DNA from: an uncultured Pseudomonadota bacterium
Lineage (GTDB): Bacteria; Pseudomonadota; Gammaproteobacteria; Steroidobacterales; Steroidobacteraceae
Length of the DNA stretch: 64,000 nucleotides
Direction of reading: 5' to 3'
NCBI GenBank assembly: GCA_946479515.1
Contig: CAMLGF010000004.1
Span: 1 to 64,000 of the forward strand
Both the position numbers and the translations under genes were made by a program. Numbering within the stretch: the first letter of the stretch is position 1; every line of letters begins with the position of its first letter. The notes below the pieces were generated by a model that ran no database searches, had not been told where the DNA came from, and saw only the letters and a list, made by a program, of their open reading frames with translations. This document shows positions 1 to 64,000 of the stretch, piece after piece.

Positions 1-54
1 AACCTGTGACCCCTGCCGTGTGAAAGCAGTGCTCTACCGCTGAGCTAACCGCCC
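1..54 (-). tRNA. tRNA-Val(CAC), partial (3' part lies outside the window)
   Basis: Read on the minus strand, the 5' acceptor strand GGGCGGT begins at 54. It is followed by TA, a D-arm with stem GCTC/GAGC, and an anticodon stem CTGCT/GGCAG enclosing the loop TTCACAC. The anticodon is therefore CAC, which reads the Val codon GTG. The variable loop and the start of the T-arm are present, but the window begins before the T-loop and the 3' acceptor strand. tRNA-Val genes beside gltX are also found in other gammaproteobacteria. Confidence 0.9.
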
Positions 55-227
55 GCCGTGGAACCCGCTGTTTGGCCGGAATTGCCGGCGGGGTCCGCAG
101 AGAGGACGCGCAGTCTAAAGACCGCGGCGGGCCGAATCAATTGCGAAACCCGGGATTACCACGAAAACCTTCACCCGGCACCGGTGATAGGATTCGCGGC
201 CCGGAAAATCCCAGGTTTCAGGCATCT

Positions 228-1622
228 ATGACGGTCGTGACGCGCTTCGCCCCCAGTCCAACGGGCATGCTTCATATAGGAGGAGTGCGGACGGCGCTGT
301 TCAGCTGGTTGTACGCACGGCGCATGCGGGGGCAGTTCATCCTGCGCATCGAGGACACGGACCTGGAACGTTCGACGCCGGAGGCGGTGCGGGTCATTTT
401 GGAAGGCATGGCGTGGCTCGGCCTCGATCATGACCAGGGGCCGTTCTACCAGACGCAGCGATTCGGCCGGTACCAGGAGGTCATCGCGGAGCTGGTCAAG
501 GCCGGCAAGGCCTACCACTGTTACTGCTCGAAACAGGAGCTCGATGCGATGCGTGCCGACCAGCAGGCGCGCAAGGAAAAGCCGCGCTACGACGGCCGTT
601 GCCGGCATGGCAAGGGCCCCGGCCCGCAGAGCGGCCGCCAGCCGGTGGTGCGATTCGCGAATCCGGAAGAAGGCGCGACCGTGGTCGAGGACGTGGTCCA
701 CGGCCAGGTGGTGTTCCAGAACAAGGAGCTCGACGATCTCATCATCGCGCGCTCGGATGGCACGCCCACCTACAACTTCTGCGTGGTGGTGGACGATGCC
801 GACATGGGGGTCACGCACGTGATCCGCGGCGACGACCATCTCAACAACACGCCGCGGCAGATGAACATGCTGCTCGCGCTGGGCAGGACGCCGCCGGTAT
901 ACGCGCACGTGCCCATGATCCTCGGTCCGGACGGCGCCAAGCTCTCCAAGCGCCACGGCGCGGTGAGCGTGCTCGAGTACCAGGACCAGGGCTATCTACC
1001 CGAGGCGCTGCTGAACTACCTGGTGCGGCTCGGCTGGTCGCATGGCGACCAGGAATATTTCACGCGCGACGAGATGATCGCGGCCTTCGACGTGCGCGAC
1101 ATCAACAAGGCCGCCTCGGCGCTCAACCCCGAGAAGATGCTGTGGCTCAACCAGCAGCACCTGGTGCGCGCGCAGCCCAAGGACATCGTGCCGCACCTGC
1201 GCTGGCATCTCGGGCGGCTCGGCGTGTTCACGCAGGACGACGCCCTGCTCGAAGGCATCGTGCTGGCCCAGCGCGAGCGGGCCAAGACGCTCAAGGAAAT
1301 GGCGGAGAACAGCCGCTTCTTCTTCGGCGACACGGTCACGCTCGACGCCAAGGCGGCGGACAAGCATCTGACGGCGGACGCCCGGGCTCTGCTCGGCGAG
1401 CTGCGTGCACGACTGGCGGCACTCGAGCCATGGCAGGCCCCCGACATTCATGGCGTGCTCGAGAAACTGGCGGCGGAGAATTCGCTCGGCCTCGGCAAGG
1501 TGGCGCAGCCGCTGCGCGTCGCGGTCACCGGCGGCACGGTTTCACCGCCCATCGATCAGACGCTGGCGCTGCTCGGTCAGCCGCGCACGCTCGCGCGGCT
1601 CGAGGCCGCGCTGGCGCGCTGA
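228..1622 (+). CDS. gltX: glutamate--tRNA ligase (GluRS)
   Basis: Class I aminoacyl-tRNA synthetase that charges tRNA-Glu with glutamate in the cytoplasm. The ATG at 228 opens directly on the family N-terminus, with RFAPSPTGMLHIGG at residues 6-19 containing the HIGH-type signature. The reading frame is open further upstream to 72, but that extension is low-complexity and unlike GluRS. The KMSKS-type motif KLSKRHG lies at about residues 238-244, and an anticodon-binding helical domain follows to residue 464, the usual length. The cognate tRNA-Glu gene lies about 2 kb downstream. The next gene is convergent with only 11 bp between the stop codons. Confidence 0.98.
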   Translation: MTVVTRFAPSPTGMLHIGGVRTALFSWLYARRMRGQFILRIEDTDLERSTPEAVRVILEGMAWLGLDHDQGPFYQTQRFGRYQEVIAELVKAGKAYHCYCSKQELDAMRADQQARKEKPRYDGRCRHGKGPGPQSGRQPVVRFANPEEGATVVEDVVHGQVVFQNKELDDLIIARSDGTPTYNFCVVVDDADMGVTHVIRGDDHLNNTPRQMNMLLALGRTPPVYAHVPMILGPDGAKLSKRHGAVSVLEYQDQGYLPEALLNYLVRLGWSHGDQEYFTRDEMIAAFDVRDINKAASALNPEKMLWLNQQHLVRAQPKDIVPHLRWHLGRLGVFTQDDALLEGIVLAQRERAKTLKEMAENSRFFFGDTVTLDAKAADKHLTADARALLGELRARLAALEPWQAPDIHGVLEKLAAENSLGLGKVAQPLRVAVTGGTVSPPIDQTLALLGQPRTLARLEAALAR

Positions 1623-1633
1623 ACGGCGGAGAT

Positions 1634-3127
1634 CTACTGGATGGTCTTCGAGGCGATGTTGGAAATGTCGCTTTCCACGCCGTCGGAGTTGACGGCGTAG
1701 ACCGCGAAGTACCAGGTGCCCGCCGTCAGCTCGTCGACCGTGTACGTGGTGACCCCCACCGAGTTCACCGCCGCGGAGCGATTCAACGTGGTGGACGCCT
1801 GGCCATAGGCCACTCGATAGCCCGCGAGATTGGTGAGCGCGCTGCCGTCAGTGTTGGTGGTGGGCGGCGTCCAGCTCACGGTGGCGGAACCGGTCGCCAC
1901 CTGCAGTACGGACAGGGAGAACGCCGGTAACGACGCGGTGGCCTCGCCGTCGGACACCGAGATCACGATGTTCGAGTAGGTCGCCACATCGAGCGCCGTC
2001 GGCGTGCCGGAGAGCCGGCCCGTGGCGGTGTTGAACGTGGCCCAGGACGGGCGGTTCTGAATGCTGAAGGTGAGGGTGTCACCGTCGGCATCGCTGGCAC
2101 TGGGCTGGAATTGATAGCCCACGAGAGCAAGCACCGAGGTCAGCGGCGAACCGCTGATGGTGGGAGCCCGATTGGCGGCCGCGACCACCTGGATGGTGAA
2201 GGAGGGCAGCGAGGCGGTCAGCGAACCGTCGCTCACCGTGATCGTGATGCGTGCCGACGTGCCCACATTGGCGGCACCGGGCGTGCCGTTCAGGCGGCCC
2301 GTCGAGGCGCTGAACGAGGCCCAGGAGGGCTTGTTCTGGATGCTGTAGGTCAGCGTGTTGCCATCCGGATCCGAGCCCACGGGCCGGAAGGAATACGCAT
2401 TGCCGGCTGTCACGGTGGTCGCCGGCGTACCGGTGATGCTGGGCGCGCGGTTCACCGGCGCCGCGCTCGAAACGGTGATGGTGAACTGGATCTGGGCGGT
2501 CGCGGCGCCGTCGCTCACCATGATGATGATGGGGCCGGTGATGCCCACGTCCGCGCTGGTCGGCGTGCCGCTCACGCTGCCCGTGGCCGCGGTGAAAGTC
2601 AGCCAGCTCGGCCGGTTGCTGATCGTGTAAGTGAGTGCATCGCCGTTGGCATCGTTGCCGACGGGAGCGAACGTGTAGGCCTGGCCGACGGTGGCGGTCG
2701 TGGCCGGAGTGCCGGACAGCGTCGGCGCCACGTTGGCGGGTGGCGGCGCGGTCGCGTTGCTGGTCACATTGATGCGGAAGCTGGGCAGCTGCGCGATGGC
2801 CTGGCCGTCGCTGACTTCGATCTGGATGTTGCCGGTCATGCCGACATTGGCCTCGGTGGGCGTGCCGCTCAGCTTGCCGGTGGCGCTGTCGAACTGCGCC
2901 CAGCCGGGCAGATCGCTGACGCTGAAGGTCAGCTTGTCACCATCGGGATCGGCGGCCGTCGGGGTGAAGCTGTACAGCGAACCGGCCGAGAGCGTGGTGT
3001 TCGGCGTGCCGGCAATGATGGGTGGCGCATTCGTGGAACCGCTCGCGGTCGATTCCTCGCCGGTGCAGCCCGCCAGGGCCACCGGGCCCAGCAGGGCCAG
3101 CAGAAGATGTTTGCCAGAGATTCGCAT
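1634..3127 (-). CDS. lipoprotein with four Ig-like (He_PIG-type) repeats and a C-terminal fibronectin-III-like domain
   Basis: Predicted 497-residue surface or periplasmic lipoprotein. The N-terminus is a lipoprotein signal with lipobox LAGC and acylated Cys21. Four repeats of about 95 residues follow (starting near 34, 132, 230 and 325). Each runs through the pattern GTP-x-TT, a Tyr-Phe pair, a DxDGDxLT turn, a PSW motif and a closing GTP; this is the putative Ig/cadherin-like fold common in bacterial adhesins. Residues about 415-497 resemble a fibronectin type III domain (SWTPPTTNTDGS, then GYRVAYG). The frame is open upstream to 3226, but the ATG at 3127 precedes the signal peptide directly. 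The transcript would carry the c-di-GMP riboswitch described at 3222-3314, suggesting a matrix or adhesion role (inference). No enzymatic motif is visible. Confidence 0.85.
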   Translation of the reverse strand: MRISGKHLLLALLGPVALAGCTGEESTASGSTNAPPIIAGTPNTTLSAGSLYSFTPTAADPDGDKLTFSVSDLPGWAQFDSATGKLSGTPTEANVGMTGNIQIEVSDGQAIAQLPSFRINVTSNATAPPPANVAPTLSGTPATTATVGQAYTFAPVGNDANGDALTYTISNRPSWLTFTAATGSVSGTPTSADVGITGPIIIMVSDGAATAQIQFTITVSSAAPVNRAPSITGTPATTVTAGNAYSFRPVGSDPDGNTLTYSIQNKPSWASFSASTGRLNGTPGAANVGTSARITITVSDGSLTASLPSFTIQVVAAANRAPTISGSPLTSVLALVGYQFQPSASDADGDTLTFSIQNRPSWATFNTATGRLSGTPTALDVATYSNIVISVSDGEATASLPAFSLSVLQVATGSATVSWTPPTTNTDGSALTNLAGYRVAYGQASTTLNRSAAVNSVGVTTYTVDELTAGTWYFAVYAVNSDGVESDISNIASKTIQ

Positions 3128-3221
3128 GTTCGGTCCCGTCCAATTGTTCGCTGAGTACCGAAGCGTGCTGACTGCGGTGTGGATCGAAGGTGACGGCTGA
3201 ACGACAGGCTTTCGCCTCGCT

Positions 3222-3314
3222 CTCATCCACCGGCAACTCCGCTATCTGCCGCATTCGCGCCTCAGACCGGAAGCTTTGCGTCCCCACCTCGCGATGGGTT
3301 TGCCCTTGCTCTGG
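3222..3314 (-). promoter_or_regulatory. cyclic-di-GMP-I (GEMM) riboswitch aptamer
   Basis: The minus-strand RNA matches the GEMM-I architecture block by block. It has GGGCAAACC, then a stem closed by a GCGA tetraloop (CCATC GCGA GGTGG), then GGGACGCAAAGC, then TTCCGGTCTG. A second stem carries the tetraloop-receptor strand GGCAGATAGCGG, and GTTGCCGGTGG closes P1. These are the conserved segments of the Vibrio Vc2-type aptamer that binds c-di-GMP. It lies about 95 nt upstream of the Ig-repeat lipoprotein on the same strand. I see no clear intrinsic terminator between aptamer and ATG, so control may act on translation or by an unseen mechanism (inference). Confidence 0.93.
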
Positions 3315-3348
3315 AAACGATTGGAACGTCAGCGGAAACATATTTCAA

Positions 3349-3370
3349 CGTGTCGGGACCGGCCGACACG
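3349..3370. repeat. perfect inverted repeat, 8-bp arms around 6 bp
   Basis: The arms CGTGTCGG and CCGACACG flank GACCGG. The element sits between the candidate minus-strand promoter and the riboswitch, and about 80 bp upstream of the tRNA promoter. It could be an operator for a dimeric regulator or a hairpin in the riboswitch leader; sequence alone does not decide. Confidence 0.6.
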
Positions 3371-3452
3371 GGGTTTGGCGGGAACGGCTAACAGGGTGAC
3401 GCAGTCGCTTGTCAACATTTGGCCGCAATGTGATGCGGTCGCTTTTGTTTAC

Positions 3453-3481
3453 TTGACATACCTGACAACGGACCGTAACTT
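3453..3481 (+). promoter_or_regulatory. sigma-70-type promoter for the tRNA-Ala/tRNA-Glu transcript
   Basis: A consensus -35 TTGACA at 3453-3458 is followed by a 17-bp spacer and a -10 TAACTT at 3476-3481. A GC-rich discriminator (GCCGCGCCC) comes next, as is typical of stringently controlled stable-RNA promoters. The tRNA-Ala 5' end at 3496 lies about 15 bp beyond the -10 box. Confidence 0.8.
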
Positions 3482-3495
3482 GCCGCGCCCTGCGT

Positions 3496-3571
<76 letters not shown>

Positions 3572-3586
3572 AATCTTTCCGCCTGC

Positions 3587-3662
3587 GTCCCCATCGTCTA
3601 GAGGCCCAGGACATCGCCCTTTCACGGCGGTAACGGGGGTTCGAATCCCCCTGGGGACGCCA
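3587..3662 (+). tRNA. tRNA-Glu(TTC)
   Basis: Complete 76-nt tRNA, nearly identical to the E. coli tRNA-Glu family. It starts GTCCCCA, has anticodon arm CCGCC-type stem with anticodon TTC inside CCTTTCAC, T-arm GGGGG-TTCGAAT-CCCCC, discriminator G and encoded CCA. It is co-transcribed with tRNA-Ala and lies close to gltX, which encodes its charging enzyme. Confidence 0.97.
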
Positions 3663-3715
3663 TCCTGTGCGTTGTTTGTGACGCATCTCGCACCGCGTAT
3701 TTCCGCGTGGCGCGC

Positions 3716-3734
3716 GGTGTTACGACACCTTTTT
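3716..3734 (+). terminator. intrinsic terminator after the tRNA pair
   Basis: The stem GGTGT/ACACC encloses the stable-type tetraloop TACG and is followed immediately by five T residues. It lies 54 bp past the tRNA-Glu CCA and 63 bp before the next start codon, so it separates the tRNA transcript from the glycan genes. Confidence 0.65.
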
Positions 3735-3797
3735 CGCGTCACGTATGCTTGCGGCCCCTCCGATCAGGCCCGCCGCAGCGACGCAGATGCTTTCCCG

Positions 3798-5060
3798 ATG
3801 CCCGCGATAGCCTTTTTCCTCGTCTGCCTGATCATCGCGCCCCAGCTGTGGATACCGCCATTCGTCGGGCTGCCCACGGACTTCATCGCCTATCCCTTGC
3901 TGATGATCGCGGTGCTGGTGAGCGGCCGTATCGCCCAGCTGCTGCGCTTCGCCACCCACGAGGTGCTGATGCTGGCGTTCCTGGTCTGGACCGCCGTCAG
4001 CTCGCTGTTCAATGGCTTCACGCCGGCCAGCGTCGCGTACCTGATCTTCTACTTCAAGGCCTTCATCCTCTTCAAACTCGCGCTCGCGCTGATGTCCGAG
4101 GACCTGGCCAGGGTGCGCAGCTTCGTGCGCATCTTCTCGGCGCTGGTACTGATCCTCGGCGTCGAGGTGCTCTGGCACCGCTTCAGCGCCGACGGCCGCG
4201 GCTGGGCCGGGCAGACCTTCTCCTGGATCGATCCCTCGGTGTTGGAAGCCGGTGGCAAGGGGCGCGCACGCTGGATCGGCATTTTCGACGGCCCGGGCGT
4301 GTTTTGTGTGCTCTTCACCATCGTCGTGCCGTTCGCGCTGGTGCGCACGGGCCGTAGTTATCGCCTGGGCACGCGCGCGGTCGCGGTGATGGTGCTCGCG
4401 CTGTTGCTGGTGGCAACCTATTTCATCGGCTCGCGTGGCGGCATGGTGGCCACGCTGGCGATCTTCGGGCTGTACTTCCTCATCAAGTCGAAGTTGTCAT
4501 TGCGAGCCATGATGGCGTGCGGTGCGCTCGGCATGGGCGTGCTCATGTTCGCGCCTTCGCATCTGACCACGGTGCGCGATTCGCAGAATTCGACGCAGTA
4601 CCGCGTGGAAATGTGGGCCGAAGGCCTGGAGATGATGAAGCTGAACCCGCTGTTCGGCATCGGCCGCGGCAACTTCAAGGCCTACACCTCCAAGCTCATT
4701 GCGCACAATTCGTTCGTCGAGATCGGCGGTGAGACCGGCATCGTCGGCCTGCTCATCTACGTGGCGCTGGTGTACTTCTGCGTGAAATCGACGCTGCACG
4801 CGCGGCGTCACTTTCCCGATGCGCACAACAAGGACTTCGCGCTCGCGGCGTGCCTGTCGTTGGTGGGTTACATCGTCAGCGCCAATTTCGTGACCCTGGA
4901 ATACGAGACCTTCTATCTGCTGCTGGCCATGTGCGCGGCACTCGGCAGATGCGTGCCCGAGCCCGTGGAATTCACCAGTCGTGACCTCAAGTCCATCGGC
5001 TTCATCGTGCTCGGCTTCCTGGTCTTCATGCAGATCTTCGTGATCTTCTATCTCGGCTGA
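3798..5060 (+). CDS. O-antigen ligase/polymerase (Wzy/WaaL-like) membrane protein
   Basis: A 420-residue inner-membrane protein with about ten to twelve hydrophobic segments. The family signature is in the C-terminal half: FIGSRGGMVA near residue 215, then GIGRGNF and HNSFVEIGGETG near residues 291-315, the Wzy_C region. Such proteins polymerise undecaprenyl-linked repeat units or ligate glycan to an acceptor; sequence does not separate the two roles. The ATG at 3798 gives a normal N-terminal membrane segment, whereas the upstream open frame runs through both tRNA genes and cannot be coding. Its TGA overlaps the ATG of the next glycosyltransferase, indicating an operon running to 11198. Confidence 0.88.
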   Translation: MPAIAFFLVCLIIAPQLWIPPFVGLPTDFIAYPLLMIAVLVSGRIAQLLRFATHEVLMLAFLVWTAVSSLFNGFTPASVAYLIFYFKAFILFKLALALMSEDLARVRSFVRIFSALVLILGVEVLWHRFSADGRGWAGQTFSWIDPSVLEAGGKGRARWIGIFDGPGVFCVLFTIVVPFALVRTGRSYRLGTRAVAVMVLALLLVATYFIGSRGGMVATLAIFGLYFLIKSKLSLRAMMACGALGMGVLMFAPSHLTTVRDSQNSTQYRVEMWAEGLEMMKLNPLFGIGRGNFKAYTSKLIAHNSFVEIGGETGIVGLLIYVALVYFCVKSTLHARRHFPDAHNKDFALAACLSLVGYIVSANFVTLEYETFYLLLAMCAALGRCVPEPVEFTSRDLKSIGFIVLGFLVFMQIFVIFYLG

Positions 5061-6148
5061 TGCGCATCGTCCAGGTCACCGAATCGCTCGAGATCGGCGG
5101 CGCGGAGCGCGTCGTCGTCACGCTCGCGAACGAGCTCGCGCAGCGGCACGAGATTTCGGTGGTCTGTCTCAAACGCGTAGGCCCCCTGGCCGCGGACCTG
5201 CGGGCTGCGCCGGTCACCTGTCTCGGCAAGCGAGAAGGCAATGACCCCGGGGTGGTGCTGCGCCTCGCCCGTCAGCTGCGCGCCGCGCGGGCCGACGTCG
5301 TTCACGCTCACGACTGGGGCTGCTATCTCGACGCGATGGCTGCCGCGTGGTTGGCGCGCGTACCGGTGGCGGTGCAGACCGTGCACGGCGCGTACATGGC
5401 CTACGGGCCCGGCAGGCTGACGACGCTCAAGAAATCCCTGCGCCATTTCCTCGAACGCCGCGCGGCCGCCCGCTTCGGCAACGTGGTCTGCGTCTCGGAT
5501 GCCCTGCGCGTGCACGTCGGCGCCGAGATCGGCATTCCCGCGCATCGCCTGCTGACGATCAGCAATGGCGTGCAGGTGCCGCCGCTCGCGCGCACGCGCA
5601 ACGCCGAGCGCGGTGCGCTGCGAATCATCAGCGTGGGCCGGCTGGCCGCGGTGAAGAACTACGGCTTGCTGCTGCGCGCGTTTGCCGCGTTGGTGGCGAC
5701 CTCGCCGCGGGCCACACTCACGCTGGTGGGCGACGGACCGGAACGCGCATCTCTGGAAGCGCTCGCCGCGCAGCTCGGCGTCGCGGACGCGGTGCGCTTT
5801 CTCGGCTTCCGGACGGATATCGACGAGCTGCTCGCGCAGGCGGACGCCTTCGCCCTGACCTCGACCTCCGAGGGCATTCCCATGTCCATCCTCGAAGCCA
5901 TGAAGTCCGGTCTCGCCGTGGTCGCGACGCGCGTGGGGGGCGTTCCGGCCACCGTGGCGGAAGGTGAAACGGGACTGCTGGTCGATTCTGGCGACGAGGC
6001 CGCGCTCACGCGTGCGCTGCAGGCCTTGAACGAGGACCCGGTCCGGGTCGCGACGCTCGGGGCCAGCGGTCATGCCCGCGCACTCGCGAAATTCAGCGTG
6101 GATGCCATGGTCGGCGCCTACGAAGCCGTGTATCGGCGCCGCTCATGA
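5060..6148 (+). CDS. glycosyltransferase family 4 (GT-B fold)
   Basis: A 362-residue cytoplasmic glycosyltransferase. The N-terminal GIGGAERVV-type motif (IGGAERVVVTLA near residue 13) marks the acceptor-binding Rossmann domain. The C-terminal donor site contains GVQVPP after a SNG turn, ISVGRL, and the E-x7-E region EGIPMSILEAMKSG at residue 271 onward. It probably transfers a sugar from a nucleotide donor to a lipid-linked glycan; donor and acceptor cannot be read from sequence. It overlaps the polymerase gene (TGATG) and the next gene (ATGA), so the genes are translationally coupled. Confidence 0.9.
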   Translation: MRIVQVTESLEIGGAERVVVTLANELAQRHEISVVCLKRVGPLAADLRAAPVTCLGKREGNDPGVVLRLARQLRAARADVVHAHDWGCYLDAMAAAWLARVPVAVQTVHGAYMAYGPGRLTTLKKSLRHFLERRAAARFGNVVCVSDALRVHVGAEIGIPAHRLLTISNGVQVPPLARTRNAERGALRIISVGRLAAVKNYGLLLRAFAALVATSPRATLTLVGDGPERASLEALAAQLGVADAVRFLGFRTDIDELLAQADAFALTSTSEGIPMSILEAMKSGLAVVATRVGGVPATVAEGETGLLVDSGDEAALTRALQALNEDPVRVATLGASGHARALAKFSVDAMVGAYEAVYRRRS

Positions 6149-7764
6149 GCGGCACGCGCGCACAGCTTGGCGCCGATGACAATGCGGGCTGGGTGCTGCT
6201 TCTGCCGCCACCCTGCGACGCGGCGCCGATGCTGTGTCTCGAGCTCGGCCACAGTCGCTACGCCGAGGGCGCGGCGTTCTGGCACGACGACGTCACCGCC
6301 TTGAACGTGGCGGCCCAGTCGGAGGCGAAATTCGCGTCGGGTAGTTTGCGACCCCAGCAGTCGCAGTCACGGCCGTGGCAGCCCGGCGACCCCTTGCCGT
6401 ACGGAGACGAGGCCTTCGCCGTGGTCGTCTGCCGACTGGCAGGCCAGGCACCGGCGCGCACGCTGCTGCCCCGGCTGATGCCGGAGATGGCGCGGGTGCT
6501 GCGCCCAAAGGGCTGCCTGTATGTGGACGTGGACAATCCCGGCTCGTATCAATCGGGCGGCGACATCGACAGGCGCAGCGGCCTCGGGCGCGGCGCGCTG
6601 CGCCGCGTGCTCGCCGATGCGGGGTTCGCGTATCAGGCACCTCACGCGCAGATTTTCGAGCAGGGACGACTCAACGAGATCATTCCGGCGCAGGGCTATC
6701 GCGCCAATCGCAATGCCTGGCGCCGTCGGGAACGGCTCAAGCAATGGCTGCTGGGCCCGCATACCAGCCGCTGGTTCGCGCCGGTGCACGGCGTGGTGGC
6801 ATCGCGATCGCCGTTGGTGGCGCCAGCCTTCAGTGCGCTGCCGGCATTCGCGGGAGCGCGGCAGTTCCGGCAATTCCTGGTGAATCCGGGTAAATGTTTC
6901 GTGGCCGGCGATGCGGCGCCGGGGGACGTACCGCTGATCACCGTGGTGCCCACGCGGGCCGATACCGTCTCGCGGCGGCGCATCGAGCTGGCGGCGCTGG
7001 CACGTCTGCGCACGGCCGCGTTGCCCGTGGCGGGACTGCTGCCGCGAGTGGCGCGGGAAGTGGCCTGGGGACGCCAGGCGGTATTCGAGTACGAGGCCAT
7101 CCCCGGCACGACACTGGACCTTCCGGACTCATACTTCGACCAGAGTCTGCAAAGAGCCTTCACGGTGCTGTGCGATTTCAATCGCAGCTCGCTGCGGCAG
7201 CGCGTGCTGACGCCGCTGGAGCTCGATGCCCTGGTCGCGCAGCCCGTGGCGACCGCCGCCCTGCGTTATCCGCGGGCCGCGCAGGCAGCCGCACGGCTCG
7301 GTGAAGAACTGCGGCGCGCGCTGGAGGCGACGCCCGCGCCCCTTGTCTGGCAGCATGGCGACTACAAGCTCGAAAACCTGGTGTTCGACAACCAGCGCCG
7401 CGAGGTTCGCGCCATCATCGACTGGGAGCTGTCGGCGCCCATCGGCCTGGGGCTGGTCGATCTGCTGTACCTGCTGGCATACGCCGAAATCACTCGCGGC
7501 GCCCACGAGGACATCCTGGAGGTGATGCGGGCCTGCCTGCTGCCGGAACGGTGGCCGCCGGGCAGCGAGGCGCTGCTGCAGGCTTATGTTCACGCCTTTC
7601 CGGAAGTGACCCCGTTCAAAGATGTGTGTTCCGGGCTCTTCCTGCTGCATCACGTGGCCAACCGCTTCACGTACGATGCGCGCGACCTCGACAGCCAACA
7701 ATCGATAACCGACCTCATGCTCCACATTGCGGCGCGCCTCGAAGGTGCGCAGGCGCGCTCATGA
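6145..7764 (+). CDS. fusion protein: degenerate class I methyltransferase-like domain plus aminoglycoside-phosphotransferase-like kinase domain
   Basis: A 539-residue protein with two recognisable parts. Residues about 30-150 follow the end of a class I methyltransferase: LPYGDEAFAVVVC resembles the post-I/motif II segment and MARVLRPKGCLYVD resembles motif III. The SAM-binding glycine motif is poor (CLELGHSRYAEG instead of a DxGxGxG-type loop). Residues about 270-530 form an APH/choline-kinase-like fold with the catalytic loop HGDYKLEN near 404 and the metal-binding IIDWE near 426, both intact. A small-molecule or sugar kinase working on a glycan component is plausible (inference). It has four-base ATGA overlaps at both ends with the flanking glycosyltransferase genes. 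Confidence 0.75.
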   Translation: MSGTRAQLGADDNAGWVLLLPPPCDAAPMLCLELGHSRYAEGAAFWHDDVTALNVAAQSEAKFASGSLRPQQSQSRPWQPGDPLPYGDEAFAVVVCRLAGQAPARTLLPRLMPEMARVLRPKGCLYVDVDNPGSYQSGGDIDRRSGLGRGALRRVLADAGFAYQAPHAQIFEQGRLNEIIPAQGYRANRNAWRRRERLKQWLLGPHTSRWFAPVHGVVASRSPLVAPAFSALPAFAGARQFRQFLVNPGKCFVAGDAAPGDVPLITVVPTRADTVSRRRIELAALARLRTAALPVAGLLPRVAREVAWGRQAVFEYEAIPGTTLDLPDSYFDQSLQRAFTVLCDFNRSSLRQRVLTPLELDALVAQPVATAALRYPRAAQAAARLGEELRRALEATPAPLVWQHGDYKLENLVFDNQRREVRAIIDWELSAPIGLGLVDLLYLLAYAEITRGAHEDILEVMRACLLPERWPPGSEALLQAYVHAFPEVTPFKDVCSGLFLLHHVANRFTYDARDLDSQQSITDLMLHIAARLEGAQARS

Positions 7765-8906
7765 GCGCGCTCGACATCACTTGCTGGATCGCGTTCGCGC
7801 TGGCCGGCTGGCACTTCGTCGGCTATCCCGCCACGCTCATGCTGTTCGCGTCCCTGCGCCGCGGTGCCGGGCCTGCGGTCGGCTCGGGGGGCGAGCGCAT
7901 CGCGCTCATAATCGCCGCCTTCAACGAGGAGCGCGTCATCGCCGCCAAGATCGAGAACGCCCTGTCGCTGGACCACGACCCCGGCAAGTACCAGGTGGTC
8001 GTGGTGGCCGACGGCTCCACCGACCGCACGGCGGACGTGGCCCGGGCCTTCAATGACCCTCGCGTGGTCTGCCTGTACGAGCCCGAACGACGCGGCAAGA
8101 GCCATGCGCTCAATCGCGCGGTCGCGGCCATCGACGCCGATGTGCTCGTGCTGTCCGACGCCAACAATTTCTATTCGCGTGATGCGCTGCGCGTGCTCGC
8201 CGCGCGGCTGCGCGAGCCGGGCGTCGGCGGCGCCACGGGCGCCAAGAAGATCATCGAGTCGCGCGAGCGCGCAGCCAGCGGCGGAGATGGCCTGTACTGG
8301 CGCTACGAGTCGAAGATCAAGCTTGCCGAGAGCCGGCTGGGCGGCACGGTGACCGCGGATGGCGAGATCTTCGCGCTGCGGCGCGCCGACTATTCGCCCA
8401 TCCCGCCGAGCGTCATCAACGACGACATGTATCTCACGTTCCGGCTCGTCGATGCCGGCAAGCGCGTGGTGTACGAACCGGCCGCGGTCGCGGTGGAAGA
8501 GGCATCGATGACCATCCGCGAGGATTTCAATACCAAGGTGCGCATGATTGCCGGCGGCATGCAAAGCCTGCGCTCGGAGTGGCGCACGGTGTTCGGTTCC
8601 GGCTGGTTCAGCGTCAAGTTTGCGAGCCACAAGCTGTTGCGCTGGCTCATGCCGATCGTTCTGCTCACACTGCTGGTCACCAGCGGCCTCGCGAGCCATC
8701 AGCCGCTGTACCGCGTGCTGTTCCTCGCGCAGGTGTCGTTCTATCTGCTGGCGGCGCTCGGCTGGCTGCTGAATGCGCGCAACACGCGGCCCACTTTCGC
8801 CTATGTGCCTTTCTACTTCGTGGCGATGAACTTCGCCGCCGCCGGTGGGCTATGGCGCTATCTGCGTGGCCGTCACTCCGTGCTCTGGTCCAAGGCGGCA
8901 CGCTGA
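7761..8906 (+). CDS. membrane-associated glycosyltransferase family 2 (processive/BcsA-like type)
   Basis: A 381-residue protein with one N-terminal membrane segment, a GT-A catalytic domain and about three C-terminal membrane segments. The catalytic domain shows IALIIAAFNEE near residue 50, VVADGSTDRT near 77 and SDANNF in the DxD position. NDDMY near 220 stands where ED-type catalytic residues occur in processive GT2 enzymes, with a weak QxxRW-like region (GGMQSLRSEW). It probably adds or extends a glycan at the cytoplasmic membrane face. The ATG at 7761 overlaps the previous stop (ATGA); an open extension upstream is ignored. Confidence 0.88.
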   Translation: MSALDITCWIAFALAGWHFVGYPATLMLFASLRRGAGPAVGSGGERIALIIAAFNEERVIAAKIENALSLDHDPGKYQVVVVADGSTDRTADVARAFNDPRVVCLYEPERRGKSHALNRAVAAIDADVLVLSDANNFYSRDALRVLAARLREPGVGGATGAKKIIESRERAASGGDGLYWRYESKIKLAESRLGGTVTADGEIFALRRADYSPIPPSVINDDMYLTFRLVDAGKRVVYEPAAVAVEEASMTIREDFNTKVRMIAGGMQSLRSEWRTVFGSGWFSVKFASHKLLRWLMPIVLLTLLVTSGLASHQPLYRVLFLAQVSFYLLAALGWLLNARNTRPTFAYVPFYFVAMNFAAAGGLWRYLRGRHSVLWSKAAR

Positions 8907-8910
8907 ACCC

Positions 8911-10017
8911 ATGACCATTCTCGTCATCCTCCTGGTGCTCGCGGCCCTGGGCGTCGCCGTGGTGTCCGCCGGCATCCGCGCACGCAACATGCATTACTGG
9001 TTGCCGGCGTACCTGCGCCGCGTGCGGCCGCGCCCGCAGGCCCACACCATCGTGCACGTCGCGGTGGCCGATCACTACGAACCGTACGGTGGCAAGGCTT
9101 CGCGCGAGGTCGCGCATCGCCGTCTCGGCCGCTGGATGCAGACCTACCCCGTGATTGCCGCCGCGCATCGCGACAGCCGCGGACGGCATCCCTGCCATAC
9201 GTTCTTCTATCCCATCGAGGAGTACGACCCGGAGGTGCTGGACGCGCTCGCCGACCTCACGCGGCGCGGCTTCGGCGACGTGGACGTGCACTTTCATCAC
9301 GACAACGACACTGCCGAGGGCCTGCGGGCGGCCCTGCTGGGCTTCACGCGCACGCTGCGCGAACGCCATGGACTGCTGCGCGACCCGGATGCCTCCGGCC
9401 TCATTCCCTACACCTTCGTGCATGGCAACTGGGCGCTGGACAATTCCCGTCCCGACGGGCGCTGGTGCGGGGTGGACAACGAGCTCGCCGTGCTGACCGC
9501 GACCGGCTGCAAGGCGGATTTCACCTTGCCCTCCGCGCCAAGCGATACGCAGACCCGCAAGATCAATTCCATCTACTTCGCCAAGGGGTGCGCGGGCCAT
9601 CGCAAGTCGCACGACCGGGGCCGTGACGTGGAAGTGGGCAAGTGGGGCAGCGATGATGAGCTGCTCCTGGTGCAAGGTCCGCTCGGACTGAACTGGCGGC
9701 GGCGCAAGCTCGGTCTGATGCCGAAGATCGAGAACGCGGAGATCTCCGCCGATGCCATGCCGTCGGCCGACCGTGTGCCCCTGTGGTTCGAGTACGCGCC
9801 ACGCATTCGCGGCGCCGAGCGGCACGTCTTCATCAAACTGCACACCCACGGTGCCGAGGACCCGACGCTCGAAGCCCTGCTCGGCGGCGGGCTGTCGACG
9901 ATGTGGAGCGAACTCGAACGCCGCTATCGCGATCAGCCCGGGTTCGAGCTGCACTACGAAAGCTGTTGGGAGATGTACCAGGCCATCCGCTCGCTGGTGC
10001 ATCGCGAGAGCACCTGA
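8911..10017 (+). CDS. polysaccharide-deacetylase-like membrane-anchored protein of unassigned activity
   Basis: A 368-residue protein with an N-terminal membrane anchor (residues 1-21) and a domain that reads like a diverged NodB/CE4 deacetylase. VAVADHYEPYGG occupies the place of the TFDDGP motif, DVDVHFHHDND the place of the HxxxH motif, and YTFVHGNWALDNS the place of the third motif. The usual first Asp-Asp pair is not obvious, so metal binding and activity are uncertain. The gene lies 4 bp after the GT2 gene and overlaps the next GT4 gene by one base. A role in trimming or modifying the glycan is inference. Confidence 0.65.
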   Translation: MTILVILLVLAALGVAVVSAGIRARNMHYWLPAYLRRVRPRPQAHTIVHVAVADHYEPYGGKASREVAHRRLGRWMQTYPVIAAAHRDSRGRHPCHTFFYPIEEYDPEVLDALADLTRRGFGDVDVHFHHDNDTAEGLRAALLGFTRTLRERHGLLRDPDASGLIPYTFVHGNWALDNSRPDGRWCGVDNELAVLTATGCKADFTLPSAPSDTQTRKINSIYFAKGCAGHRKSHDRGRDVEVGKWGSDDELLLVQGPLGLNWRRRKLGLMPKIENAEISADAMPSADRVPLWFEYAPRIRGAERHVFIKLHTHGAEDPTLEALLGGGLSTMWSELERRYRDQPGFELHYESCWEMYQAIRSLVHREST

Positions 10018-11198
10018 TGCGCATTCTCTATCACCACCGCACCCAGGGTCGCGGCGCCGAAGGCAATCACATCGTCAGCATCGTGACGGCATTGCGGGCG
10101 CTGGGCCACCAGGTGGACGTGCTCTCGCCGCCCGGCGTCGACCCCTTCGATCCGGCGTCCACCATTCCCGTGGACAAAGCCAGGACGCAGACGCGGGGCT
10201 GGGGTTCGCTGTGGAAGCTCATGAGCCGCAAGTTTCCCGACTGGCTGTTCGAGCTCGCCGAGCTCTTCTACAACGTGCCGGCGTATTTCCGCCTGCGGCG
10301 CGCGCTGGCGGACGGTCAATACGACCTGGTGTTCGAGCGCTATGCATTCTTTCTCGTGGCGGGCGTTATCGCCGCGCGCCGCGCCGGCTGCCGCTTCCTG
10401 CTGGAAGTGAACGAGGTGAATGGCATCCCGAATCGCGCCCGCAAGCAGACCTTCGTCGGGCTCTGCGGCGCCACCGAGCGTTTCATCTTCCGTCGCTGCA
10501 CGCGCGTGCATGCGGTGTCCTCGTGGCTGGGAGATCGGGCCGTGGACGCGGGCCTGGATCGTTCCCGGCTGGTCGTCGTGCCGAATGGCTTCGAGACCGC
10601 GAAGCTCAAGCTCGGTCGTTCGCGCGACGAGATGCGGCGCCAGCTGCGCCTCGATGGCGGCCTGGTGCTGGGCTTCGCCGGCTGGTTCGACCGATGGGAT
10701 CGCCTCGATCTGCTCGTGGACCTGTTCGACGATCTGCGTCGCGAGCATGGGAAGCTGCGCCTGTGCCTGGTGGGCGGAGGTCCCGCCGAGCAGCAGTTGA
10801 TCGCGCGTGTCGCGCAATCGCCATTCTCCGCCGACATCCAGCTCACGGGCCCGGTGCCGCGCCAGCAGGTGTACGACTACATCCAGACATTCGACATCGG
10901 CGTGTTGCCGCACTCGAACGTGTTCGGCTCGCCCATCGTGATGTTCGAGATGATGGGGCTGTCCATTCCGCTCGTACTGCCCCGGCTGCCGCCCATCGAG
11001 GACGTGCATCGCGACGGCGAAACGGCGCTGACGTTTCCGCCGCTCGATTTCCAGGCCTGTCGCGCTGCGCTCGAGCGTTACCTGACCGATGCCACGCTGC
11101 GCGAGACCATTGCCGCCCGCGCGCATGCGATGCTGATCTCGCGCCACACCTGGCGCGATACCGCGACGCGCATCATGGCGGCGCTGCCGGCGGCGTGA
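10017..11198 (+). CDS. glycosyltransferase family 4
   Basis: A 393-residue GT-B glycosyltransferase. The N-terminus MRILYHHRTQGRGAEGNHIV is a typical nucleotide-sugar GT4 opening. The C-terminal half has VVVPNGFE, LGFAGWFDRWDR, LCLVGGGPA and the donor-binding region SNVFGSPIVMFEMMG near residue 300. It is the last plus-strand gene of the first glycan operon, starts on the A of the preceding TGA and ends 3 bp from a convergent GT2 gene. Donor and acceptor are unknown. Confidence 0.9.
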   Translation: MRILYHHRTQGRGAEGNHIVSIVTALRALGHQVDVLSPPGVDPFDPASTIPVDKARTQTRGWGSLWKLMSRKFPDWLFELAELFYNVPAYFRLRRALADGQYDLVFERYAFFLVAGVIAARRAGCRFLLEVNEVNGIPNRARKQTFVGLCGATERFIFRRCTRVHAVSSWLGDRAVDAGLDRSRLVVVPNGFETAKLKLGRSRDEMRRQLRLDGGLVLGFAGWFDRWDRLDLLVDLFDDLRREHGKLRLCLVGGGPAEQQLIARVAQSPFSADIQLTGPVPRQQVYDYIQTFDIGVLPHSNVFGSPIVMFEMMGLSIPLVLPRLPPIEDVHRDGETALTFPPLDFQACRAALERYLTDATLRETIAARAHAMLISRHTWRDTATRIMAALPAA

Positions 11199-11201
11199 CG
11201 C

Positions 11202-12122
11202 TCAGCCGGCGCGGCTGTTTCCCGGTTTGCGGCCGCTGAGGCGCAGCAGCTGTAGTTTGGCGAGCAACCACAGCGCACGCAGGTTGAACTGCGTGCGCAG
11301 TGAGGCGCCGAGCTGGGATGCCGCCTCTTCGTAGCGACCGAACCACATGCAGTCTTCGCCGTAGCTTCGCAGGATCTGCGCGCGCGAGCGGCGGATGATG
11401 TCGGCGTGCTGCGCGGCGAGGGCGGGTTGCTCGCGGGTGAATTTCTCGAGCACGCGCAGGCGATTGCCGGTGTTCACCTTCTTGCTGAGCGAACCCTGGG
11501 TTTCGATGAGCCGGATCATCGGCTTGGCCACCAGCGCCACGCGCGTCGCCACCGCCAGGCGCAGTCCGAACTCGAAGTCACCGGAGGTGGGAAAAGTCTC
11601 GTCCCAGCCACCGATCTGCTGAACCACGTCGCGGCGCGCGATGATGTTCGAACCGAGCAGGCCCGACGCCTGCGAGAGCACGTAGGGCACCGTGGCCACG
11701 CTGTGCTGGCCGCCGAGCGACAGGTCGAACACACCGCGGTCGCTGCCGTCGGAGTTCACGCGGGCCAGGCTGCCGTACACGGCACCCACGCGGGCATCGC
11801 CTTCCATGAGAGCCACGGTGGTTTCCAGCCAGGCCGGGTCCCACTCGTCGTCCGAGTCGAGAAAGGCGACGTACTTGCCGTTGGCATTGGCCACGCCGAA
11901 GTTGCGCGCGCTCGAGCAGCCGCCATTGGCCTTGCGCACCACACGCACCTGCGGCTCGTTCATGCGTGCGACCACCTGCTCGGTGCCGTCGGTCGAGCCA
12001 TCGTCGGCGACGATGAGCTCGAAGTCCCGGAAGGTCTGCTTCAGGGCGCTGCGGATGGCTGCTTCGATGCAATGCGCACGGTTGTAGGTGGGGATGATGA
12101 TGCTGACCAGCGGCTTATTCAT
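11202..12122 (-). CDS. glycosyltransferase family 2
   Basis: A 306-residue cytoplasmic GT-A enzyme. The ATG at 12122 opens on MNKPLVSIIIPTYNRAHCI, the standard GT2 N-terminus. ADDGSTDGTE near residue 38 binds the nucleotide, NGGCSSARNFG follows, and FLDSDDEW near residue 90 supplies the DxD metal site. The start codon overlaps the end of the upstream deacetylase gene by 8 bp, so the two are coupled. It is the last gene of the minus-strand operon asnB-like, GT4, deacetylase, GT2. Confidence 0.9.
   Translation of the reverse strand: MNKPLVSIIIPTYNRAHCIEAAIRSALKQTFRDFELIVADDGSTDGTEQVVARMNEPQVRVVRKANGGCSSARNFGVANANGKYVAFLDSDDEWDPAWLETTVALMEGDARVGAVYGSLARVNSDGSDRGVFDLSLGGQHSVATVPYVLSQASGLLGSNIIARRDVVQQIGGWDETFPTSGDFEFGLRLAVATRVALVAKPMIRLIETQGSLSKKVNTGNRLRVLEKFTREQPALAAQHADIIRRSRAQILRSYGEDCMWFGRYEEAASQLGASLRTQFNLRALWLLAKLQLLRLSGRKPGNSRAG
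11203..11220 (+). terminator. weak hairpin at the convergent gene junction
   Basis: The stem CAGCC/GGCTG with a 5-nt loop is followed by only TTT. It begins 5 bp past the stop of the GT4 gene and lies within the last codons of the convergent GT2 gene, so it may serve as a terminator for the plus-strand operon. The short T-run keeps this uncertain. Confidence 0.3.
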
Positions 12123-12765
12123 TGCAGAGCTCGGCGACGGTGGCAAAGGAGAGTTGACGGGCGCGCAAGGTGGCGATCACCTGCGGCAGCGCCTCGACGG
12201 TATGGGCGTAATCGTCATGGAACAGGATGATGCTGCCCGGCGGCGGCGCCGTGCGCGACAGGCGTTGCTCGATGTCCGCCGCCTTGTCGCAGAAGGAATC
12301 CCGGCTGTCGTACGACCAGAAGGCCAGGCGATAGCCGCGCTGCCCGAGATCGCGCAATGCGCCAAAGGTGATGTCGCCGTAGGGCGGGCGGTAGTAAGGC
12401 GCCAGGTGCGTGCCGGAGATCTCGCAGAGCAGGGCGTGGCAGGCGGTGGCATTGACCAGGGCGGCGTCGCGACTTTGCGTGGACGTCGCGACGTGGTCGA
12501 CGCCATGCGCGGCAATCTGGTGCCCCGCCGAATGGACGCGACGCACCAGCGCCGGCCAGCGGGCCGCATTGACACCCTGGAAGAAGAACGTCGCGCGCAC
12601 TTCCTGCTGCGCGAGAATCTCGAGGATGCGCGGCGTGTATTCCGGGTGCGGTCCGTCATCGAAGGTCAGCGCGACTCGATTGCGGTCCTCGGCAGGCTGG
12701 GCGAAGCACAACAGGTCCGGGGCGAACCGGCTGGCGAGACTCAGGAGTTTCATCGGCAGACGCAT
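12115..12765 (-). CDS. polysaccharide deacetylase (NodB/CE4 family)
   Basis: A 216-residue enzyme with all five CE4 motifs. These are TFDDGP at 34-39, HGVDH at 87-91 (metal His pair), YYRPPYGD near 122, SYDSRDS near 150 and ILFHDD near 180. It would remove N- or O-acetyl groups from a glycan in a metal-dependent reaction. The ATG at 12765 is preceded by a good GAGGAA Shine-Dalgarno 6 nt away, while the longer open frame upstream runs into the neighbouring GT4 gene. No obvious signal peptide is seen, so its location is unclear. Confidence 0.88.
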   Translation of the reverse strand: MRLPMKLLSLASRFAPDLLCFAQPAEDRNRVALTFDDGPHPEYTPRILEILAQQEVRATFFFQGVNAARWPALVRRVHSAGHQIAAHGVDHVATSTQSRDAALVNATACHALLCEISGTHLAPYYRPPYGDITFGALRDLGQRGYRLAFWSYDSRDSFCDKAADIEQRLSRTAPPPGSIILFHDDYAHTVEALPQVIATLRARQLSFATVAELCNE

Positions 12766-12775
12766 GGGGCTTTCC

Positions 12776-13984
12776 TCAGGCCGCGACGTCGCGGACCGGA
12801 TCGAAGGACGCGGCGCGGCGCAATACGCGCTCATAAGCGGCGGCAGCTCGAGCCCAGCTCTGCTCCTGCACGGAGGCGGCGATGGCTGCGTGATCCCAGG
12901 ATCGTCGCAGCGCGTCGTGGAGTGCCCGGGCGAGTGCCGCAACGTCGCCGGCAGCCACCGTGATTCCGCGGGGCTCGGTGATCAGTTCCCCGAGCGCGCC
13001 CACGCGGCTCGCCACCAGCGGCCGGCCGCAGGCCAGTGCCTCCATGGCTGCATTCGGGTGACCCTCGCGCCGGCTCGGCATGGCGATGGCGTCGGCGGCG
13101 GTCATCCAGGTGGCAACGTCGGCATGCGGCACCGCGCCGACCAGGCGCACGTGCGTGGCGAGGCCGGCCGAGGCAATGAGTGCCTCGAGCGCCGGACGCT
13201 GCGCACCTTCGCCGACGATGACCACGCGCGCTTCGGGCAGCGTGCCGCGCAAGTGCCGTGCGCTTTCGATGAGTACGTCGACGCCTTTTTCGAAGCTGAG
13301 GCGGCTCACGCACACCACCAGCGGGCCCGGCCCGAGGCCCAGCTGGCGCCGCGCCGCCGCGGCGTCGCCCGGCCGGAAGCGCGCCGTATCGACACCATTG
13401 GGGATGACCATGAGTTTTTCGGCAGGCACGCCGGCCGCGCGCAGTCCATCGGCCAGCGGCTGCGACACCGCGGTCACGGCGGCGGCCGCCCGCAGCGCCT
13501 GCAGGATGCGCGGACCCTTGGCCGGATCGCGCAGGTCTTCATTGACGTCGCAGCCGAGGCCGGTGAGCACCACGGGCACCTTGAGGCGCTCGCCCAGCCG
13601 CATGGCGGCGACGCCATCGGGGAACAGCCAGTGCGCATTGATGACGTCGAACGGTTTCACCGCGTGGCGCTGCTCGATCGTGCTGCGCACCCCGCGATAC
13701 ATGAAACGGTCGTGTGCCCGCTCGGACAGCCTGGGGATGAGCAGGTAGCGTGGGTAGCTCACGCGCACACCGTCCACGGTCAGCTCGCTGGCGAGGCCAC
13801 CGAACTCGCGTGCGTAGCCCGGCGCGAGGCGCGCCGCCAGCCGCCCCGGCGGGAACCAGGGCAGCGGAACCGCCACCTCGAGCTCGCACAGACGTGCGAG
13901 TTCGGCGGCGATCTGCCGCGTGAACAATCCGCGGTTCGCGTCGCGCGAGGTCGGGAACAGGTTGGAGAACAGCAGCGCCCTCAT
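12776..13984 (-). CDS. glycosyltransferase family 4
   Basis: A 402-residue GT-B enzyme. N-terminal features are LFSNLFPTSRDANRG and a GLGCDVNED loop. C-terminal features are VIPNGVDTARFRPGD, VCVSRLSFEKGVDVLIES, VIVGEGAQ and the donor-site segment MPSRREGHPNAAMEALACG near residue 310 (E-x7-E type). The ATG overlaps the stop of the amidotransferase gene (ATGA). The PSRxEGxPN signature is common among XrtA-associated and capsule GT4 enzymes. Confidence 0.9.
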   Translation of the reverse strand: MRALLFSNLFPTSRDANRGLFTRQIAAELARLCELEVAVPLPWFPPGRLAARLAPGYAREFGGLASELTVDGVRVSYPRYLLIPRLSERAHDRFMYRGVRSTIEQRHAVKPFDVINAHWLFPDGVAAMRLGERLKVPVVLTGLGCDVNEDLRDPAKGPRILQALRAAAAVTAVSQPLADGLRAAGVPAEKLMVIPNGVDTARFRPGDAAAARRQLGLGPGPLVVCVSRLSFEKGVDVLIESARHLRGTLPEARVVIVGEGAQRPALEALIASAGLATHVRLVGAVPHADVATWMTAADAIAMPSRREGHPNAAMEALACGRPLVASRVGALGELITEPRGITVAAGDVAALARALHDALRRSWDHAAIAASVQEQSWARAAAAYERVLRRAASFDPVRDVAA

Positions 13985-15915
13985 GCGCGCAGGGCCTCGG
14001 GCGTGGCTGATGCCGCCTGCAGCGAGCGCAGCGGCACACAGAGGTCGTCGACGAAAGTGCGATGCCAGGTCTCGAGGATGACCAGCGACAGCAGTCGGCG
14101 GCTGTAATCGCCTTGGCCGCTCTTGTGCCGCGCGAGGATGCCACGCACGTATTCGGGACGGAAATAGCCGCGGTTCAGCGTGCGTGGATCGAGCAGGATC
14201 TCCGCCACCCGCTCGTAGAGCTCGTCACGGAACCACCGCGAGATGGGCACCGGGAAGCCCTGCTTCTTGCGGTAGATGATGCTCTTGGGCAGCCAGCGCT
14301 CGGCGGTGCGCTTCAGGAGATATTTCGCCGTATCGCCATTGAGGCGCAAATCGTCGGGCAGCGACAGGCAGAACTCGATGAGCTTGTGATCGAGGAAGGG
14401 CACGCGCAGCTCGACCGAGGCGGCCATGGTCATCTTGTCGGCCTTGATGAGCAGGTCGTCCGGCAGCCAGCTCTTGAGGTCGACGTAGGACATGCGCTTG
14501 AGCTGTGAGGCCTGCTGGAGATGGCCGAACAGGCCGCCGAAATAGTCGGCTACCGTGGTGCCCACGGCCTGCTGGAAGCCGTCGGTGTACATGCGCGATC
14601 GGATGCCGCGCGTGAAGTCGTTGGGAATGCTCCAGTAACGGTCGGCGAGCGGCGTGCCGATCCAATCGAGATACTTGGCCGCCTTCTCCGAGGCGGTGCG
14701 GGTCGCGAGCGCGCGCGCGATGGCGCTGCCGCCGAATGGCCGCGCGAGCGATCGCAGCCGGTCGACCTTGCGCATGATGTTGTACAGCGGATACCCGGCC
14801 AGAGCCTCGTCGCCGCCTTCGCCCGACAGCACCACGGTGACGTCGCGGCGCGCGCGGCGCGCCAGGTGGTAGAGCGCGATGCCGGCGCTTTCGACGATGG
14901 GTTCCTCGGAGCGCTGCACGAAGGCCGCGACGTTCTCGAAGAAATCGCCGTGCGTCAGCACGTGCTCGACATGATCGGTGCGCAAGTGCTCGGCGACCAC
15001 GCGCGCATGCGGCAGCTCGTTGTGCTCCGGGCTGTCGCCGTAACCGATGGAAAAGGTCTTGACGGGCGCGCCCGTGAGCTCGCCCATCTGCGCGACGATG
15101 ACGCTCGAATCCACGCCGCCCGAGAGAAAGGCGCCGAGCGGCACGTCGCTGATCAGCCGCAGGCGCACGCTCTCGCGCAGCAGGGCCTGAAACTCCTCGC
15201 TGGCCTCGTCCAGCGTGAGATTGCGCGCAGGTGCATCCGGCACATCCCAGTAGCGCTCGATGCGTGGTGCCGCCTGCCCCGGCTTCCAGGTGAGCAGATG
15301 GCCGGGCAGCAGCTTCTTCACGCCTTGGAACAGGGTGTCTTCGCCCGGCACGTAGCCGACCGCGGTGAAGAAATCGATGGCGGCCGCATCCGGGCTCGCG
15401 CGCCCGCCGCGCGCCAGCAGCACCGGTTTCACCTCGGAGGCGAACACCAGGCGATTGCCCACCAGGCTGTAGTAGAGCGGCTTGATGCCGAGCCGGTCAC
15501 GCGCGATGAACAACGTGCCCTGGTTGGTATCGTAGAGCGCGAAGGCGAACATGCCGCGAAAGCGCTCGACGCAGGCCGTGCCGAACTCCTCATAGGCATG
15601 CACGATGACCTCGGTGTCGGTCTGCGTGCTGAAACGATGGCCGCGCGCGATCAGGTCCTGACGCAGTTCCTGATAGTTGAAGATCTCGCCGTTGAACACG
15701 ACGAGCAGGCTGCGGTCCTCGTTGTAGACGGGCTGCTCGCCCGCCTCGAGGTCGATGATCGTCAGGCGGCGGTGACCGAGACCGATGCGATGATCGGACC
15801 AGAAGCCTTCCGCGTCGGGTCCGCGCTCCGCCATCAGCCGGGTCATGTGCATGAGCAGGGTCTGGTCTACGCCGGATTGGGACGTCGGGTCGTAGATTCC
15901 GCAGAAGCCACACAT
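13981..15915 (-). CDS. asparagine synthase-like glutamine amidotransferase of the XrtA/PEP-CTERM exopolysaccharide type
   Basis: A 644-residue two-domain enzyme. Met-Cys2 exposes the N-terminal nucleophile of a class II glutaminase domain (MCGFCGIYD, then RGPDAEG and NGEIFNYQELR). The C-terminal synthetase domain has the ATP-pyrophosphatase loop AFLSGGVDSS near residue 265 and LSGEGGDEALAGYP near 365. It matches the exosortase A system-associated amidotransferase 1 branch of the AsnB family, thought to amidate a sugar acid or other glycan component. It is the first gene of the minus-strand operon and divergent from the Wza-like gene. A housekeeping AsnB role is less likely in this context. 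Confidence 0.88.
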   Translation of the reverse strand: MCGFCGIYDPTSQSGVDQTLLMHMTRLMAERGPDAEGFWSDHRIGLGHRRLTIIDLEAGEQPVYNEDRSLLVVFNGEIFNYQELRQDLIARGHRFSTQTDTEVIVHAYEEFGTACVERFRGMFAFALYDTNQGTLFIARDRLGIKPLYYSLVGNRLVFASEVKPVLLARGGRASPDAAAIDFFTAVGYVPGEDTLFQGVKKLLPGHLLTWKPGQAAPRIERYWDVPDAPARNLTLDEASEEFQALLRESVRLRLISDVPLGAFLSGGVDSSVIVAQMGELTGAPVKTFSIGYGDSPEHNELPHARVVAEHLRTDHVEHVLTHGDFFENVAAFVQRSEEPIVESAGIALYHLARRARRDVTVVLSGEGGDEALAGYPLYNIMRKVDRLRSLARPFGGSAIARALATRTASEKAAKYLDWIGTPLADRYWSIPNDFTRGIRSRMYTDGFQQAVGTTVADYFGGLFGHLQQASQLKRMSYVDLKSWLPDDLLIKADKMTMAASVELRVPFLDHKLIEFCLSLPDDLRLNGDTAKYLLKRTAERWLPKSIIYRKKQGFPVPISRWFRDELYERVAEILLDPRTLNRGYFRPEYVRGILARHKSGQGDYSRRLLSLVILETWHRTFVDDLCVPLRSLQAASATPEALRA

Positions 15916-16132
15916 GCCAGAGCCGCCTCGAAAAATGGGTGGGGCACGCTAACCCAAGGCGTGCTCACGCGGGTGGGCGCGGCGTTTCGCGCGGCCCGGT
16001 TCCGTGACGCAGTTCTCCGTGTCTTTTTTCGTGATCTCGGTCACTTATTGGTCCGGCGCGCGATCCGCGCGGAAAGTCGTTTCGAGGCTGCGTGGTAACG
16101 TACGCCGCCTTCGTTGACAGGGGATGTTCGTC
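15916..16132. other. divergent intergenic region between the amidotransferase and Wza-like operons
   Basis: This 217-bp stretch must hold promoters for both directions. I looked for a sigma-54 -24/-12 pair, because a PrsR-type activator is encoded in the window, and found none that fits. Visible elements are GTGATCTCGGTCAC at 16033-16046 (GTGA/TCAC palindrome) and a run of six T at 16026-16031 with no good stem before it. Confidence 0.4.
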
Positions 16133-16768
16133 GTGATCGGCAGCCTGCGTGCAAGCATCGGGAAGCGTATTTTCAAGAGCATTTTGCTGACTCTCGCCCT
16201 CGCAGGTGCGTCCGCTGCCTTCGCGGCGGAGCCGACTGAACCTAACCTGCCGCCGCCGCGTACCGATTACGTAATCGGCCCCGGCGACGCCCTGCAGATT
16301 TTCGTGTGGCGCAATCCGGAGCTGTCCACCACCGTGCCCGTGCGTCCGGACGGCAAGATCTCCACGCCGCTCGTCGAGGACATGATCGCCGCGGGCAAGA
16401 CGCCGGCCCAGCTCGCGCGCGACGTGGAAACCGTGCTCGCCGAGTACGTGCGCAGTCCGACGGTCAACGTCATCGTGATCACGGCGGCGAGCACCATGAG
16501 CAAGGTGCAGGTGTTCGGCCAGGTCAAGGTTCCGCAGAGCATTCCGTATCGCGACGGCCTGCGCGTGCTCGACGTCGTGCTGCTCACCGGTGGGCTCACC
16601 GATTTCGCGGCGCCCAATCGCGCCAAGATCGTGCGCGCGGCGCCGAACGGACAGAAGGGCAAGGAGCAGCGCGTGCGGCTCGGCGACCTCCTGGAGAAAG
16701 GCGACATGAAACAGAATTTCCTGCTCATGCCGGGTGACGTGCTCGTCGTGCCGCAGACGCGCTTCTAA
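16133..16768 (+). CDS. polysaccharide biosynthesis/export protein (Wza-like, XrtA type)
   Basis: About 211 residues with an N-terminal signal peptide (SILLTLALAGASAAFA) and a Poly_export plus SLBB-type fold. YVIGPGDALQIFVWRNPEL opens the export domain, VRPDGKISTPLVEDM follows, and VFGQVKVPQSIPYRDGLRVLD marks the SLBB-like part. It would form the periplasmic/outer-membrane export channel. The start is a choice: AGGGG at 16119-16123 touches an ATG at 16124 but lies 9 nt before the GTG at 16133, so I prefer GTG. No lipobox Cys is visible, unlike E. coli Wza. It heads the operon with chain-length, kinase, barrel and ABC genes. Confidence 0.87.
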   Translation: MIGSLRASIGKRIFKSILLTLALAGASAAFAAEPTEPNLPPPRTDYVIGPGDALQIFVWRNPELSTTVPVRPDGKISTPLVEDMIAAGKTPAQLARDVETVLAEYVRSPTVNVIVITAASTMSKVQVFGQVKVPQSIPYRDGLRVLDVVLLTGGLTDFAAPNRAKIVRAAPNGQKGKEQRVRLGDLLEKGDMKQNFLLMPGDVLVVPQTRF

Positions 16769-16783
16769 GGAACGAAAAGAATC

Positions 16784-18382
16784 ATGGCCGGTGTCGAACA
16801 ATCATTGACTCTCCTCGCCCAGGATCTCAAGGACGAGCTGCGCGGCGTGTGGCGCTTTCGCTGGCGCGCCATGCTGGTGGCGTGGATCCTGCTGGTGCTC
16901 GGCGCGCTGGCGGTGTCGGTGCTGCCCGATCACTACCTGGCGACCGCGCGCGTGTACGTCGATTCGAGCTCGCGGCTCGGCAAGCTGCTCCAGGGTCTGG
17001 CCGTCGAGACCAACGTCGAGATGCAGATCGCCGTGGTGCGCCAGACTTTGCTGAGCCGTCCGCACCTGCTGCGCATGACGCAGTCGCCCGAGTTCGGCGC
17101 GGTCGGCAAGACGCCCGGCGAGATCGACAAGCTGCTCTCGCGCCTGCGCGACAAGATCGAGATCATGCCGATCCGCGGCCAGGAATCGGCAGGCGCGATC
17201 ATCCTCATGATCAGCTACCCGGACACCAGCCGGGACCGCGCGCTGTTCGTAGTGCGTTCGCTGGTCGAAGGCTTCGTCAGCGAGACGGCCGACGCGAGCC
17301 GCGTCAAGGCCGAAGAAGCCCAGTCCTTCCTCCTGAAGGAGTTGTCGGAGCTCGAGAAGAAGCTCGGCGAATCCGAAGATCGGCTTGCGACCTTCAAGCA
17401 GCACAATTTCGGCGTACTGCCGGGGCAGGGCGGCGACTACTTCACGCGGCTGCAGAATGAACGCCAGGGCCTCGACCAGGCGCGCAGCCAGTTCGACGTC
17501 CTCATGAGCCAGCGCGCGGCGCTCAACGACCAGCTGCGCGGCCAGGCGCCACTGGTGCCGACCGCGCGCGACTTCCAGGTGCCCGGCCAGAAGGACATCG
17601 ATGCGCGCATCAAGGAGTCCGAGACCAAGCTCGAAGAGCTGTTGCTGCGCTTCACCGACCGGCACCCGGAGGTGATCGCGCTGCGGCAGACCATCGCCGA
17701 CCTCAAGGATCGTCGTGAGCGCGAACTCGCCGCCCTGCAGGGCGGTGGCGCGGGCAGCGGCAGTCTGGCGGTGGCCGACAACCCGCTGTACCAGAGCATC
17801 CGCATGCAGCTGAACAAGGTGGATGTCGACGCGGCCGCGTTGCGCGCCGACATTGCACAGCGGGAGCGGCGCATCGCCGACCTGCAGCGCTCGATCAACA
17901 CGGCGCCGGAAGTGGAAGCCGAGCTCGCGCGCCTGAATCGCGACTATGGCGTGACGAAGACCCAGTACGAGGCGCTGCTCGATCGCCTGCAGCGCGCGCG
18001 CCTCTCCGAGAGCGCGGAGGAAACCGGCGTGGTGTCGTTCAAGGTCCTGGAGCCGCCGGCCGCGAGTCTCGCGCCGGTGGGGCCGAATCGTCAGCTCATG
18101 TTGCTGGCGGTGCTGCTCGGCGCGATCGGCGGCGGTGCCGCGCTCGCCTACGTGATGCACCAGATGCGACCGGTGTTCGCGAATCCCACCGCGCTGGCCG
18201 AGGTCACCAAGCTGCCGGTGCTGGGCTCGGTGTCTTTCGGACGCCTGGAAGCGCACATCGCCAGAATGCGGGGCTCCACGCTGCGGTTCGGAACGGCATT
18301 CGGCGGTCTGCTGGTCGTGTTCGCGGTGATGATGACGTTCCGCACTTCGACCGCCGCGTTCATGCACAACCTGCTCGGCTGA
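16784..18382 (+). CDS. polysaccharide chain length determinant (Wzz/Wzc N-terminal type, XrtA-associated)
   Basis: A 532-residue inner-membrane protein. A first membrane segment lies near residues 30-48 (MLVAWILLVLGALAVSVL). A large periplasmic coiled-coil region follows, rich in heptad-like Glu/Lys/Leu around 185-410. A second membrane segment lies near 435-455 and a third near 500-520. The sequence PPAASLAPVGPNRQ just before the second segment is the proline-rich motif of Wzz proteins. No Walker motif is present; the kinase is encoded separately by the next gene, as in XrtA-type loci. It controls chain length together with that kinase. Confidence 0.9.
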   Translation: MAGVEQSLTLLAQDLKDELRGVWRFRWRAMLVAWILLVLGALAVSVLPDHYLATARVYVDSSSRLGKLLQGLAVETNVEMQIAVVRQTLLSRPHLLRMTQSPEFGAVGKTPGEIDKLLSRLRDKIEIMPIRGQESAGAIILMISYPDTSRDRALFVVRSLVEGFVSETADASRVKAEEAQSFLLKELSELEKKLGESEDRLATFKQHNFGVLPGQGGDYFTRLQNERQGLDQARSQFDVLMSQRAALNDQLRGQAPLVPTARDFQVPGQKDIDARIKESETKLEELLLRFTDRHPEVIALRQTIADLKDRRERELAALQGGGAGSGSLAVADNPLYQSIRMQLNKVDVDAAALRADIAQRERRIADLQRSINTAPEVEAELARLNRDYGVTKTQYEALLDRLQRARLSESAEETGVVSFKVLEPPAASLAPVGPNRQLMLLAVLLGAIGGGAALAYVMHQMRPVFANPTALAEVTKLPVLGSVSFGRLEAHIARMRGSTLRFGTAFGGLLVVFAVMMTFRTSTAAFMHNLLG

Positions 18383-18404
18383 AGCGGGCTGCGAGGAATT
18401 TACG

Positions 18405-19289
18405 ATGAGTCTGATCGAAGAAGCACTGAAGCGCGCCAAGCGGGAGGGCACGACGACCGAGTTGAAGACGCGGTCGCGTGTCGACATTCCACCGGTGCCG
18501 GAGCGTGCGGGTTCGACCGGCAAGCTGGCGGCGAAGCTCGCGGCCCGGCCGATGATCGAAATCGAGAAGAACCGGTTGCGCGAGGCCGGTCTCGCGCCCG
18601 CATCGTCCGCGGATCGCCACCTCACGTCGGAATACCGCGCGATCAAGCGCGCGCTGCTGGGTGTCATGACGCGCCGCCTCGCGAGTGGCGTCGAACGCGC
18701 CAATTCGCTGATGGTCGCGAGCGCGGTGCCCGGCGAGGGCAAGACGTTCACGAGCCTCAACCTGGCCATGAGCCTGGCCGCGGAGCGTGACTGGACCGTC
18801 GTGCTCGTCGATGCGGACGGCGCGAAGCAGCACCTGACGTCGGTATTCGGGCTGCGCGACGAGCGCGGCCTGCTGGACGTGCTCTCCGACCCGCGCGCCG
18901 CGCTCGCCGACGTGATGTTCCGCACGTCGCTGCCGAATCTCAACATCGTGCCGGCCGGCCGCGTCTCGGACTCGGCCACCGAGCTCATCGCCAGCTCGCG
19001 CATGACGCAGATCGTCAACGAGTTGCTGCGCGACGAACCGCGCGCGATCCTGGTCTTCGATTCGTCGCCGCTGCTGCTGACCACCGAATCGCGCGCCCTG
19101 GCGGACGCGGTGGGCCAGGTGCTGCTGGTCGTGCGCGCCGATCACACGCCGCGCTCGTCCGTGCAGGAAGCCATCGCGGCGCTCGGCGAAGGACACCACG
19201 TCAGTCTCGTGCTCAATGAATTCCAGGGCAAGTCGCTGCAGAGCTACTACCCGGCGGACGGCGAGGCACGTCCGTCGGCCATCGATTGA
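18405..19289 (+). CDS. tyrosine autokinase (BY-kinase, XrtA/PEP-CTERM type)
   Basis: A 294-residue cytoplasmic bacterial tyrosine kinase. SAVPGEGKTFTSLN near residue 106 is Walker A, VVLVDADG near 130 is Walker A', and ILVFDSSPLLLT near 215 is Walker B. The N-terminus MSLIEEALKRAKREG is characteristic of the XrtA-locus kinase family. The C-terminal Tyr cluster is minimal (SYYPADGE, two Tyr), fewer than in Wzc. GAGGAA lies 6 nt before the ATG. It acts with the membrane chain-length protein encoded just upstream. Confidence 0.9.
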   Translation: MSLIEEALKRAKREGTTTELKTRSRVDIPPVPERAGSTGKLAAKLAARPMIEIEKNRLREAGLAPASSADRHLTSEYRAIKRALLGVMTRRLASGVERANSLMVASAVPGEGKTFTSLNLAMSLAAERDWTVVLVDADGAKQHLTSVFGLRDERGLLDVLSDPRAALADVMFRTSLPNLNIVPAGRVSDSATELIASSRMTQIVNELLRDEPRAILVFDSSPLLLTTESRALADAVGQVLLVVRADHTPRSSVQEAIAALGEGHHVSLVLNEFQGKSLQSYYPADGEARPSAID

Positions 19290-19311
19290 TGCCGATCGGT
19301 CCGTGCAACAA

Positions 19312-20679
19312 ATGAATCCAAACAACGTGTTTCGTCCCGCGCCCGTTTCGCTGCTCGCTCTCGCCGTGGCGGCTGCCTGTGCCGGCCCGGCCGGCGCGGC
19401 GGACTACGATGTCACCGCGCATTTCGGCGATACCTACACCGACAACTCGCTGCTCGCGCCGTTCAACGAGCAGTCGGACAACATCGGCGCCGTGGCGCTG
19501 AAGGCGGACATCGCCGCGCAGGGCGAGCACTACGATGCGACGGTGCGCACCGCGGCCACGTACCTGCACTACTTCCGGGGCACCAGCGACGACGACGTAC
19601 TGCGCGGCTTCGATGGCGAGCTCACGCTGAACCTGGTTCCGCAGCGCTTCCTGTGGCGCTTTCAGGAAAGCTATGGCCCGGTGCTGGAGAATCCGCTCGC
19701 GCAGGACCGCCCCGACAACTGGACCTACGACAGCTACTTCACGACGGGGCCGGACATGCAGTTCGGCGACACCGCGGGGTTCCACGTGATCACCTCGGCG
19801 CGCTACGGGCGCGCCGACTACGAGAACTCGCGCGTGCCCGGCAATCAGCAATACTCCGGGCGCGTATCGATCGCGATGCCGGGCACCGAGCACAGCGAAA
19901 ACTCGCTGAATCTCAAGGCGCAGCGCGTCGAGCAGGAGAACCTGCCGCCGATCACCGACGGGGCCGAAGGTTACGACTCTCAGGAAGCCTACCTACGCAT
20001 CGCCAACGAGATGAAGCGCACCAGCTTCGTCGTCGAGCTGGGCGCGTCGAGCCTGCACGATGCCGGTGACTCCTCGACCGTGCCGCTGGTGCGCGCGCAG
20101 GTCGATCGGGCGATCACCCGGCACTTCACCATCGCGCTGGCCGTGGGTTCGCAGTATTCGGACAACCTCGGGCGCTTCTCGCGACTGCAGGGCGGCGACG
20201 GCAGCGTCAACGACCCGCGCCGCGACGTCACGCCGGTGACCGACCCGCTCGAGGAGCGCTTCGGCGACATCGCGCTGCAGTACCAGTCGCCGCGCACCGA
20301 TGTCGGCGTGCGCGTGCGCTACAACAAGCTCGAGTACCAGCATTCCCAGTCGGATCTGGCGGCGCAGGAATATCGCAGCGCCACGTTCGACGCGCGGCGC
20401 CAGGTGACCCCGCGCTTCAGCCTCGAGCTCGGCGGTTCGCTCGATCGCCGCCAGTTCGGCCAGGTCGCGCGCAGCGATGACGAGTACTACGGCTTCCTGA
20501 CTGCCGCGCTGCGCGTGCGCCGCGACCTGGGATTGCAGGTGACCGGCCGGTACGAGAAGCGCGACTCGAACGATCCGCTGGCCGACTACGCCGAGAAGTC
20601 GATCCAGATCGAACTGACATATCAGCTCGCGCAGAGCGACCGCCAGCCGAGGGCGAAGAGCCGCATCGGCTTGTACTGA
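19312..20679 (+). CDS. outer-membrane beta-barrel protein of the XrtA/PEP-CTERM exopolysaccharide locus
   Basis: A 455-residue secreted protein. The ATG at 19312 opens on a signal peptide (LLALAVAAACAGPAGA). Repeated amphipathic stretches rich in Tyr, Arg and Asp follow, ending in IQIELTYQLAQSDRQ, the alternating pattern of a barrel. Its position after the tyrosine autokinase fits the uncharacterised barrel family found in PEP-CTERM loci. A role in glycan passage across the outer membrane is inference. Confidence 0.75.
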   Translation: MNPNNVFRPAPVSLLALAVAAACAGPAGAADYDVTAHFGDTYTDNSLLAPFNEQSDNIGAVALKADIAAQGEHYDATVRTAATYLHYFRGTSDDDVLRGFDGELTLNLVPQRFLWRFQESYGPVLENPLAQDRPDNWTYDSYFTTGPDMQFGDTAGFHVITSARYGRADYENSRVPGNQQYSGRVSIAMPGTEHSENSLNLKAQRVEQENLPPITDGAEGYDSQEAYLRIANEMKRTSFVVELGASSLHDAGDSSTVPLVRAQVDRAITRHFTIALAVGSQYSDNLGRFSRLQGGDGSVNDPRRDVTPVTDPLEERFGDIALQYQSPRTDVGVRVRYNKLEYQHSQSDLAAQEYRSATFDARRQVTPRFSLELGGSLDRRQFGQVARSDDEYYGFLTAALRVRRDLGLQVTGRYEKRDSNDPLADYAEKSIQIELTYQLAQSDRQPRAKSRIGLY

Positions 20680-20723
20680 GCTTCCGCGCGCCGTCGCGCG
20701 CCCTCTGCACCACCCAAGAATCT

Positions 20724-21509
20724 ATGCGCCAAGAACTCACACGCCTGTTTCGCTATCGCGCGCTGCAATACGTGCTCGCGCGCCGTGACGTCAGTATCCG
20801 CTACAAGCAATCCGTCATGGGTTTCCTGTGGGCGATCCTGATGCCCATGCTCATCGTCGGTGCCGGTGCGCTGGTGCGCGTCGCCGCCGGAAAATTCTCC
20901 GGCGGACACGTGTCGAACGCGGACATCCAGTCGGTGATCGTGCGCGCGGTCGTGTGGTCATTCGTGATCGCCGCGGTCCGCTTCAGCACCGCGAGCCTGA
21001 TCGGCAACACCAATCTCGTCACCAAGATCGCGTTCCCGAAAGAAGTGTTCCCGATCGCGGCCGTGCTCTCCAGCCTGTTCGATTTCGCGATCGCCGCGGT
21101 CGCGGCGCTGGTCGCCATGGCGCTGCTCGGCTGGGTGCCGGGCCTGATGGCGCTATGGGCGCTGCCGATGCTGGTGGTCACCGTCATGCTGGTGCTGGGC
21201 TCGGCGCTCGTGCTGTCGGCCACCAATCTGTTCTTTCGCGACGTCAAGTACATCGTCGAGATCTTCCTCACGTACGCGATCTTCTTCACGCCGGTGTTGT
21301 ACTCCGCTGACGCCGTCGGCAAGTGGAAGAACATCATCATGCTGAACCCGATCGCGCCGTTGCTCGAGGGGATCAGCGACACCTTGGTGGAGGGCGTTCC
21401 GCCCGACTACGGCTGGCTCGGCTACAGCGCCGGATTCGCGTTCGTGGCGCTGTTCGCGGGCTACTGGCTGTTCAAGCAGCTCGAGTCCACCTTCGCTGAA
21501 CGTATCTAG
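20724..21509 (+). CDS. wzm: ABC-2 type polysaccharide exporter permease (Wzm/KpsM-like)
   Basis: A 261-residue integral membrane protein with about six membrane segments. The N-terminal RRDVSIRYKQSVMGFLWAIL is the classic cytoplasmic helix of O-antigen/capsule ABC-2 permeases, and LFFRDVKYIVEIFL near residue 170 is the second conserved region. It exports a lipid-linked glycan with the ATPase encoded 10 bp downstream. It follows the barrel gene by 44 bp in what looks like one operon. Confidence 0.92.
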   Translation: MRQELTRLFRYRALQYVLARRDVSIRYKQSVMGFLWAILMPMLIVGAGALVRVAAGKFSGGHVSNADIQSVIVRAVVWSFVIAAVRFSTASLIGNTNLVTKIAFPKEVFPIAAVLSSLFDFAIAAVAALVAMALLGWVPGLMALWALPMLVVTVMLVLGSALVLSATNLFFRDVKYIVEIFLTYAIFFTPVLYSADAVGKWKNIIMLNPIAPLLEGISDTLVEGVPPDYGWLGYSAGFAFVALFAGYWLFKQLESTFAERI

Positions 21510-21519
21510 GAACAAGGCA

Positions 21520-22716
21520 ATGAGCGACGTCGCCCTGCGGATGGATCAGGTCTACAAGAAGTTCAAGCGTGGCGAGCGCCACGATTCGCTGCGCGACTTG
21601 ATCCCGGCGCTGGCCCGCCGCGCGGTCAAGCGCATGACCGGCCCCGGCGAGCTCAAGGCCGAGGAATTCTGGTCGCTGCGGAACATCTCGTACGAGATCA
21701 AGAAGGGCGAGGCGGTCGGCATCATCGGCCACAACGGTGCCGGCAAGAGCACGATGCTCAAGCATCTGTCGGGCATCATGAAGCCGACGCGCGGCAAGAT
21801 CGAGGTCAACGGCCGGTTGTCCGCGCTCATCGAAGTGGGCGCCGGCTTCCACCAGGATCTCACGGGTCGCGAAAACGTGTTCCTCAACGGCGTGATCCTC
21901 GGCATGACGCGCGATGAGATCCGTCGCAAGTTCGACGCCATCGTCGACTTCGCCGGTATCGCCGATTTCATCGACACGCCCGTCAAGCGCTACTCGTCCG
22001 GCATGTACGCGCGCCTCGGCTTCTCGGTTGCCGCGCACATGGAGCCCGACATCCTGATCATCGACGAGGTGCTGTCGGTCGGCGATTTCGCATTCCAGGC
22101 CAAGGGCGTGCAGAAAATGCGTTCCGTCGCCAAGAGCGGCGCGACCGTGGTATTCGTCTCGCACAACCTGCGCGCGATGGCCGACCTGTGCCCGCGTTCG
22201 TTGCTGCTGAAGAAGGGCGAGCTCATCGAGGACGGAGAGACGTCCAAGGTCATTCACAGCTACATGACGCAGCTGCAATCGCAGCAGCAGCACGACACCT
22301 CGCAGGATGTGGTCATCGATTCGGTGAAGGTGCGCGGCGCCAACGGGCCGCGTTTCGACTTCCGGTCGGGCGAGAAGTGCTGGGTCGAGATCACGGTGCG
22401 TGCCGTGCGACCCATCCAGCGCGTTGCGGCCGTGCTGCACATCCTCGACGACAAGTACTACGAGGTCTTCAATACCTCGAGCGAGCGGCTGGGCCTGCCG
22501 CCGTTGACCCTGCAGGAAGGCGAGTCGCACACCTACGAGTTCGAGCTGGACCTGCACCTCGCCAACGGCAGCTTCCATTTGCGCACGTTCCTGTTCCGCT
22601 ACGACATCGAGCGTGCCTACGCCGACATCAATCCGGCGGCGACGTTGTTCATCACGTCCCCGCTCGACGTGCGTGGCGCCGCGAACCTCTATCCGACCGT
22701 GCGTCTGCTGCGCTGA
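21520..22716 (+). CDS. wzt: polysaccharide ABC exporter ATPase with Wzt-type C-terminal domain
   Basis: A 398-residue protein. Residues 1-245 are an ABC ATPase with Walker A GHNGAGKST near 69, signature YSSGMYARL near 156 and Walker B DILIIDEVLSVGD near 176. Residues about 265-398 form a beta-rich domain like the Wzt carbohydrate-binding module, which in ABC-exported O-antigens recognises a terminal cap. This suggests the exported glycan carries a specific non-reducing end (inference). Co-located with wzm. Confidence 0.92.
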   Translation: MSDVALRMDQVYKKFKRGERHDSLRDLIPALARRAVKRMTGPGELKAEEFWSLRNISYEIKKGEAVGIIGHNGAGKSTMLKHLSGIMKPTRGKIEVNGRLSALIEVGAGFHQDLTGRENVFLNGVILGMTRDEIRRKFDAIVDFAGIADFIDTPVKRYSSGMYARLGFSVAAHMEPDILIIDEVLSVGDFAFQAKGVQKMRSVAKSGATVVFVSHNLRAMADLCPRSLLLKKGELIEDGETSKVIHSYMTQLQSQQQHDTSQDVVIDSVKVRGANGPRFDFRSGEKCWVEITVRAVRPIQRVAAVLHILDDKYYEVFNTSSERLGLPPLTLQEGESHTYEFELDLHLANGSFHLRTFLFRYDIERAYADINPAATLFITSPLDVRGAANLYPTVRLLR

Positions 22717-22718
22717 AC

Positions 22719-22770
22719 GTCAATCGCGCGCGGGCCCGCGCAGGGTCAATCGCGCGCGGACCCGCGCAAC
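22719..22770. repeat. 26-bp direct tandem duplication at a convergent gene end
   Basis: Two adjacent 26-bp units (22719-22744 and 22745-22770) differ at three positions. Each carries TCAATCGCGCGCGG, so each provides a minus-strand stop after codons for RGPARD or RGSARD. The left unit also contains the perfect palindrome GCGCGGGCCCGCGC at 22728-22741. It lies between the convergent wzt and DUF418 genes, so it could act as a hairpin barrier, but there is no T-tract. Confidence 0.75.
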
Positions 22771-24080
22771 GGCTGCACGCGCCAGTACGTGAGCGAGCGC
22801 CACAGCCACTCGAGCGGACCATAGCGGAAGTGCCGCAGCCACAAGCGGCTCCACGCCAGCTGCAGCGCCCACATGCCGAGCACGACGTAGTACAGCTGGA
22901 AGCGGTCGAGCGTGCCGTAGAGCCCGAGGCCGATTCCGTAGAACACCAGGCTGCAGATCACCGTCTGCGCGATGTAATTGGTGAGCGCCATGCGCCCGAC
23001 CGCGGCGAGCGGACGCTGCACGAAGGCCAGGACCCGCGCACGACACAGGAGCATCACCGCGCCGATGTGGCCGAGCGCCACACCGAGCCGGCTGATCTCG
23101 TACGTGATGCGGGTGCGCGACTGCGACAGGACGTCGAACGAGTGCGCGAGCAGTGTCGATACCTCCCAGGCCTTGAGCGACAGGCCGAGCGCATAGCCCA
23201 CGGCCGTCAGCAGCAGATAGAAGCGCACGCTGTGCTCGCCCGTGAGCACGCCCCATTTGAGCAGTGCCATGCCGAGGAACATCATCGCCAGCGCATCCCA
23301 CAGGAGCAGGTCGTAGGTCTTGGCGCTCTGCTGGTAGCGCACGCTGGGCAGCGTCGTCTTGAGAATCTGCACGTAGTTGCCGCGCATGCCGTCGATGCGG
23401 TCCTGCACCTGCGCCGGATCCGGATGCGCGCTGGCGCGATTCTGCTGCCACTCGCGAATGTACTGGCGGTCGAGTGCGGTCGCGGCGCCGCGCGCCAGCC
23501 GCTCTTCGGCGGCCTCGGCCCGGCTGCGCGTATGCAGATCCTGGTACAGCCCGAATCCGTCCCGGGCGATCATGCCCGCGAGGATCAGCGCCGCGATCAG
23601 CAGCAACCGCGGCGGAGGCAGGTTGCGGAATGGATAGAGCAGCAGCCCGGCGAGGCCGTACACGAACAATACATCGCCCGGCCACAAGAGGACGATGGCG
23701 TGGCCGGCACCAAATGCCGTGAGCCACAGTGTGCGGCGATAATAGATGTCGGCGGCCTGCGCCTCACGTGCCGGGTCGCGTGCGAAGGTCCGCAGCAGCA
23801 GCAGTGCGCTGGCGCCGAACAGCAGCGAGAAGATGCCACGCATGCTGCCCTCGAAGAACAGCTTGTTGAACACCCACGCGCCCAGATTGCGGGAGTCGGT
23901 TCCGCCATACACCGTCGGATCGTCCATCGCATAGGGCATGGCGAACACGGCGATGTTGATCACCAGGATGCCGAGCGTCGCGGCACCGCGCAGTACGTCG
24001 ATGGCGGCGATCCGGCGCGAGTTCGAGGTCACGGGCGTGGCTGGCTCACCGGAACGGGCAGTGAGAGCCGGCACGTTCAT
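22746..24080 (-). CDS. DUF418 (YeiB-like) family membrane protein
   Basis: A 444-residue polytopic membrane protein with about ten hydrophobic segments. The N-terminal AAIDVLRGAATLGILVINI is the family hallmark, and the C-terminal third (ALTNYIAQTVICSLVFYGIG, then GPLEWLWRSLTYW) is the DUF418 domain. The molecular function is unknown; the fold is related to membrane acyltransferases and some members sit in envelope or glycan loci. The ATG at 24080 has AAGGG 5 nt upstream and is preferred to an in-frame ATG at 24101. It points against the surrounding glycan operons, so it may be an independent unit. Confidence 0.85.
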   Translation of the reverse strand: MNVPALTARSGEPATPVTSNSRRIAAIDVLRGAATLGILVINIAVFAMPYAMDDPTVYGGTDSRNLGAWVFNKLFFEGSMRGIFSLLFGASALLLLRTFARDPAREAQAADIYYRRTLWLTAFGAGHAIVLLWPGDVLFVYGLAGLLLYPFRNLPPPRLLLIAALILAGMIARDGFGLYQDLHTRSRAEAAEERLARGAATALDRQYIREWQQNRASAHPDPAQVQDRIDGMRGNYVQILKTTLPSVRYQQSAKTYDLLLWDALAMMFLGMALLKWGVLTGEHSVRFYLLLTAVGYALGLSLKAWEVSTLLAHSFDVLSQSRTRITYEISRLGVALGHIGAVMLLCRARVLAFVQRPLAAVGRMALTNYIAQTVICSLVFYGIGLGLYGTLDRFQLYYVVLGMWALQLAWSRLWLRHFRYGPLEWLWRSLTYWRVQPLRGSARD

Positions 24081-24250
24081 GCATACCCTTGGATCCGGCA
24101 AAGCGGGGAATCTGTGAAACGGTTGACACTATCGGGTGCAAGCTCTGGTCGGCGGGAATCTTCGCAAGCGGCGCACAGTATTCTATGCAAACTGCAGGCG
24201 CCCCATACAATTCTGTCAACACGCGCGACCGGCATTCAGCTAGAACTCTT
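24081..24250. other. divergent intergenic region before the second glycosyltransferase operon
   Basis: 170 bp between the DUF418 gene and the pyruvyltransferase-like gene. A TTGACA at 24123-24128 could be a plus-strand -35 box, but no convincing -10 lies 16-18 bp downstream. A local drop in GC content toward the downstream ATG is consistent with a promoter region. Confidence 0.35.
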
Positions 24251-25603
24251 ATGACAAAGCACGCAGTGCGCATCGGTCTCGTTTCACCCTATTCCGGAAC
24301 CAATCTCGGCGATCAGGCGGTTCAGTCCGCGACCATCGGCAACCTGCGCGCGCGCTCGCCCGGCGCGGAGATCACCGGCATTTATCTGAATACCTGGCGT
24401 CCGGCGCGGATCCATGACGTCAGGACCTTCCCGATCACCGGTCTCGCGGTGCCGTTCTATTCGAACGTCGAGGAGTTGTTTGGCAGCGGACCGTCGCCGG
24501 CCGAGCGGCCGGCCGTGTCACCCCCGGCTGCAGACGCAGGCCATGCTCCGGGCGGCTGGCGCGAGGCCGTGAAGCGCATTCCCGGCGTGCGGGCAACCGT
24601 GCTCGGATTGCGCGCCGCCGTCGGCGCCGTGCGCAGCGTGTTCACCGAGATGCGCTGGCTGGTGCGCGCCTGGCGGTTCGTCGGCCAGCTCGACCTGGTG
24701 GTCATCGCCGGTAGTGGGCAGATCTGCGACACGTGGGGTGGTGCCCTCGGCCAGCCGTATTCCATGGCCCGCTGGGCATGCCTGGCGAAATTGCGCGGCC
24801 GCCGCTTCGCGATCATGAGCGTCGGCGCGAGCCAGTTGCAGAGCTGGATGAGCCGTCGGCTGACCGCCTTCGCGGTCCGTCGCGCCGATTACCTGAGTTG
24901 CCGCGATCCGGAGAGCATCGCCTTGGTGCGCGAGCTCGTGCCCGGCAGTGATCCCCGCATGGTCTATGACCTGGCCTCGACGCTGCCGGCGCTCGAAGCC
25001 GCGCGCAATCCCGCGGCACCGGCCAAGACCGTGGCGATCAGCCCGATGTCCTTCGGCCGGGTGGGTAGCTGGCCCAATGAGGCGCAGGATCTCTACCAAC
25101 GCTACATCCGCGCGTTGAGCGGCCTCACGCTCGCGCTGGGTCGCGAAGGCTGGAACATCACGCTGTTCATGACCAGTGGCGCCGACGGCCGGGCGCTGAC
25201 CGAGCTCATCGAGCTGGTTCGCGCGGAGGAACCGGCCATCGCCGACCGCTTCAAGGTGGTTAGACCGCCGACGCTCGCGCAGCTGTTCGAGGCGATCTCG
25301 CCCTGCCGCCTGGTCGTCGCGAGCCGCCTGCACGGCGTCATCCTGTCCCACCTGCTCGAGAAGCCGGTGCTCGCCATTTCGTTCGATCCCAAGGTGGATT
25401 CACACATCATCCAGTTCGGGCAGGAGGAGTTCCGCCTGGACATCGGCAACGTGGACACGCCCACGTTGCAGGCCCGCTTCGCGGCGCTCGAGCAGGCGGC
25501 GGACTCGGTGACCGAGGCCGTGCGGCGCGCGCGCGAGTCCTACGCGCCCGACGTGCTGAAGCAGTACGACCGCCTGATCGAGCTGGCGCGGGGCGGCGCG
25601 TGA
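24251..25603 (+). CDS. polysaccharide pyruvyl transferase family protein
   Basis: A 450-residue protein. The N-terminal SPYSGTNLGDQAVQSA and the C-terminal VVASRLHGVILSHLLEKPVLAISFDPKV (residues about 355-382, abbreviated at the core RLHG) are the two hallmarks of the family. Members transfer pyruvate from phosphoenolpyruvate to a sugar as a ketal, using a GT-B-like fold; some members have other roles. The ATG at 24251 precedes the motif directly. It heads a run of overlapping genes ending at 32657. Confidence 0.85.
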   Translation: MTKHAVRIGLVSPYSGTNLGDQAVQSATIGNLRARSPGAEITGIYLNTWRPARIHDVRTFPITGLAVPFYSNVEELFGSGPSPAERPAVSPPAADAGHAPGGWREAVKRIPGVRATVLGLRAAVGAVRSVFTEMRWLVRAWRFVGQLDLVVIAGSGQICDTWGGALGQPYSMARWACLAKLRGRRFAIMSVGASQLQSWMSRRLTAFAVRRADYLSCRDPESIALVRELVPGSDPRMVYDLASTLPALEAARNPAAPAKTVAISPMSFGRVGSWPNEAQDLYQRYIRALSGLTLALGREGWNITLFMTSGADGRALTELIELVRAEEPAIADRFKVVRPPTLAQLFEAISPCRLVVASRLHGVILSHLLEKPVLAISFDPKVDSHIIQFGQEEFRLDIGNVDTPTLQARFAALEQAADSVTEAVRRARESYAPDVLKQYDRLIELARGGA

Positions 25604-26757
25604 AAGTCGCGCGCTCGCTGCTGATTTCGGCCGAGTATTTTCCGCCGCAGGTCGGCGGCATCTCGACCATGATGCGCGAGATCTGCAGCGCGCTCGGGCG
25701 CGAGCGCATCGCCTGTCTCACCGGCGTGCCCTCGGCGGGTGCGCCGGGCGCCGCCGCGGATCCGGTGCGCGTCTATCGCTCGCCGGCCGTGTTCAGCGGC
25801 GGCGATCTGCACCGGGCGCTCGCATTCCTCGGGACCTGGCCGCGAATCGCGCTGGGCTGGAAACCGGACATCGTGCAGTGCGCCACCTGCCTGGACGCCG
25901 CACAGGTGGGCTACTGGCTCAAGACCAAGTTCGGCCTGCCGCTCGCGATCTATGCGCACGGCAACGAGATACTGAGTGCCGCGAGCGACACCTGGGAAAA
26001 GCCGCGCCTGGCATTGCGCGTCGCGGATCGAGTGCTCGCGAACAGTCGCTATACGGCGCAGCTCGTCGCGGGCCTCGGCGTCGCACCGGAGCGCATCGAG
26101 GTCGTGAACCCCGGCTGCGACGTGAGCGGCTTCACGCCGGGCGAACCGTCACCGGCGCTGTACGCGACCTGGCCGCAGCTGCGCGGCGCCGCGCCGCTGT
26201 TGCTCACCACCGGAAACCTGGTGCAGCGCAAGGGGCAGGATGTGACCCTGCGTGCGTTGCCCGAACTGATCGCACGCTACCCGTCATTGCACTACGCGAT
26301 CGTCGGCGACGGCCGTGACCGCGCGGAGCTCGAGACGCTTGCCGATTCCCTGGGCGTTCGGGCGCATGTCAGCTTCCTCGGTCGCGCGCCGCAGGAGCGC
26401 CTGCTCGACCTGTACCGTGCCTGCGACCTGTTCCTCATGCCGAGCCGCATGCGCGCGGACCGCAACGACGTGGAAGGCTTCGGCATCGTGTTCCTGGAAG
26501 CCAACGCCTGCGGCAAGCCGGTGATCGGTGGCCGCACCGGCGGCATCCCCGACGCGATCATCGACGGCGAGACCGGCCTCCTGGTCGATCCCCTCGATTC
26601 CGCCGCCATCGGCGCCGCCGTGCGCCAGCTGGTCGACGACCCGGTGCGCGCGCGGGCGATGGGTGAGACGGGCCGGCGGCGCGCGCTGGAGCATTTCAAC
26701 TGGAAGACCGTGGCAGCAAGGATCGATGCCATTACCACATCCTTGGTGCGCACATGA
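25600..26757 (+). CDS. glycosyltransferase family 4
   Basis: A 385-residue GT-B enzyme starting at GTG 25600, which overlaps the previous TGA. The acceptor domain opens with SAEYFPPQVGGISTMM. The donor domain has NPGCDVSGFTPG, TTGNLVQRKGQDVTLRAL, IVGDGRDR, LMPSRMRADRNDVEGFGIVFLEA (E-x7-E region near residue 295) and GRTGGIPDAI. It has the look of a mannosyl- or hexosyltransferase of the PimB-like group; the donor is not determined. Confidence 0.9.
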   Translation: MKVARSLLISAEYFPPQVGGISTMMREICSALGRERIACLTGVPSAGAPGAAADPVRVYRSPAVFSGGDLHRALAFLGTWPRIALGWKPDIVQCATCLDAAQVGYWLKTKFGLPLAIYAHGNEILSAASDTWEKPRLALRVADRVLANSRYTAQLVAGLGVAPERIEVVNPGCDVSGFTPGEPSPALYATWPQLRGAAPLLLTTGNLVQRKGQDVTLRALPELIARYPSLHYAIVGDGRDRAELETLADSLGVRAHVSFLGRAPQERLLDLYRACDLFLMPSRMRADRNDVEGFGIVFLEANACGKPVIGGRTGGIPDAIIDGETGLLVDPLDSAAIGAAVRQLVDDPVRARAMGETGRRRALEHFNWKTVAARIDAITTSLVRT

Positions 26758-27737
26758 GCCAGCAACCGAAAGTCAGCGTCGTCACGCCGTTCTACAACCC
26801 GGCGCCATACTTCCAGCAGTGCGTCGAGAGCGTGCTGGCACAGAACTACCAGAATTTCGACCTCGTGTTGGTCGACAACCAGAGTAAGGATGGATCGGGC
26901 GAACTCGCCGAGGAATTCGCGCGCCGGGATCCGCGCGTGCGCGTGGTTCACAACGCGAAATTCCTGAATCAGCAGGCGAACCACAACGAGGCAATGCGGC
27001 AGATGGCGCCGGACGCCCGGTACGTGAAGCTGCTGCAGGCGGACGACTGGCTGTTCCCGAATTGCCTCGCGGAGATGGTGGCGTGTGCCGAGGAGAACCC
27101 GCGCATCGGCATGGTCAGCGCCCTCACGCTGCGTGAGACGCGCGTCGCGCTCAGCGGCCTGTCGTATCCGAGCCGGTACGTGCCGGGGCGCGAGGTCTGC
27201 CGGCGCTATCTGCTCGAGGAATTGAATCCGTTCGGCAGTCCCACGGCCTCGCTGATGCGCGCCGACATCGTGCGTTCGCTCGATCCCTTCTACGACGAAC
27301 AGTCGCTCATCGACGACCTCGAAGCCGCCTTCAAGGTGCTCAAGGTCAGCGATTTCGGCTTCGTGCACCAGGTGCTGACCTTCACGCGGCGCGACAACGT
27401 CTCGGCCATGTCGATTCTCAAGCCATTCGGCCTGCCGGTGCTGTCGCATCCGATCATGCTGGCGAAATTCGGCGCGCACTTCCTGACGCCGGACGAGATC
27501 GCGCGCCGCAAGCGAGAGGTCGACTGGTACGAGTACCGTACGCTCGCACAGGGCTGGCTGCGCCGCTATCCGCGCGCTTTCTGGGAGCTGCACCAGCGCT
27601 GCCTCGCGCAGATCGGCGAGAAGATCAGCACGCCGCGCGTCGCCTGGCACGTGTTCGCGACCCTGATGTCCTATCTATTCAACCCGAAGATGTCGTTCGA
27701 CGCGCTGGCGGCGCGCCTGCAGTCGCGCGGGCAGTAG
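26754..27737 (+). CDS. glycosyltransferase family 2
   Basis: A 327-residue GT-A enzyme. VSVVTPFYNPAPYFQQC at the N-terminus, LVDNQSKDGSGE near residue 38 and LLQADDWLFP near 91 (DxD-type metal site) identify the family. The C-terminal part (KREVDWYEYRTLAQGWLRRY) is amphipathic and may contact the membrane or acceptor. Coupled by ATGA to the preceding GT4 gene. Confidence 0.9.
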   Translation: MSQQPKVSVVTPFYNPAPYFQQCVESVLAQNYQNFDLVLVDNQSKDGSGELAEEFARRDPRVRVVHNAKFLNQQANHNEAMRQMAPDARYVKLLQADDWLFPNCLAEMVACAEENPRIGMVSALTLRETRVALSGLSYPSRYVPGREVCRRYLLEELNPFGSPTASLMRADIVRSLDPFYDEQSLIDDLEAAFKVLKVSDFGFVHQVLTFTRRDNVSAMSILKPFGLPVLSHPIMLAKFGAHFLTPDEIARRKREVDWYEYRTLAQGWLRRYPRAFWELHQRCLAQIGEKISTPRVAWHVFATLMSYLFNPKMSFDALAARLQSRGQ

Positions 27738-27861
27738 ATGGGCACGGGATCTGACGGGCATCACGGTTCCGCCAGATGGCACGGTGTCGCGGATGAAGCG
27801 GCGCGGGACGATGCGTACGATGCGGCCTTCGAGCGGCCGGTTTGCAGGGAACGATAAGCAA

Positions 27862-29445
27862 GTGCAGGAAGCAGCAGCCAGTCAAGAGGACCCGGGCAGG
27901 CAGGCGCCCCAGCCGCAGGGCCGCGGCCTGATGCGCAATGCGCTCGCGAACTGGGGTGCATTCCTGTACGTGGCGGGCGTCAGCTTCTTCCTGTCGCCGT
28001 TCATCGTTTCGCACCTGGGTGCCACGGCGTATGGCGTGTGGTCGCTGCTGGTCGCGCTGGTCGGCTACCTCGGCCTGCTGGATTTCGGGGTCCGTGGAGC
28101 GGTCACGCGTTACGTGGCGCACCACCACGCGGTGAGCGACGCGCCGGCCGCGTCGGCCATCGCCAGCGCGGCGCTGGTGTTGTTCGGGGCCTTCGGGGTG
28201 CTGGCGATCGTCATCGCCGGCATCACGGCCTGGTTCGCGCCCCACCTGTTCCACATTCCGGCCGAACTCGAATCGCGCGCCAGCCTCGTGATCCTGGTCG
28301 GTGGCTGCACCGTCGCGACGACACTGGTGGCGTCCGTGTACGGCGGCATCATCACCGGCCTGCAACGTTTCGACGTGAGCAGCGGCGTGGAGATCGCGAT
28401 CACCACGGCGCGCACCATCGGCGTGATCGTCGTGCTGCAGACCGACCACGGCCTGCTCGGAATCGCGCTGGTGCACCTGGGCGCCGCGATGCTGTACGGC
28501 ATGCTCATGTGGCGGGCCACGCGCCGCTACTACCCGCAGCTGCGCATCGGCTTCGATCGGCCGCTGCGCCCGCAGGTGCGCACCATCCTGTCCTACAGCG
28601 CGTTCCTGTCGCTGATCCACATCTTCAACATGATCATCTACTACACCGACACGCTGGTGATCGCGATGGTGCTGCCGATCAGCGCGGTCGCCTTCTTCGT
28701 CATCGCCAGCAACCTCTGCGAACACGCAGCGAAAGTGTCGGGCGCGCTGTCGAAGACGATGGCGCCGCGGGTGAGCGCGCTGAGTTCGGTCGGGCGCAGC
28801 GTCGCGGACGACGTGCTGGCCACCGCGCGGCTCGCCACGCTGGCGATGGCGCCCATCGCCGTCACGTTCCTGGTGCGCGGCGAATCGTTCATCGACCTGT
28901 GGATGGGGCCGGAATACGGTCCGACCTCGGGCGCGGTGCTGCGCGTACTGTCGATCATGGTGTGGCTCGGCGGCGCGCGCGCGGTCGCGGTCTCGGCGCT
29001 CATCGGCAGCGGCAGGCATCGCTCCATCATCCCGGCGGTGGCCGTGGAGGCGCTGTGCAATCTTGGCCTGTCCATCCTGTTCGCGCACCACGTCGGGGTG
29101 GTCGGCGTCGCCCTGGGCTCGGTCATCCCCAGCGTGTTCATCGGCGGGCTCGCCATACCCATCTACCTGAAACGCGCCACGGCCGTGCGGGTGCGGGCGT
29201 TCTACGAACATGCCTGGCTGCGGCCGTCGATCGCCGTGATCCCGTTCGCCGCCGGCACGTTGCTGTTCGAACTCTGGTTGCCGGCGCACAGCCTGGCGGT
29301 CTTCTTCGCGCAGGTGCTGCTGATCTTGCCGCTGGTGCCGCTCCTGGCCCTCAAGGTCTGCGCCACCGCGGACGAGCGGCGTGCCCTGTCCGGTCTCGTC
29401 GCGAAACTGCTGGCGCGCCTGCGGGTGGGAGCGAGGCCGGCATGA
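27862..29445 (+). CDS. oligosaccharide flippase (Wzx/MOP-superfamily)
   Basis: About 527 residues with 12-14 membrane segments and the lipid-linked oligosaccharide flippase pattern. NALANWGAFLYVAG is the first helix, SPFIVSHLGATAYGVWSL follows near residue 45, and LLDFGVRGAVTRYVA near 70 is a family signature. It would move undecaprenyl-linked repeat units across the inner membrane. The start is uncertain: GTG 27862 has AGGGA 11 nt upstream, ATG 27931 opens directly on the first helix, and other in-frame starts exist back to 27784. This is a Wzx-type step beside the ABC exporter genes. Confidence 0.87.
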   Translation: MQEAAASQEDPGRQAPQPQGRGLMRNALANWGAFLYVAGVSFFLSPFIVSHLGATAYGVWSLLVALVGYLGLLDFGVRGAVTRYVAHHHAVSDAPAASAIASAALVLFGAFGVLAIVIAGITAWFAPHLFHIPAELESRASLVILVGGCTVATTLVASVYGGIITGLQRFDVSSGVEIAITTARTIGVIVVLQTDHGLLGIALVHLGAAMLYGMLMWRATRRYYPQLRIGFDRPLRPQVRTILSYSAFLSLIHIFNMIIYYTDTLVIAMVLPISAVAFFVIASNLCEHAAKVSGALSKTMAPRVSALSSVGRSVADDVLATARLATLAMAPIAVTFLVRGESFIDLWMGPEYGPTSGAVLRVLSIMVWLGGARAVAVSALIGSGRHRSIIPAVAVEALCNLGLSILFAHHVGVVGVALGSVIPSVFIGGLAIPIYLKRATAVRVRAFYEHAWLRPSIAVIPFAAGTLLFELWLPAHSLAVFFAQVLLILPLVPLLALKVCATADERRALSGLVAKLLARLRVGARPA

Positions 29446-30494
29446 GCGTGCTGCGCGAAGCCATCGGCTCCTGGATCCACGGACGGGCCGAGGCAGGTCG
29501 CGCGCTCACCATGCTTCTGCTGTTCCGCCCCGCGGCGTACCTGTTGCCCATGGCCGCCATCCGCGTGCTCGCGCGTCTCGTGTCGGTGCCGCTGGTGCTC
29601 GGATTCGCGCAGAACCGCTGGATTGCACGGGAGTTCGCCAATGCATACGGCCGCTCGCTGTGGGGTGGTCTGGGGCTGGCGGTGAGTTCCTACGCGAGCA
29701 AGTTCGAGGAATTTGCCCTGCAGCAGAAGTACATCGCCGGCATCCATCGCTGGGGCGATCCGCCCATCGTCATCGAGGCGAACGAGGAGGCGCGCCGCAT
29801 CATGGCGCAGGACGGGCCGCTGGTGCTGGCGCAATCGCACTTCGTGCGCAACCGGGCCGCCGCCTCGGTGCTGGTGCCGGCGATCTTCGGCCAGCGCCGC
29901 GTGGTCGCGGTGACGCTGCGGCCGCCGACGCAGAAGTTTCAGCCGCACGCCTGGCGCATGCGCCTGCAGCTTGCGCAGATCCTGGCCAGCTCCCGTGCGG
30001 TTCGTCCGGACGACTTCTCGTTCATCTACGTCGGCAGCGCCGCCTACCATGCGTCGCTCATCGAGCTGCGCAAGCCGCGGACGCTGCTGACCATCAATGT
30101 CGACGCGCACTGGCGCCGCGGCAAGCCGGCGAGCATCACGCGCCCCTATGCCGGCGCGCTCGAGCGCACCTTCGCGACCGGCGCAGCGCGTCTCGCGCGC
30201 GAGAGCGGCGCGCCCTTGCTGTTGGCGCTGCCGGTGCACGCGGCGGACGGCCACGGCATCCGCATGCGGGTGTTCGGCCCGTATCGCTCGGACCTCACGG
30301 ACCCGCTCGCGCACGACGCGCACGTGACCCACCAGATGCTCGACGAGATCGAGCGCGAGATCGGACGGCGCCCCACCGAGTACGTGCTCCACATCGGTGG
30401 TGAACGGCGGTGGGATCCGGCGACCGAGACCTGGAGCAGGATCGCGCCGCCGGCGGCACAGGCTGCTTCCGGAACGGAATCGGTGCAATCATGA
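29442..30494 (+). CDS. LpxL/HtrB-like (LABLAT) acyltransferase homologue with altered catalytic motif
   Basis: A 350-residue protein whose middle reads like the lysophospholipid/lipid A acyltransferase family. GPLVLAQSHFVRNRAA near residue 125 aligns with the GHFGNWE block. VVAVTLRPPTQKF follows, then INVDAHWRRGKPASITRPYAG, GAARLARESGAPLLLALPVH and RMRVFGPYR in the order seen in LpxL proteins. The catalytic HX4D/E motif appears as His-Phe-Val-Arg-Asn-Arg, so the acid is missing. It may be inactive, use another residue, or act as a tether. It starts inside the wzx stop codon (ATGA) and couples to the next GT2 gene. Confidence 0.65.
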   Translation: MSVLREAIGSWIHGRAEAGRALTMLLLFRPAAYLLPMAAIRVLARLVSVPLVLGFAQNRWIAREFANAYGRSLWGGLGLAVSSYASKFEEFALQQKYIAGIHRWGDPPIVIEANEEARRIMAQDGPLVLAQSHFVRNRAAASVLVPAIFGQRRVVAVTLRPPTQKFQPHAWRMRLQLAQILASSRAVRPDDFSFIYVGSAAYHASLIELRKPRTLLTINVDAHWRRGKPASITRPYAGALERTFATGAARLARESGAPLLLALPVHAADGHGIRMRVFGPYRSDLTDPLAHDAHVTHQMLDEIEREIGRRPTEYVLHIGGERRWDPATETWSRIAPPAAQAASGTESVQS

Positions 30495-31411
30495 ATGCGG
30501 GCGCCTCAGTCACGGCCAGCAACTCACCGGGCGGCAACGTGCCGGTCATCAGCATCGGGTTGCCCGTGCACAACGGCGCGCGTTTCCTGGCCACCAGCAT
30601 CGATAGCGTGCTCGCCCAGACCTTCACGGATTTCGAGCTCATCATTTCGGACAATGCGTCCACCGACGAGACCGAGGCCATTTGCCGGGCCTATGCGGCA
30701 CGCGACCCTCGCATCCGCTACTTCCGGCAGCCCGACAACGTCGGTGCTGCCCGCAACTGGAACATCGTCGTCGAACTGGCGCGCGGCGAATTCTTCAAAT
30801 GGGCTTCCGCCAACGACTACTGCGTGCCGCAGACGCTGGAGCAATGCCTGGAGGTGATGCGCGCGGAGCCGGAAGTCGTGCTGTGTTACGGCAAGACGCA
30901 GCTCATCGACGACGCGGGCAATCTGCTGCGCGTGTATCCGCACGATCTCGAAGTGCTCGATGCCCGGCCGAGCACGCGCTTCCGCCGGCTGTGTCTCGAG
31001 CTGCGGCTCAACAACGCGCAGAGCGGTCTGCACCGCCTCGCGGCACTGCGGCGCACCGGCGTCGAACGCAGCTACCCGACGGGCGACACGGTGCTGGCCG
31101 CGGAGCTCGCGCTGTACGGTCGGTTCCGCCGGCTGCCGGAGGTGCATCTCTACCGCCGGCTCGGAAGGCGCTCGGCATCGCGATACCTGACACCGCGCGA
31201 GCTGCGCGAATTTCTCGGCGCGCGGGTGCAGGATGCCGAGCGCGTGGTCTGGCTCACGCATTGCGACTACTTCCGCTCGGTGCTGCGCGCGCCAATCAGC
31301 CTGCTCGAAAAGTTGCTGACGCTGGCCTTCGTACTGCGCAGCATCTGGTGGCATCGGGCGCCACTGTGGCGCGAGTTGATGACCCGCCCGGGCACCGACC
31401 CGCAGTCCTAG
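30491..31411 (+). CDS. glycosyltransferase family 2
   Basis: A 306-residue GT-A enzyme. The ATG at 30491 overlaps the previous stop. ISIGLPVHNGARFLATSI near residue 19, IISDNASTDETE near 50 and WASANDYC near 108 (DxD position read as AND) mark the catalytic domain. The DxD variant A-N-D is unusual but occurs among GT2 enzymes. It lies between the LABLAT-like gene and the second pyruvyltransferase-like gene. Confidence 0.88.
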   Translation: MNAGASVTASNSPGGNVPVISIGLPVHNGARFLATSIDSVLAQTFTDFELIISDNASTDETEAICRAYAARDPRIRYFRQPDNVGAARNWNIVVELARGEFFKWASANDYCVPQTLEQCLEVMRAEPEVVLCYGKTQLIDDAGNLLRVYPHDLEVLDARPSTRFRRLCLELRLNNAQSGLHRLAALRRTGVERSYPTGDTVLAAELALYGRFRRLPEVHLYRRLGRRSASRYLTPRELREFLGARVQDAERVVWLTHCDYFRSVLRAPISLLEKLLTLAFVLRSIWWHRAPLWRELMTRPGTDPQS

Positions 31412-31415
31412 TTCC

Positions 31416-32657
31416 GTGCATCGGGCGCGCCGCATCGCATTGTTAGGCCTGTTCGGGGTCCGCAATCTCGGCAACGAGGCGACTCTCGCGGCGGCCATCG
31501 CCGGTCTGCGTGAGCGTGACCCGGCCGCGGAGCTGGTGCTGGTGTCGAGCCCATTGCCGGCCGGCGCGGGCGTACCGGCGATGCGGGGGCAGGTCGAGCT
31601 GGACCTGCTGCCCCTGTATCACCGCGTATGGCCGGGTGTTCCGTCCCGCTGGCAACCGGCGTGGGGCGCGTTCGCGCAGCGCATCACCGAGCCCGTGCGC
31701 CGTGCCAGGACGCGGGCGGTGGCGCGTGAATTCGATCTGCTGCTCGTCCCGGGTACCGGAATCGCTGACGACTTCGGACAGGGTCCGTACGATGCGCCTC
31801 ATCATCTGATGCGCTGGTCCGAAGTGGTTCGGGAGCAGGGCGGCGCCGTGGCGTACGCCAGCATCGGCGCCGGACCTGCGAGTCATCCGCTCAGCCGGCG
31901 CTGGTTCGCGGATGCGCTGCGGGCCGCGCACTACCGCTCGTTCCGCGAGCCGGGGTCGAAGGCGTTCGCGGCCGAGATCGGCGTGGACATCGCGCACGAC
32001 ATGGTGATGCCGGACCTGGCATTCGCGCTGCCCTATCCCGATGGCCCGGCGCCGCCGGTGAACTGGCCGCCGCGGACGGTGGCTCTCGGGGTGATGGCCT
32101 ACAAGGGCTGGAACGTGGCGGGTCGGGCCGCCGAGGACATCCATGCGACCTACCTGCGCAAGATCGTACGGCTCGCCGGCGAGCTGCTGGATTGCGGCCT
32201 GCGTGTGCGACTGCTGATCGGCAACCGGGGCAGCGATGTCCGCACCGTGCGGAATCTGTTCGAGGCGTTGGCCACGCATCCAGGCAGCCTGCGTGGGGAC
32301 TTGCTCGCCGCCGACATCCGCACCCACGACGACGTGCTGCGCGAAATCGGTGCGTCCGACCTCGTGGTGGCCAGTCGATTCCACAATATCCTCAAGGCAT
32401 TCCTGTTAGGGCGTGCCGCGATCTCGATCGGTTATGCGAGAAAGAACGACGAGTTGATGAACGCGATGGATTTCGGGGGATATTGTCACGCCATCGAACG
32501 ATTCGACCCGGCGGGGGTGGTGGCACAGGTCCGGGAGCTGGCCTCGCGCCCGCGCCCGCCGACCGAGGGGGTCGTGCGGCGTGTGACCGAATACCGGTCT
32601 CTGCTCGCCGCGCAGTTCGACCGGCTGCTCGAACTGGCCGTTCGACGCGAAGGTTGA
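31416..32657 (+). CDS. polysaccharide pyruvyl transferase family protein (second copy)
   Basis: A 413-residue protein starting at GTG 31416, 4 bp after the GT2 stop. LLGLFGVRNLGNEATLAAAI at the N-terminus is the (G)N.GDE-type opening, and VVASRFHNILKAFLLGRAAIS near residue 310 is the C-terminal family motif, with RFHN in place of RLHG. It is only distantly similar to the first copy at 24251, so the two probably modify different sugars or have different roles. It contains two rare TTA codons (31443 and 32404). It closes the second operon; a terminator follows. Confidence 0.82.
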   Translation: MHRARRIALLGLFGVRNLGNEATLAAAIAGLRERDPAAELVLVSSPLPAGAGVPAMRGQVELDLLPLYHRVWPGVPSRWQPAWGAFAQRITEPVRRARTRAVAREFDLLLVPGTGIADDFGQGPYDAPHHLMRWSEVVREQGGAVAYASIGAGPASHPLSRRWFADALRAAHYRSFREPGSKAFAAEIGVDIAHDMVMPDLAFALPYPDGPAPPVNWPPRTVALGVMAYKGWNVAGRAAEDIHATYLRKIVRLAGELLDCGLRVRLLIGNRGSDVRTVRNLFEALATHPGSLRGDLLAADIRTHDDVLREIGASDLVVASRFHNILKAFLLGRAAISIGYARKNDELMNAMDFGGYCHAIERFDPAGVVAQVRELASRPRPPTEGVVRRVTEYRSLLAAQFDRLLELAVRREG

Positions 32658-32745
32658 ACAAAGTCACGAATTCGGCAAACACGTCTCAGGGTGCCCCCGG
32701 GGCGCCATAACGGGTGCTGTAAATTCCTCCGGCACTCGATAGCTA

Positions 32746-32770
32746 ACCCCTGCTGCGACGGGGGTTTTTT
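32746..32770 (+). terminator. intrinsic terminator or attenuator just upstream of the CDP-sugar operon
   Basis: ACCCC (32746-32750) pairs with GGGGT (32761-32765) around a 10-nt loop and is followed by a run of six T (32765-32770). The Shine-Dalgarno AGGAG of the next gene begins only 3 nt later, so a transcript entering that operon from upstream must read through this element. A second hairpin (GGGTGC 32712-32717 with GCACTC 32732-32737) carries CCTCC in its loop. Confidence 0.75.
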
Positions 32771-32782
32771 CCAGGAGATTTC

Positions 32783-34081
32783 ATGATCATCGTTGACACC
32801 GCACTGGCGCGGCGGGCCGAGGCCAATGACCCGATTCGCGTTGCCCTGGTGGGCGGCGGCTACATGGCGAGGTGCATCGCCTTGCAGATCGTCAGCGCCG
32901 TGCGCGGCATGAGATTGGTGGCCATCGCCAACCGTACCGTCGCCAAGGCCGAAACCGCCTACCGCGATGCCGGGGTCGCCGACCCTGCGCGTATCAGCAC
33001 GGTGTCCCAGCTCGAGCAGGCCATCGAACGAGGCCAGCCGGCGGTGACCGACGATGCGTTGCTCGTCTGCCAGGCCGGCAACGTCGATGCCGTCATCGAG
33101 GCGACCGGACACGTCGAGTTCGGCACGCGCGTGAGCTTCGAGGCCTTGCGCCACGGCAAACACGTGATTCTCATGAGTGCGGAGATCGACGCCTCGGTTG
33201 GTCCCATCCTCAAGGCCTATGCCGACAGTGCCGGCGTGACCTACAGCTACACGGACGGCGACGAGCCCGGCGTGGGCATGAACCTGTATCGCTTCCTCGA
33301 CAGCATGGGCTACGAGCCCGTGCTCATGGGCCAGATGAAGGGCATGCTCGATCGCTATCGCAACCCCGACACGCAGCGGGACTTCGCCAGCAAGCACGGC
33401 CAGAACCCGTATGTCATGGCCTCGTTTGCCGACGGCTCGAAGCTCGCGCTCGAAGCGGCCATCATGGGCAACGCCACGGGATTCGTGCCGCAGGTTCGCG
33501 GCATGCGCGGTTATCCGCTCGCGCATGTCAATGACATGCTCAAGGCCTTCCATCCGGACGATTTCGCGCGCGAGGGCCTGGTGGAATTCTCGCTCGGCGC
33601 CGCCCCGCACACCGGTGCCTTCGTGATCTGCCGCAATGACCATCCCGAAAAACGCAGACTCATGGCGTATCTCAAGATGGGCGACGGGCCGCTGTACATG
33701 TTCTACACGCCGTACCACCTGCCGCCGTGGCAGATCCCGCACTCCGTGGCGCGCGCGGTGCTGTTCAATGATGCGACCATCACGCCGCGCGGCGCGCCGG
33801 TGTGCGACACCATCGCATACGCCAAACGCGATCTGAAGGCCGGCGAGCGCCTCGACGGCATGGGCGGCTTCACCTGCTACGGTCTGGTCGAGCGCTACGA
33901 GGTCTGCGAGCGCGAAAACTATCTGCCCATGGCGATATCGCTGGACTGCCGCCTCAAGCAGGACGTCGCCAAGGACCAGCCGATCCACTATGCGCAGGTC
34001 GAACTGCCGAAGGATCGGTTGTGCGACAAGTTACGGGTCGAGCAGCGACAGCGCTTCGGCGTCGCTTCGCGCGCGGCCTGA
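32783..34081 (+). CDS. NAD(P)-dependent oxidoreductase with C-terminal SAF domain (homoserine-dehydrogenase-like)
   Basis: A 432-residue cytoplasmic enzyme. RVALVGGGYMARCIALQI near residue 20 is the dinucleotide-binding Rossmann loop, and AVIEATGHVEFG near 105 closes the fold. Residues about 340-425 (DTIAYAKRDLKAGERLDGMG, then PIHYAQV) look like an SAF domain, a module shared with sialic-acid synthases and antifreeze-like proteins. The substrate is unknown. AGGAG lies 5 nt before the ATG. It heads the operon containing rfbF and rfbG, so an oxidation or reduction step on a CDP-sugar branch is plausible (inference). Confidence 0.8.
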   Translation: MIIVDTALARRAEANDPIRVALVGGGYMARCIALQIVSAVRGMRLVAIANRTVAKAETAYRDAGVADPARISTVSQLEQAIERGQPAVTDDALLVCQAGNVDAVIEATGHVEFGTRVSFEALRHGKHVILMSAEIDASVGPILKAYADSAGVTYSYTDGDEPGVGMNLYRFLDSMGYEPVLMGQMKGMLDRYRNPDTQRDFASKHGQNPYVMASFADGSKLALEAAIMGNATGFVPQVRGMRGYPLAHVNDMLKAFHPDDFAREGLVEFSLGAAPHTGAFVICRNDHPEKRRLMAYLKMGDGPLYMFYTPYHLPPWQIPHSVARAVLFNDATITPRGAPVCDTIAYAKRDLKAGERLDGMGGFTCYGLVERYEVCERENYLPMAISLDCRLKQDVAKDQPIHYAQVELPKDRLCDKLRVEQRQRFGVASRAA

Positions 34082-34104
34082 CACCTTTCGATCCGGGAGC
34101 ATTG

Positions 34105-34887
34105 ATGAAAGTCGTTCTTTTCTGCGGTGGTCTGGGCACGCGTCTGCGCGAGCACTCCGACACCATTCCGAAGCCGTTGGTGAACATCGGCTACCGTCCC
34201 ATCCTCTGGCACCTGATGCGTTATTACGCGCACTTCGGTCACAAGGACTTCATCCTCTGCCTGGGATATCGCGGCGACCTGATCCGCGAGTACTTCCTCA
34301 ACTACAACGAGTGCCTGACCAACGACTTCGTGATGAGCGAGGGCGGCAAGAAAATCGAGCCGTTGAAGAGCGACATCGCCGACTGGCGCATCACCTTCGT
34401 CGATACCGGCATGCACGCCAACATCGGCCAGCGCCTGCTGCGCGTGCGCGAGCATCTGCGGGGCGAGGAGATGTTCATGGCGAACTACGCGGACGGTCTC
34501 ACCGACCTGCCGCTCAACGACTACGTGGGCGAGTTCCGCGCCCATCCGCAGAGCGTGGCCAGCTTCATCGCCGTGCGCACCTCGCAGAGCCTGCATTGCG
34601 TGCATGCCGACGACGGCGGCGTGGTCAGCAGCTTCGGTACGCTCACCGACAGCGAGTTCTGGATCAATGCCGGCTTCTTCTGCCTGCGTCCGCAGATCTT
34701 CGACTACATCGAAGAGGGCGATGAACTCGTGGAGAAGCCGTTCCAGCGCCTCATCGATCGCAAGCAGCTGCGCGTGCATCGCTATCGCGGCTTCTGGCAG
34801 CAGATGGACACTTTCAAGGAAAAGATCATCTACGACCGCATGGAAGCCAAGGGCAATTGTCCCTGGATGGTCTGGCGCAAGCCCTGA
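34105..34887 (+). CDS. rfbF: glucose-1-phosphate cytidylyltransferase
   Basis: A 260-residue nucleotidyltransferase that makes CDP-glucose from CTP and glucose-1-phosphate. FCGGLGTRLREHSDTIPKP at residues 6-24 is the nucleotide-binding signature. FVMSEGG, NYADGLTDLPL (metal-binding Asp) and WINAGFFCLRP follow in the order seen in RfbF/DdhA, and the length is typical. A GGGAGC Shine-Dalgarno precedes the ATG. It partners with the rfbG gene downstream. Confidence 0.95.
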   Translation: MKVVLFCGGLGTRLREHSDTIPKPLVNIGYRPILWHLMRYYAHFGHKDFILCLGYRGDLIREYFLNYNECLTNDFVMSEGGKKIEPLKSDIADWRITFVDTGMHANIGQRLLRVREHLRGEEMFMANYADGLTDLPLNDYVGEFRAHPQSVASFIAVRTSQSLHCVHADDGGVVSSFGTLTDSEFWINAGFFCLRPQIFDYIEEGDELVEKPFQRLIDRKQLRVHRYRGFWQQMDTFKEKIIYDRMEAKGNCPWMVWRKP

Positions 34888-35558
34888 TGCTCAACTTCGG
34901 CTTCAAACTGCCGCGCGGCCGGCAGCCGCACTTCCTGTTCATCGGCGCGCACAGCGACGACATCGAGATCGGCTGCGGCGGCACGGTCATGGAACTGCTC
35001 GCGGCCTATCCCCGCGCCCGCGTGAGCTGGGTGGTGCTGAGCTCCGAAGGACGCCGCGACTCGGAGGCGCGCCGCTCGGCGAAACTCTACGGGCGCGGCA
35101 AGGGGCGCTTCAACGTCATCGTGAAGAACTTCCGCGGTGCGTTCTTTCCCGCCGAGTTCGTCGCCCTCAAGGAATTCTTCGAGGAGCTCAAGGCGCTCGC
35201 GCCGGATGTGGTGTTCACACATTGCCGCGAGGAGCTGCACCAGGATCACCGCATCGTCGGCGAGCTGTCCTGGAACACCTTCCGCGATCACGCGATGTTC
35301 GAGTACGAGATACCGAAATTCGATGGCGGCCTGGGGTCGCCGCAGTTCTTCGTGCCGGTGTCGGCGAAGAACGTCGAGCGCAAGATCGCGCTGCTCATGA
35401 AGATCTTCGCCACCCAGCGCAGCAAGCGCTGGTTCACACCGGAAACCTTTCGCGGGCTCATGCGCCTGCGTGGCATCGAATGCAACGCGCCGGAGGGTTT
35501 TGCCGAGGCCTACTACGCCCGCAAGGTGGTGCTCGCCACGCGCGGAGTCGCGCGGTGA
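34887..35558 (+). CDS. PIG-L/LmbE family deacetylase
   Basis: A 223-residue protein. FIGAHSDDIEIGCGGTV near residues 18-34 is the PIG-L metal-binding motif (AHPDDE variant with Ser and Ile), and HQDHRIVGE near 121 supplies further ligands. Family members remove N-acetyl groups from sugars in a Zn-dependent reaction. It starts on the A of the rfbF stop (TGATG) and overlaps the next gene (GTGA), so it is tightly coupled to the CDP-sugar genes. A deacetylated amino-sugar product is inferred. Confidence 0.88.
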   Translation: MLNFGFKLPRGRQPHFLFIGAHSDDIEIGCGGTVMELLAAYPRARVSWVVLSSEGRRDSEARRSAKLYGRGKGRFNVIVKNFRGAFFPAEFVALKEFFEELKALAPDVVFTHCREELHQDHRIVGELSWNTFRDHAMFEYEIPKFDGGLGSPQFFVPVSAKNVERKIALLMKIFATQRSKRWFTPETFRGLMRLRGIECNAPEGFAEAYYARKVVLATRGVAR

Positions 35559-36874
35559 AATCACCGCTGTCATTCGCTCGCTCCAATGAGCTCCGGCCGC
35601 GCTTTCATGCGCTGATTCCCGGTGGCGCGCACACCTATGCCAAGGGTGACGACCAGTATCCCGAAGGAATGGCGCCGTACATCGTGCGTGGCTCGGGCTG
35701 TCGCGTGTTCGACGTCGATGGCAATGAATTCATCGAGTACGGCTCGGGCCTGCGTGCCGTTGCGCTGGGGCATGCCTATGCTCCTGTGGTGGCCGCCGCG
35801 CGCGCGCAGCTCGAGCTCGGCGTGAACTTCGTGCGGCCGGCGCGCATCGAGCTCGAGGCGGCGGAAGCCTTCATCGGCATGATCCCGGGCGCCGAGATGG
35901 TGAAGTTCGCCAAGGACGGATCTGACGCGACCTCGGGTGCCCTCAAGCTGGCGCGCGCACACACCGGCCGTGACCTGGTCGCCATCTGCGCCAACCATCC
36001 ATTCTTCTCGGTCGACGACTGGTTCATCGGCGCGTCGGGCATGCCGGGCGGCATCCCACAAGTCGTGCGCGACCTCACCGTGAAATTCAACTACAACAAT
36101 CTCGCCAGCCTGGAGGCACTGTTCAGGCAGCATCAGGGGCGCATCGCCGCGGTGATTCTCGAAGCCGAGAAGGAAACCCCGCCCGCACCCGGATTCTTCG
36201 CCGGCATCCGCTCGCTCTGCGACCAGCACGGCGCGGTGTTCATCCTCGACGAGATGATCACCGGCTTCCGCTGGCACAACGGCGGTGCCCAGGCGCGTTA
36301 CGGCATCCGTCCGGACCTCTCGACTTTCGGCAAGGCGCTGGCGAATGGTTTCTCGGTGTCGGCACTGGCCGGACGCCGCGAGCTCATGCGCCTCGGCGGG
36401 TCGGAACACGACCGCGAGCGCGTGTTCCTGATGTCCACCACGCATGGCGCCGAAACGCATGGTCTCGCGGCGGCGATCGCCACGCTCAAGGTGTATCGCG
36501 ACGAGCCGGTCGTCGAGACCTTGTGGAAACGTGGCGAACGCCTGGCCACCGGCCTGCGCCAGGCCGCGAGCGCGGCGGGCGTGGCCAAAGAAGTGCCCAT
36601 TCTCGGCCCGCCATGCTGTCTGGTATTCGGCTCGCGCGATGCCGCGGGCCAGCCTTCGCAACCGTTCCGCACGCTGCTCATGCAGGAGATCCTGCGCCGC
36701 GGCATCCTCGCCACGTCGCTGGTGGTCAACTATTCGCACAGCGAGGCGGACATCGATGCGACCGTCGAGGCCTTTGCGGAGGCCTTCGTGGTCTATCGCC
36801 GCGCGCTCGACGAGGGCATCGACAAGTATCTCTGCGGCCGACCCGTCAAGCCGGCGATCCGCAAGTTCGCCTGA
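35555..36874 (+). CDS. class III PLP-dependent aminotransferase (glutamate-1-semialdehyde aminomutase-like)
   Basis: A 439-residue cytoplasmic enzyme beginning at GTG 35555. YGSGLRAVALGHAYAPVV and KFAKDGSDATSGALKLAR near residue 112 are typical of the GSA/class III group. FILDEMITGFRW near 230 binds the cofactor ring, and STFGKALANG near 260 holds the PLP lysine. In this operon it probably transaminates a keto-sugar or makes a side chain rather than serving haem synthesis (inference). Coupled by GTGA to the PIG-L gene. Confidence 0.88.
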   Translation: MKSPLSFARSNELRPRFHALIPGGAHTYAKGDDQYPEGMAPYIVRGSGCRVFDVDGNEFIEYGSGLRAVALGHAYAPVVAAARAQLELGVNFVRPARIELEAAEAFIGMIPGAEMVKFAKDGSDATSGALKLARAHTGRDLVAICANHPFFSVDDWFIGASGMPGGIPQVVRDLTVKFNYNNLASLEALFRQHQGRIAAVILEAEKETPPAPGFFAGIRSLCDQHGAVFILDEMITGFRWHNGGAQARYGIRPDLSTFGKALANGFSVSALAGRRELMRLGGSEHDRERVFLMSTTHGAETHGLAAAIATLKVYRDEPVVETLWKRGERLATGLRQAASAAGVAKEVPILGPPCCLVFGSRDAAGQPSQPFRTLLMQEILRRGILATSLVVNYSHSEADIDATVEAFAEAFVVYRRALDEGIDKYLCGRPVKPAIRKFA

Positions 36875-36906
36875 ACCATCCTCTTTCACCCAATCGCGAC
36901 CTAGCA

Positions 36907-37980
36907 ATGCTCAAACCCGAATTCTGGAAAGGCAAGAAAGTTTTCGTCACCGGTCACACCGGCTTCAAGGGCAGCTGGCTGTGCCTGTGGCTCGAGCAGC
37001 TCGGCGCCAAGGTCACCGGTTATGCGCTCGATCCGCCGAGCGATCCCAGCCTGTTCGAAATGGCGGGCATCGGCAGGATCGTGGACTCGCATCGTGGCGA
37101 CGTCACCGACAACGCCTCACTGCGCAAGGTGATGGTGGGCGCGAACCCGGACATCGTCATCCACATGGCGGCGCAATCGCTGGTGCGTTACTCGTATGAC
37201 AACCCCATCGAGACCTTCAACACCAATGTGATGGGCACCGCGAACGTGCTCGATATCGCCCGCCAGGTGCCATCGATCAAGGCGGTGGTCTGCGTGACCT
37301 CTGACAAGTGCTATCACAACGTCGAATGGGTCTGGGGTTACCGCGAGACCGATCGACTCGGCGGTCACGATCCGTACAGCGCCAGCAAGGGCGCCGCGGA
37401 GCTGGTGATCCAGTCCTTCCAGTCGTCGTTCTACGGCAAGGAAAAAGGCGTGGCCGCCGTGGGCAGCGCGCGCGCCGGCAATGTCATCGGCGGCGGCGAC
37501 TGGGCGCTCGATCGCCTGGTGCCCGACATCATCCGTTCGCTGCTCAAGAACGAGCCGACGCTGATCCGCAATCCGCAGGCCACGCGTCCCTGGCAGCACG
37601 TGCTCGAACCGCTGCACGGCTATCTGATGCTGGCCGAGCGTCTGTATACCGATGGTCACGACTTCGCCAGCGCCTGGAATTTCGGTCCGCCGGAGTCCAG
37701 CGAAAAGACGGTGGGCTGGATCATCGAGAAGATGTACGAGCTCTGGGGCGTCACCTTTCCCTGGACTCGCGATCACAATCCGGGTCCGCCCGAGTGCACC
37801 TTCCTCAAGCTCGATGCGTCCAAGGCGCACGCGCACCTCGGCTGGCGTCCCAAGCTCGACCTGCCCACCACGCTCGAATGGATCGTCAAGTGGACGCGCC
37901 GCTACGAGGCGGGTGATGACATGCGCACGGTCTGCAATGCCGACATCGAGCGTTTCATGGCGCTGAAGCCGCACGCATGA
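36907..37980 (+). CDS. rfbG: CDP-glucose 4,6-dehydratase
   Basis: A 357-residue short-chain dehydrogenase/reductase-fold enzyme converting CDP-glucose to CDP-4-keto-6-deoxyglucose with bound NAD. FVTGHTGFKGSWLCLWL near residue 13 is the specific RfbG dinucleotide motif. HMAAQSLVRYSY near 82, TSDKCYHN near 131 and the catalytic YSASKGA near 158 follow. The ATG at 36907 gives the normal family N-terminus. It sits with rfbF in one operon, completing the common first two steps of CDP-6-deoxysugar synthesis. Confidence 0.95.
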   Translation: MLKPEFWKGKKVFVTGHTGFKGSWLCLWLEQLGAKVTGYALDPPSDPSLFEMAGIGRIVDSHRGDVTDNASLRKVMVGANPDIVIHMAAQSLVRYSYDNPIETFNTNVMGTANVLDIARQVPSIKAVVCVTSDKCYHNVEWVWGYRETDRLGGHDPYSASKGAAELVIQSFQSSFYGKEKGVAAVGSARAGNVIGGGDWALDRLVPDIIRSLLKNEPTLIRNPQATRPWQHVLEPLHGYLMLAERLYTDGHDFASAWNFGPPESSEKTVGWIIEKMYELWGVTFPWTRDHNPGPPECTFLKLDASKAHAHLGWRPKLDLPTTLEWIVKWTRRYEAGDDMRTVCNADIERFMALKPHA

Positions 37981-38501
37981 TCTTCACGCCCATTCCCATT
38001 GCCGGTGCGTTCCTCATCGAGCTCGAGCCGCGAGGCGATGCCCGCGGTTCCTTCGCGCGAGCGTTCTGCCGTCGCGAGTTCGAGGCGGCGGGAATCGCCT
38101 TCGAGGTGGTGCAATGCAATCTCGCGCGCACGCACCATGCCGGTGTGGTGCGTGGTCTGCACTATCAGGAGCCGCCCGCCGAGGAGCAGAAGCTGGTGCG
38201 CTGCATGGCCGGCGCCGTGCTGGACGGGCTCGTCGACATGCGGCCCGGGTCGCCGACCTATCGCAGCGTCTATGCGACCCGTCTCGATGCGGACAATCGC
38301 CGCGCGCTGTTCATCCCCTCGGGCGTGGCGCACGGCTACCAGGTGCTGGCCGACAACACCGAATTCTTCTACATGACCGACCAGTTCTACGCGCCGGGAC
38401 ATGAGCGTGGGGTGCGCTTCGATGACCCCAAGCTCGGCATCGCCTGGCCGCTGCCGCCGCGCGACGTCGCCGAGCGCGATCGCCTGTGGCCATTGCTCTG
38501 A
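37977..38501 (+). CDS. dTDP-4-dehydrorhamnose 3,5-epimerase family protein (RmlC-like)
   Basis: A 174-residue cupin-fold epimerase. RGSFARAFCRREFEAAGI, VQCNLARTHHAGVVRGLHYQ near residue 45 (catalytic His in the RGLHYQ segment) and FIPSGVAHGYQVL near 115 are the family motifs. In a CDP-sugar operon it probably epimerises CDP-4-keto-6-deoxyglucose or its derivative rather than a dTDP sugar (inference). Coupled to rfbG by ATGA. Confidence 0.88.
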   Translation: MIFTPIPIAGAFLIELEPRGDARGSFARAFCRREFEAAGIAFEVVQCNLARTHHAGVVRGLHYQEPPAEEQKLVRCMAGAVLDGLVDMRPGSPTYRSVYATRLDADNRRALFIPSGVAHGYQVLADNTEFFYMTDQFYAPGHERGVRFDDPKLGIAWPLPPRDVAERDRLWPLL

Positions 38502-38511
38502 CGAGAATCGC

Positions 38512-39915
38512 GTGAGCCAGCGTCACCGACGGCTGCTGATCCTCGAGAACGATGCGACCTTGCGCGCCGAGCTCGAGATCGCCTTTCGCGACCTCGAGGT
38601 TTCGAGCGCGGCGTCGACCGACTCCGCGCAGACCCTGGCGCTGCTGCGCCGGTTCGAGCCCGACGTGGTGCTCTTCGATCTGGGCGAGGGCCGCGAAGCG
38701 GCCGACGCCCGCGCCAGTCTCGATCTGCTGCGACAGCTGCTGGCACTCGCGCCGGACACCAAGGTCGTCGCGATGACGGCTCAGGATGCGCGCGGCCTCG
38801 CCGTCGATGCCGTGGGTCTCGGCGCCACTGATTTCTATTTCAAGCCCATCGATCTGCCCGTGCTCTCCCTGGTCGTGCGGCGCGCGATGCGCATCCGCGA
38901 ACTGGAAGAGGAGAACTGGCGTCTGCGCGAGCAGACGGGCGCCATGGCGCTGGATGGCATCATCGGCGTGAGCGACAGCATGCGCGCCGTCTGCCGCGCC
39001 ATCGAAAAAGTGGCGCCGACCTCGGCCACCGTGTTGCTGCTCGGTGAGAGCGGCACGGGCAAGGAACTGCTGGCGCGCGCCGTGCATCGCCTGTCCCGGC
39101 AGGCCGACAAACCCTTCGTGGCCATCAATTGCGCGGCGATTCCCGACACGCTGCTCGAGAGCGAGCTGTTCGGCTACGAGAAGGGTGCCTTCACGGGCGC
39201 GAGCAAGCGCATGATCGGCAAGCTGGAGTGCGCCGATGGCGGCACCGTCTTTCTCGACGAGATCGGCGAGATGCCACCGGCCCTGCAGGCCAAGCTGCTG
39301 CGCGTGCTGCAGGAACGCGCCATCGAGCGCGTCGGCGGACGCGAGCTGGTGCCGCTCGACCTGCGCATCGTCTGCGCAACGCATCGCAATCTCGAGGAGC
39401 GCATCGGCAGCGGCGCGTTTCGCGAGGACCTGTTCTACCGCATCAGCGAAGTCACGGTGCGCGTGCCGCCACTGCGCGAACGCCAGGGCGACTGCCTGCT
39501 GCTTGCGCAGTCCCTGCTGCGCGACATGGCCGAGCGTTATTCCCGACCGACTCGCATGCTCGCGCCGGACGCCGCCCGGGCGCTGCAGACGCATCCCTGG
39601 CCCGGCAACGTGCGCGAGCTCGAGAACCGCATCAAGGGCGCCGTGATCATGGGCGAGGGCGCGGTGATCACCGCCGCCGAGCTCGGGCTCGCCGATCCGG
39701 GCGACGAAACGGATTACCTGAATTTGCGCGCCGCGCGCCAGCGCGCCGAGATCCAGGCGTTGCGCCAGTCGCTGGCAGTGGCGGGCGGCAACCTGTCGCG
39801 CGCCGCCGAACTGCTCGGCGTGACGCGGCCGACGCTGTACGACCTCATGGACAAACATGACATCCAGGCCGGGCCCTTCATGCCCAATGCGGCCCGGCAT
39901 GCCGAAGGGAGTTGA
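38512..39915 (+). CDS. prsR: sigma-54-dependent response regulator, PEP-CTERM/XrtA type (PrsR-like)
   Basis: A 467-residue activator with receiver, AAA+ and Fis-type DNA-binding domains. The receiver has phospho-acceptor Asp56 (VLFDLG) and Lys in FYFKPID, but the acidic pocket reads Glu-Asn-Asp (12-14) instead of the usual Asp-Asp. The AAA+ domain has GESGTGKE near 180, an intact GAFTGA sigma-54 contact loop near 223 and GGTVFLDEIGEMP near 242. The C-terminal helix-turn-helix ends in GNLSRAAELLGVTRPTLYDL. PrsR proteins activate XrtA exopolysaccharide/PEP-CTERM genes; no PrsK kinase is in the window. Starts at GTG, 10 bp after the epimerase stop. Confidence 0.87.
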   Translation: MSQRHRRLLILENDATLRAELEIAFRDLEVSSAASTDSAQTLALLRRFEPDVVLFDLGEGREAADARASLDLLRQLLALAPDTKVVAMTAQDARGLAVDAVGLGATDFYFKPIDLPVLSLVVRRAMRIRELEEENWRLREQTGAMALDGIIGVSDSMRAVCRAIEKVAPTSATVLLLGESGTGKELLARAVHRLSRQADKPFVAINCAAIPDTLLESELFGYEKGAFTGASKRMIGKLECADGGTVFLDEIGEMPPALQAKLLRVLQERAIERVGGRELVPLDLRIVCATHRNLEERIGSGAFREDLFYRISEVTVRVPPLRERQGDCLLLAQSLLRDMAERYSRPTRMLAPDAARALQTHPWPGNVRELENRIKGAVIMGEGAVITAAELGLADPGDETDYLNLRAARQRAEIQALRQSLAVAGGNLSRAAELLGVTRPTLYDLMDKHDIQAGPFMPNAARHAEGS

Positions 39916-39921
39916 TCATCA

Positions 39922-40797
39922 ATGGGCACTTCACTCACCAACGCTTTCACCATCGACGTCGAGGATTACTTCCAGGTCGAGGCCCTCGCGCGCGTGATTC
40001 CGCGCGACCGCTGGCCGAGCATGGAGTACCGCTGCGAGAACAACGTGCGCCGCCTGCTGGCGCTGCTCGAGGAGAAAAAGGTGCGTGGCACGTTCTTCAT
40101 CCTCGGCTGGATCGCCGAGCGTTCCCCGCAACTCATCCGCGAGATTGCCGCGGCCGGCCACGAGATCGGCTGTCATGGCATGAGTCACCGGCTCATCTAC
40201 AAGCAGAGCCAGGCGGAATTCCGCGACGAGACCCGCCGCTCGAAGCAATTGATCGAAGACCTGGTGGGGCAGCCGGTGCGCGGTTATCGCGCCGCGAGCT
40301 TCTCCATCGTCAAGCGCTCGCTGTGGGCGCTGGATGAGCTCATCGATGCGGGCTTCGCATACGACTCGAGTGTGTTTCCCGTGCGCCACGACAACTACGG
40401 CATCCCGGAGGCGCCACTCGCGCCCTTCGAGATCACCGCGCCCTCGGGCCGCACCCTGGTCGAATTCCCGATGTCGGTGGCGCGCTGGGGCGCGCTGCGA
40501 CTGCCGGTGTCGGGCGGCGGTTATTTCCGCATCTTTCCCTACTGGCTGACGCGTTCCTCGCTGGCACGCATCAACCGGCACGAGCAGCGGCCCTTCGTGT
40601 TCTATCTGCATCCCTGGGAGATCGATGCCGATCAGCCGCGCGTGAACGCGGGCTGGAAGTCACGCCTGCGCCACTACACCAACCTGTCGCGTTGCGAGGA
40701 CCGCCTGCGCCGCCTGTTGTCCGAGTTCCCGTTCGCGCCCATGAGCGACGTGCTGGCGGCCACGCACGTCACCGCCTCACTGCGCGCGGCAGCCTGA
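39922..40797 (+). CDS. XrtA/PEP-CTERM-locus polysaccharide deacetylase
   Basis: A 291-residue CE4-type protein of the PEP-CTERM subfamily. NAFTIDVEDYFQVEAL at residues 8-23 carries the first Asp motif. GHEIGCHGMSHRL at 79-91 carries the HxxxH metal site, GYRAASFSIVKRS near 116 is motif 3, and FYLHPWEID near 225 is the final His motif. No signal peptide is seen. Its adjacency to PrsR and the sugar transferase is typical for XrtA exopolysaccharide loci. It probably deacetylates the exopolysaccharide or its precursor. Confidence 0.92.
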   Translation: MGTSLTNAFTIDVEDYFQVEALARVIPRDRWPSMEYRCENNVRRLLALLEEKKVRGTFFILGWIAERSPQLIREIAAAGHEIGCHGMSHRLIYKQSQAEFRDETRRSKQLIEDLVGQPVRGYRAASFSIVKRSLWALDELIDAGFAYDSSVFPVRHDNYGIPEAPLAPFEITAPSGRTLVEFPMSVARWGALRLPVSGGGYFRIFPYWLTRSSLARINRHEQRPFVFYLHPWEIDADQPRVNAGWKSRLRHYTNLSRCEDRLRRLLSEFPFAPMSDVLAATHVTASLRAAA

Positions 40798-40808
40798 GGA
40801 GGTCTGCG

Positions 40809-42182
40809 ATGCGAGTGTTTGGAGTCGTCTGGCACACCCCATTGATCGTCATGGCACTGTGCTTCGCCGCGGTGCTGTTCGGTGTGCCGTTCGGCGTGGA
40901 GGCCGTTGTCTGGGGTCCCGGGGATCTGCCGGGCTCGGTGGTCGTGGAGTTCTCGCTGCTGTTCTCGGTGATCGGCCTGGCCGTCACCTGGGCGCTCGGG
41001 CTGTTCAGTCGCCGGCAGCGCGCCAGCATGGCCGGCCTCGGCATGCGGGCCTTCGCCGGCGCGCTGTGCGCCGGGCTCGTGACCTATCTCATTTCCCGCA
41101 TGACCAGCCTGGGCGAGATGGGCGGCCGCACCATCCTGCTCGTGACGCTGCTCGCGGCCGTGTTCGGCAGCATCGCGGTGGCCATCGTCAGCCGGTTCAC
41201 CAGCGACGACATTTTCCGCCGCAAGGTGCTCGTGTACGGCTGCGGCGTGCGCGCGCAGAGCATTGCCGGCCTCAGGCGCCGCGCGGATCGTCGTGGATTC
41301 AAGGTCGCAGGCTACCTGCAGCCCGTCGATGAAGCCGTCGAGGTGCCGGCGGATCGCCTGCTCGTGGCCAGGGACTCGCTGCTGACCCTCGCCCGGGAGC
41401 AAGAGATCGACGAGATCGTCATTGCCATGGATGACCGCCGCCGCAACTTCCCCATCGCCGAGCTGCTGGAATGCCGCCTGGCGGGCATCGAGATCACGGA
41501 GCTCGTGAGCTTTCTCGAGCGTGAGACCGGCAAGGTGCATCTCGAGGTGCTCAATCCGAGCTGGCTGATCTTCGGCAATGGCTTCCGGCGCGATGTCCTG
41601 CGGCGCTATTCGGAGCGCACCTTCGACGTGATCGCGAGCTCGCTGCTGCTGCTGCTGACGTCGCCCATCATGATCGTGACCGCGTTCGCCATCGTCATCG
41701 AGAGCGGGTTTCCGGTGTTCTATCGGCAGAAGCGCGTCGGCTTCCGCGGCCGGCACTTCGACGTGATCAAGTTCCGCAGCATGCGCGTGGATGCGGAGAA
41801 GAACGGCGCGGTCTGGGCCAAGGCCGGCGATCCGCGCGTGACCCGCGTGGGCGCCATCATCCGCAAGCTGCGCATCGACGAGTTGCCGCAGATCCTCAAC
41901 GTGCTCAAGGACGACATGAGTTTCGTCGGGCCGCGTCCCGAGCGTCCGGAGTTCGTGGCGCAGCTCAGCGAGACGATTCCGTACTACAGCGAGCGTCACT
42001 GGGTGAAGCCCGGCATCACCGGCTGGGCACAGCTCTGCTACCCGTACGGCGCGTCCGAGCGCGATGCGCTCGAGAAGCTCCAGTACGATCTCTACTACGT
42101 GAAGAACCACAGCCTGCTGTTCGACATCATGGTGCTGGCGCAGACCGCCGAAGTCGTGCTGCTCGGCAAGGGCGCGCGCTGA
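40809..42182 (+). CDS. exopolysaccharide initiating sugar transferase (polyprenyl phosphoglycosyltransferase, XrtA type)
   Basis: A 457-residue membrane enzyme that starts repeat-unit synthesis by moving a sugar-1-phosphate onto undecaprenyl phosphate. Four N-terminal membrane segments (residues about 10-125) are followed by a CoA-binding-like domain (VLVYGCGVRAQSIAGLRRR). A fifth membrane helix at about 280-300 leads to the bacterial sugar transferase core: FYRQKRVGFRGRHFDVIKFR, RIDELPQILNVLKDDMSFVG and PRPERPEF. GAGGAGG lies 7 nt upstream of the ATG. Co-operonic with the deacetylase (11 bp gap). Confidence 0.93.
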   Translation: MRVFGVVWHTPLIVMALCFAAVLFGVPFGVEAVVWGPGDLPGSVVVEFSLLFSVIGLAVTWALGLFSRRQRASMAGLGMRAFAGALCAGLVTYLISRMTSLGEMGGRTILLVTLLAAVFGSIAVAIVSRFTSDDIFRRKVLVYGCGVRAQSIAGLRRRADRRGFKVAGYLQPVDEAVEVPADRLLVARDSLLTLAREQEIDEIVIAMDDRRRNFPIAELLECRLAGIEITELVSFLERETGKVHLEVLNPSWLIFGNGFRRDVLRRYSERTFDVIASSLLLLLTSPIMIVTAFAIVIESGFPVFYRQKRVGFRGRHFDVIKFRSMRVDAEKNGAVWAKAGDPRVTRVGAIIRKLRIDELPQILNVLKDDMSFVGPRPERPEFVAQLSETIPYYSERHWVKPGITGWAQLCYPYGASERDALEKLQYDLYYVKNHSLLFDIMVLAQTAEVVLLGKGAR

Positions 42183-42214
42183 TGAGCCGGCCCGCCATGT
42201 CCCGCTGACCGGGA

Positions 42215-43174
42215 ATGGCGGCGACGCGCAGCCAGCTCGAACGGCCGCTGGCCTTCGCCACGGGTGCACTCGGCCTGGCGACGCTGCTGAGCTACGGTGG
42301 TCGCTGGATCTGGCTGGGCGACCTGCTGGTCAACTTTCGTACCCATCTCGGCCTGGCGCTGGTGCTGCTCCTGGCCGTGGCCCTGGTCGCGAGGCATGGA
42401 AAGCTGATCACGGCTCTCGCGCTGTTGCTGGCGGTGCAGTCCTGGCCGCTGCTCGGCATGGTCATCGGCCGCGGCGCGCCGCCGCCCGGGGAGGCGCGGC
42501 CGCTGCGGCTGGTCGAGTTCAACGTCCAGGTGGGCAACGCGGATATCGAGGGCGTGGCCCATTATCTAGATTCACTGTCGCCTGATGTGGTGGTGCTCGC
42601 GGAAGTGACAGCCGCGAGTGCCGGGCAGCTCGCCGCGCGACTGCCGCGGCTGCCGCATCACCAGCTGGCGCTGGATCAAGGCGTGCGCGGCGTGATGCTG
42701 CTCAGCCGCTGGCCGCTGCGCGAACCGCGACAGCTGCGGCAGGGCGGAGTGCTGTACGGTGCGAGCGTGGCGGTGGATCTGGGAGATCGGCGGCTGCGGG
42801 TGCATGGCGTGCATCTCGATTGGCCTGTCATGCCGGTTCCTTACGAGGCGCGCAATGCCCAGCTGGTCGCGCTCGGCGGCGAACTCGCGGCCTGTATCGG
42901 TGCCTGCGTGGTGGTGGGCGATTTCAATACCACGCCCTGGTCCAGCCATTTTCGCGACCTCGAGCGCAGCTCGGGATTTCACGATTGCGCCGCCGGCCGA
43001 GGCTGGGTGCCGAGCTGGCCGGCTACGCTGCCCGCACTGCTGCGTATCCGCATCGATCACTGCCTGGTGAACGATGCGGTGTGGGTGCGCGAGCTACGCG
43101 TGGGCGCGAGTGCCGGCTCGGATCATTTCGCCATGGTCAATGATCTGGCGATCGTTTCCTTCAGCGCCCCTTGA
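42215..43174 (+). CDS. endonuclease/exonuclease/phosphatase family membrane protein
   Basis: A 319-residue protein with two or three N-terminal membrane segments (residues about 14-85) and an EEP catalytic domain. EFNVQVGNADIEG near 103, VVVLAEVTA near 128 (metal Glu), VVVGDFNTTPWSS near 232 and AGSDHFAMV near 302 (catalytic Asp-His) are all present. The active site probably faces the periplasm. The substrate is unknown; a phosphodiester in lipid-linked glycan or phospholipid is as likely as nucleic acid. It ends the exopolysaccharide operon and overlaps the convergent glrR gene by 14 bp. Confidence 0.85.
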   Translation: MAATRSQLERPLAFATGALGLATLLSYGGRWIWLGDLLVNFRTHLGLALVLLLAVALVARHGKLITALALLLAVQSWPLLGMVIGRGAPPPGEARPLRLVEFNVQVGNADIEGVAHYLDSLSPDVVVLAEVTAASAGQLAARLPRLPHHQLALDQGVRGVMLLSRWPLREPRQLRQGGVLYGASVAVDLGDRRLRVHGVHLDWPVMPVPYEARNAQLVALGGELAACIGACVVVGDFNTTPWSSHFRDLERSSGFHDCAAGRGWVPSWPATLPALLRIRIDHCLVNDAVWVRELRVGASAGSDHFAMVNDLAIVSFSAP

Positions 43175-44531
43175 AGTCCTCGGGCGTGAGCTGATGGCGC
43201 GACAGCAGCTTGTAGAAATCGGTGCGGTTGCGCTTGGCCAGGCGCGCAGCCTGGCTGACGTTGCCGCCGGTGATCTGCAGGATCTGCGATAGATAGCTGC
43301 GCGTGAACTCGTCGCGCGCCTCGTCGAAGGAAGGCAGCTTGCTCTGCGTGCCGCCCAGCGACTGCTGCACCAGTTCCACCGGGATGATGGGCGTCTGGCT
43401 CAGCGCCACGTTCTGGCGCACCACGTTCGCCAGCTGGCGGATGTTGCCCGGCCAGTCCGCGGTGGCGAGCAGTTCCACGGCCTCGGGCGCGTAGATCTTG
43501 CGCACGCCGGACTCGTTGCTGATCTGCGCGAGGAAGTGGGAGACCAGCAGCGGAATGTCCTCGCGGCGGCGGTTCAGCGGCGGCATCTCGATGTGCACGA
43601 CATTGAGCCGGTAATAGAGGTCTTCGCGGAACTGGCCGCTCATCATGAGCTGCTGCAGATCGCGATGGGTTGCCGAGATCACCCGCACGTTGACCGGTAT
43701 GGCGTCCGTGGCACCGATGGGCCGGATGTTGTTCTCCTGCAGGACGCGCAGCAGCTTCACCTGCAGGCGCATCGGCATGTCGCCGATCTCGTCGAGCAGC
43801 AGCGTGCCGCCGTCGGCGGCCTGGAACAGGCCCTGGTGGTCGCGCACCGCGCCGGTGAAGGAACCCTTGATGTGCCCGAACAACTCGCTCTCGAGCAGGT
43901 TCTCGGCCATGGCCGAGCAGTTGATGGCCACGAAAGGCTTGGCGCGGCGGGGACTGGCGTTGTGGATGGCCTTGGCGAGTAATTCCTTGCCCGTCCCCGA
44001 TTCGCCCGTGATGAGCACGCGCGCGTCGGTGCCGGCCACCATGTGCGCCTGCGACAGCTTCTCCTCGACGAGCGAGCTGCGCGTGATGATCTCCGCGCGC
44101 CAGTCTTCATCCGAGTCCATGAAACCCGAGATGCGCAGGGCCTTCTGCACCTGGTCGAGCAGTTCCTGCTTGTCGACGGGCTTGGTGAGGAAACCGAAGG
44201 CGCCGAGCTGGGTGGCGTGCACGGCATCGGGAATCGTGCCGTGCGCCGTGAGGATGATGACCTTGAGGCCGGGGTAGCGGGACTGCAGTTCCTTCAGCAG
44301 GCCGATGCCATCCATCTGGTCCATGCGCAGGTCGGTGATGACCAACTCGGGCCGGAATCGGCTGGTGGCGGCCAGCGCGAGCGCCGCGCTCTCCACGGCC
44401 TCCACTTCGTAGTTCTCGGCGCGAAGGCGGATGGTCAGCAGGCGCAGCAGGCCCGGATCGTCGTCGACGACCAGGATGCGTGCCTTGCGCTTGGGGGTAT
44501 GGGGTGTGGCGAGTTGCATGGCGGCTAGCAT
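43161..44531 (-). CDS. glrR: sigma-54-dependent response regulator GlrR
   Basis: A 456-residue NtrC-type activator, closely similar to E. coli GlrR along its length (ILVVDDDPGLLRLL, ITDLRMDQMDG, HGTIPDAVHATQLG, LLSRHQLTPEDFK). The receiver has Asp22-24 and phospho-acceptor Asp67. Walker A GESGTGKE is at 176-183. The sigma-54 contact loop reads GSFTGA (223-228), a Ser in place of the first Ala. GAGG 6 nt before the ATG at 44531 supports that start over the ATG at 44519. It follows glrK and the qseG-like lipoprotein in the same order as in enterobacteria. Targets here are unknown. Confidence 0.94.
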   Translation of the reverse strand: MLAAMQLATPHTPKRKARILVVDDDPGLLRLLTIRLRAENYEVEAVESAALALAATSRFRPELVITDLRMDQMDGIGLLKELQSRYPGLKVIILTAHGTIPDAVHATQLGAFGFLTKPVDKQELLDQVQKALRISGFMDSDEDWRAEIITRSSLVEEKLSQAHMVAGTDARVLITGESGTGKELLAKAIHNASPRRAKPFVAINCSAMAENLLESELFGHIKGSFTGAVRDHQGLFQAADGGTLLLDEIGDMPMRLQVKLLRVLQENNIRPIGATDAIPVNVRVISATHRDLQQLMMSGQFREDLYYRLNVVHIEMPPLNRRREDIPLLVSHFLAQISNESGVRKIYAPEAVELLATADWPGNIRQLANVVRQNVALSQTPIIPVELVQQSLGGTQSKLPSFDEARDEFTRSYLSQILQITGGNVSQAARLAKRNRTDFYKLLSRHQLTPEDFKGR

Positions 44532-44540
44532 CGAAAACCT

Positions 44541-45194
44541 CTACGGTTTCCGTCCCTCCGGTGGCTGCGGCGTCGGACGTTTGTTGGCCGAGCCTTCGAT
44601 GTTGGCGATGGCATCGAGCTTGGCCTGCGCATCCGCGAGCGCCCGCTTGAGACGGTTGTTTTCCTCGCTCTCGGTAGTCAGGCGTCTGGTGAGCTGCGCG
44701 ATCCTTTCGTTCGTCGCCCGCTCGGCGCCCACCTGCAGCCGTCGCACATCCGCCTGGAGGGATTGCTGGCGTTCGACCTGCTGCAGCTGCAGGAACGCGA
44801 GAGCGCGCTCCGCAGGAAGCAGAGTCTCGGGGCTGGCGAGCACTTCACGCAAAAGTCGCTGCGCAACGACAGGGTCGGAACCGGCGTGGCCGGGCGTCGA
44901 CAGCACCATGGCATAACGCAGTACTTTGCTAGGCGCCGGGGTGGCATGGTAGTCGTTGGCCACGCTGGTGAGCACTTCGGCCTGCTCGGCCGGCGTGCCG
45001 CGCGCGACTTTCAGACAGGTATCCAGATAGTTGGCGATCAACGTGGCCTCGGTCGCGCTCCGGTCGATGGAGGGCTGGGCCTGCGAATCCCGGCTGCGCT
45101 GCAGCGGTATGGCGCCACAGGACGCCAGCAGCACGCCCCCCAGCGCGGCGAGCAGCGGGGCGGCGAGGGTGCGGATGACGGGCCTATGCCGCAT
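44541..45194 (-). CDS. qseG: QseG/YfhG-like outer-membrane lipoprotein
   Basis: A 217-residue lipoprotein with signal peptide and lipobox LASC (Cys26). The body is alpha-helical with a TPR-like stretch (RLLREVLASPETLLPAERALA) and a heptad coiled coil around residues 145-200. It lies between glrK and glrR as qseG/yfhG does in E. coli, where the lipoprotein modulates the sensor kinase. It overlaps the glrK end by 11 bp. Sequence similarity to QseG is weak by eye, so the assignment rests on context plus lipoprotein features. Confidence 0.78.
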   Translation of the reverse strand: MRHRPVIRTLAAPLLAALGGVLLASCGAIPLQRSRDSQAQPSIDRSATEATLIANYLDTCLKVARGTPAEQAEVLTSVANDYHATPAPSKVLRYAMVLSTPGHAGSDPVVAQRLLREVLASPETLLPAERALAFLQLQQVERQQSLQADVRRLQVGAERATNERIAQLTRRLTTESEENNRLKRALADAQAKLDAIANIEGSANKRPTPQPPEGRKP

Positions 45195-46662
45195 GGGCCT
45201 GTCCCTGGGGTTTGGTGACCGACAGCACCGGCATGCGGATGCGGAAATGCGCGCCCGGATACTCGCCGTCGACGATCTCGATGGTGCCGCCGTGCGCGTT
45301 CACGAACTCGAGCACTACCGACAGGCCGATGCCCGTGCCCTTGACCTGCACACCGGCCGGCGGACGGCCGGTGTAGAAGGCCTCGAACACGCGAGCGCGT
45401 TCTTCGGCGGGAATGCCGGAACCCATGTCCGCGACGTCGATCACGAGCTGTGTGTCCTGTTTGGCGGCATGTAGATAGACCGTGCCGCCCTTGGGCGAGT
45501 ACTTGATGGCATTCGAGAGCAGGTTTTCGATGATGAGGCGAACCTTGCCGCGGTCGGCCCGCAGCATCAAGTCGTCCACCTTCACCTCGAGGCGGACGCG
45601 CTGCGAGACTACCGTAAGCTGCTGGCTCTCGATGACCTGTTTGACGAGCGGCCGGAGCCGGAACTCGGAAAGGTCCAGTCCGACGCTCTCCTTCTGCCAG
45701 GCGCTGAACGACAGCAGGTTCTCGATGAGCCGGTGCAGCTTGATGCCATTGTCGCGAAGGATGGCGACCACTTCCCGTTGTGCGTTGTCCATGGGTCCGA
45801 CCGCGCCGTCCATGAGCAGTTCCGCCCCCTCGCGGATGTTGGCCAGCGGCGTCTTCAGTTCATGGGACATGTGGCGCAGGAACCGGTTGCGTTCCTGGGC
45901 GAGATCCAGCAGTCGCTGCCGCAGCCATTCGAGCTGCGCGCCCAGGCGTTCCAGGTCGCGCGGGCCGGCCACTTCGATGGGCCGCGAAAACGTGCCACGG
46001 CCGAGCTCGCTGATGGCCCGGTCGATGGCCCGCAACGGGCGGCCGATGGACAGCGTCAGCGCCAGGATGGCGATGAGCGTGAGCGGGGCGAGCAGGGCGG
46101 ACTGCCAGAACAACCGGCGCTGCGTGCTGGCGGTCTGCTGGTCGAGCTGCGCGAGCCGGGCGTCGATCTGGGTATTGCCCGAGGAAGAGATGGCATTGGC
46201 GAGATCGTTGAGCCGGTCGATCCGGGTCAGGATGGTCTGGAAGATGCTCTCGAAGTTCGGGCTCTTCGGCGGCGTGGTCTCGACCGCGCTGGAAATCTCG
46301 TTGTGGAGTGTCGCAAAGTCGTCCAGCAGCCTGCGGCTGGCTTCGTCGCCGGCCAGCAGTTCCACCATCTGCGAGCGGATCGCGGCCAGCCGCTGGTCCG
46401 TCTCGCGGTAGCCATCGAGCACCTTGGCTTCCTTCAACACCTGGTACAGGCGCACCGTGCGGCCCAGCGAGGCGATGTCGGCGATGAGGCTGCGCGACAG
46501 GCGCGCGCTCTGCACACCCTCGCGCACCAGATCCTGGCTGGTCTGCGACAGGCGGTTGATCTGAATCGCCGCATCCACCACGGCGACCAGCAGCGGGCCG
46601 GCGATCAGCGCGAGGCCCAGCAGCATGAGCCCGCTCAGCGATTTCGGTCGCGGCCAGCGCAT
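45184..46662 (-). CDS. glrK: sensor histidine kinase GlrK (QseE-like)
   Basis: A 492-residue inner-membrane kinase. Membrane segments lie at about 11-33 and 186-206, enclosing an alpha-helical periplasmic sensor of about 150 residues. A HAMP linker (GRPLRAIDRAISELGRGTF) and the HisKA box RHMSHELKTPLANIREGAE with phospho-His267 follow. The ATPase domain has NLLSNAIKYSPKGG, DMGSGIP and GTGIGLSVV. It starts 12 bp after galE, which suggests co-transcription from upstream of galE. It should phosphorylate GlrR in response to envelope state. Confidence 0.93.
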   Translation of the reverse strand: MRWPRPKSLSGLMLLGLALIAGPLLVAVVDAAIQINRLSQTSQDLVREGVQSARLSRSLIADIASLGRTVRLYQVLKEAKVLDGYRETDQRLAAIRSQMVELLAGDEASRRLLDDFATLHNEISSAVETTPPKSPNFESIFQTILTRIDRLNDLANAISSSGNTQIDARLAQLDQQTASTQRRLFWQSALLAPLTLIAILALTLSIGRPLRAIDRAISELGRGTFSRPIEVAGPRDLERLGAQLEWLRQRLLDLAQERNRFLRHMSHELKTPLANIREGAELLMDGAVGPMDNAQREVVAILRDNGIKLHRLIENLLSFSAWQKESVGLDLSEFRLRPLVKQVIESQQLTVVSQRVRLEVKVDDLMLRADRGKVRLIIENLLSNAIKYSPKGGTVYLHAAKQDTQLVIDVADMGSGIPAEERARVFEAFYTGRPPAGVQVKGTGIGLSVVLEFVNAHGGTIEIVDGEYPGAHFRIRMPVLSVTKPQGQAHAA

Positions 46663-46674
46663 CCCGTGCGGGTC

Positions 46675-47682
46675 CTAGCTACCCGGCTGCCAGGGATCGG
46701 CCAGTAGCCGCTGCTCCCAGTCGAGCGACGTGCGCACGATGGTCTCGAGCCGATCGTGGCGCGGGGTCCATTTCAGCAGCTCGCGCACGCGGTCGGCCCG
46801 GGCGATCAGGCTCGGCGGGTCGCCCGCGCGTCGCGGTTCCTCGCGTATCGTCAGCTCGCGGCCGGAGAGCTTCGCGACGCTGTCGAGCACTTCACGCACG
46901 CTGTAACCGTGGCCGTAACCCACGTTGGCCGTCAGTGACGGCTGGCCGGCCCGCAGGTAGTCGAGCGCATTGAGATGCGCGGTCGCCAGATCGGCGACGT
47001 GGATGAAATCGCGCACGCCGGTGCCGTCGGGGGTCGGGAAGTCGGTGCCGAACACCGACACGTGCGGGCGCTTGCCCACCGCGTGTTCGGCCGCCACCTT
47101 GATGAGCAGCGTGGCTTTCCGGGTGGACTGGCCGATGCGGCCCTCGGGATCCGAGCCCGCCACGTTGAAATAGCGCAGCACCACGTGGCGCAGCGGGCTG
47201 GCCGCGCTGAGATCGCGCAGCATCCATTCCGACATCAGCTTGGACGTGCCGTAGGGGTTGATGGGCGCGAGGGGGCTGTCCTCGGCGGCAATGCCACTGG
47301 CCGGCATGCCATAGACGGCCGCGGTGGACGAGAAGACGAAGTGTCTGACGCCGGCGCGCGCGGCGCAGTCGAGCAGGGAGCGCGTGGCGCAGGTGTTGTT
47401 GCCGTAGTACTTCAGCGGTTCCGCCACCGACTCCGGGACGATGACTGCCGCGGCGAAGTGGATGATGGTGTCGACGTGATGTTCGGCGAGCAACCGGTCG
47501 ACCAGGGCACGATCGCCCACGTCGCCCACCACCAGCGGCACGTCGCGCACGGCGCGACGAAAGCCGGTGGATAGATTGTCAAGTACGACGACGCGCTCTC
47601 CGCGAGCCGCCAGCTGCAGAACCGTGTGGCTGCCGATGTAGCCGGCGCCGCCGGTGACCAGAATCGTCGAAGTTCCTGTCAT
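46675..47682 (-). CDS. galE: UDP-glucose 4-epimerase
   Basis: A 335-residue NAD-dependent epimerase that interconverts UDP-glucose and UDP-galactose. ILVTGGAGYIGSHTVLQLA at residues 7-25 binds NAD. FSSTAAVYGMP near 118, the catalytic YGTSK near 145 and YFNVAGSDPEGRIGQ near 170 are GalE-specific. It supplies UDP-Gal for the surface glycans encoded nearby. It is the first gene of the galE-glrK-qseG-glrR run and divergent from srkA. Confidence 0.95.
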   Translation of the reverse strand: MTGTSTILVTGGAGYIGSHTVLQLAARGERVVVLDNLSTGFRRAVRDVPLVVGDVGDRALVDRLLAEHHVDTIIHFAAAVIVPESVAEPLKYYGNNTCATRSLLDCAARAGVRHFVFSSTAAVYGMPASGIAAEDSPLAPINPYGTSKLMSEWMLRDLSAASPLRHVVLRYFNVAGSDPEGRIGQSTRKATLLIKVAAEHAVGKRPHVSVFGTDFPTPDGTGVRDFIHVADLATAHLNALDYLRAGQPSLTANVGYGHGYSVREVLDSVAKLSGRELTIREEPRRAGDPPSLIARADRVRELLKWTPRHDRLETIVRTSLDWEQRLLADPWQPGS

Positions 47683-47745
47683 GCTCTTTTTCTGCGGGTT
47701 CCGGTATTAGGACGCAGGATTTTACATTAATGTTCCAGGGTGGCT

Positions 47746-48735
47746 GTGACGCATTCTGCACCCGCGCCTTTCGACGCACTCGATCCGGACGCGGTATTCG
47801 CGGCCGCGGAGAGCATCGGTCTCGATCCCTCCGGCAGGCTGTTCGCGCTCAACAGCTATGAGAATCGCGTCTATCAATTGGGCGACGAACAGGGCGGCCT
47901 CTGGGTACTGAAGTTCTATCGTCCAGAACGCTGGAGCGATGCCGCCATCGACGAGGAGCATGCGTTCACCTTCGATCTGGCGGAAGCCGATCTGCCGGTG
48001 GCCGCACCGCTGCAGCGCGACGGCCGAAGTTTGTTTGTTCATCGGGGACAGCGCTTCGCTGCGTTTCCGTACCTCGCGGGCCGTGCACCGGAGCTCGATG
48101 ACCCTGCCACCCTCGCGCTGCTGGGCCGCACGCTGGCTCGCATCCATGCGGTCGGCGCGCGCCAGAGCTTCGCGCACCGCCCCGTCCTGAGCGTCGCGCG
48201 TCTCGGTGATGGCGCGCGCACCCAGGTGTTGGCCAGCGGTTTTGTACCCGAGGCGCTGCGGGGGCAATATGCGCGCGTCAGCGAACAGGTCATCGGACGA
48301 GTCCGACAGAACGTCGACAACTTCGGTCCGCTGCCGAGGCTGCGCATCCACGGCGATTGCCATGCCGGGAACATCCTTTGGCGCGACAACGGGCCCTTGT
48401 TCGTGGATCTCGACGACTGCATGTCCGGTCCGCGCATCCAGGACCTGTGGATGTTCCTCGCCGGGGATGCGGCCAGCCAGCAGGCATCCTGGGCGGCGCT
48501 CATGGAAGGCTACGAGGTGTTCGGCGAATTCGACTTCGCCGAGCTCACGCTGGTCGAATCGTTGCGCTCGCTGCGCATTCTGCAGCACGCGGCATGGATC
48601 GCGAACCGGTGGTCCGATCCGGCGTTTCCGCGCGCATTTCCGTGGTTCGGCGAGGCGCGCTTCTGGGAGCGGCACATCTGCGACCTGTTCGAACAGCTCG
48701 CTGCCATGGACGACCCGCCCATTCTGTCGCGATGA
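47746..48735 (+). CDS. srkA: serine/threonine protein kinase of the RdoA/SrkA (YihE) family
   Basis: About 329 residues with an APH/choline-kinase-like fold. ALNSYENRVYQLGDEQGG near residue 33 is the YihE nucleotide-binding region, VLKFYRPERWSDAAIDEEH holds the ATP-binding Lys, and IHGDCHAGNILW near 202 and FVDLDDCMSG near 222 are the catalytic and metal motifs. SrkA counters stress-induced death in E. coli. Start choice: AGGG at 47737-47740 lies 5 nt before GTG 47746 but touches GTG 47740, so 47746 is preferred. The ATG at 47730 is out of frame. Confidence 0.92.
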   Translation: MTHSAPAPFDALDPDAVFAAAESIGLDPSGRLFALNSYENRVYQLGDEQGGLWVLKFYRPERWSDAAIDEEHAFTFDLAEADLPVAAPLQRDGRSLFVHRGQRFAAFPYLAGRAPELDDPATLALLGRTLARIHAVGARQSFAHRPVLSVARLGDGARTQVLASGFVPEALRGQYARVSEQVIGRVRQNVDNFGPLPRLRIHGDCHAGNILWRDNGPLFVDLDDCMSGPRIQDLWMFLAGDAASQQASWAALMEGYEVFGEFDFAELTLVESLRSLRILQHAAWIANRWSDPAFPRAFPWFGEARFWERHICDLFEQLAAMDDPPILSR

Positions 48736-48824
48736 ACTGTCGCGATGAACCGCAAGTCCGGACCCAACCCCCGGCAATCGTCCGGAAGTGCGGGCCTGTT
48801 AGTATTGACCCCGGAGGTCGCTCG

Positions 48825-49379
48825 ATGTCGCCGTCTTTCCGTGTCGTGATGATTGCCGTCTTCGCGGCCGTGTTCTTGCCGGCGTGTGACGAGGCGCCGC
48901 CACCCGCCAAGCCGTCGGCCGGCGCAGCCGGCCCGGCCAAGCCTGCCAGCCCAAGCGCGCAAGTGCCGGCCAACATGGTCGCCGCGGTTTCGGCCAGCAA
49001 GACGTCGTCGCTGATCGGCATGCACTTTGCGCTGGAGTCCGCGCCAGCCGTGGGCAAGCCCCTGGCCGTGAACCTGGCCATCGTGCCGCATCAGGATTTC
49101 GCGGCGCTGCGGGTGCTGTTCGAGACCCCGGAGTCGGTGATCCTGGCGACCGGCGAGCGTTTCGAAGCCCCGGCTGACATCAAGGCCGAATCGCTGTTTT
49201 CGCACAAGGTCGTGGTGCAGCCCACGCAGGAGGGCGTGTACCTCATCACCGCGGCGGTGGAAACCGAAAGCGGTGAGGGAACGGTGACGCGGCTGTACTC
49301 CATTCCCGTCATCGTTTACGGCGCCACGGGCGACCGTGCGCCCGACACGGCGCCGGCAACGACGCCCCCCGCAAGCTAA
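48825..49379 (+). CDS. predicted lipoprotein of unknown function
   Basis: A 184-residue protein. Residues 1-21 form a signal with a lipobox-like LPAC (Cys21; Pro at -2 is unusual). A Pro/Ala-rich linker (about 24-50) and a beta-rich domain of about 120 residues follow (GMHFALESAPAVGKPLAVNL, then EGVYLITAAVETESGEG), reminiscent of small Ig-like periplasmic domains. GGAGG lies 7 nt before the ATG. It stands alone between srkA and the large GGDEF/EAL gene; no function is recognised. Confidence 0.75.
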   Translation: MSPSFRVVMIAVFAAVFLPACDEAPPPAKPSAGAAGPAKPASPSAQVPANMVAAVSASKTSSLIGMHFALESAPAVGKPLAVNLAIVPHQDFAALRVLFETPESVILATGERFEAPADIKAESLFSHKVVVQPTQEGVYLITAAVETESGEGTVTRLYSIPVIVYGATGDRAPDTAPATTPPAS

Positions 49380-49450
49380 AACGCGAGCCGCATCACGGGG
49401 CAGGCTATACCCCGGACATATCATGCAATTTGGTCCGCGGTTGCGTGGTT

Positions 49451-52400
49451 ATGTCAAAACCAGCCGAAGGTAGTCCTGACGAGGAGTCTCCTGAAACCAC
49501 CGGCGCGGCCGGGGGCGGGCTGCTCTCGCCCGGACGAGTGGGCCTTACCGACCTGAGCATGCGGCGGCTTCATCCGCTGCTCCAGAACCAATTGCGGGAA
49601 TTGCGCGCGCGGGTCACCGGCGGCCGCGTGAGCGCGCATGAATTGCTCGAGATGCTCAGTCGCTACTACGACACGATGGACGACGAGCGGCGTGCCATGG
49701 TGCGCTCCCTGCAGCTCATGTCTGACGAGGCGCGTTCGCTGGGCGTGGAAATCGCGGAGCAGGGTGCCGCACAGCTGCAGGTGATCCTCGATCACATCAA
49801 GGACGTGGTGATCACCGCCAACGCCGAGGGCGTCATCGACCGGGCCAATCCCATGACCGAGCGGGTGTTCGGCTACCCGGCTGGAGAGTTGTTAGGCCTG
49901 CGCCTGGACGTGCTGGTGCCGGCCCTCGCCGAGGGCGTTTCGATCGCAGACGGGCTCGGCAAGCTGGCCAGTTCCAGCGACACCTTCCGCGGCATGCGCC
50001 ACACACCGGAAGTCATGGCGCGGCGCGCCGACGGCACGCTGTTTCCGGCCGAGGTCGCGGTGAGTCGCGCGCGCCACGGGCGTGCCGAAGTGTTCGTGCT
50101 CTGCCTGCGCGACATCTCCGAGCGTCACGCCACCGAAGAGGCGCTGCGCGACAGCGAGGCGCGCTACCGCTCGCTGGTGGACAATGCGCCCGAGGCCATC
50201 ACCGTCATCGATCCCGACAGCAGGCGTTTCGTCGAGGCCAACGAGCCGGCGTTGCGCCTCTTCAAGATGAGCCGGGAACAGCTGCTGGCCGCGAATCTCG
50301 ACGCCGTGAGCGCCGGGATGCAACCCGACGGGCGGCCTTCGAATGTACCGCGCCAGTACCTGAGGCTCGCCGCTGCCGGCGACTCGCAGGTGTTCGAGTG
50401 GCTGCATCGCGACGCCACCGGCCGCGACATCCCCTGCGAGGTGCGACTGGTGCGCATGCCCGGCAAGGGCAAGCCGCTGGTGCGCGCCAGCATCACCGAC
50501 ATCTCCGAGCGCAAACGCTCCGAGATCATCATCGAGAACGAGCGGGCCTTCTTCGCATTGCTCGCCTCCAATGCCGGTCTGCCGGCGGTGCTCGACGTGA
50601 TCTCCGCGCTGGTACAGGCCGTCTACCCGCGCTGTCGTTGCACGATCTCCGTGCTGTCGCCGGATGGCAGCTGTTTCGCGCTGACCATTGCCCGGCACCT
50701 GCCGCCGCTGCTGGCGGCGGTGCTCGAGCGAACCCCCATCGAGCCGCGCCGGGGCTCGTGCGCCGCCGCCGTGTATTCCGCGTGCGACGTGTTCGTGCCC
50801 GACGTGGCCAATGACGCCCACTGGGCCGACCGGCGGCAGGTGGTGCTCGATTCCGGCTTCCGCGCCGTCTGGTCGATGCCCATCAAGGGCGCGAGCGGCA
50901 AGCTGCTCGGTTCGGTCGCCATCTACCGGCCGGAACCCGGGCTGCCGGATTCGCGCGAGCAGGTATTGCAGTCGCATGCCACGCGGCTGGCGGCCCTGGC
51001 CATCGAACGCAGCATCGCCGAGGAGGCCCTGCGGACCAGCGAGGCGAAGTTCCGCGGCCTGTTCGAGGGTGTGATCGAGGGCGTGTACCAGAGCACCCGC
51101 GACGGGCGGCTGGTGTCCGTCAACAGCGCCTTCGTCAAGATGCTGGGCTACAGCTCGGCCGAGGAAATGTACGCGCTGCCGAGCTCGGTGATGCTGTACT
51201 GGAGCCCGCAGGATCGCGCCGAGTTCGTGCGCAAGGTCGATGAGGCCGGCGAAGTGCGCTCCATGGAAGTGGTCCTGCGCCGCCGGGATGGCTCGCAGGT
51301 GGTGGCGCTCGAGAATTCACGCGGCGTGCGCGACGGCAGCGGCCGCATCGTCGGCTACGAAGGCACGGTTGCCGACATCACCGAGCGCAAGCGTGCCGAG
51401 CAGGCCATGTTCGCCGAGAAGGACCGCGCGCAGGTCACGCTGCAGTCCATCGGCGACGCGGTGATCACCACCGACGCCAGCGCGCGCATCGACTATCTCA
51501 ATCCGGTCGCCGAAAGGCTGACCGGCTGGGCGCTCGATGAAGCCCGGGGCCGGCCCATCGGCGAGGTGCTGCAGATCATCGACGAGGCCACGCGCAAGCC
51601 CGTGGCCTATGTGCTCGACCGCGTGCTGCAGGCCGGTGAGACGACGGTGCCCTCGGATCGCAACGTGCTGGTCAATCGCCGCGGCGAGGAGCTGGCCATC
51701 CAGGAAACCGCCTCGCCGATCCGCAACCGCGAAGGCGCTGCCATTGGCGCGGTCATCGTATTCGGCGACGTGACCAAGGAGCGGCGTCTGAAGCGCGCGC
51801 TCTCGTATCAAGCCAGCCACGATGCGCTCACCGGTCTCATCAATCGCCGGGAGTTCGACTCTCGCCTGGAAGCGGCGGTCACGGCCGCGCAGCGTGGCGA
51901 ATGCGAGTTCGTGCTGCTGTACGTGGACCTCGACCAGTTCAAGGTGGTCAACGACACCTGCGGCCACAGTGCCGGTGACCGGCTGCTGCGCGACATCACC
52001 AGCCTGTTGCAGACGCGGGTGCGCGCGTCGGACACGATTGCGCGCCTGGGCGGCGACGAATTCGGCATCCTGCTGGAGCGCTGCTCCCTGGAACAGGCCG
52101 AGCGCGTGGCGGACAGCATCCGCCAGGCCATCCACGGGTACCGGTTTCTCTGGGGCGCCAACTCCCTGTCGGTGGGGGCCAGCATTGGCGTGGTGCGCAT
52201 CGTGCGCGAGACCACCAGTGCCGCCGCGGTGCTGTCGGCCGCCGACATCGCCTGCTACGCGGCCAAGGATGGCGGCCGCAACCGCGTCCAGGTCTATGAG
52301 CGCGACCACGGCACCAACCGGCATCGCGAAATGCAATGGGTGGGGCGCATCGCCCGGGCGGTCGAGGACGCCCGCCTTGAGCTGTACGCGCAGCGCATCG

Positions 52401-53089
52401 TGGGAGTTTCGCGGGCGGCGAGCGACCAGCCGTTCTACGAGCTCATGGTGCGGTTGCGTGACGAAGATGGCACCCTGGTGCCGCCGAACGAGTTCATCCC
52501 GGCGGCCGAGCGCTACAACGTCATGGTCATGGTCGACCGGTGGGTGGTGAAGCGCGCGATCGAACTCTTCGAGACCTGTCCGGCGCACTCGTCGCGGCTG
52601 CCGCTGCTGGCGGTCAATCTCTCGGGCACCTCGATTAATGACGAGGATTTCCTCGAGTTCGTGCTGTCCCGCGTGGGCGACGAACGCGTGGCGCGCGGGT
52701 TGTGTTTCGAGATCACCGAGACGGCCGCGGTCGCCAGCCTGTCCAAGGCCACCTACTTCATGCGCGAGCTGAAGACGCGCGGCTGCCGGTTCGCGCTCGA
52801 CGATTTCGGCAGTGGGGTATCGTCGTTCGTCTATCTGAAGACGCTGCCGGTGGACTTCCTCAAGATCGACGGCCAGTTCGTCGCCAACGTGGCGACGGAC
52901 ATCGTCGATCGCAGCATGGTCGAAGCCATTGCCAAGATCGGTTCCGCCATGCAGGTCGCGACCATCGCCGAGAAGGTGGAGAGCAGCGAAGTGCTGGCAG
53001 TCCTCAAAGGGATCGGCGTCGACTACATCCAGGGGTTCCACCTCGCCGAGCCCGTCTCCATCGACGAAGTTTTCGGGCCAGGGAGCTGA
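49451..53089 (+). CDS. multi-sensor GGDEF-EAL protein (PAS-PAS-GAF-PAS-PAS-GGDEF-EAL)
   Basis: A 1212-residue, apparently cytoplasmic c-di-GMP enzyme. Domains in order: an N-terminal region without a match (1-100), PAS at about 105-215 (VILDHIKDVVITANAEG) and PAS at 230-350 (SLVDNAPEAITVIDPDS). A GAF domain follows at 375-510, then PAS at 525-645 and PAS at 655-780 (QSIGDAVITTDASARIDYLN). GGDEF at 785-945 has an intact motif at 867-871, and EAL occupies 960-1205. The EAL signature reads ELM (997-999), with catalytic ITETAAV and FALDDFGSGVSS present. Both synthase and phosphodiesterase activity are possible. The ATG at 49451 is chosen over a TTG at 49430. Confidence 0.92.
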   Translation: MSKPAEGSPDEESPETTGAAGGGLLSPGRVGLTDLSMRRLHPLLQNQLRELRARVTGGRVSAHELLEMLSRYYDTMDDERRAMVRSLQLMSDEARSLGVEIAEQGAAQLQVILDHIKDVVITANAEGVIDRANPMTERVFGYPAGELLGLRLDVLVPALAEGVSIADGLGKLASSSDTFRGMRHTPEVMARRADGTLFPAEVAVSRARHGRAEVFVLCLRDISERHATEEALRDSEARYRSLVDNAPEAITVIDPDSRRFVEANEPALRLFKMSREQLLAANLDAVSAGMQPDGRPSNVPRQYLRLAAAGDSQVFEWLHRDATGRDIPCEVRLVRMPGKGKPLVRASITDISERKRSEIIIENERAFFALLASNAGLPAVLDVISALVQAVYPRCRCTISVLSPDGSCFALTIARHLPPLLAAVLERTPIEPRRGSCAAAVYSACDVFVPDVANDAHWADRRQVVLDSGFRAVWSMPIKGASGKLLGSVAIYRPEPGLPDSREQVLQSHATRLAALAIERSIAEEALRTSEAKFRGLFEGVIEGVYQSTRDGRLVSVNSAFVKMLGYSSAEEMYALPSSVMLYWSPQDRAEFVRKVDEAGEVRSMEVVLRRRDGSQVVALENSRGVRDGSGRIVGYEGTVADITERKRAEQAMFAEKDRAQVTLQSIGDAVITTDASARIDYLNPVAERLTGWALDEARGRPIGEVLQIIDEATRKPVAYVLDRVLQAGETTVPSDRNVLVNRRGEELAIQETASPIRNREGAAIGAVIVFGDVTKERRLKRALSYQASHDALTGLINRREFDSRLEAAVTAAQRGECEFVLLYVDLDQFKVVNDTCGHSAGDRLLRDITSLLQTRVRASDTIARLGGDEFGILLERCSLEQAERVADSIRQAIHGYRFLWGANSLSVGASIGVVRIVRETTSAAAVLSAADIACYAAKDGGRNRVQVYERDHGTNRHREMQWVGRIARAVEDARLELYAQRIVGVSRAASDQPFYELMVRLRDEDGTLVPPNEFIPAAERYNVMVMVDRWVVKRAIELFETCPAHSSRLPLLAVNLSGTSINDEDFLEFVLSRVGDERVARGLCFEITETAAVASLSKATYFMRELKTRGCRFALDDFGSGVSSFVYLKTLPVDFLKIDGQFVANVATDIVDRSMVEAIAKIGSAMQVATIAEKVESSEVLAVLKGIGVDYIQGFHLAEPVSIDEVFGPGS

Positions 53090-53124
53090 CACCAGTCTCG
53101 GGACTCGTGTAACGTGGGCCCTGC

Positions 53125-54267
53125 ATGGCGGGGAATGCTGAACCAGCGTTTTCGCTGGGTATGGAAGAAGAATATCTGCTCGTGGACCTGGCCACGCGCG
53201 ATCTCATTGCCGATCCGCCGGCCGAACTGCTGCAGCGGTGCATCGCCGAGACCGACGGGCGCGTGAGTCCGGAGTTCCTGCGTTCGCAGCTCGAGGTCAA
53301 GACATCGGTGTGTGCATCGGTGGCGGGCATGCGCCGCGAGCTCGCGGCCCTGCGCCGCAAGGTGTGCGAAGTGACCGCGGACTATGGCATCGCGCCGATC
53401 GCGGCCTCGACGCATCCCTTCGCCCGCCCGATCAAGCGGCCGCCACACACCGACCACGAGCGTTACGCCGACATCGCGCGCGAGGTCCAGGGCGGGGCAC
53501 GGCGCATGATCATCTGCGGCATGCACGTGCACGTCGGGCTCGACGACGACGATCTGCGCATCGACGTCATGAACCAGCTCAAGTATTTCGTGCCGCACCT
53601 GCTGGCCATGAGCTGCTCCTCGCCGTTCTGGGAAGGCGACGACATGGGCATGCAGTCTTTCCGGCTGATGTTGCTGTCGTCACTGCCGCGCACCGGCTTG
53701 CCGGAACATTTCGAGAGCTATGGAGAGTTCAGGCGCCATCTCGACGCACTGGTGCGCAATGGCCTGATCGAGGACACCACCAAGATCTGGTGGGACGTCC
53801 GCCCGAGCTCGCGCTACCCGACGCTCGAGACACGCGTTTTCGATTGCTGCGCGCACCTCGACGATGCCGTGTGCCTGGCGGCGCTGAACCTGTCGCTGGT
53901 GCGCATGCTCTATCGCCTGCGCCGCGAGAACAAGATGTGGCGGCCGTACGCGCACATGCTGATCGCCGAGAACCGCTGGCGCGCCATGCGTTTCGGCACC
54001 GATGCCAGTCTGCTCGATCTGGCGCGCGGCGAGCTGGTGCCGTTCGCGGACCTGCTCGAGGAACTGCTGGCGCTGGTGCGCGAAGACGCCCAGGCGCTCG
54101 GCTGTCTCGCCGAGACGGAGCATGCCCGGACCCTGCTCAAGCGCGGCACCAGCGCGCACCAGCAGGTGGACGTTTACCAGGCGGCGCGAGACCAGGGCGC
54201 CACCGACAGTGAGGCCTTGTCCGCGGTGGTCGGCTGGCTGGCGAAGACCACCTGCGCCGTGAGCTGA
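53125..54267 (+). CDS. YbdK-type carboxylate-amine ligase (glutamate-cysteine ligase 2 family)
   Basis: A 380-residue member of the GCS2 family. FSLGMEEEYLLVDLATRDL near residue 9 is the opening ATP/Glu-binding motif. ASTHPFARP near 93, GMHVHVGLDDDD near 132 and WWDVRPSSRYPTLETRVFDC near 216 are the other conserved blocks. E. coli YbdK has weak gamma-glutamylcysteine ligase activity; the physiological role is unclear. It starts 35 bp after the GGDEF-EAL gene and ends facing the subtilase gene. Confidence 0.92.
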   Translation: MAGNAEPAFSLGMEEEYLLVDLATRDLIADPPAELLQRCIAETDGRVSPEFLRSQLEVKTSVCASVAGMRRELAALRRKVCEVTADYGIAPIAASTHPFARPIKRPPHTDHERYADIAREVQGGARRMIICGMHVHVGLDDDDLRIDVMNQLKYFVPHLLAMSCSSPFWEGDDMGMQSFRLMLLSSLPRTGLPEHFESYGEFRRHLDALVRNGLIEDTTKIWWDVRPSSRYPTLETRVFDCCAHLDDAVCLAALNLSLVRMLYRLRRENKMWRPYAHMLIAENRWRAMRFGTDASLLDLARGELVPFADLLEELLALVREDAQALGCLAETEHARTLLKRGTSAHQQVDVYQAARDQGATDSEALSAVVGWLAKTTCAVS

Positions 54268-54281
54268 GCCGCCGGCTCAGC
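54263..54281. terminator. perfect 8-bp-stem hairpin spanning two convergent stop codons
   Basis: GCTGAGCC and GGCTCAGC flank a 3-nt loop. One arm contains the TGA of the YbdK-type gene and the other the TGA of the convergent subtilase gene. There is no T-tract on either strand, so it could act as a Rho-type or bidirectional barrier or merely protect 3' ends. Confidence 0.45.
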
Positions 54282-55578
54282 CGCTGCAACGGGCATGTCT
54301 CACCAGTTGCGCGAGTGCGGTGCAGGCGTTCACGGATAGATAGGGCCCGCGCGCCGTGTCGTGCTTCACCGTCGACTGGCGGAGCAGCTCGCGCGCCTGC
54401 GCGGCGCTCAGCTTGCCATTTCTCGCGAGCAGCAGTGCGACCACGCCCGTGACCTGCGCGGTGGCCAGCGAGCTTCCCGACGCGAAATCGTAGTGCCCAT
54501 CGGGCACCAGCGTGACGATGTCGCGCGCGGGCGCGCGGAAGACGCCGGCGTCCCCGGCCGTGGATTCGGATTCGGTCACAGGCAACACCTCCGGCAGGCG
54601 ACCGGGGAAGGCGAGCCGCGGATCGGCGGACGCCGCACCGACGACGATGATGCCGGCATCCGTGGCCTTGCCGATCAGCGCTTCGAGCAGGGGATCGCTC
54701 GGCCCGACCAGGCTCAGGTTGATGATCTGCGCGCGCGCGGTGAGCGCATCCGCCAGCGCCTGCGCGATGGTGAAGGAATTGCAGCGGCCGGCGCTGGCTG
54801 CCTGCGGCTGCCAGCAGGCCTTGTACGCATAGAGCGTCACGTCGGGCGCCACGCCGACGATGCCGATGCCATTGTTGGCCGCGGCGGCGATCAAGCCGGC
54901 GACCTGCGTGCCGTGCCGATCCCGGTGAAAGGCCGCGTCGTCGGCGTCGACGTAGTTGCGGGTGAGCTGGGTGCGCCCGGCCAGATCGGGGTGGCCCGTA
55001 TCCATGCCCGTGTCGATGACCGCGACGCGCACTCCGGCGCCGCGGCTGATGGTGTGCGCTTCCACGACATCGAGCGCGCGCACATTGGCTTGCAGGCGCG
55101 CGTAGGGATCGTCGTAGCCCGGCGGGGCATTGTCGGTGCTCGATTCGAATTCGTTCAGCGGCTGCACGATGCGCACGCGCCGATCGGCCCGCAGCCGGTC
55201 GATCACGACCTCGCGCGTGGTGCCCGGCGGGATGCGAAACAGCACACAGTGCATGCCGAGCTGTTCGATTGGCCATTCCGACACCCGCGTCAATGAATAC
55301 TGCCGTGCCAGCTCGCCGATGACCGCGGCGGCCGAGGCGCTCACACGGTAGGTGGAGGTGTTGCCGTAGCCGTGCGCCGTGCCACCCACCGCACCGGCAC
55401 GAGCCGAGACCGGATTGTTCACTGCCACTACGATGAATTGCGCCGGCGCGCTGCGGACTTCGGCAGGCGTCAGCACCGGCGGCGCCGCTGCGCGGCCCAC
55501 ACCGGCAAACAGGCCGGCGAGCATCGCCAGCGCCGCGGCGACGCCTTCAACGAGCGACGGGCTGCGCGAACGTGACAT
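54277..55578 (-). CDS. S8 (subtilisin-like) peptidase lacking the canonical oxyanion Asn, linked to an ECF sigma system
   Basis: A 433-residue secreted protease. The signal peptide is about 10-31, the prodomain-like region about 45-145 (ending RADRRVRIVQPLNEFE), and the catalytic domain about 175-420. Triad: Asp189 in VIDTGMD, His222 in HGTQVAGL, Ser370 in SGSSLATAQ. The segment equivalent to subtilisin AAGN reads AASA (315-318), so Ala318 stands where the oxyanion-hole Asn is expected. AAGGA lies 5 nt before the ATG at 55578, inside the end of the anti-sigma gene (32-bp overlap), so translation is coupled. It may be a slow or partner-dependent protease (inference). Confidence 0.88.
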   Translation of the reverse strand: MSRSRSPSLVEGVAAALAMLAGLFAGVGRAAAPPVLTPAEVRSAPAQFIVVAVNNPVSARAGAVGGTAHGYGNTSTYRVSASAAAVIGELARQYSLTRVSEWPIEQLGMHCVLFRIPPGTTREVVIDRLRADRRVRIVQPLNEFESSTDNAPPGYDDPYARLQANVRALDVVEAHTISRGAGVRVAVIDTGMDTGHPDLAGRTQLTRNYVDADDAAFHRDRHGTQVAGLIAAAANNGIGIVGVAPDVTLYAYKACWQPQAASAGRCNSFTIAQALADALTARAQIINLSLVGPSDPLLEALIGKATDAGIIVVGAASADPRLAFPGRLPEVLPVTESESTAGDAGVFRAPARDIVTLVPDGHYDFASGSSLATAQVTGVVALLLARNGKLSAAQARELLRQSTVKHDTARGPYLSVNACTALAQLVRHARCSG

Positions 55579-56230
55579 TCGGATCCTTGGCGACTACCGC
55601 GGCCACCGACTCGGCGGAGGCGCCGGAGGCAACCGCATCGGCCGAGAGCGCCGCCGTGAAATTGCCTGACGACCCGGGTCCGGAAACGATGCTCAGGCCC
55701 TGGTGCGCCAGCAAGCTATTGACGGTCTCGATGGATGCGGTGGGTTCGAACACCAGGCTGACCGTCGGTGCGTCGGTACGCGCCGGTGCATCGCTGGTGA
55801 CGGTCCGGATGCCCTCGGTGCCGGCATCCGGCGAACGCAGCGCGTCGAAGCCGAACAGGGCCAGTCCGACGCCCTGCACGATGACGGCGGCGGCCAGCCA
55901 GCGCACCGTGCGCGCGGCCCGGCGCGGCTGCGCGGCGCTGGACGGCGTGGCCGCGGTCGCCGATTCCGCGGCCTCGATGCGCGCCCAGAGACGATCGAAG
56001 GAGCGCTGCTCATCGGCGGCTGCGTCCGCCGCGCGCGCCACTGGCTTGGCGCCGGCTTCGCGCAGGTTGCCCGCCAGCAGTCGTTGGGCATCGAGCTCGG
56101 CACGACAGTCGACGCAGGACTGCACGTGCGCCTCCACCCACTCCCGATCGGCCGGCGCCAGGCGGCCGTTGGCGAGCCAGGGCAGCAGATCCCAGGCTTC
56201 GGCATGCGTGTCGGGAATACGGGGGCTCAT
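55547..56230 (-). CDS. anti-sigma factor with zinc-binding N-terminus and subtilase-prodomain-like periplasmic domain
   Basis: A 227-residue single-pass membrane protein. HVQSCVDC (His35, Cys39, Cys42) is a ZAS-type zinc motif that would hold the sigma factor. The membrane helix is about 111-128. The periplasmic tail 155-227 runs beta-alpha-beta then alpha-beta (VSLVFEPTASIETVNSLLA, then AESVAAVVAKDPNVTFAQPV). This is the pattern of subtilase prodomains, which typically end in DPNVxxAxP. Its ATG overlaps the sigma factor stop (ATGA), and its end overlaps the protease start. Confidence 0.85.
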   Translation of the reverse strand: MSPRIPDTHAEAWDLLPWLANGRLAPADREWVEAHVQSCVDCRAELDAQRLLAGNLREAGAKPVARAADAAADEQRSFDRLWARIEAAESATAATPSSAAQPRRAARTVRWLAAAVIVQGVGLALFGFDALRSPDAGTEGIRTVTSDAPARTDAPTVSLVFEPTASIETVNSLLAHQGLSIVSGPGSSGNFTAALSADAVASGASAESVAAVVAKDPNVTFAQPVAR

Positions 56231-56820
56231 GAATTCTCTCCGGACATGCCCGCGAGGGCGGGCAACACTTGTTTGAGGGTCTCGCGTGCGCGGAACAACC
56301 GGGTCTTCACCGTGTTCACGGGGCATTGCAGGATGGCGGCCACTTCCTCGCAGGAGTGGCCCAGCGTGTATGTGAGCTCCAGGGCCATGCGCTGTTCGAC
56401 CGGCAGCCGTTCGAGCCCCAGCGAGAGCCATTGCTGGTTGGTCTCCTCGGTCTCGGTGGACTCGACGCTCACCGAATCTTCGTCGAACTCGTGATCGGCC
56501 ACCGGCCGCAGCTTGGCGCGGCGCAGGGCATTGAGCGCGCGGCGGTAGGCGATGCCGATGATCCAGGTGGACAGCTGCGATGCGCCGCGGAATTCGCCGG
56601 CCTTGGTCCAGACCACCCAGAAGGTGTCGTTGACCACCTCTTCGATGTCCTCGCGTCGCACGGACATGCGCGCGAGCAGGCGGCTCAGACGTTGGTAATA
56701 GCTGGCATACAGGGTGCGGAAGGCGACCTGGTCCCGCGAGCGCGCGATACGCTCGAGCAGCTCCCGTTCGGACTGGTCGTTGCCGGGATTGGGCGCCCGT
56801 GGGGCCTGGGTTTCCACCAT
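56227..56820 (-). CDS. ECF-type RNA polymerase sigma factor
   Basis: A 197-residue sigma-70 family protein with region 2 at about 34-103 (AFRTLYASYYQRL, DTFWVVWTKAGEF, STWIIGIAYRRALNALRR) and region 4 at about 134-186 (LERLPVEQRMALELTYTLGH, CPVNTVKTRLFRARETLKQ). No region 3 is present. The ATG at 56820 has AAGGG 7 nt upstream; the ATG at 56826 is too close to it, and the frame is open further back. It should direct transcription of a small regulon, probably including its own operon, when released from the anti-sigma factor. Confidence 0.93.
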   Translation of the reverse strand: MVETQAPRAPNPGNDQSERELLERIARSRDQVAFRTLYASYYQRLSRLLARMSVRREDIEEVVNDTFWVVWTKAGEFRGASQLSTWIIGIAYRRALNALRRAKLRPVADHEFDEDSVSVESTETEETNQQWLSLGLERLPVEQRMALELTYTLGHSCEEVAAILQCPVNTVKTRLFRARETLKQVLPALAGMSGENS

Positions 56821-56872
56821 CTTCATGCCCTTGAGTACCCACGCTCCGGCGGCAGGTTCCCGATCCGTCGCG

Positions 56873-57628
56873 CTAGCGTCCGGTGGAGAAGCGCCACAGG
56901 GCCGTGACGGCCAGCCGGTCTCCGGCGACGTCGCCGCTGAAGAGCTCGTCGGCCTGCCCATCGGTTCCGAGCCAGGCCAGCTGCAGCTCGAACGGCCTGA
57001 AACCGGCGATCAGCGTGGCGTTGTAATAGTTGAAGCTGCCGCCGTACACCCCCTCGAGGCCGTAATGGCCGAGGCCGGCGGCGAACGAGTAGCGGTCGTT
57101 GAAAGAGTGTCGGCCGGAGATCTCCAGAGCCCACGCGCCATCGTTTTTGTAGCCGGGCGCGGCTGACACAGCCTGGGTATTGGGAGAGTAGATAGCCGCC
57201 ATGAAGAACCGGTTGCGATAGCCGACGGTGGCCGTCAGTTCACTGCGGTTGTAGTTCACCCGCCGCGGATCGTCCGGATACGTGTACTGCGACAGGCGCA
57301 GGTCCACGGACAACTCGTCGCCCACGCGCCAGTACTTGCCGCCCCAGACGTCGAATTCCAGGCTGGGCCCCGGGCCCGGGTTGGGATCGGCATTGGCGAT
57401 GAAGCCTCCCAGGTAAAATTCGCGCGGGAATTCGGCGTCGATGGACGCCTGCGCGGCGGGCTTGCCGCGCGTCAGCGACAGGCCGCGAAACACGAAGTCA
57501 CTGGTCGCACCCACGCTGCCGGACAGGATGGCGGCGGGGCTGCCGGCCTGCCGGGACGCTGGCTCGTCCGCCCGTGCGGCCTCGGCGGCGAGGCACATGA
57601 GCAGCAGTGTTCCGACGATTCGCGTCAC
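56873..57628 (-). CDS. TorF family putative porin
   Basis: A 251-residue outer-membrane protein. The signal peptide is 1-20 (LLLMCLAAEAARA). The mature part opens with SGSVGATSDFVFRGLSLT, the hallmark of the TorF/CHP02001 family. Alternating aromatic strands follow (FYLGGFIANADPN, VDLRLSQYTYPDD) and the protein ends in a barrel-like C-terminus (ALWRFSTGR). The transported substrate is unknown. It is 52 bp upstream of the sigma factor start on the same strand and could share or neighbour its promoter. Confidence 0.87.
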   Translation of the reverse strand: MTRIVGTLLLMCLAAEAARADEPASRQAGSPAAILSGSVGATSDFVFRGLSLTRGKPAAQASIDAEFPREFYLGGFIANADPNPGPGPSLEFDVWGGKYWRVGDELSVDLRLSQYTYPDDPRRVNYNRSELTATVGYRNRFFMAAIYSPNTQAVSAAPGYKNDGAWALEISGRHSFNDRYSFAAGLGHYGLEGVYGGSFNYYNATLIAGFRPFELQLAWLGTDGQADELFSGDVAGDRLAVTALWRFSTGR

Positions 57629-57869
57629 TGACAGGGTTTCTCTGAAGGCCTTCCGTAAGCCGTCGCGAGTCTGACGAGTCGTTCACGGGCTGGCAAGCGA
57701 TGCAAGCGGCGGAATCAGGCCTGCGAGGCGCATCGCAGAACCAGCGACCGGGGAACTCCCCGAGGACGATCTCTCTTCAGTCGCGTCATCCGTGACCGTT
57801 ACCCGGACGCAGCGCCGCACGTTTGCCACCATTCATTACGTCACGTGGGGATGGCGCCGAGTCCTGAAG
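57629..57869. other. divergent intergenic region, porin versus GGDEF-EAL gene
   Basis: About 240 bp that should hold promoters for both genes. The short palindrome GGGGAACTCCCC lies near 57750. No convincing -35/-10 pair or riboswitch is seen. The plus-strand start is uncertain, with in-frame GTG 57792 and ATG 57870 as main options. Confidence 0.35.
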
Positions 57870-60638
57870 ATGATGAGCTTTTCCATGGGGTCATTTCTCG
57901 ATCGCTGGTCGCGCGAGCTGATCGCGTGCGCGGTGATTTATGTCGCCGCCATGGCCGTCATCATTTTCACGCGCTGGGGCGGCGAACCGCTGGCCGGCTG
58001 GGTGAGCGCCTGGGGCAATTTTCCACTCATGGCCCTGATGTTCCTCATGGCCTGGCCGGTGATCCGCGATCGCTCCACGAGCTGGCAGCGCCGCCGCGCG
58101 TTCCAACTGCTGTTCGCGGCGCAGTTGCTCGACCTCGTCGCGAGCATCGGCTGGGGATATGGCGCGCTCACCACCAGCGAGACCTGGGGCGCCTGGCCCG
58201 ACGTGGTCTGGATCGGCTGGTATCCGTTGGCCGCCGCCGCGTTCTCGCTGCTCTACGTGGACCTCGGCGGGCGCCTGAATACCACGCGGTCCCTCGTCGA
58301 CTTCGCGACTCTGGTCATCGGCTTCGGCGCCTTGCTGTGGTTCACCGCTCTCGAGCCCCTGACCAGGATGAGCATGGCCGAACTGGGCGTGAACTGGTCC
58401 GCCGCCACGTACGGAATCGGCAATGGCGTCTGCGTGATCGCCGCGGCGATGGTCGCCATGCAGGTCACCGACTGGCGCGCCCAGAAAGCGGTCGCCTGGT
58501 TGCTCGTGGCCATGGTGGCGACGCTGATCGCCGACCTGGCCTGGGTGGTCGCCGAACTCAACGAGCGCTATCAGCCGGGCGCCGCCATCGATCTTTTCTA
58601 TCCTGCCTTCTACCTGTGTGTGATCCAGAGCCTGAACCTGCAGCGGCGGGCCGTCGCGCAACCCGTGACGCGCGGCCTGCAGGGCGACCTGCGCGGGTCC
58701 CTGCCGGTGGTTGCGCTCATGGTGGGCGTGGTCGCCTTGCTCAACGAGAAACTCAACCTCGCCGACGCGGATTCGCCGGTGCTGGTGTTCGTGGTGCTGT
58801 TTGCCACGGTGCTGGTCGTGGTGAGTCAGGCGCTGGCCACGCGCGAGGTGGTGGGCCTGCATCGCGAGGTGGCGACGCGCCGCTTCGACGAGCGCCTGAC
58901 CGAACTGGTGCGCCGCTCCAGCGACATGATCGCGATCTGCGACATCGACGGAACGTTGCGCTACGCGAGTCCCTCCTCGGAGCAGCTGCTGGGCGCACGG
59001 CCGGGCGAGCTCGCCGGGCGGAAGATAGACGCGCTGCTCGGCCCCGAGGGGGCGCACGTGCGCGACGTGTTCGACAAGGTCGCGGCGGCGGCGCACGCCG
59101 AGCAGAGCGCCAATTTCGCCATTCCGCAGCCGGATGGCGAGAAACGCTCTTACAAGATGGTGATCGCCAACCTGTGCCACGTGGAGTCGATCCGCGGCCT
59201 GACACTGAACATCCGCGACATCACCGACGCCACGCGCTTGCACGATCAGCTGCACACGCTGGCATTCCACGATTCGCTGACGCTGCTCGCCAACCGCTCG
59301 CTGTTCACGGATCGCGTGCACCAGGCGCTCAACCATCTGGCCGACGGCATGACGCCCGCGGTGCTGTTCGTCGATGTCGACAATTTCAAGACGGTCAACG
59401 ACAGCCTGGGTCACGGCGCGGGCGACCAGCTGCTGCGGGGTTTCGCGCATCGCCTCGTGCAGTGCACGCGCGCGGGAGATACGGTTGCGCGGCTCGGCGG
59501 CGATGAATACGGCGTGCTCATCGATCACGCCGGCGGGGAGGAGGCGGCCATGGCGGTGGCCCGTCAGATCCTCGATGCCTGCCGGCAGCCTTTTGAGATC
59601 GAGGGGCGCCAGCTGCGCGTTGGCGCGAGCGTGGGCGTGGCCCTCGCCGATCGGGTGAGCACGGTGGAGCGGCTGATGCGCAATGCCGACGCGGCCATGT
59701 ATTCGGCCAAGTCGCATGGCAAGGGACGCGCCGAAGTCTTCCGGCCGGAAATGCTGCGCGCCGCGCGTCGCCGCATGCGCATCGAAAACGAGCTGGCCAC
59801 CGCCATCGAAGCGGGGCAGCTGGAGGCTCACTACCAACCCGTGGTCGACCTCGGCTCGCGTCATCTGGTGGGCGTCGAGGCGCTCATGCGCTGGCGGCAT
59901 CCCGCGCGCGGCCTGGTGATGCCCGGCGAGTTCATCCCGCTGGCGGAGGAGACCGGGCAGATCGTGCCGATGACGCGTTGGATGCTGAACCGGGCCTGCC
60001 AGGACGCGGTGCGGCTGCAACGCGAAATACCGCACGGCGAGGGCTTGCGCGTCTCGGTCAACGTGTCCAGCCGCTATCTCAATCAGGGCAATGTCGTCGC
60101 TGAGGTGCGCGCCGCGCTCGGCGCCCACGGGTTGCGGCCCGATTGCCTGATACTCGAGGTGACCGAGAGCCTGTTGCTCGACAATTCTTCGCAGCTCGAG
60201 CGCACGTTCAGCGAGCTGAAGGCCATCGGCGTCCGGCTGGCGCTCGACGATTTCGGCACCGGCTACTCGTCGCTGGCCTATCTACACCGCTTTCCCATCG
60301 ACATCCTCAAGATCGACAGGTCCTTCGTCGAACGGCTGGCCCGCGGCGCAGGCGCGCAGGGTGTCGACGCCGTGGCGCTGGCGCGCGCCATCCTGTCCCT
60401 GGCCACGGCGCTCGGGCTCGACACCGTGGCCGAGGGCATCGAGGACGATGACCAGCGCGACACGCTGCTCGAGCTCGGCTGCCGCACGGGGCAGGGCTAT
60501 TCCTTCGGCAAGGCCATGCCGGTCGAGGAGATCGCGGAGACCGCCGTCACCCGCCGCCGCAGCGTGCTGGCGGGCAACCTGGCAGGCCACGTCGAGTACT
60601 CCGCGACCGGCCGTTTCCATCACTTGGACAAGGCCTGA
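57870..60638 (+). CDS. membrane-bound PAS-GGDEF-EAL protein
   Basis: About 922 residues. The first 300 or so form eight to ten membrane helices (IACAVIYVAAMAVIIF, FPLMALMFLMAWPVI and others) as a membrane sensor of a type I do not recognise. A PAS domain follows (about 345-455, SSDMIAICDIDGTLRYASPS). GGDEF carries GGDEY at 543-547, and EAL is complete (GVEALMRWRHPARG, EVTESLLL, LALDDFGTGYSSLAYL, LKIDRSFV). Synthase and phosphodiesterase motifs both look intact. The ATG at 57870 is chosen because the first helix follows closely; a GTG at 57792 is possible. Confidence 0.9.
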   Translation: MMSFSMGSFLDRWSRELIACAVIYVAAMAVIIFTRWGGEPLAGWVSAWGNFPLMALMFLMAWPVIRDRSTSWQRRRAFQLLFAAQLLDLVASIGWGYGALTTSETWGAWPDVVWIGWYPLAAAAFSLLYVDLGGRLNTTRSLVDFATLVIGFGALLWFTALEPLTRMSMAELGVNWSAATYGIGNGVCVIAAAMVAMQVTDWRAQKAVAWLLVAMVATLIADLAWVVAELNERYQPGAAIDLFYPAFYLCVIQSLNLQRRAVAQPVTRGLQGDLRGSLPVVALMVGVVALLNEKLNLADADSPVLVFVVLFATVLVVVSQALATREVVGLHREVATRRFDERLTELVRRSSDMIAICDIDGTLRYASPSSEQLLGARPGELAGRKIDALLGPEGAHVRDVFDKVAAAAHAEQSANFAIPQPDGEKRSYKMVIANLCHVESIRGLTLNIRDITDATRLHDQLHTLAFHDSLTLLANRSLFTDRVHQALNHLADGMTPAVLFVDVDNFKTVNDSLGHGAGDQLLRGFAHRLVQCTRAGDTVARLGGDEYGVLIDHAGGEEAAMAVARQILDACRQPFEIEGRQLRVGASVGVALADRVSTVERLMRNADAAMYSAKSHGKGRAEVFRPEMLRAARRRMRIENELATAIEAGQLEAHYQPVVDLGSRHLVGVEALMRWRHPARGLVMPGEFIPLAEETGQIVPMTRWMLNRACQDAVRLQREIPHGEGLRVSVNVSSRYLNQGNVVAEVRAALGAHGLRPDCLILEVTESLLLDNSSQLERTFSELKAIGVRLALDDFGTGYSSLAYLHRFPIDILKIDRSFVERLARGAGAQGVDAVALARAILSLATALGLDTVAEGIEDDDQRDTLLELGCRTGQGYSFGKAMPVEEIAETAVTRRRSVLAGNLAGHVEYSATGRFHHLDKA

Positions 60639-60821
60639 CGGTCCGCGCCGCGGCGCTGACATAACGCGTGGGGGCGCTTCTCATAATCCCCCGATGGGTC
60701 CTGCGGCGTCCCGGATCGCGGAAAAGATGCGAATTGAATGCGCTTGCAGCCGGGAACGCTCATCTACTCTTTGCCCCGCATTTACCTAGTACAAATAGAA
60801 CGAGCAGCGGAGAGAGAGCCG

Positions 60822-62606
60822 GTGAAGTCGGTTGAAACGAGAGCGCTCGACTCGGGCGGCGCGCCCGAGCGCAGCGCGGAAAGCGTATTGCGCGCGGTTT
60901 GCCTGCGACTCGGCTGCACGGCAGCCGCGGCGATATTCCCGCGCGAGGAGTCGCGCGCGGTCTGGGGACGGTCGGAACAGGATCTCGCATTCGTGCGCGG
61001 GCAGCTGTCCGTGGTCGGCGACGAAGTCGCGCGCCGCACCGTCGACACCCGCAAACCCGTCGCCTCCAACAAGCTGCGACACGTGAGCGGTGGGGCCATC
61101 GCCTGCAAGCTCGTGTCGGTGCCGCTGCTCGCGCGCGGCGGTCCGGCGGGGGCTCTCATCATCTTCAATCGACCCGACGAGCCGAGCTTCGACGAATTCA
61201 GCGTGCGACGCCTCGGCCGCTTCGCGCGATTGCTGGCGCGTAACGCCACCCAGGACCTGGATGCGCTCACCGGGCTGTATTCCTGGGATGGATTCAAGAA
61301 TCGCGTGGAGGCGTGGACGCGCGAGGCGCCGCCCGGCGCCATGGTGTCCATGCTGTACGGCGACATCGATCGCCTGCATCTCATCAACGATCTCGCCGGA
61401 TTCTCCGAGGGCGATCGCGTCATCGCGCGCTGCGGCGTCATCATCCGCAAGGCGCTGGTGGGCGCGGACAGCTTCGCCTGCCGCTTGTCCGGCGACCGCT
61501 TCACCGTGTTCCTGCCGCACATGAATCTCGCGCAGGCGCGCCAGCTCGCCGCGGCCATCTGCCGCGAGGTGTCGGGCGGCACGGACGCGCAGCAGCACCC
61601 CGTATCCATGAGCTGGGGCGCTGTGTCGATGAACGCCTCGGACCTGCACCTCGACCATCGGGCGGCCGAAGCCGAGATCGCCTGCAAGACTGCCAAGGAT
61701 CGTGGGCGCGGACGCGTGGAGGTCTACCAGGACACCGATCAGAGCATGATCCGTCGCCACGACGAGATCGGGCTCATCGGCAGCGTGCGTGAGGCGCTGC
61801 GCCAGCAGCGCATCGTGGTGTTCGCGCAGCCGATCACGCCGCTGATCAACACCACGTTGCCCGTGACGTACGAGCTGCTGGTGCGCATCATCGACGGCAA
61901 GGGCAACCTCGTGGAGGCCGCTGACTTCATGTCGGCGGCGACCCGTTACCAGATCCTGCCCGAGATCGACCGGGCGGTCTGCGAGCGCGCATTCCAGCAG
62001 CTCGGCAGGAATACGGGCGCGCCGGTGCGCGTGTCCATCAATCTAGCCGGACCGACGCTGTCGGATCCGGATTTCCTCGAATGGCTGCTCTCGGCCATGT
62101 CGAAGCACAACATCAACGGCGCCAGCCTGGTGTTCGAGATCACCGAGGCGGCCGCGGCCGCCAATCTCACCCAGGTGCAGCAGTTCATCCGGCGCATGAC
62201 CGCGCACGGCGTGCGCTTCGCGCTGGACGATTTCGGTACCGGCGTGAGCTCGCTCGCGTACCTCAAGAATCTCGAGATCAGCACCATCAAGCTGGACGGC
62301 TCGTACGTGCGCGACGTGCTCACCAATACGCGCTCGCAGGCACTGGTGCGCGCCATCGTGCAGCTCGCCGACGCCATGGGCATCACCACGGTGGCCGAGT
62401 ACGTCGAGTCGAACGGCGTGCGCGACCGGCTCGCGTCGCTCGGTATCCAGTTCGGTCAGGGATTCGCGCTGGGCCGTCCGGGGCCGCTGGACGATGTACT
62501 TGCCGCCGTCGCCGAGCGTGCGCCGGAAGGATGCGAGCGGCCTTTCAACGACGAGAAGCCGTTCACCACCCCGTCGGGCATTCCGATCATGTTCAAACAC
62601 GCGTGA
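60822..62606 (+). CDS. GAF-like, degenerate-GGDEF and EAL domain protein
   Basis: About 594 residues, cytoplasmic. A GAF-like domain (about 20-125, CLRLGCTAAAAIFPREES) precedes a GGDEF-fold domain whose signature reads SGDRF (223-227), so diguanylate synthesis is unlikely. The EAL domain (about 300-550) keeps YELLVRI, VSINLAG, FEITEAAAA and FALDDFGTGVSSLAYL, so phosphodiesterase activity is likely. Start choice: GTG 60822 has GGAG 9 nt upstream; ATG 60738 is in frame without a clear Shine-Dalgarno. The degenerate GGDEF part may bind GTP as an allosteric input (family knowledge). Confidence 0.88.
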   Translation: MKSVETRALDSGGAPERSAESVLRAVCLRLGCTAAAAIFPREESRAVWGRSEQDLAFVRGQLSVVGDEVARRTVDTRKPVASNKLRHVSGGAIACKLVSVPLLARGGPAGALIIFNRPDEPSFDEFSVRRLGRFARLLARNATQDLDALTGLYSWDGFKNRVEAWTREAPPGAMVSMLYGDIDRLHLINDLAGFSEGDRVIARCGVIIRKALVGADSFACRLSGDRFTVFLPHMNLAQARQLAAAICREVSGGTDAQQHPVSMSWGAVSMNASDLHLDHRAAEAEIACKTAKDRGRGRVEVYQDTDQSMIRRHDEIGLIGSVREALRQQRIVVFAQPITPLINTTLPVTYELLVRIIDGKGNLVEAADFMSAATRYQILPEIDRAVCERAFQQLGRNTGAPVRVSINLAGPTLSDPDFLEWLLSAMSKHNINGASLVFEITEAAAAANLTQVQQFIRRMTAHGVRFALDDFGTGVSSLAYLKNLEISTIKLDGSYVRDVLTNTRSQALVRAIVQLADAMGITTVAEYVESNGVRDRLASLGIQFGQGFALGRPGPLDDVLAAVAERAPEGCERPFNDEKPFTTPSGIPIMFKHA

Positions 62607-62671
62607 GGGGGAATGGAGTCACTGCCCATTTGCTGGCAAAAGGGGAGTGAAGCCATTTAAGCTCGCGCGCC

Positions 62672-63982
62672 ATGATCAAACTGACGCGCTACCAGTGGAC
62701 GGTGTTCTTCGCCGCCTGGCTCGGCTGGGGATTCGACATCTTCGACGGGCTGCTGTTCAACTTCGTGGCGCCGAATGCCATACCGACGTTGTTAGGCCTG
62801 AGCATCGGCACGCCCGAAGCCAACGCGGCCATCTTCTACTGGAACGGCATACTCAACTCCCTGCTGCTGCTCGGCTGGGCGGTGGGCGGCGTGATGTTCG
62901 GCCCCATCTGCGACCGCTTCGGGCGCAAGCGCGTGCTCATGCTCACCATGCTGCTGTACGCGCTGGGTACGGCGTCCTGCGCGTTCGTCACCGACATGTG
63001 GCAGCTGGTGATCTTCCGCATCGTCGCGAGTCTCGGCATCGGTGGCGAATGGGCCGCGGGCTCCGCCATGGTCGCCGAGGTGGTGCCCGAGGACAAGCGC
63101 GTGGAAGCCGGCGCGCTGCTCTACACCAGCGCCCCGTTCGGTCTCTTCCTCGCCGCGACGGTCAACCACGAGGTCGCAGGTGGCTGGTTCGCGCACGATC
63201 CGTCGATGTCCTGGCGCTATGTGCTGCTCTTCGGCCTGATCCCTGCCGCGCTGGCATTCATCGTGCGCGCCTTCGTCCGCGAACCAGAGCGTTGGGCCGC
63301 GGCCACGGCCAACGCCGCGCCGGCGCGCGTACGCGAGATCTTCGCGGCCGGCATGCGCTCGCGCACCGTGAGCGCGCTCATCGTCACCGTCGTGGCGCTG
63401 ATCACGTGGTGGACCTGCAACGCCTTCCTGCCGGTGATCGCCAGCGCGCTGGCGGGCGCGCAGGCCGTCACTGACGGGCTCGACGTCGCCGCCACCGCAG
63501 CCCTCAAGGAGAGCTGGAAGGCCACGGCCACGAACTGGTTCAACCTCGGCGGCCTCATCGGCACGCTGCTCACGATCCCCGTGGCGCGACATCTCGGCCG
63601 GCGCAAGCTGTACGCCGTCTACTTTGCCGCGAGCGCCGCGTCGGTGCTGCTCATCTTCGGCCTGGACATCCCGTCGGAATTGCGTCTGCGCCTGTGGTTC
63701 TTCATCGGCATCTCCGTGTTCGGCGTGTTCGGCAGCTTCCCGTTCTATCTACCCGAGCTGTTCCCGACGCGGCTGCGCTCCACGGGCAGCGGCTTCTGCT
63801 ACAACATCGGCCGGGTGATCACGGCGGGCGGCGTATTCGTCGTCGGTGCGGTCATCCAGACGTCGCAGGGTGACCCTGCCGTCATCCTCAAGACCCTGTT
63901 CATGATGGGGTTCGTGCCCATCGTCGGGTTGCTGCTGCTCCGGTGGGTCATCGAGACGCGTGGCGAGAAGATGCCGGACTGA
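62672..63982 (+). CDS. MFS transporter (sugar-acid/aromatic-acid:H+ symporter type)
   Basis: A 436-residue inner-membrane protein with 12 predicted membrane segments. The loop after helix 2 carries GPICDRFGRKRVLML, the MFS signature, and a second copy after helix 8 reads HLGRRKLYAVY. FDIFDGLLFNFVAPNAIP in helix 1 and IGGEWAAGSAMVAEVVP in helix 4 resemble the metabolite:H+ (SHS/AAHS) branch. The substrate cannot be read. No clear Shine-Dalgarno precedes the ATG. It stands alone at the window end. Confidence 0.9.
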   Translation: MIKLTRYQWTVFFAAWLGWGFDIFDGLLFNFVAPNAIPTLLGLSIGTPEANAAIFYWNGILNSLLLLGWAVGGVMFGPICDRFGRKRVLMLTMLLYALGTASCAFVTDMWQLVIFRIVASLGIGGEWAAGSAMVAEVVPEDKRVEAGALLYTSAPFGLFLAATVNHEVAGGWFAHDPSMSWRYVLLFGLIPAALAFIVRAFVREPERWAAATANAAPARVREIFAAGMRSRTVSALIVTVVALITWWTCNAFLPVIASALAGAQAVTDGLDVAATAALKESWKATATNWFNLGGLIGTLLTIPVARHLGRRKLYAVYFAASAASVLLIFGLDIPSELRLRLWFFIGISVFGVFGSFPFYLPELFPTRLRSTGSGFCYNIGRVITAGGVFVVGAVIQTSQGDPAVILKTLFMMGFVPIVGLLLLRWVIETRGEKMPD

Positions 63983-64000
63983 GAGAGGGCTGACGGCCAG

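Follow-up and report, generated by a model that had tools for sequence, protein, structure and literature searches.

A gene trio on the minus strand of the window (the whole stretch of DNA analysed, 64,000 nucleotides) may encode a protease-gated anti-sigma switch with a docking domain of the subtilase-prodomain type, a reading to which we give an even chance of being right. The genes follow the order ECF sigma factor, anti-sigma factor and S8 subtilase, and the neighbouring ones overlap by 4 and 32 bases (Table 1); this is the arrangement that the original prediction had proposed, and both the coordinates and the Pfam families agree with it. The first protein is an ECF sigma factor, as it contains the sigma2 and sigma4 domains only (Pfam; TIGR02937 above cut-off). 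The second is of the ZAS type, having an HxxxCxxC domain (zf-HC2, E = 1.4e-7) and a gene adjoining that of the sigma factor, and from this domain and gene position its anti-sigma role toward the sigma is predicted. The third was assigned to the S8 subtilases by PF00082 (Peptidase_S8, E = 3.1e-32) and the Asp/His/Ser triad. Chance association or mis-calling of the genes was ruled out by their conservation in relatives.

Table 1. Features of the sigma/anti-sigma/subtilase locus in the window and caspase-domain genes found at two related loci
Feature	Position	Strand	Basis and remarks
ECF sigma factor, 199 aa	56227..56826	-	ATG at 56826, second ATG at 56820; Sigma70_r2, Sigma70_r4_2 and TIGR02937 above cut-off
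Membrane anti-sigma factor, 227 aa	55547..56230	-	zf-HC2 above cut-off; 4-base overlap with the sigma gene
Zinc-type anti-sigma domain, residues 11-43	56102..56200	-	No change at H35, C39 and C42 among 25 aligned relatives
Likely transmembrane helix, residues 105-132	55835..55918	-	Helix in the AlphaFold2 model and hydrophobicity read from the sequence
Prodomain-like C-terminal domain of the anti-sigma factor, residues 154-227	55550..55771	-	Model, structure matches and profiles
S8 subtilase, 433 aa, signal-like N-terminus	54277..55578	-	Pfam; export is a reading of the sequence
Protease's own prodomain-like region, residues 81-140	55159..55338	-	Model and profile match to the anti-sigma tail
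Catalytic triad D189 (55012-55014), H222 (54913-54915), S370 (54469-54471)	54469..55014	-	Alignment of 73 partner proteases
A318 where the oxyanion-hole Asn (subtilisin N155) is expected	54625..54627	-	Alignment
Promoter-like site GAACC-N15-GGTAC	56835..56859	-	Directly upstream of sigma
Gcw_chp / TorF-family putative porin, recurring neighbour	56873..57628	-	Pfam, neighbour clusters
Caspase-domain (C14) protease genes in the place of the S8 gene	L111:5611-6978, L189:3950-4756		

Protein searches (E up to 0.001) detected 778 relatives of the anti-sigma factor and, among 8000 candidates scored, 4495 S8 relatives of the protease; several relatives among the matches listed (120 per search) were named Steroidobacteraceae. 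The anti-sigma profile matched 28 of 196 genomes at the order level, 64 of 369 at the class level and 69 of 398 at the phylum level, many of the class- and phylum-level matches being confined to the zinc domain. After two weak order-level places and the weaker class- and phylum-level places had been left out, 31 nearer loci (3 plus 28 fetched) and 80 distant ones (40 from the class and 40 from the phylum level) were compared. The trio stood together on one strand in 30 of the 31 nearer loci, among which the S8 frame is cut in L052 and L056 and L049 ends at a contig edge. In the distant set, the model used to call the C-terminal tail of the anti-sigma factor had been trained on order-level loci alone, and an S8 gene was counted if it was on the same strand and no more than 2 kb away; 55 loci had the tail. 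Of these 55 genes, 43 were adjoined by an S8 gene, as were only 2 of the 25 anti-sigma genes lacking a clear tail (Fisher p = 2e-9, uncorrected for kinship, the relatives not being independent), and both tail-less exceptions (L122 and L191) have borderline tails. The genome search for co-occurrence suggested in the original prediction thus bore out the linkage, and the trio proved to be conserved in relatives.

The 12 tail-bearing loci without a counted S8 gene were of several kinds. Three lie at a contig edge (L106, L110, and L112), and reading of the sequence of L110 shows the start of an S8-type neighbour; in L190 the S8 gene is present and the anti-sigma gene is inverted. In L111 and L189 a caspase-domain gene directly follows the anti-sigma gene (PF00656, 3e-37 and 2e-39). 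The sigma and tail-bearing anti-sigma genes of L098 and L099 lie between dapB and an oxidoreductase gene, followed further out by carAB (Pfam assigned dapB at either locus and carA at L098, and the rest was read from the sequence), and L101 is near carAB-like genes, also by reading; no S8 gene was found in the fetched stretch of these three. L115, L193, and L194 have other neighbours instead. The S8 gene precedes the sigma gene in L169 and L170, and together with L190 these loci show that the linkage is kept through altered gene order. Likewise, a search with the tail only found anti-sigma loci with an S8 match (L231-L234, L236, L238, and L263) and a tail fragment with one (L255); among the matches examined, which leave out G261:C131, L250 (the same locus as L115) gave no S8 match.

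The partner proteases were compared in an alignment of 73 sequences, including that of the window and leaving out the truncated L052, L056, L100, and L118. The Asp, His, and Ser of the triad are invariant in all 73, so the window protease keeps its triad as had been claimed. Thirty-four partners keep the oxyanion-hole Gly-Asn and 39 lack it, the window among the latter, where A318 occupies the position and the S8 protein is catalytically incomplete by this motif. Of the 39, 37 have no Asn in that column and two (L054 and L058) have Pro-Asn; the loss spans the window and the order-level partners of the alignment. Hereafter, the Gly-Asn group and the window's (oxyanion-lost) group are defined by the presence of this motif alone and not by a tree. 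For comparison, 60 places in 12 genomes gave 30 S8 loci, of which three were partners, all without the motif, while the remaining non-partner loci had GN in 25 of 27 cases (by pattern match, not by alignment position). Loss of the oxyanion Asn in subtilisin strongly cuts catalysis, and efficient cleavage by the window protease is therefore doubtful. From the sequences, we infer that keeping the whole triad while losing the oxyanion Asn would fit an enzyme needing slow self-processing only. A region resembling a prodomain of its own was modelled in the window protease as helix-strand-strand-helix-strand (pLDDT 73-87 in all blocks except a single one at 58); the model as a whole has a mean pLDDT of 57 and was relied on only for this region and the coarse S8 match. 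Lipoprotein-type signals were found in 13 of 73 partners by pattern match, though a few of these matches seem spurious; envelope lipoproteins may thus be among the partners. In L108, an IPT/TIG domain is part of the S8 protein. Co-divergence of the tail and the catalytic domain was also considered (leaving out L163, L169, L170, L190, and L191), and the apparent signal vanished without one subset of loci and was not used.

These residues bear on an alternative in which the S8 protein acts as a dedicated site-1 protease, recruited by the tail to cut the anti-sigma factor and start its regulated intramembrane proteolysis. The triad conserved throughout and the Gly-Asn kept in nearly half of the partners agree with it, and the caspase-domain protease in the place of the S8 gene in two relatives would be expected if protease activity is what matters; on the other hand, the window protease and 38 other partners are devoid of the oxyanion Gly-Asn. 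Overall, we consider site-1 cleavage unlikely, and it is a strong rival chiefly for the Gly-Asn-bearing partners.

The docking reading depends on the nature of the tail, which reads ...KDPNVTFAQPVAR-end. In the AlphaFold2 model of the anti-sigma factor (mean pLDDT 78), it forms strand 156-161, helix 167-176, strands 179-183 and 190-195, helix 206-213, and strand 219-221. This is the beta-alpha-beta-beta-alpha-beta fold of subtilase prodomains (PF22148 / inhibitor I9 type), and the modelled tail matched prosubtilisin, the PC1/3 prodomain, and POIA1, in a tie with other ferredoxin-like folds. In sequence comparisons, 17 of 50 tails matched PF22148 when matches up to E = 10 were admitted (the best at 5.6e-6), the next family matched 2 of 50, and no NCBIfam family matched more than 2 of them; 18 tail-less or truncated loci were left out of the tail set, and L096, L112, L114, and L122 additionally out of the 50. 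Within the window's group only, the tail profile matched the profile of the partner proteases' own prodomain with E = 4.2e-6 and a score of 33.8, while ten shuffles reached at most 17.3. The tail-only profile also picks up S8 prodomains elsewhere, and in two of these (L203 and L268) PF22148 is above the Pfam cut-off on the same stretch. The anti-sigma tail is thus probably a relative of subtilase prodomains. The prodomain character originally proposed for it stands as far as the modelled fold, with its prosubtilisin match, and the profile matches of relatives are concerned, so an outcome in which the tail folds unlike S8 prodomains did not occur; the window's own tail, on the other hand, has no PF22148 match at E up to 10. 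Strongly diverged tails were seen in L057, L058, and L060-L063, where the length and the S8 partner are kept. At L266:1483-1899, a small ORF next to an S8 gene resembles a stand-alone prodomain (PF22148 just below cut-off) and is possibly a free inhibitor.

The tied structure matches of a common fold, together with the existence of tail-bearing loci without S8, would also suit a generic ferredoxin-like sensor that makes no contact with the protease, the latter being just a member of the regulon. We hold this to be quite improbable and rejected the merely generic domain, since the fold search is compatible with it but the sequence profiles single out S8 prodomains, and the S8 linkage tracks the presence of the tail.

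The end of the tail was located by structural alignment with the subtilisin prosegment (1spb_P and 3cnq_P), where window residue 227 pairs with prosegment residue 73. The window tail is thus four residues short of the prosegment's 77 (the number given in the entry title), of which residue 77 presumably sits at P1. It does not reach the active site as the C-terminus of a prodomain does, and because it ends early, the S1-S4 subsites would stay unoccupied if the window tail docked. Relatives differ in this respect, with 0 to 18 residues following the conserved Glu/Gln: mostly 3 in the Gly-Asn group (17 of 34), and 4 to 18 in the window's group, with 7-10 in 24 of 39, which we take to be about enough to reach the active site by subtilisin numbering. 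That the tail is a membrane-anchored protease inhibitor, with the module controlling protease activity or folding and the sigma merely setting the dose, is the least probable reading in our judgement: prodomains are well established as common inhibitors and chaperones of their proteases (so also the accessible part of PMC10580911) and the longer oxyanion-lost tails would agree with it, but a prodomain-like region is already present within the protease itself, the window tail is too short by those four residues, and a bare inhibitor would need no anti-sigma domain.

The surroundings of the trio were also compared. The Gcw_chp / TorF porin-like gene is an immediate neighbour at 23 of the 47 loci compared (one BLAST cluster, in which the family was identified by Pfam in the window and L003 only); all belong to the 37 oxyanion-lost loci vs none to the 10 others, with three truncated loci grouped by assumption. 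The three-gene linkage that led to the trio being called self-contained is kept, but this term may be too narrow because the porin-like gene adjoins it in much of the window's group. GAACC-N15-GGTAC precedes the sigma gene in 9 of 39 loci of this group (about 0.4 expected), and GAACC...CGAC does so in 17 of 33 loci of the other, many of them close kin (about 1.7 expected); the pattern was derived from the very loci in which it was counted. The best two-part word occurred in 8 of 39 loci vs 5-6 in shuffles in the window's group, and in 19 of 33 vs 4-5 in the other. This promoter-like site before sigma suggests that the sigma factor may activate its own operon.

The layout of the proteins, the relationship between the tail and prodomains, the linkage of the genes, the lost residue, and the promoter-like site were computed; docking, gating, the direction of control, and the signal are what we infer for the proposed protease-gated switch. 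The cytoplasmic zinc domain of the anti-sigma factor would hold the ECF sigma, while the protein would cross the membrane once and present its prodomain-type domain to the periplasm. The exported S8 protein would first handle its own prodomain and then dock on that of the anti-sigma factor through the surface by which subtilases hold their prodomains. Docking may decide whether the anti-sigma factor is accessible to the general stepwise proteolysis of the cell, and thereby whether sigma is released to drive its own operon. Since the triad is kept but the oxyanion Asn is lost, the S8 protein of the window's group would be mainly a binding partner still needing slow self-processing, and not an efficient protease. 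Negative feedback would suit a partner that is co-encoded and self-activated.

Such a role is not foreign to S8 proteins, as PCSK9 and other subtilases serve as binding partners. Chains of PCSK9 and S1P-SPRING appear among the structure matches of the protease, and PCSK9 likewise retains its triad and may act by binding, as proposed here; it differs in being eukaryotic, in having no sigma factor, and in keeping its oxyanion Asn. Weak NCBIfam matches were obtained to the germination pseudoproteases CspC/CspB, S8 proteins that also work in sensing, with the triad lost in CspC; the window protein has kept its triad, whereas the Csp proteins have no link to an anti-sigma factor. In RsiV with lysozyme and RsiP with PbpP, going by the accessible parts of their descriptions, an ECF sigma factor is likewise paired with a membrane-bound anti-sigma factor that senses through an extracytoplasmic domain, and regulated intramembrane proteolysis activates the pair; unlike there, the sensing domain here is a relative of subtilase prodomains and the candidate ligand is the co-encoded S8 protein. 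Of the published cases seen, ECF54 comes closest: carboxypeptidase, subtilase, and CHAT proteins are conserved near its sigma gene, and proteolytic control was proposed for it; in the accessible part of that source (PMC8999054) ECF54 is without an anti-sigma factor, whereas the present locus has a prodomain-tailed one and falls outside this group. The literature searched contained no account of an anti-sigma factor with a prodomain tail, the main ECF classification (10.1093/nar/gkaa1229) being outside that scope.

If true, the proposed switch would represent a new ECF signalling input, that is, protease docking on a borrowed prodomain, and would account for the frequent presence of a subtilase gene next to such anti-sigma genes. 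The complete and oxyanion-less partner proteases would form a natural pair by which binding could be told from catalysis, and an orthogonal, protein-ligand-gated sigma switch for engineering is suggested as well. The prodomain-like outer end of the anti-sigma factor and the adjoining protease gene hint at sensing of the envelope state. Tentatively, and with the balance against it, we extend this to a widespread class of ECF switches, in which the anti-sigma factor acquired a transplanted protease prodomain that serves as the receptor of a co-encoded protease, the ligand of the window's group is a self-processing-only protein that may report the state of outer-membrane porins, and a caspase was swapped in in a few relatives.

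Other genes also recur around the trio. Divergent genes for a PSCyt1-type cytochrome and a CxxCH porin-like protein are found upstream of sigma in L046, L051, L057, L060, and others, forming clusters of 14 and 12 neighbours (Pfam was applied to one member of each, the porin being just below cut-off). In the Gly-Asn group, two upstream proteins recur in clusters of 6 each (L100, L103-L105, L108, L109, and L113). In the window, the trio is flanked by large proteins (49430-53089 and 57792-60638) that were read as GGDEF/EAL sensors, and a related neighbour occurs in L001 and L002.
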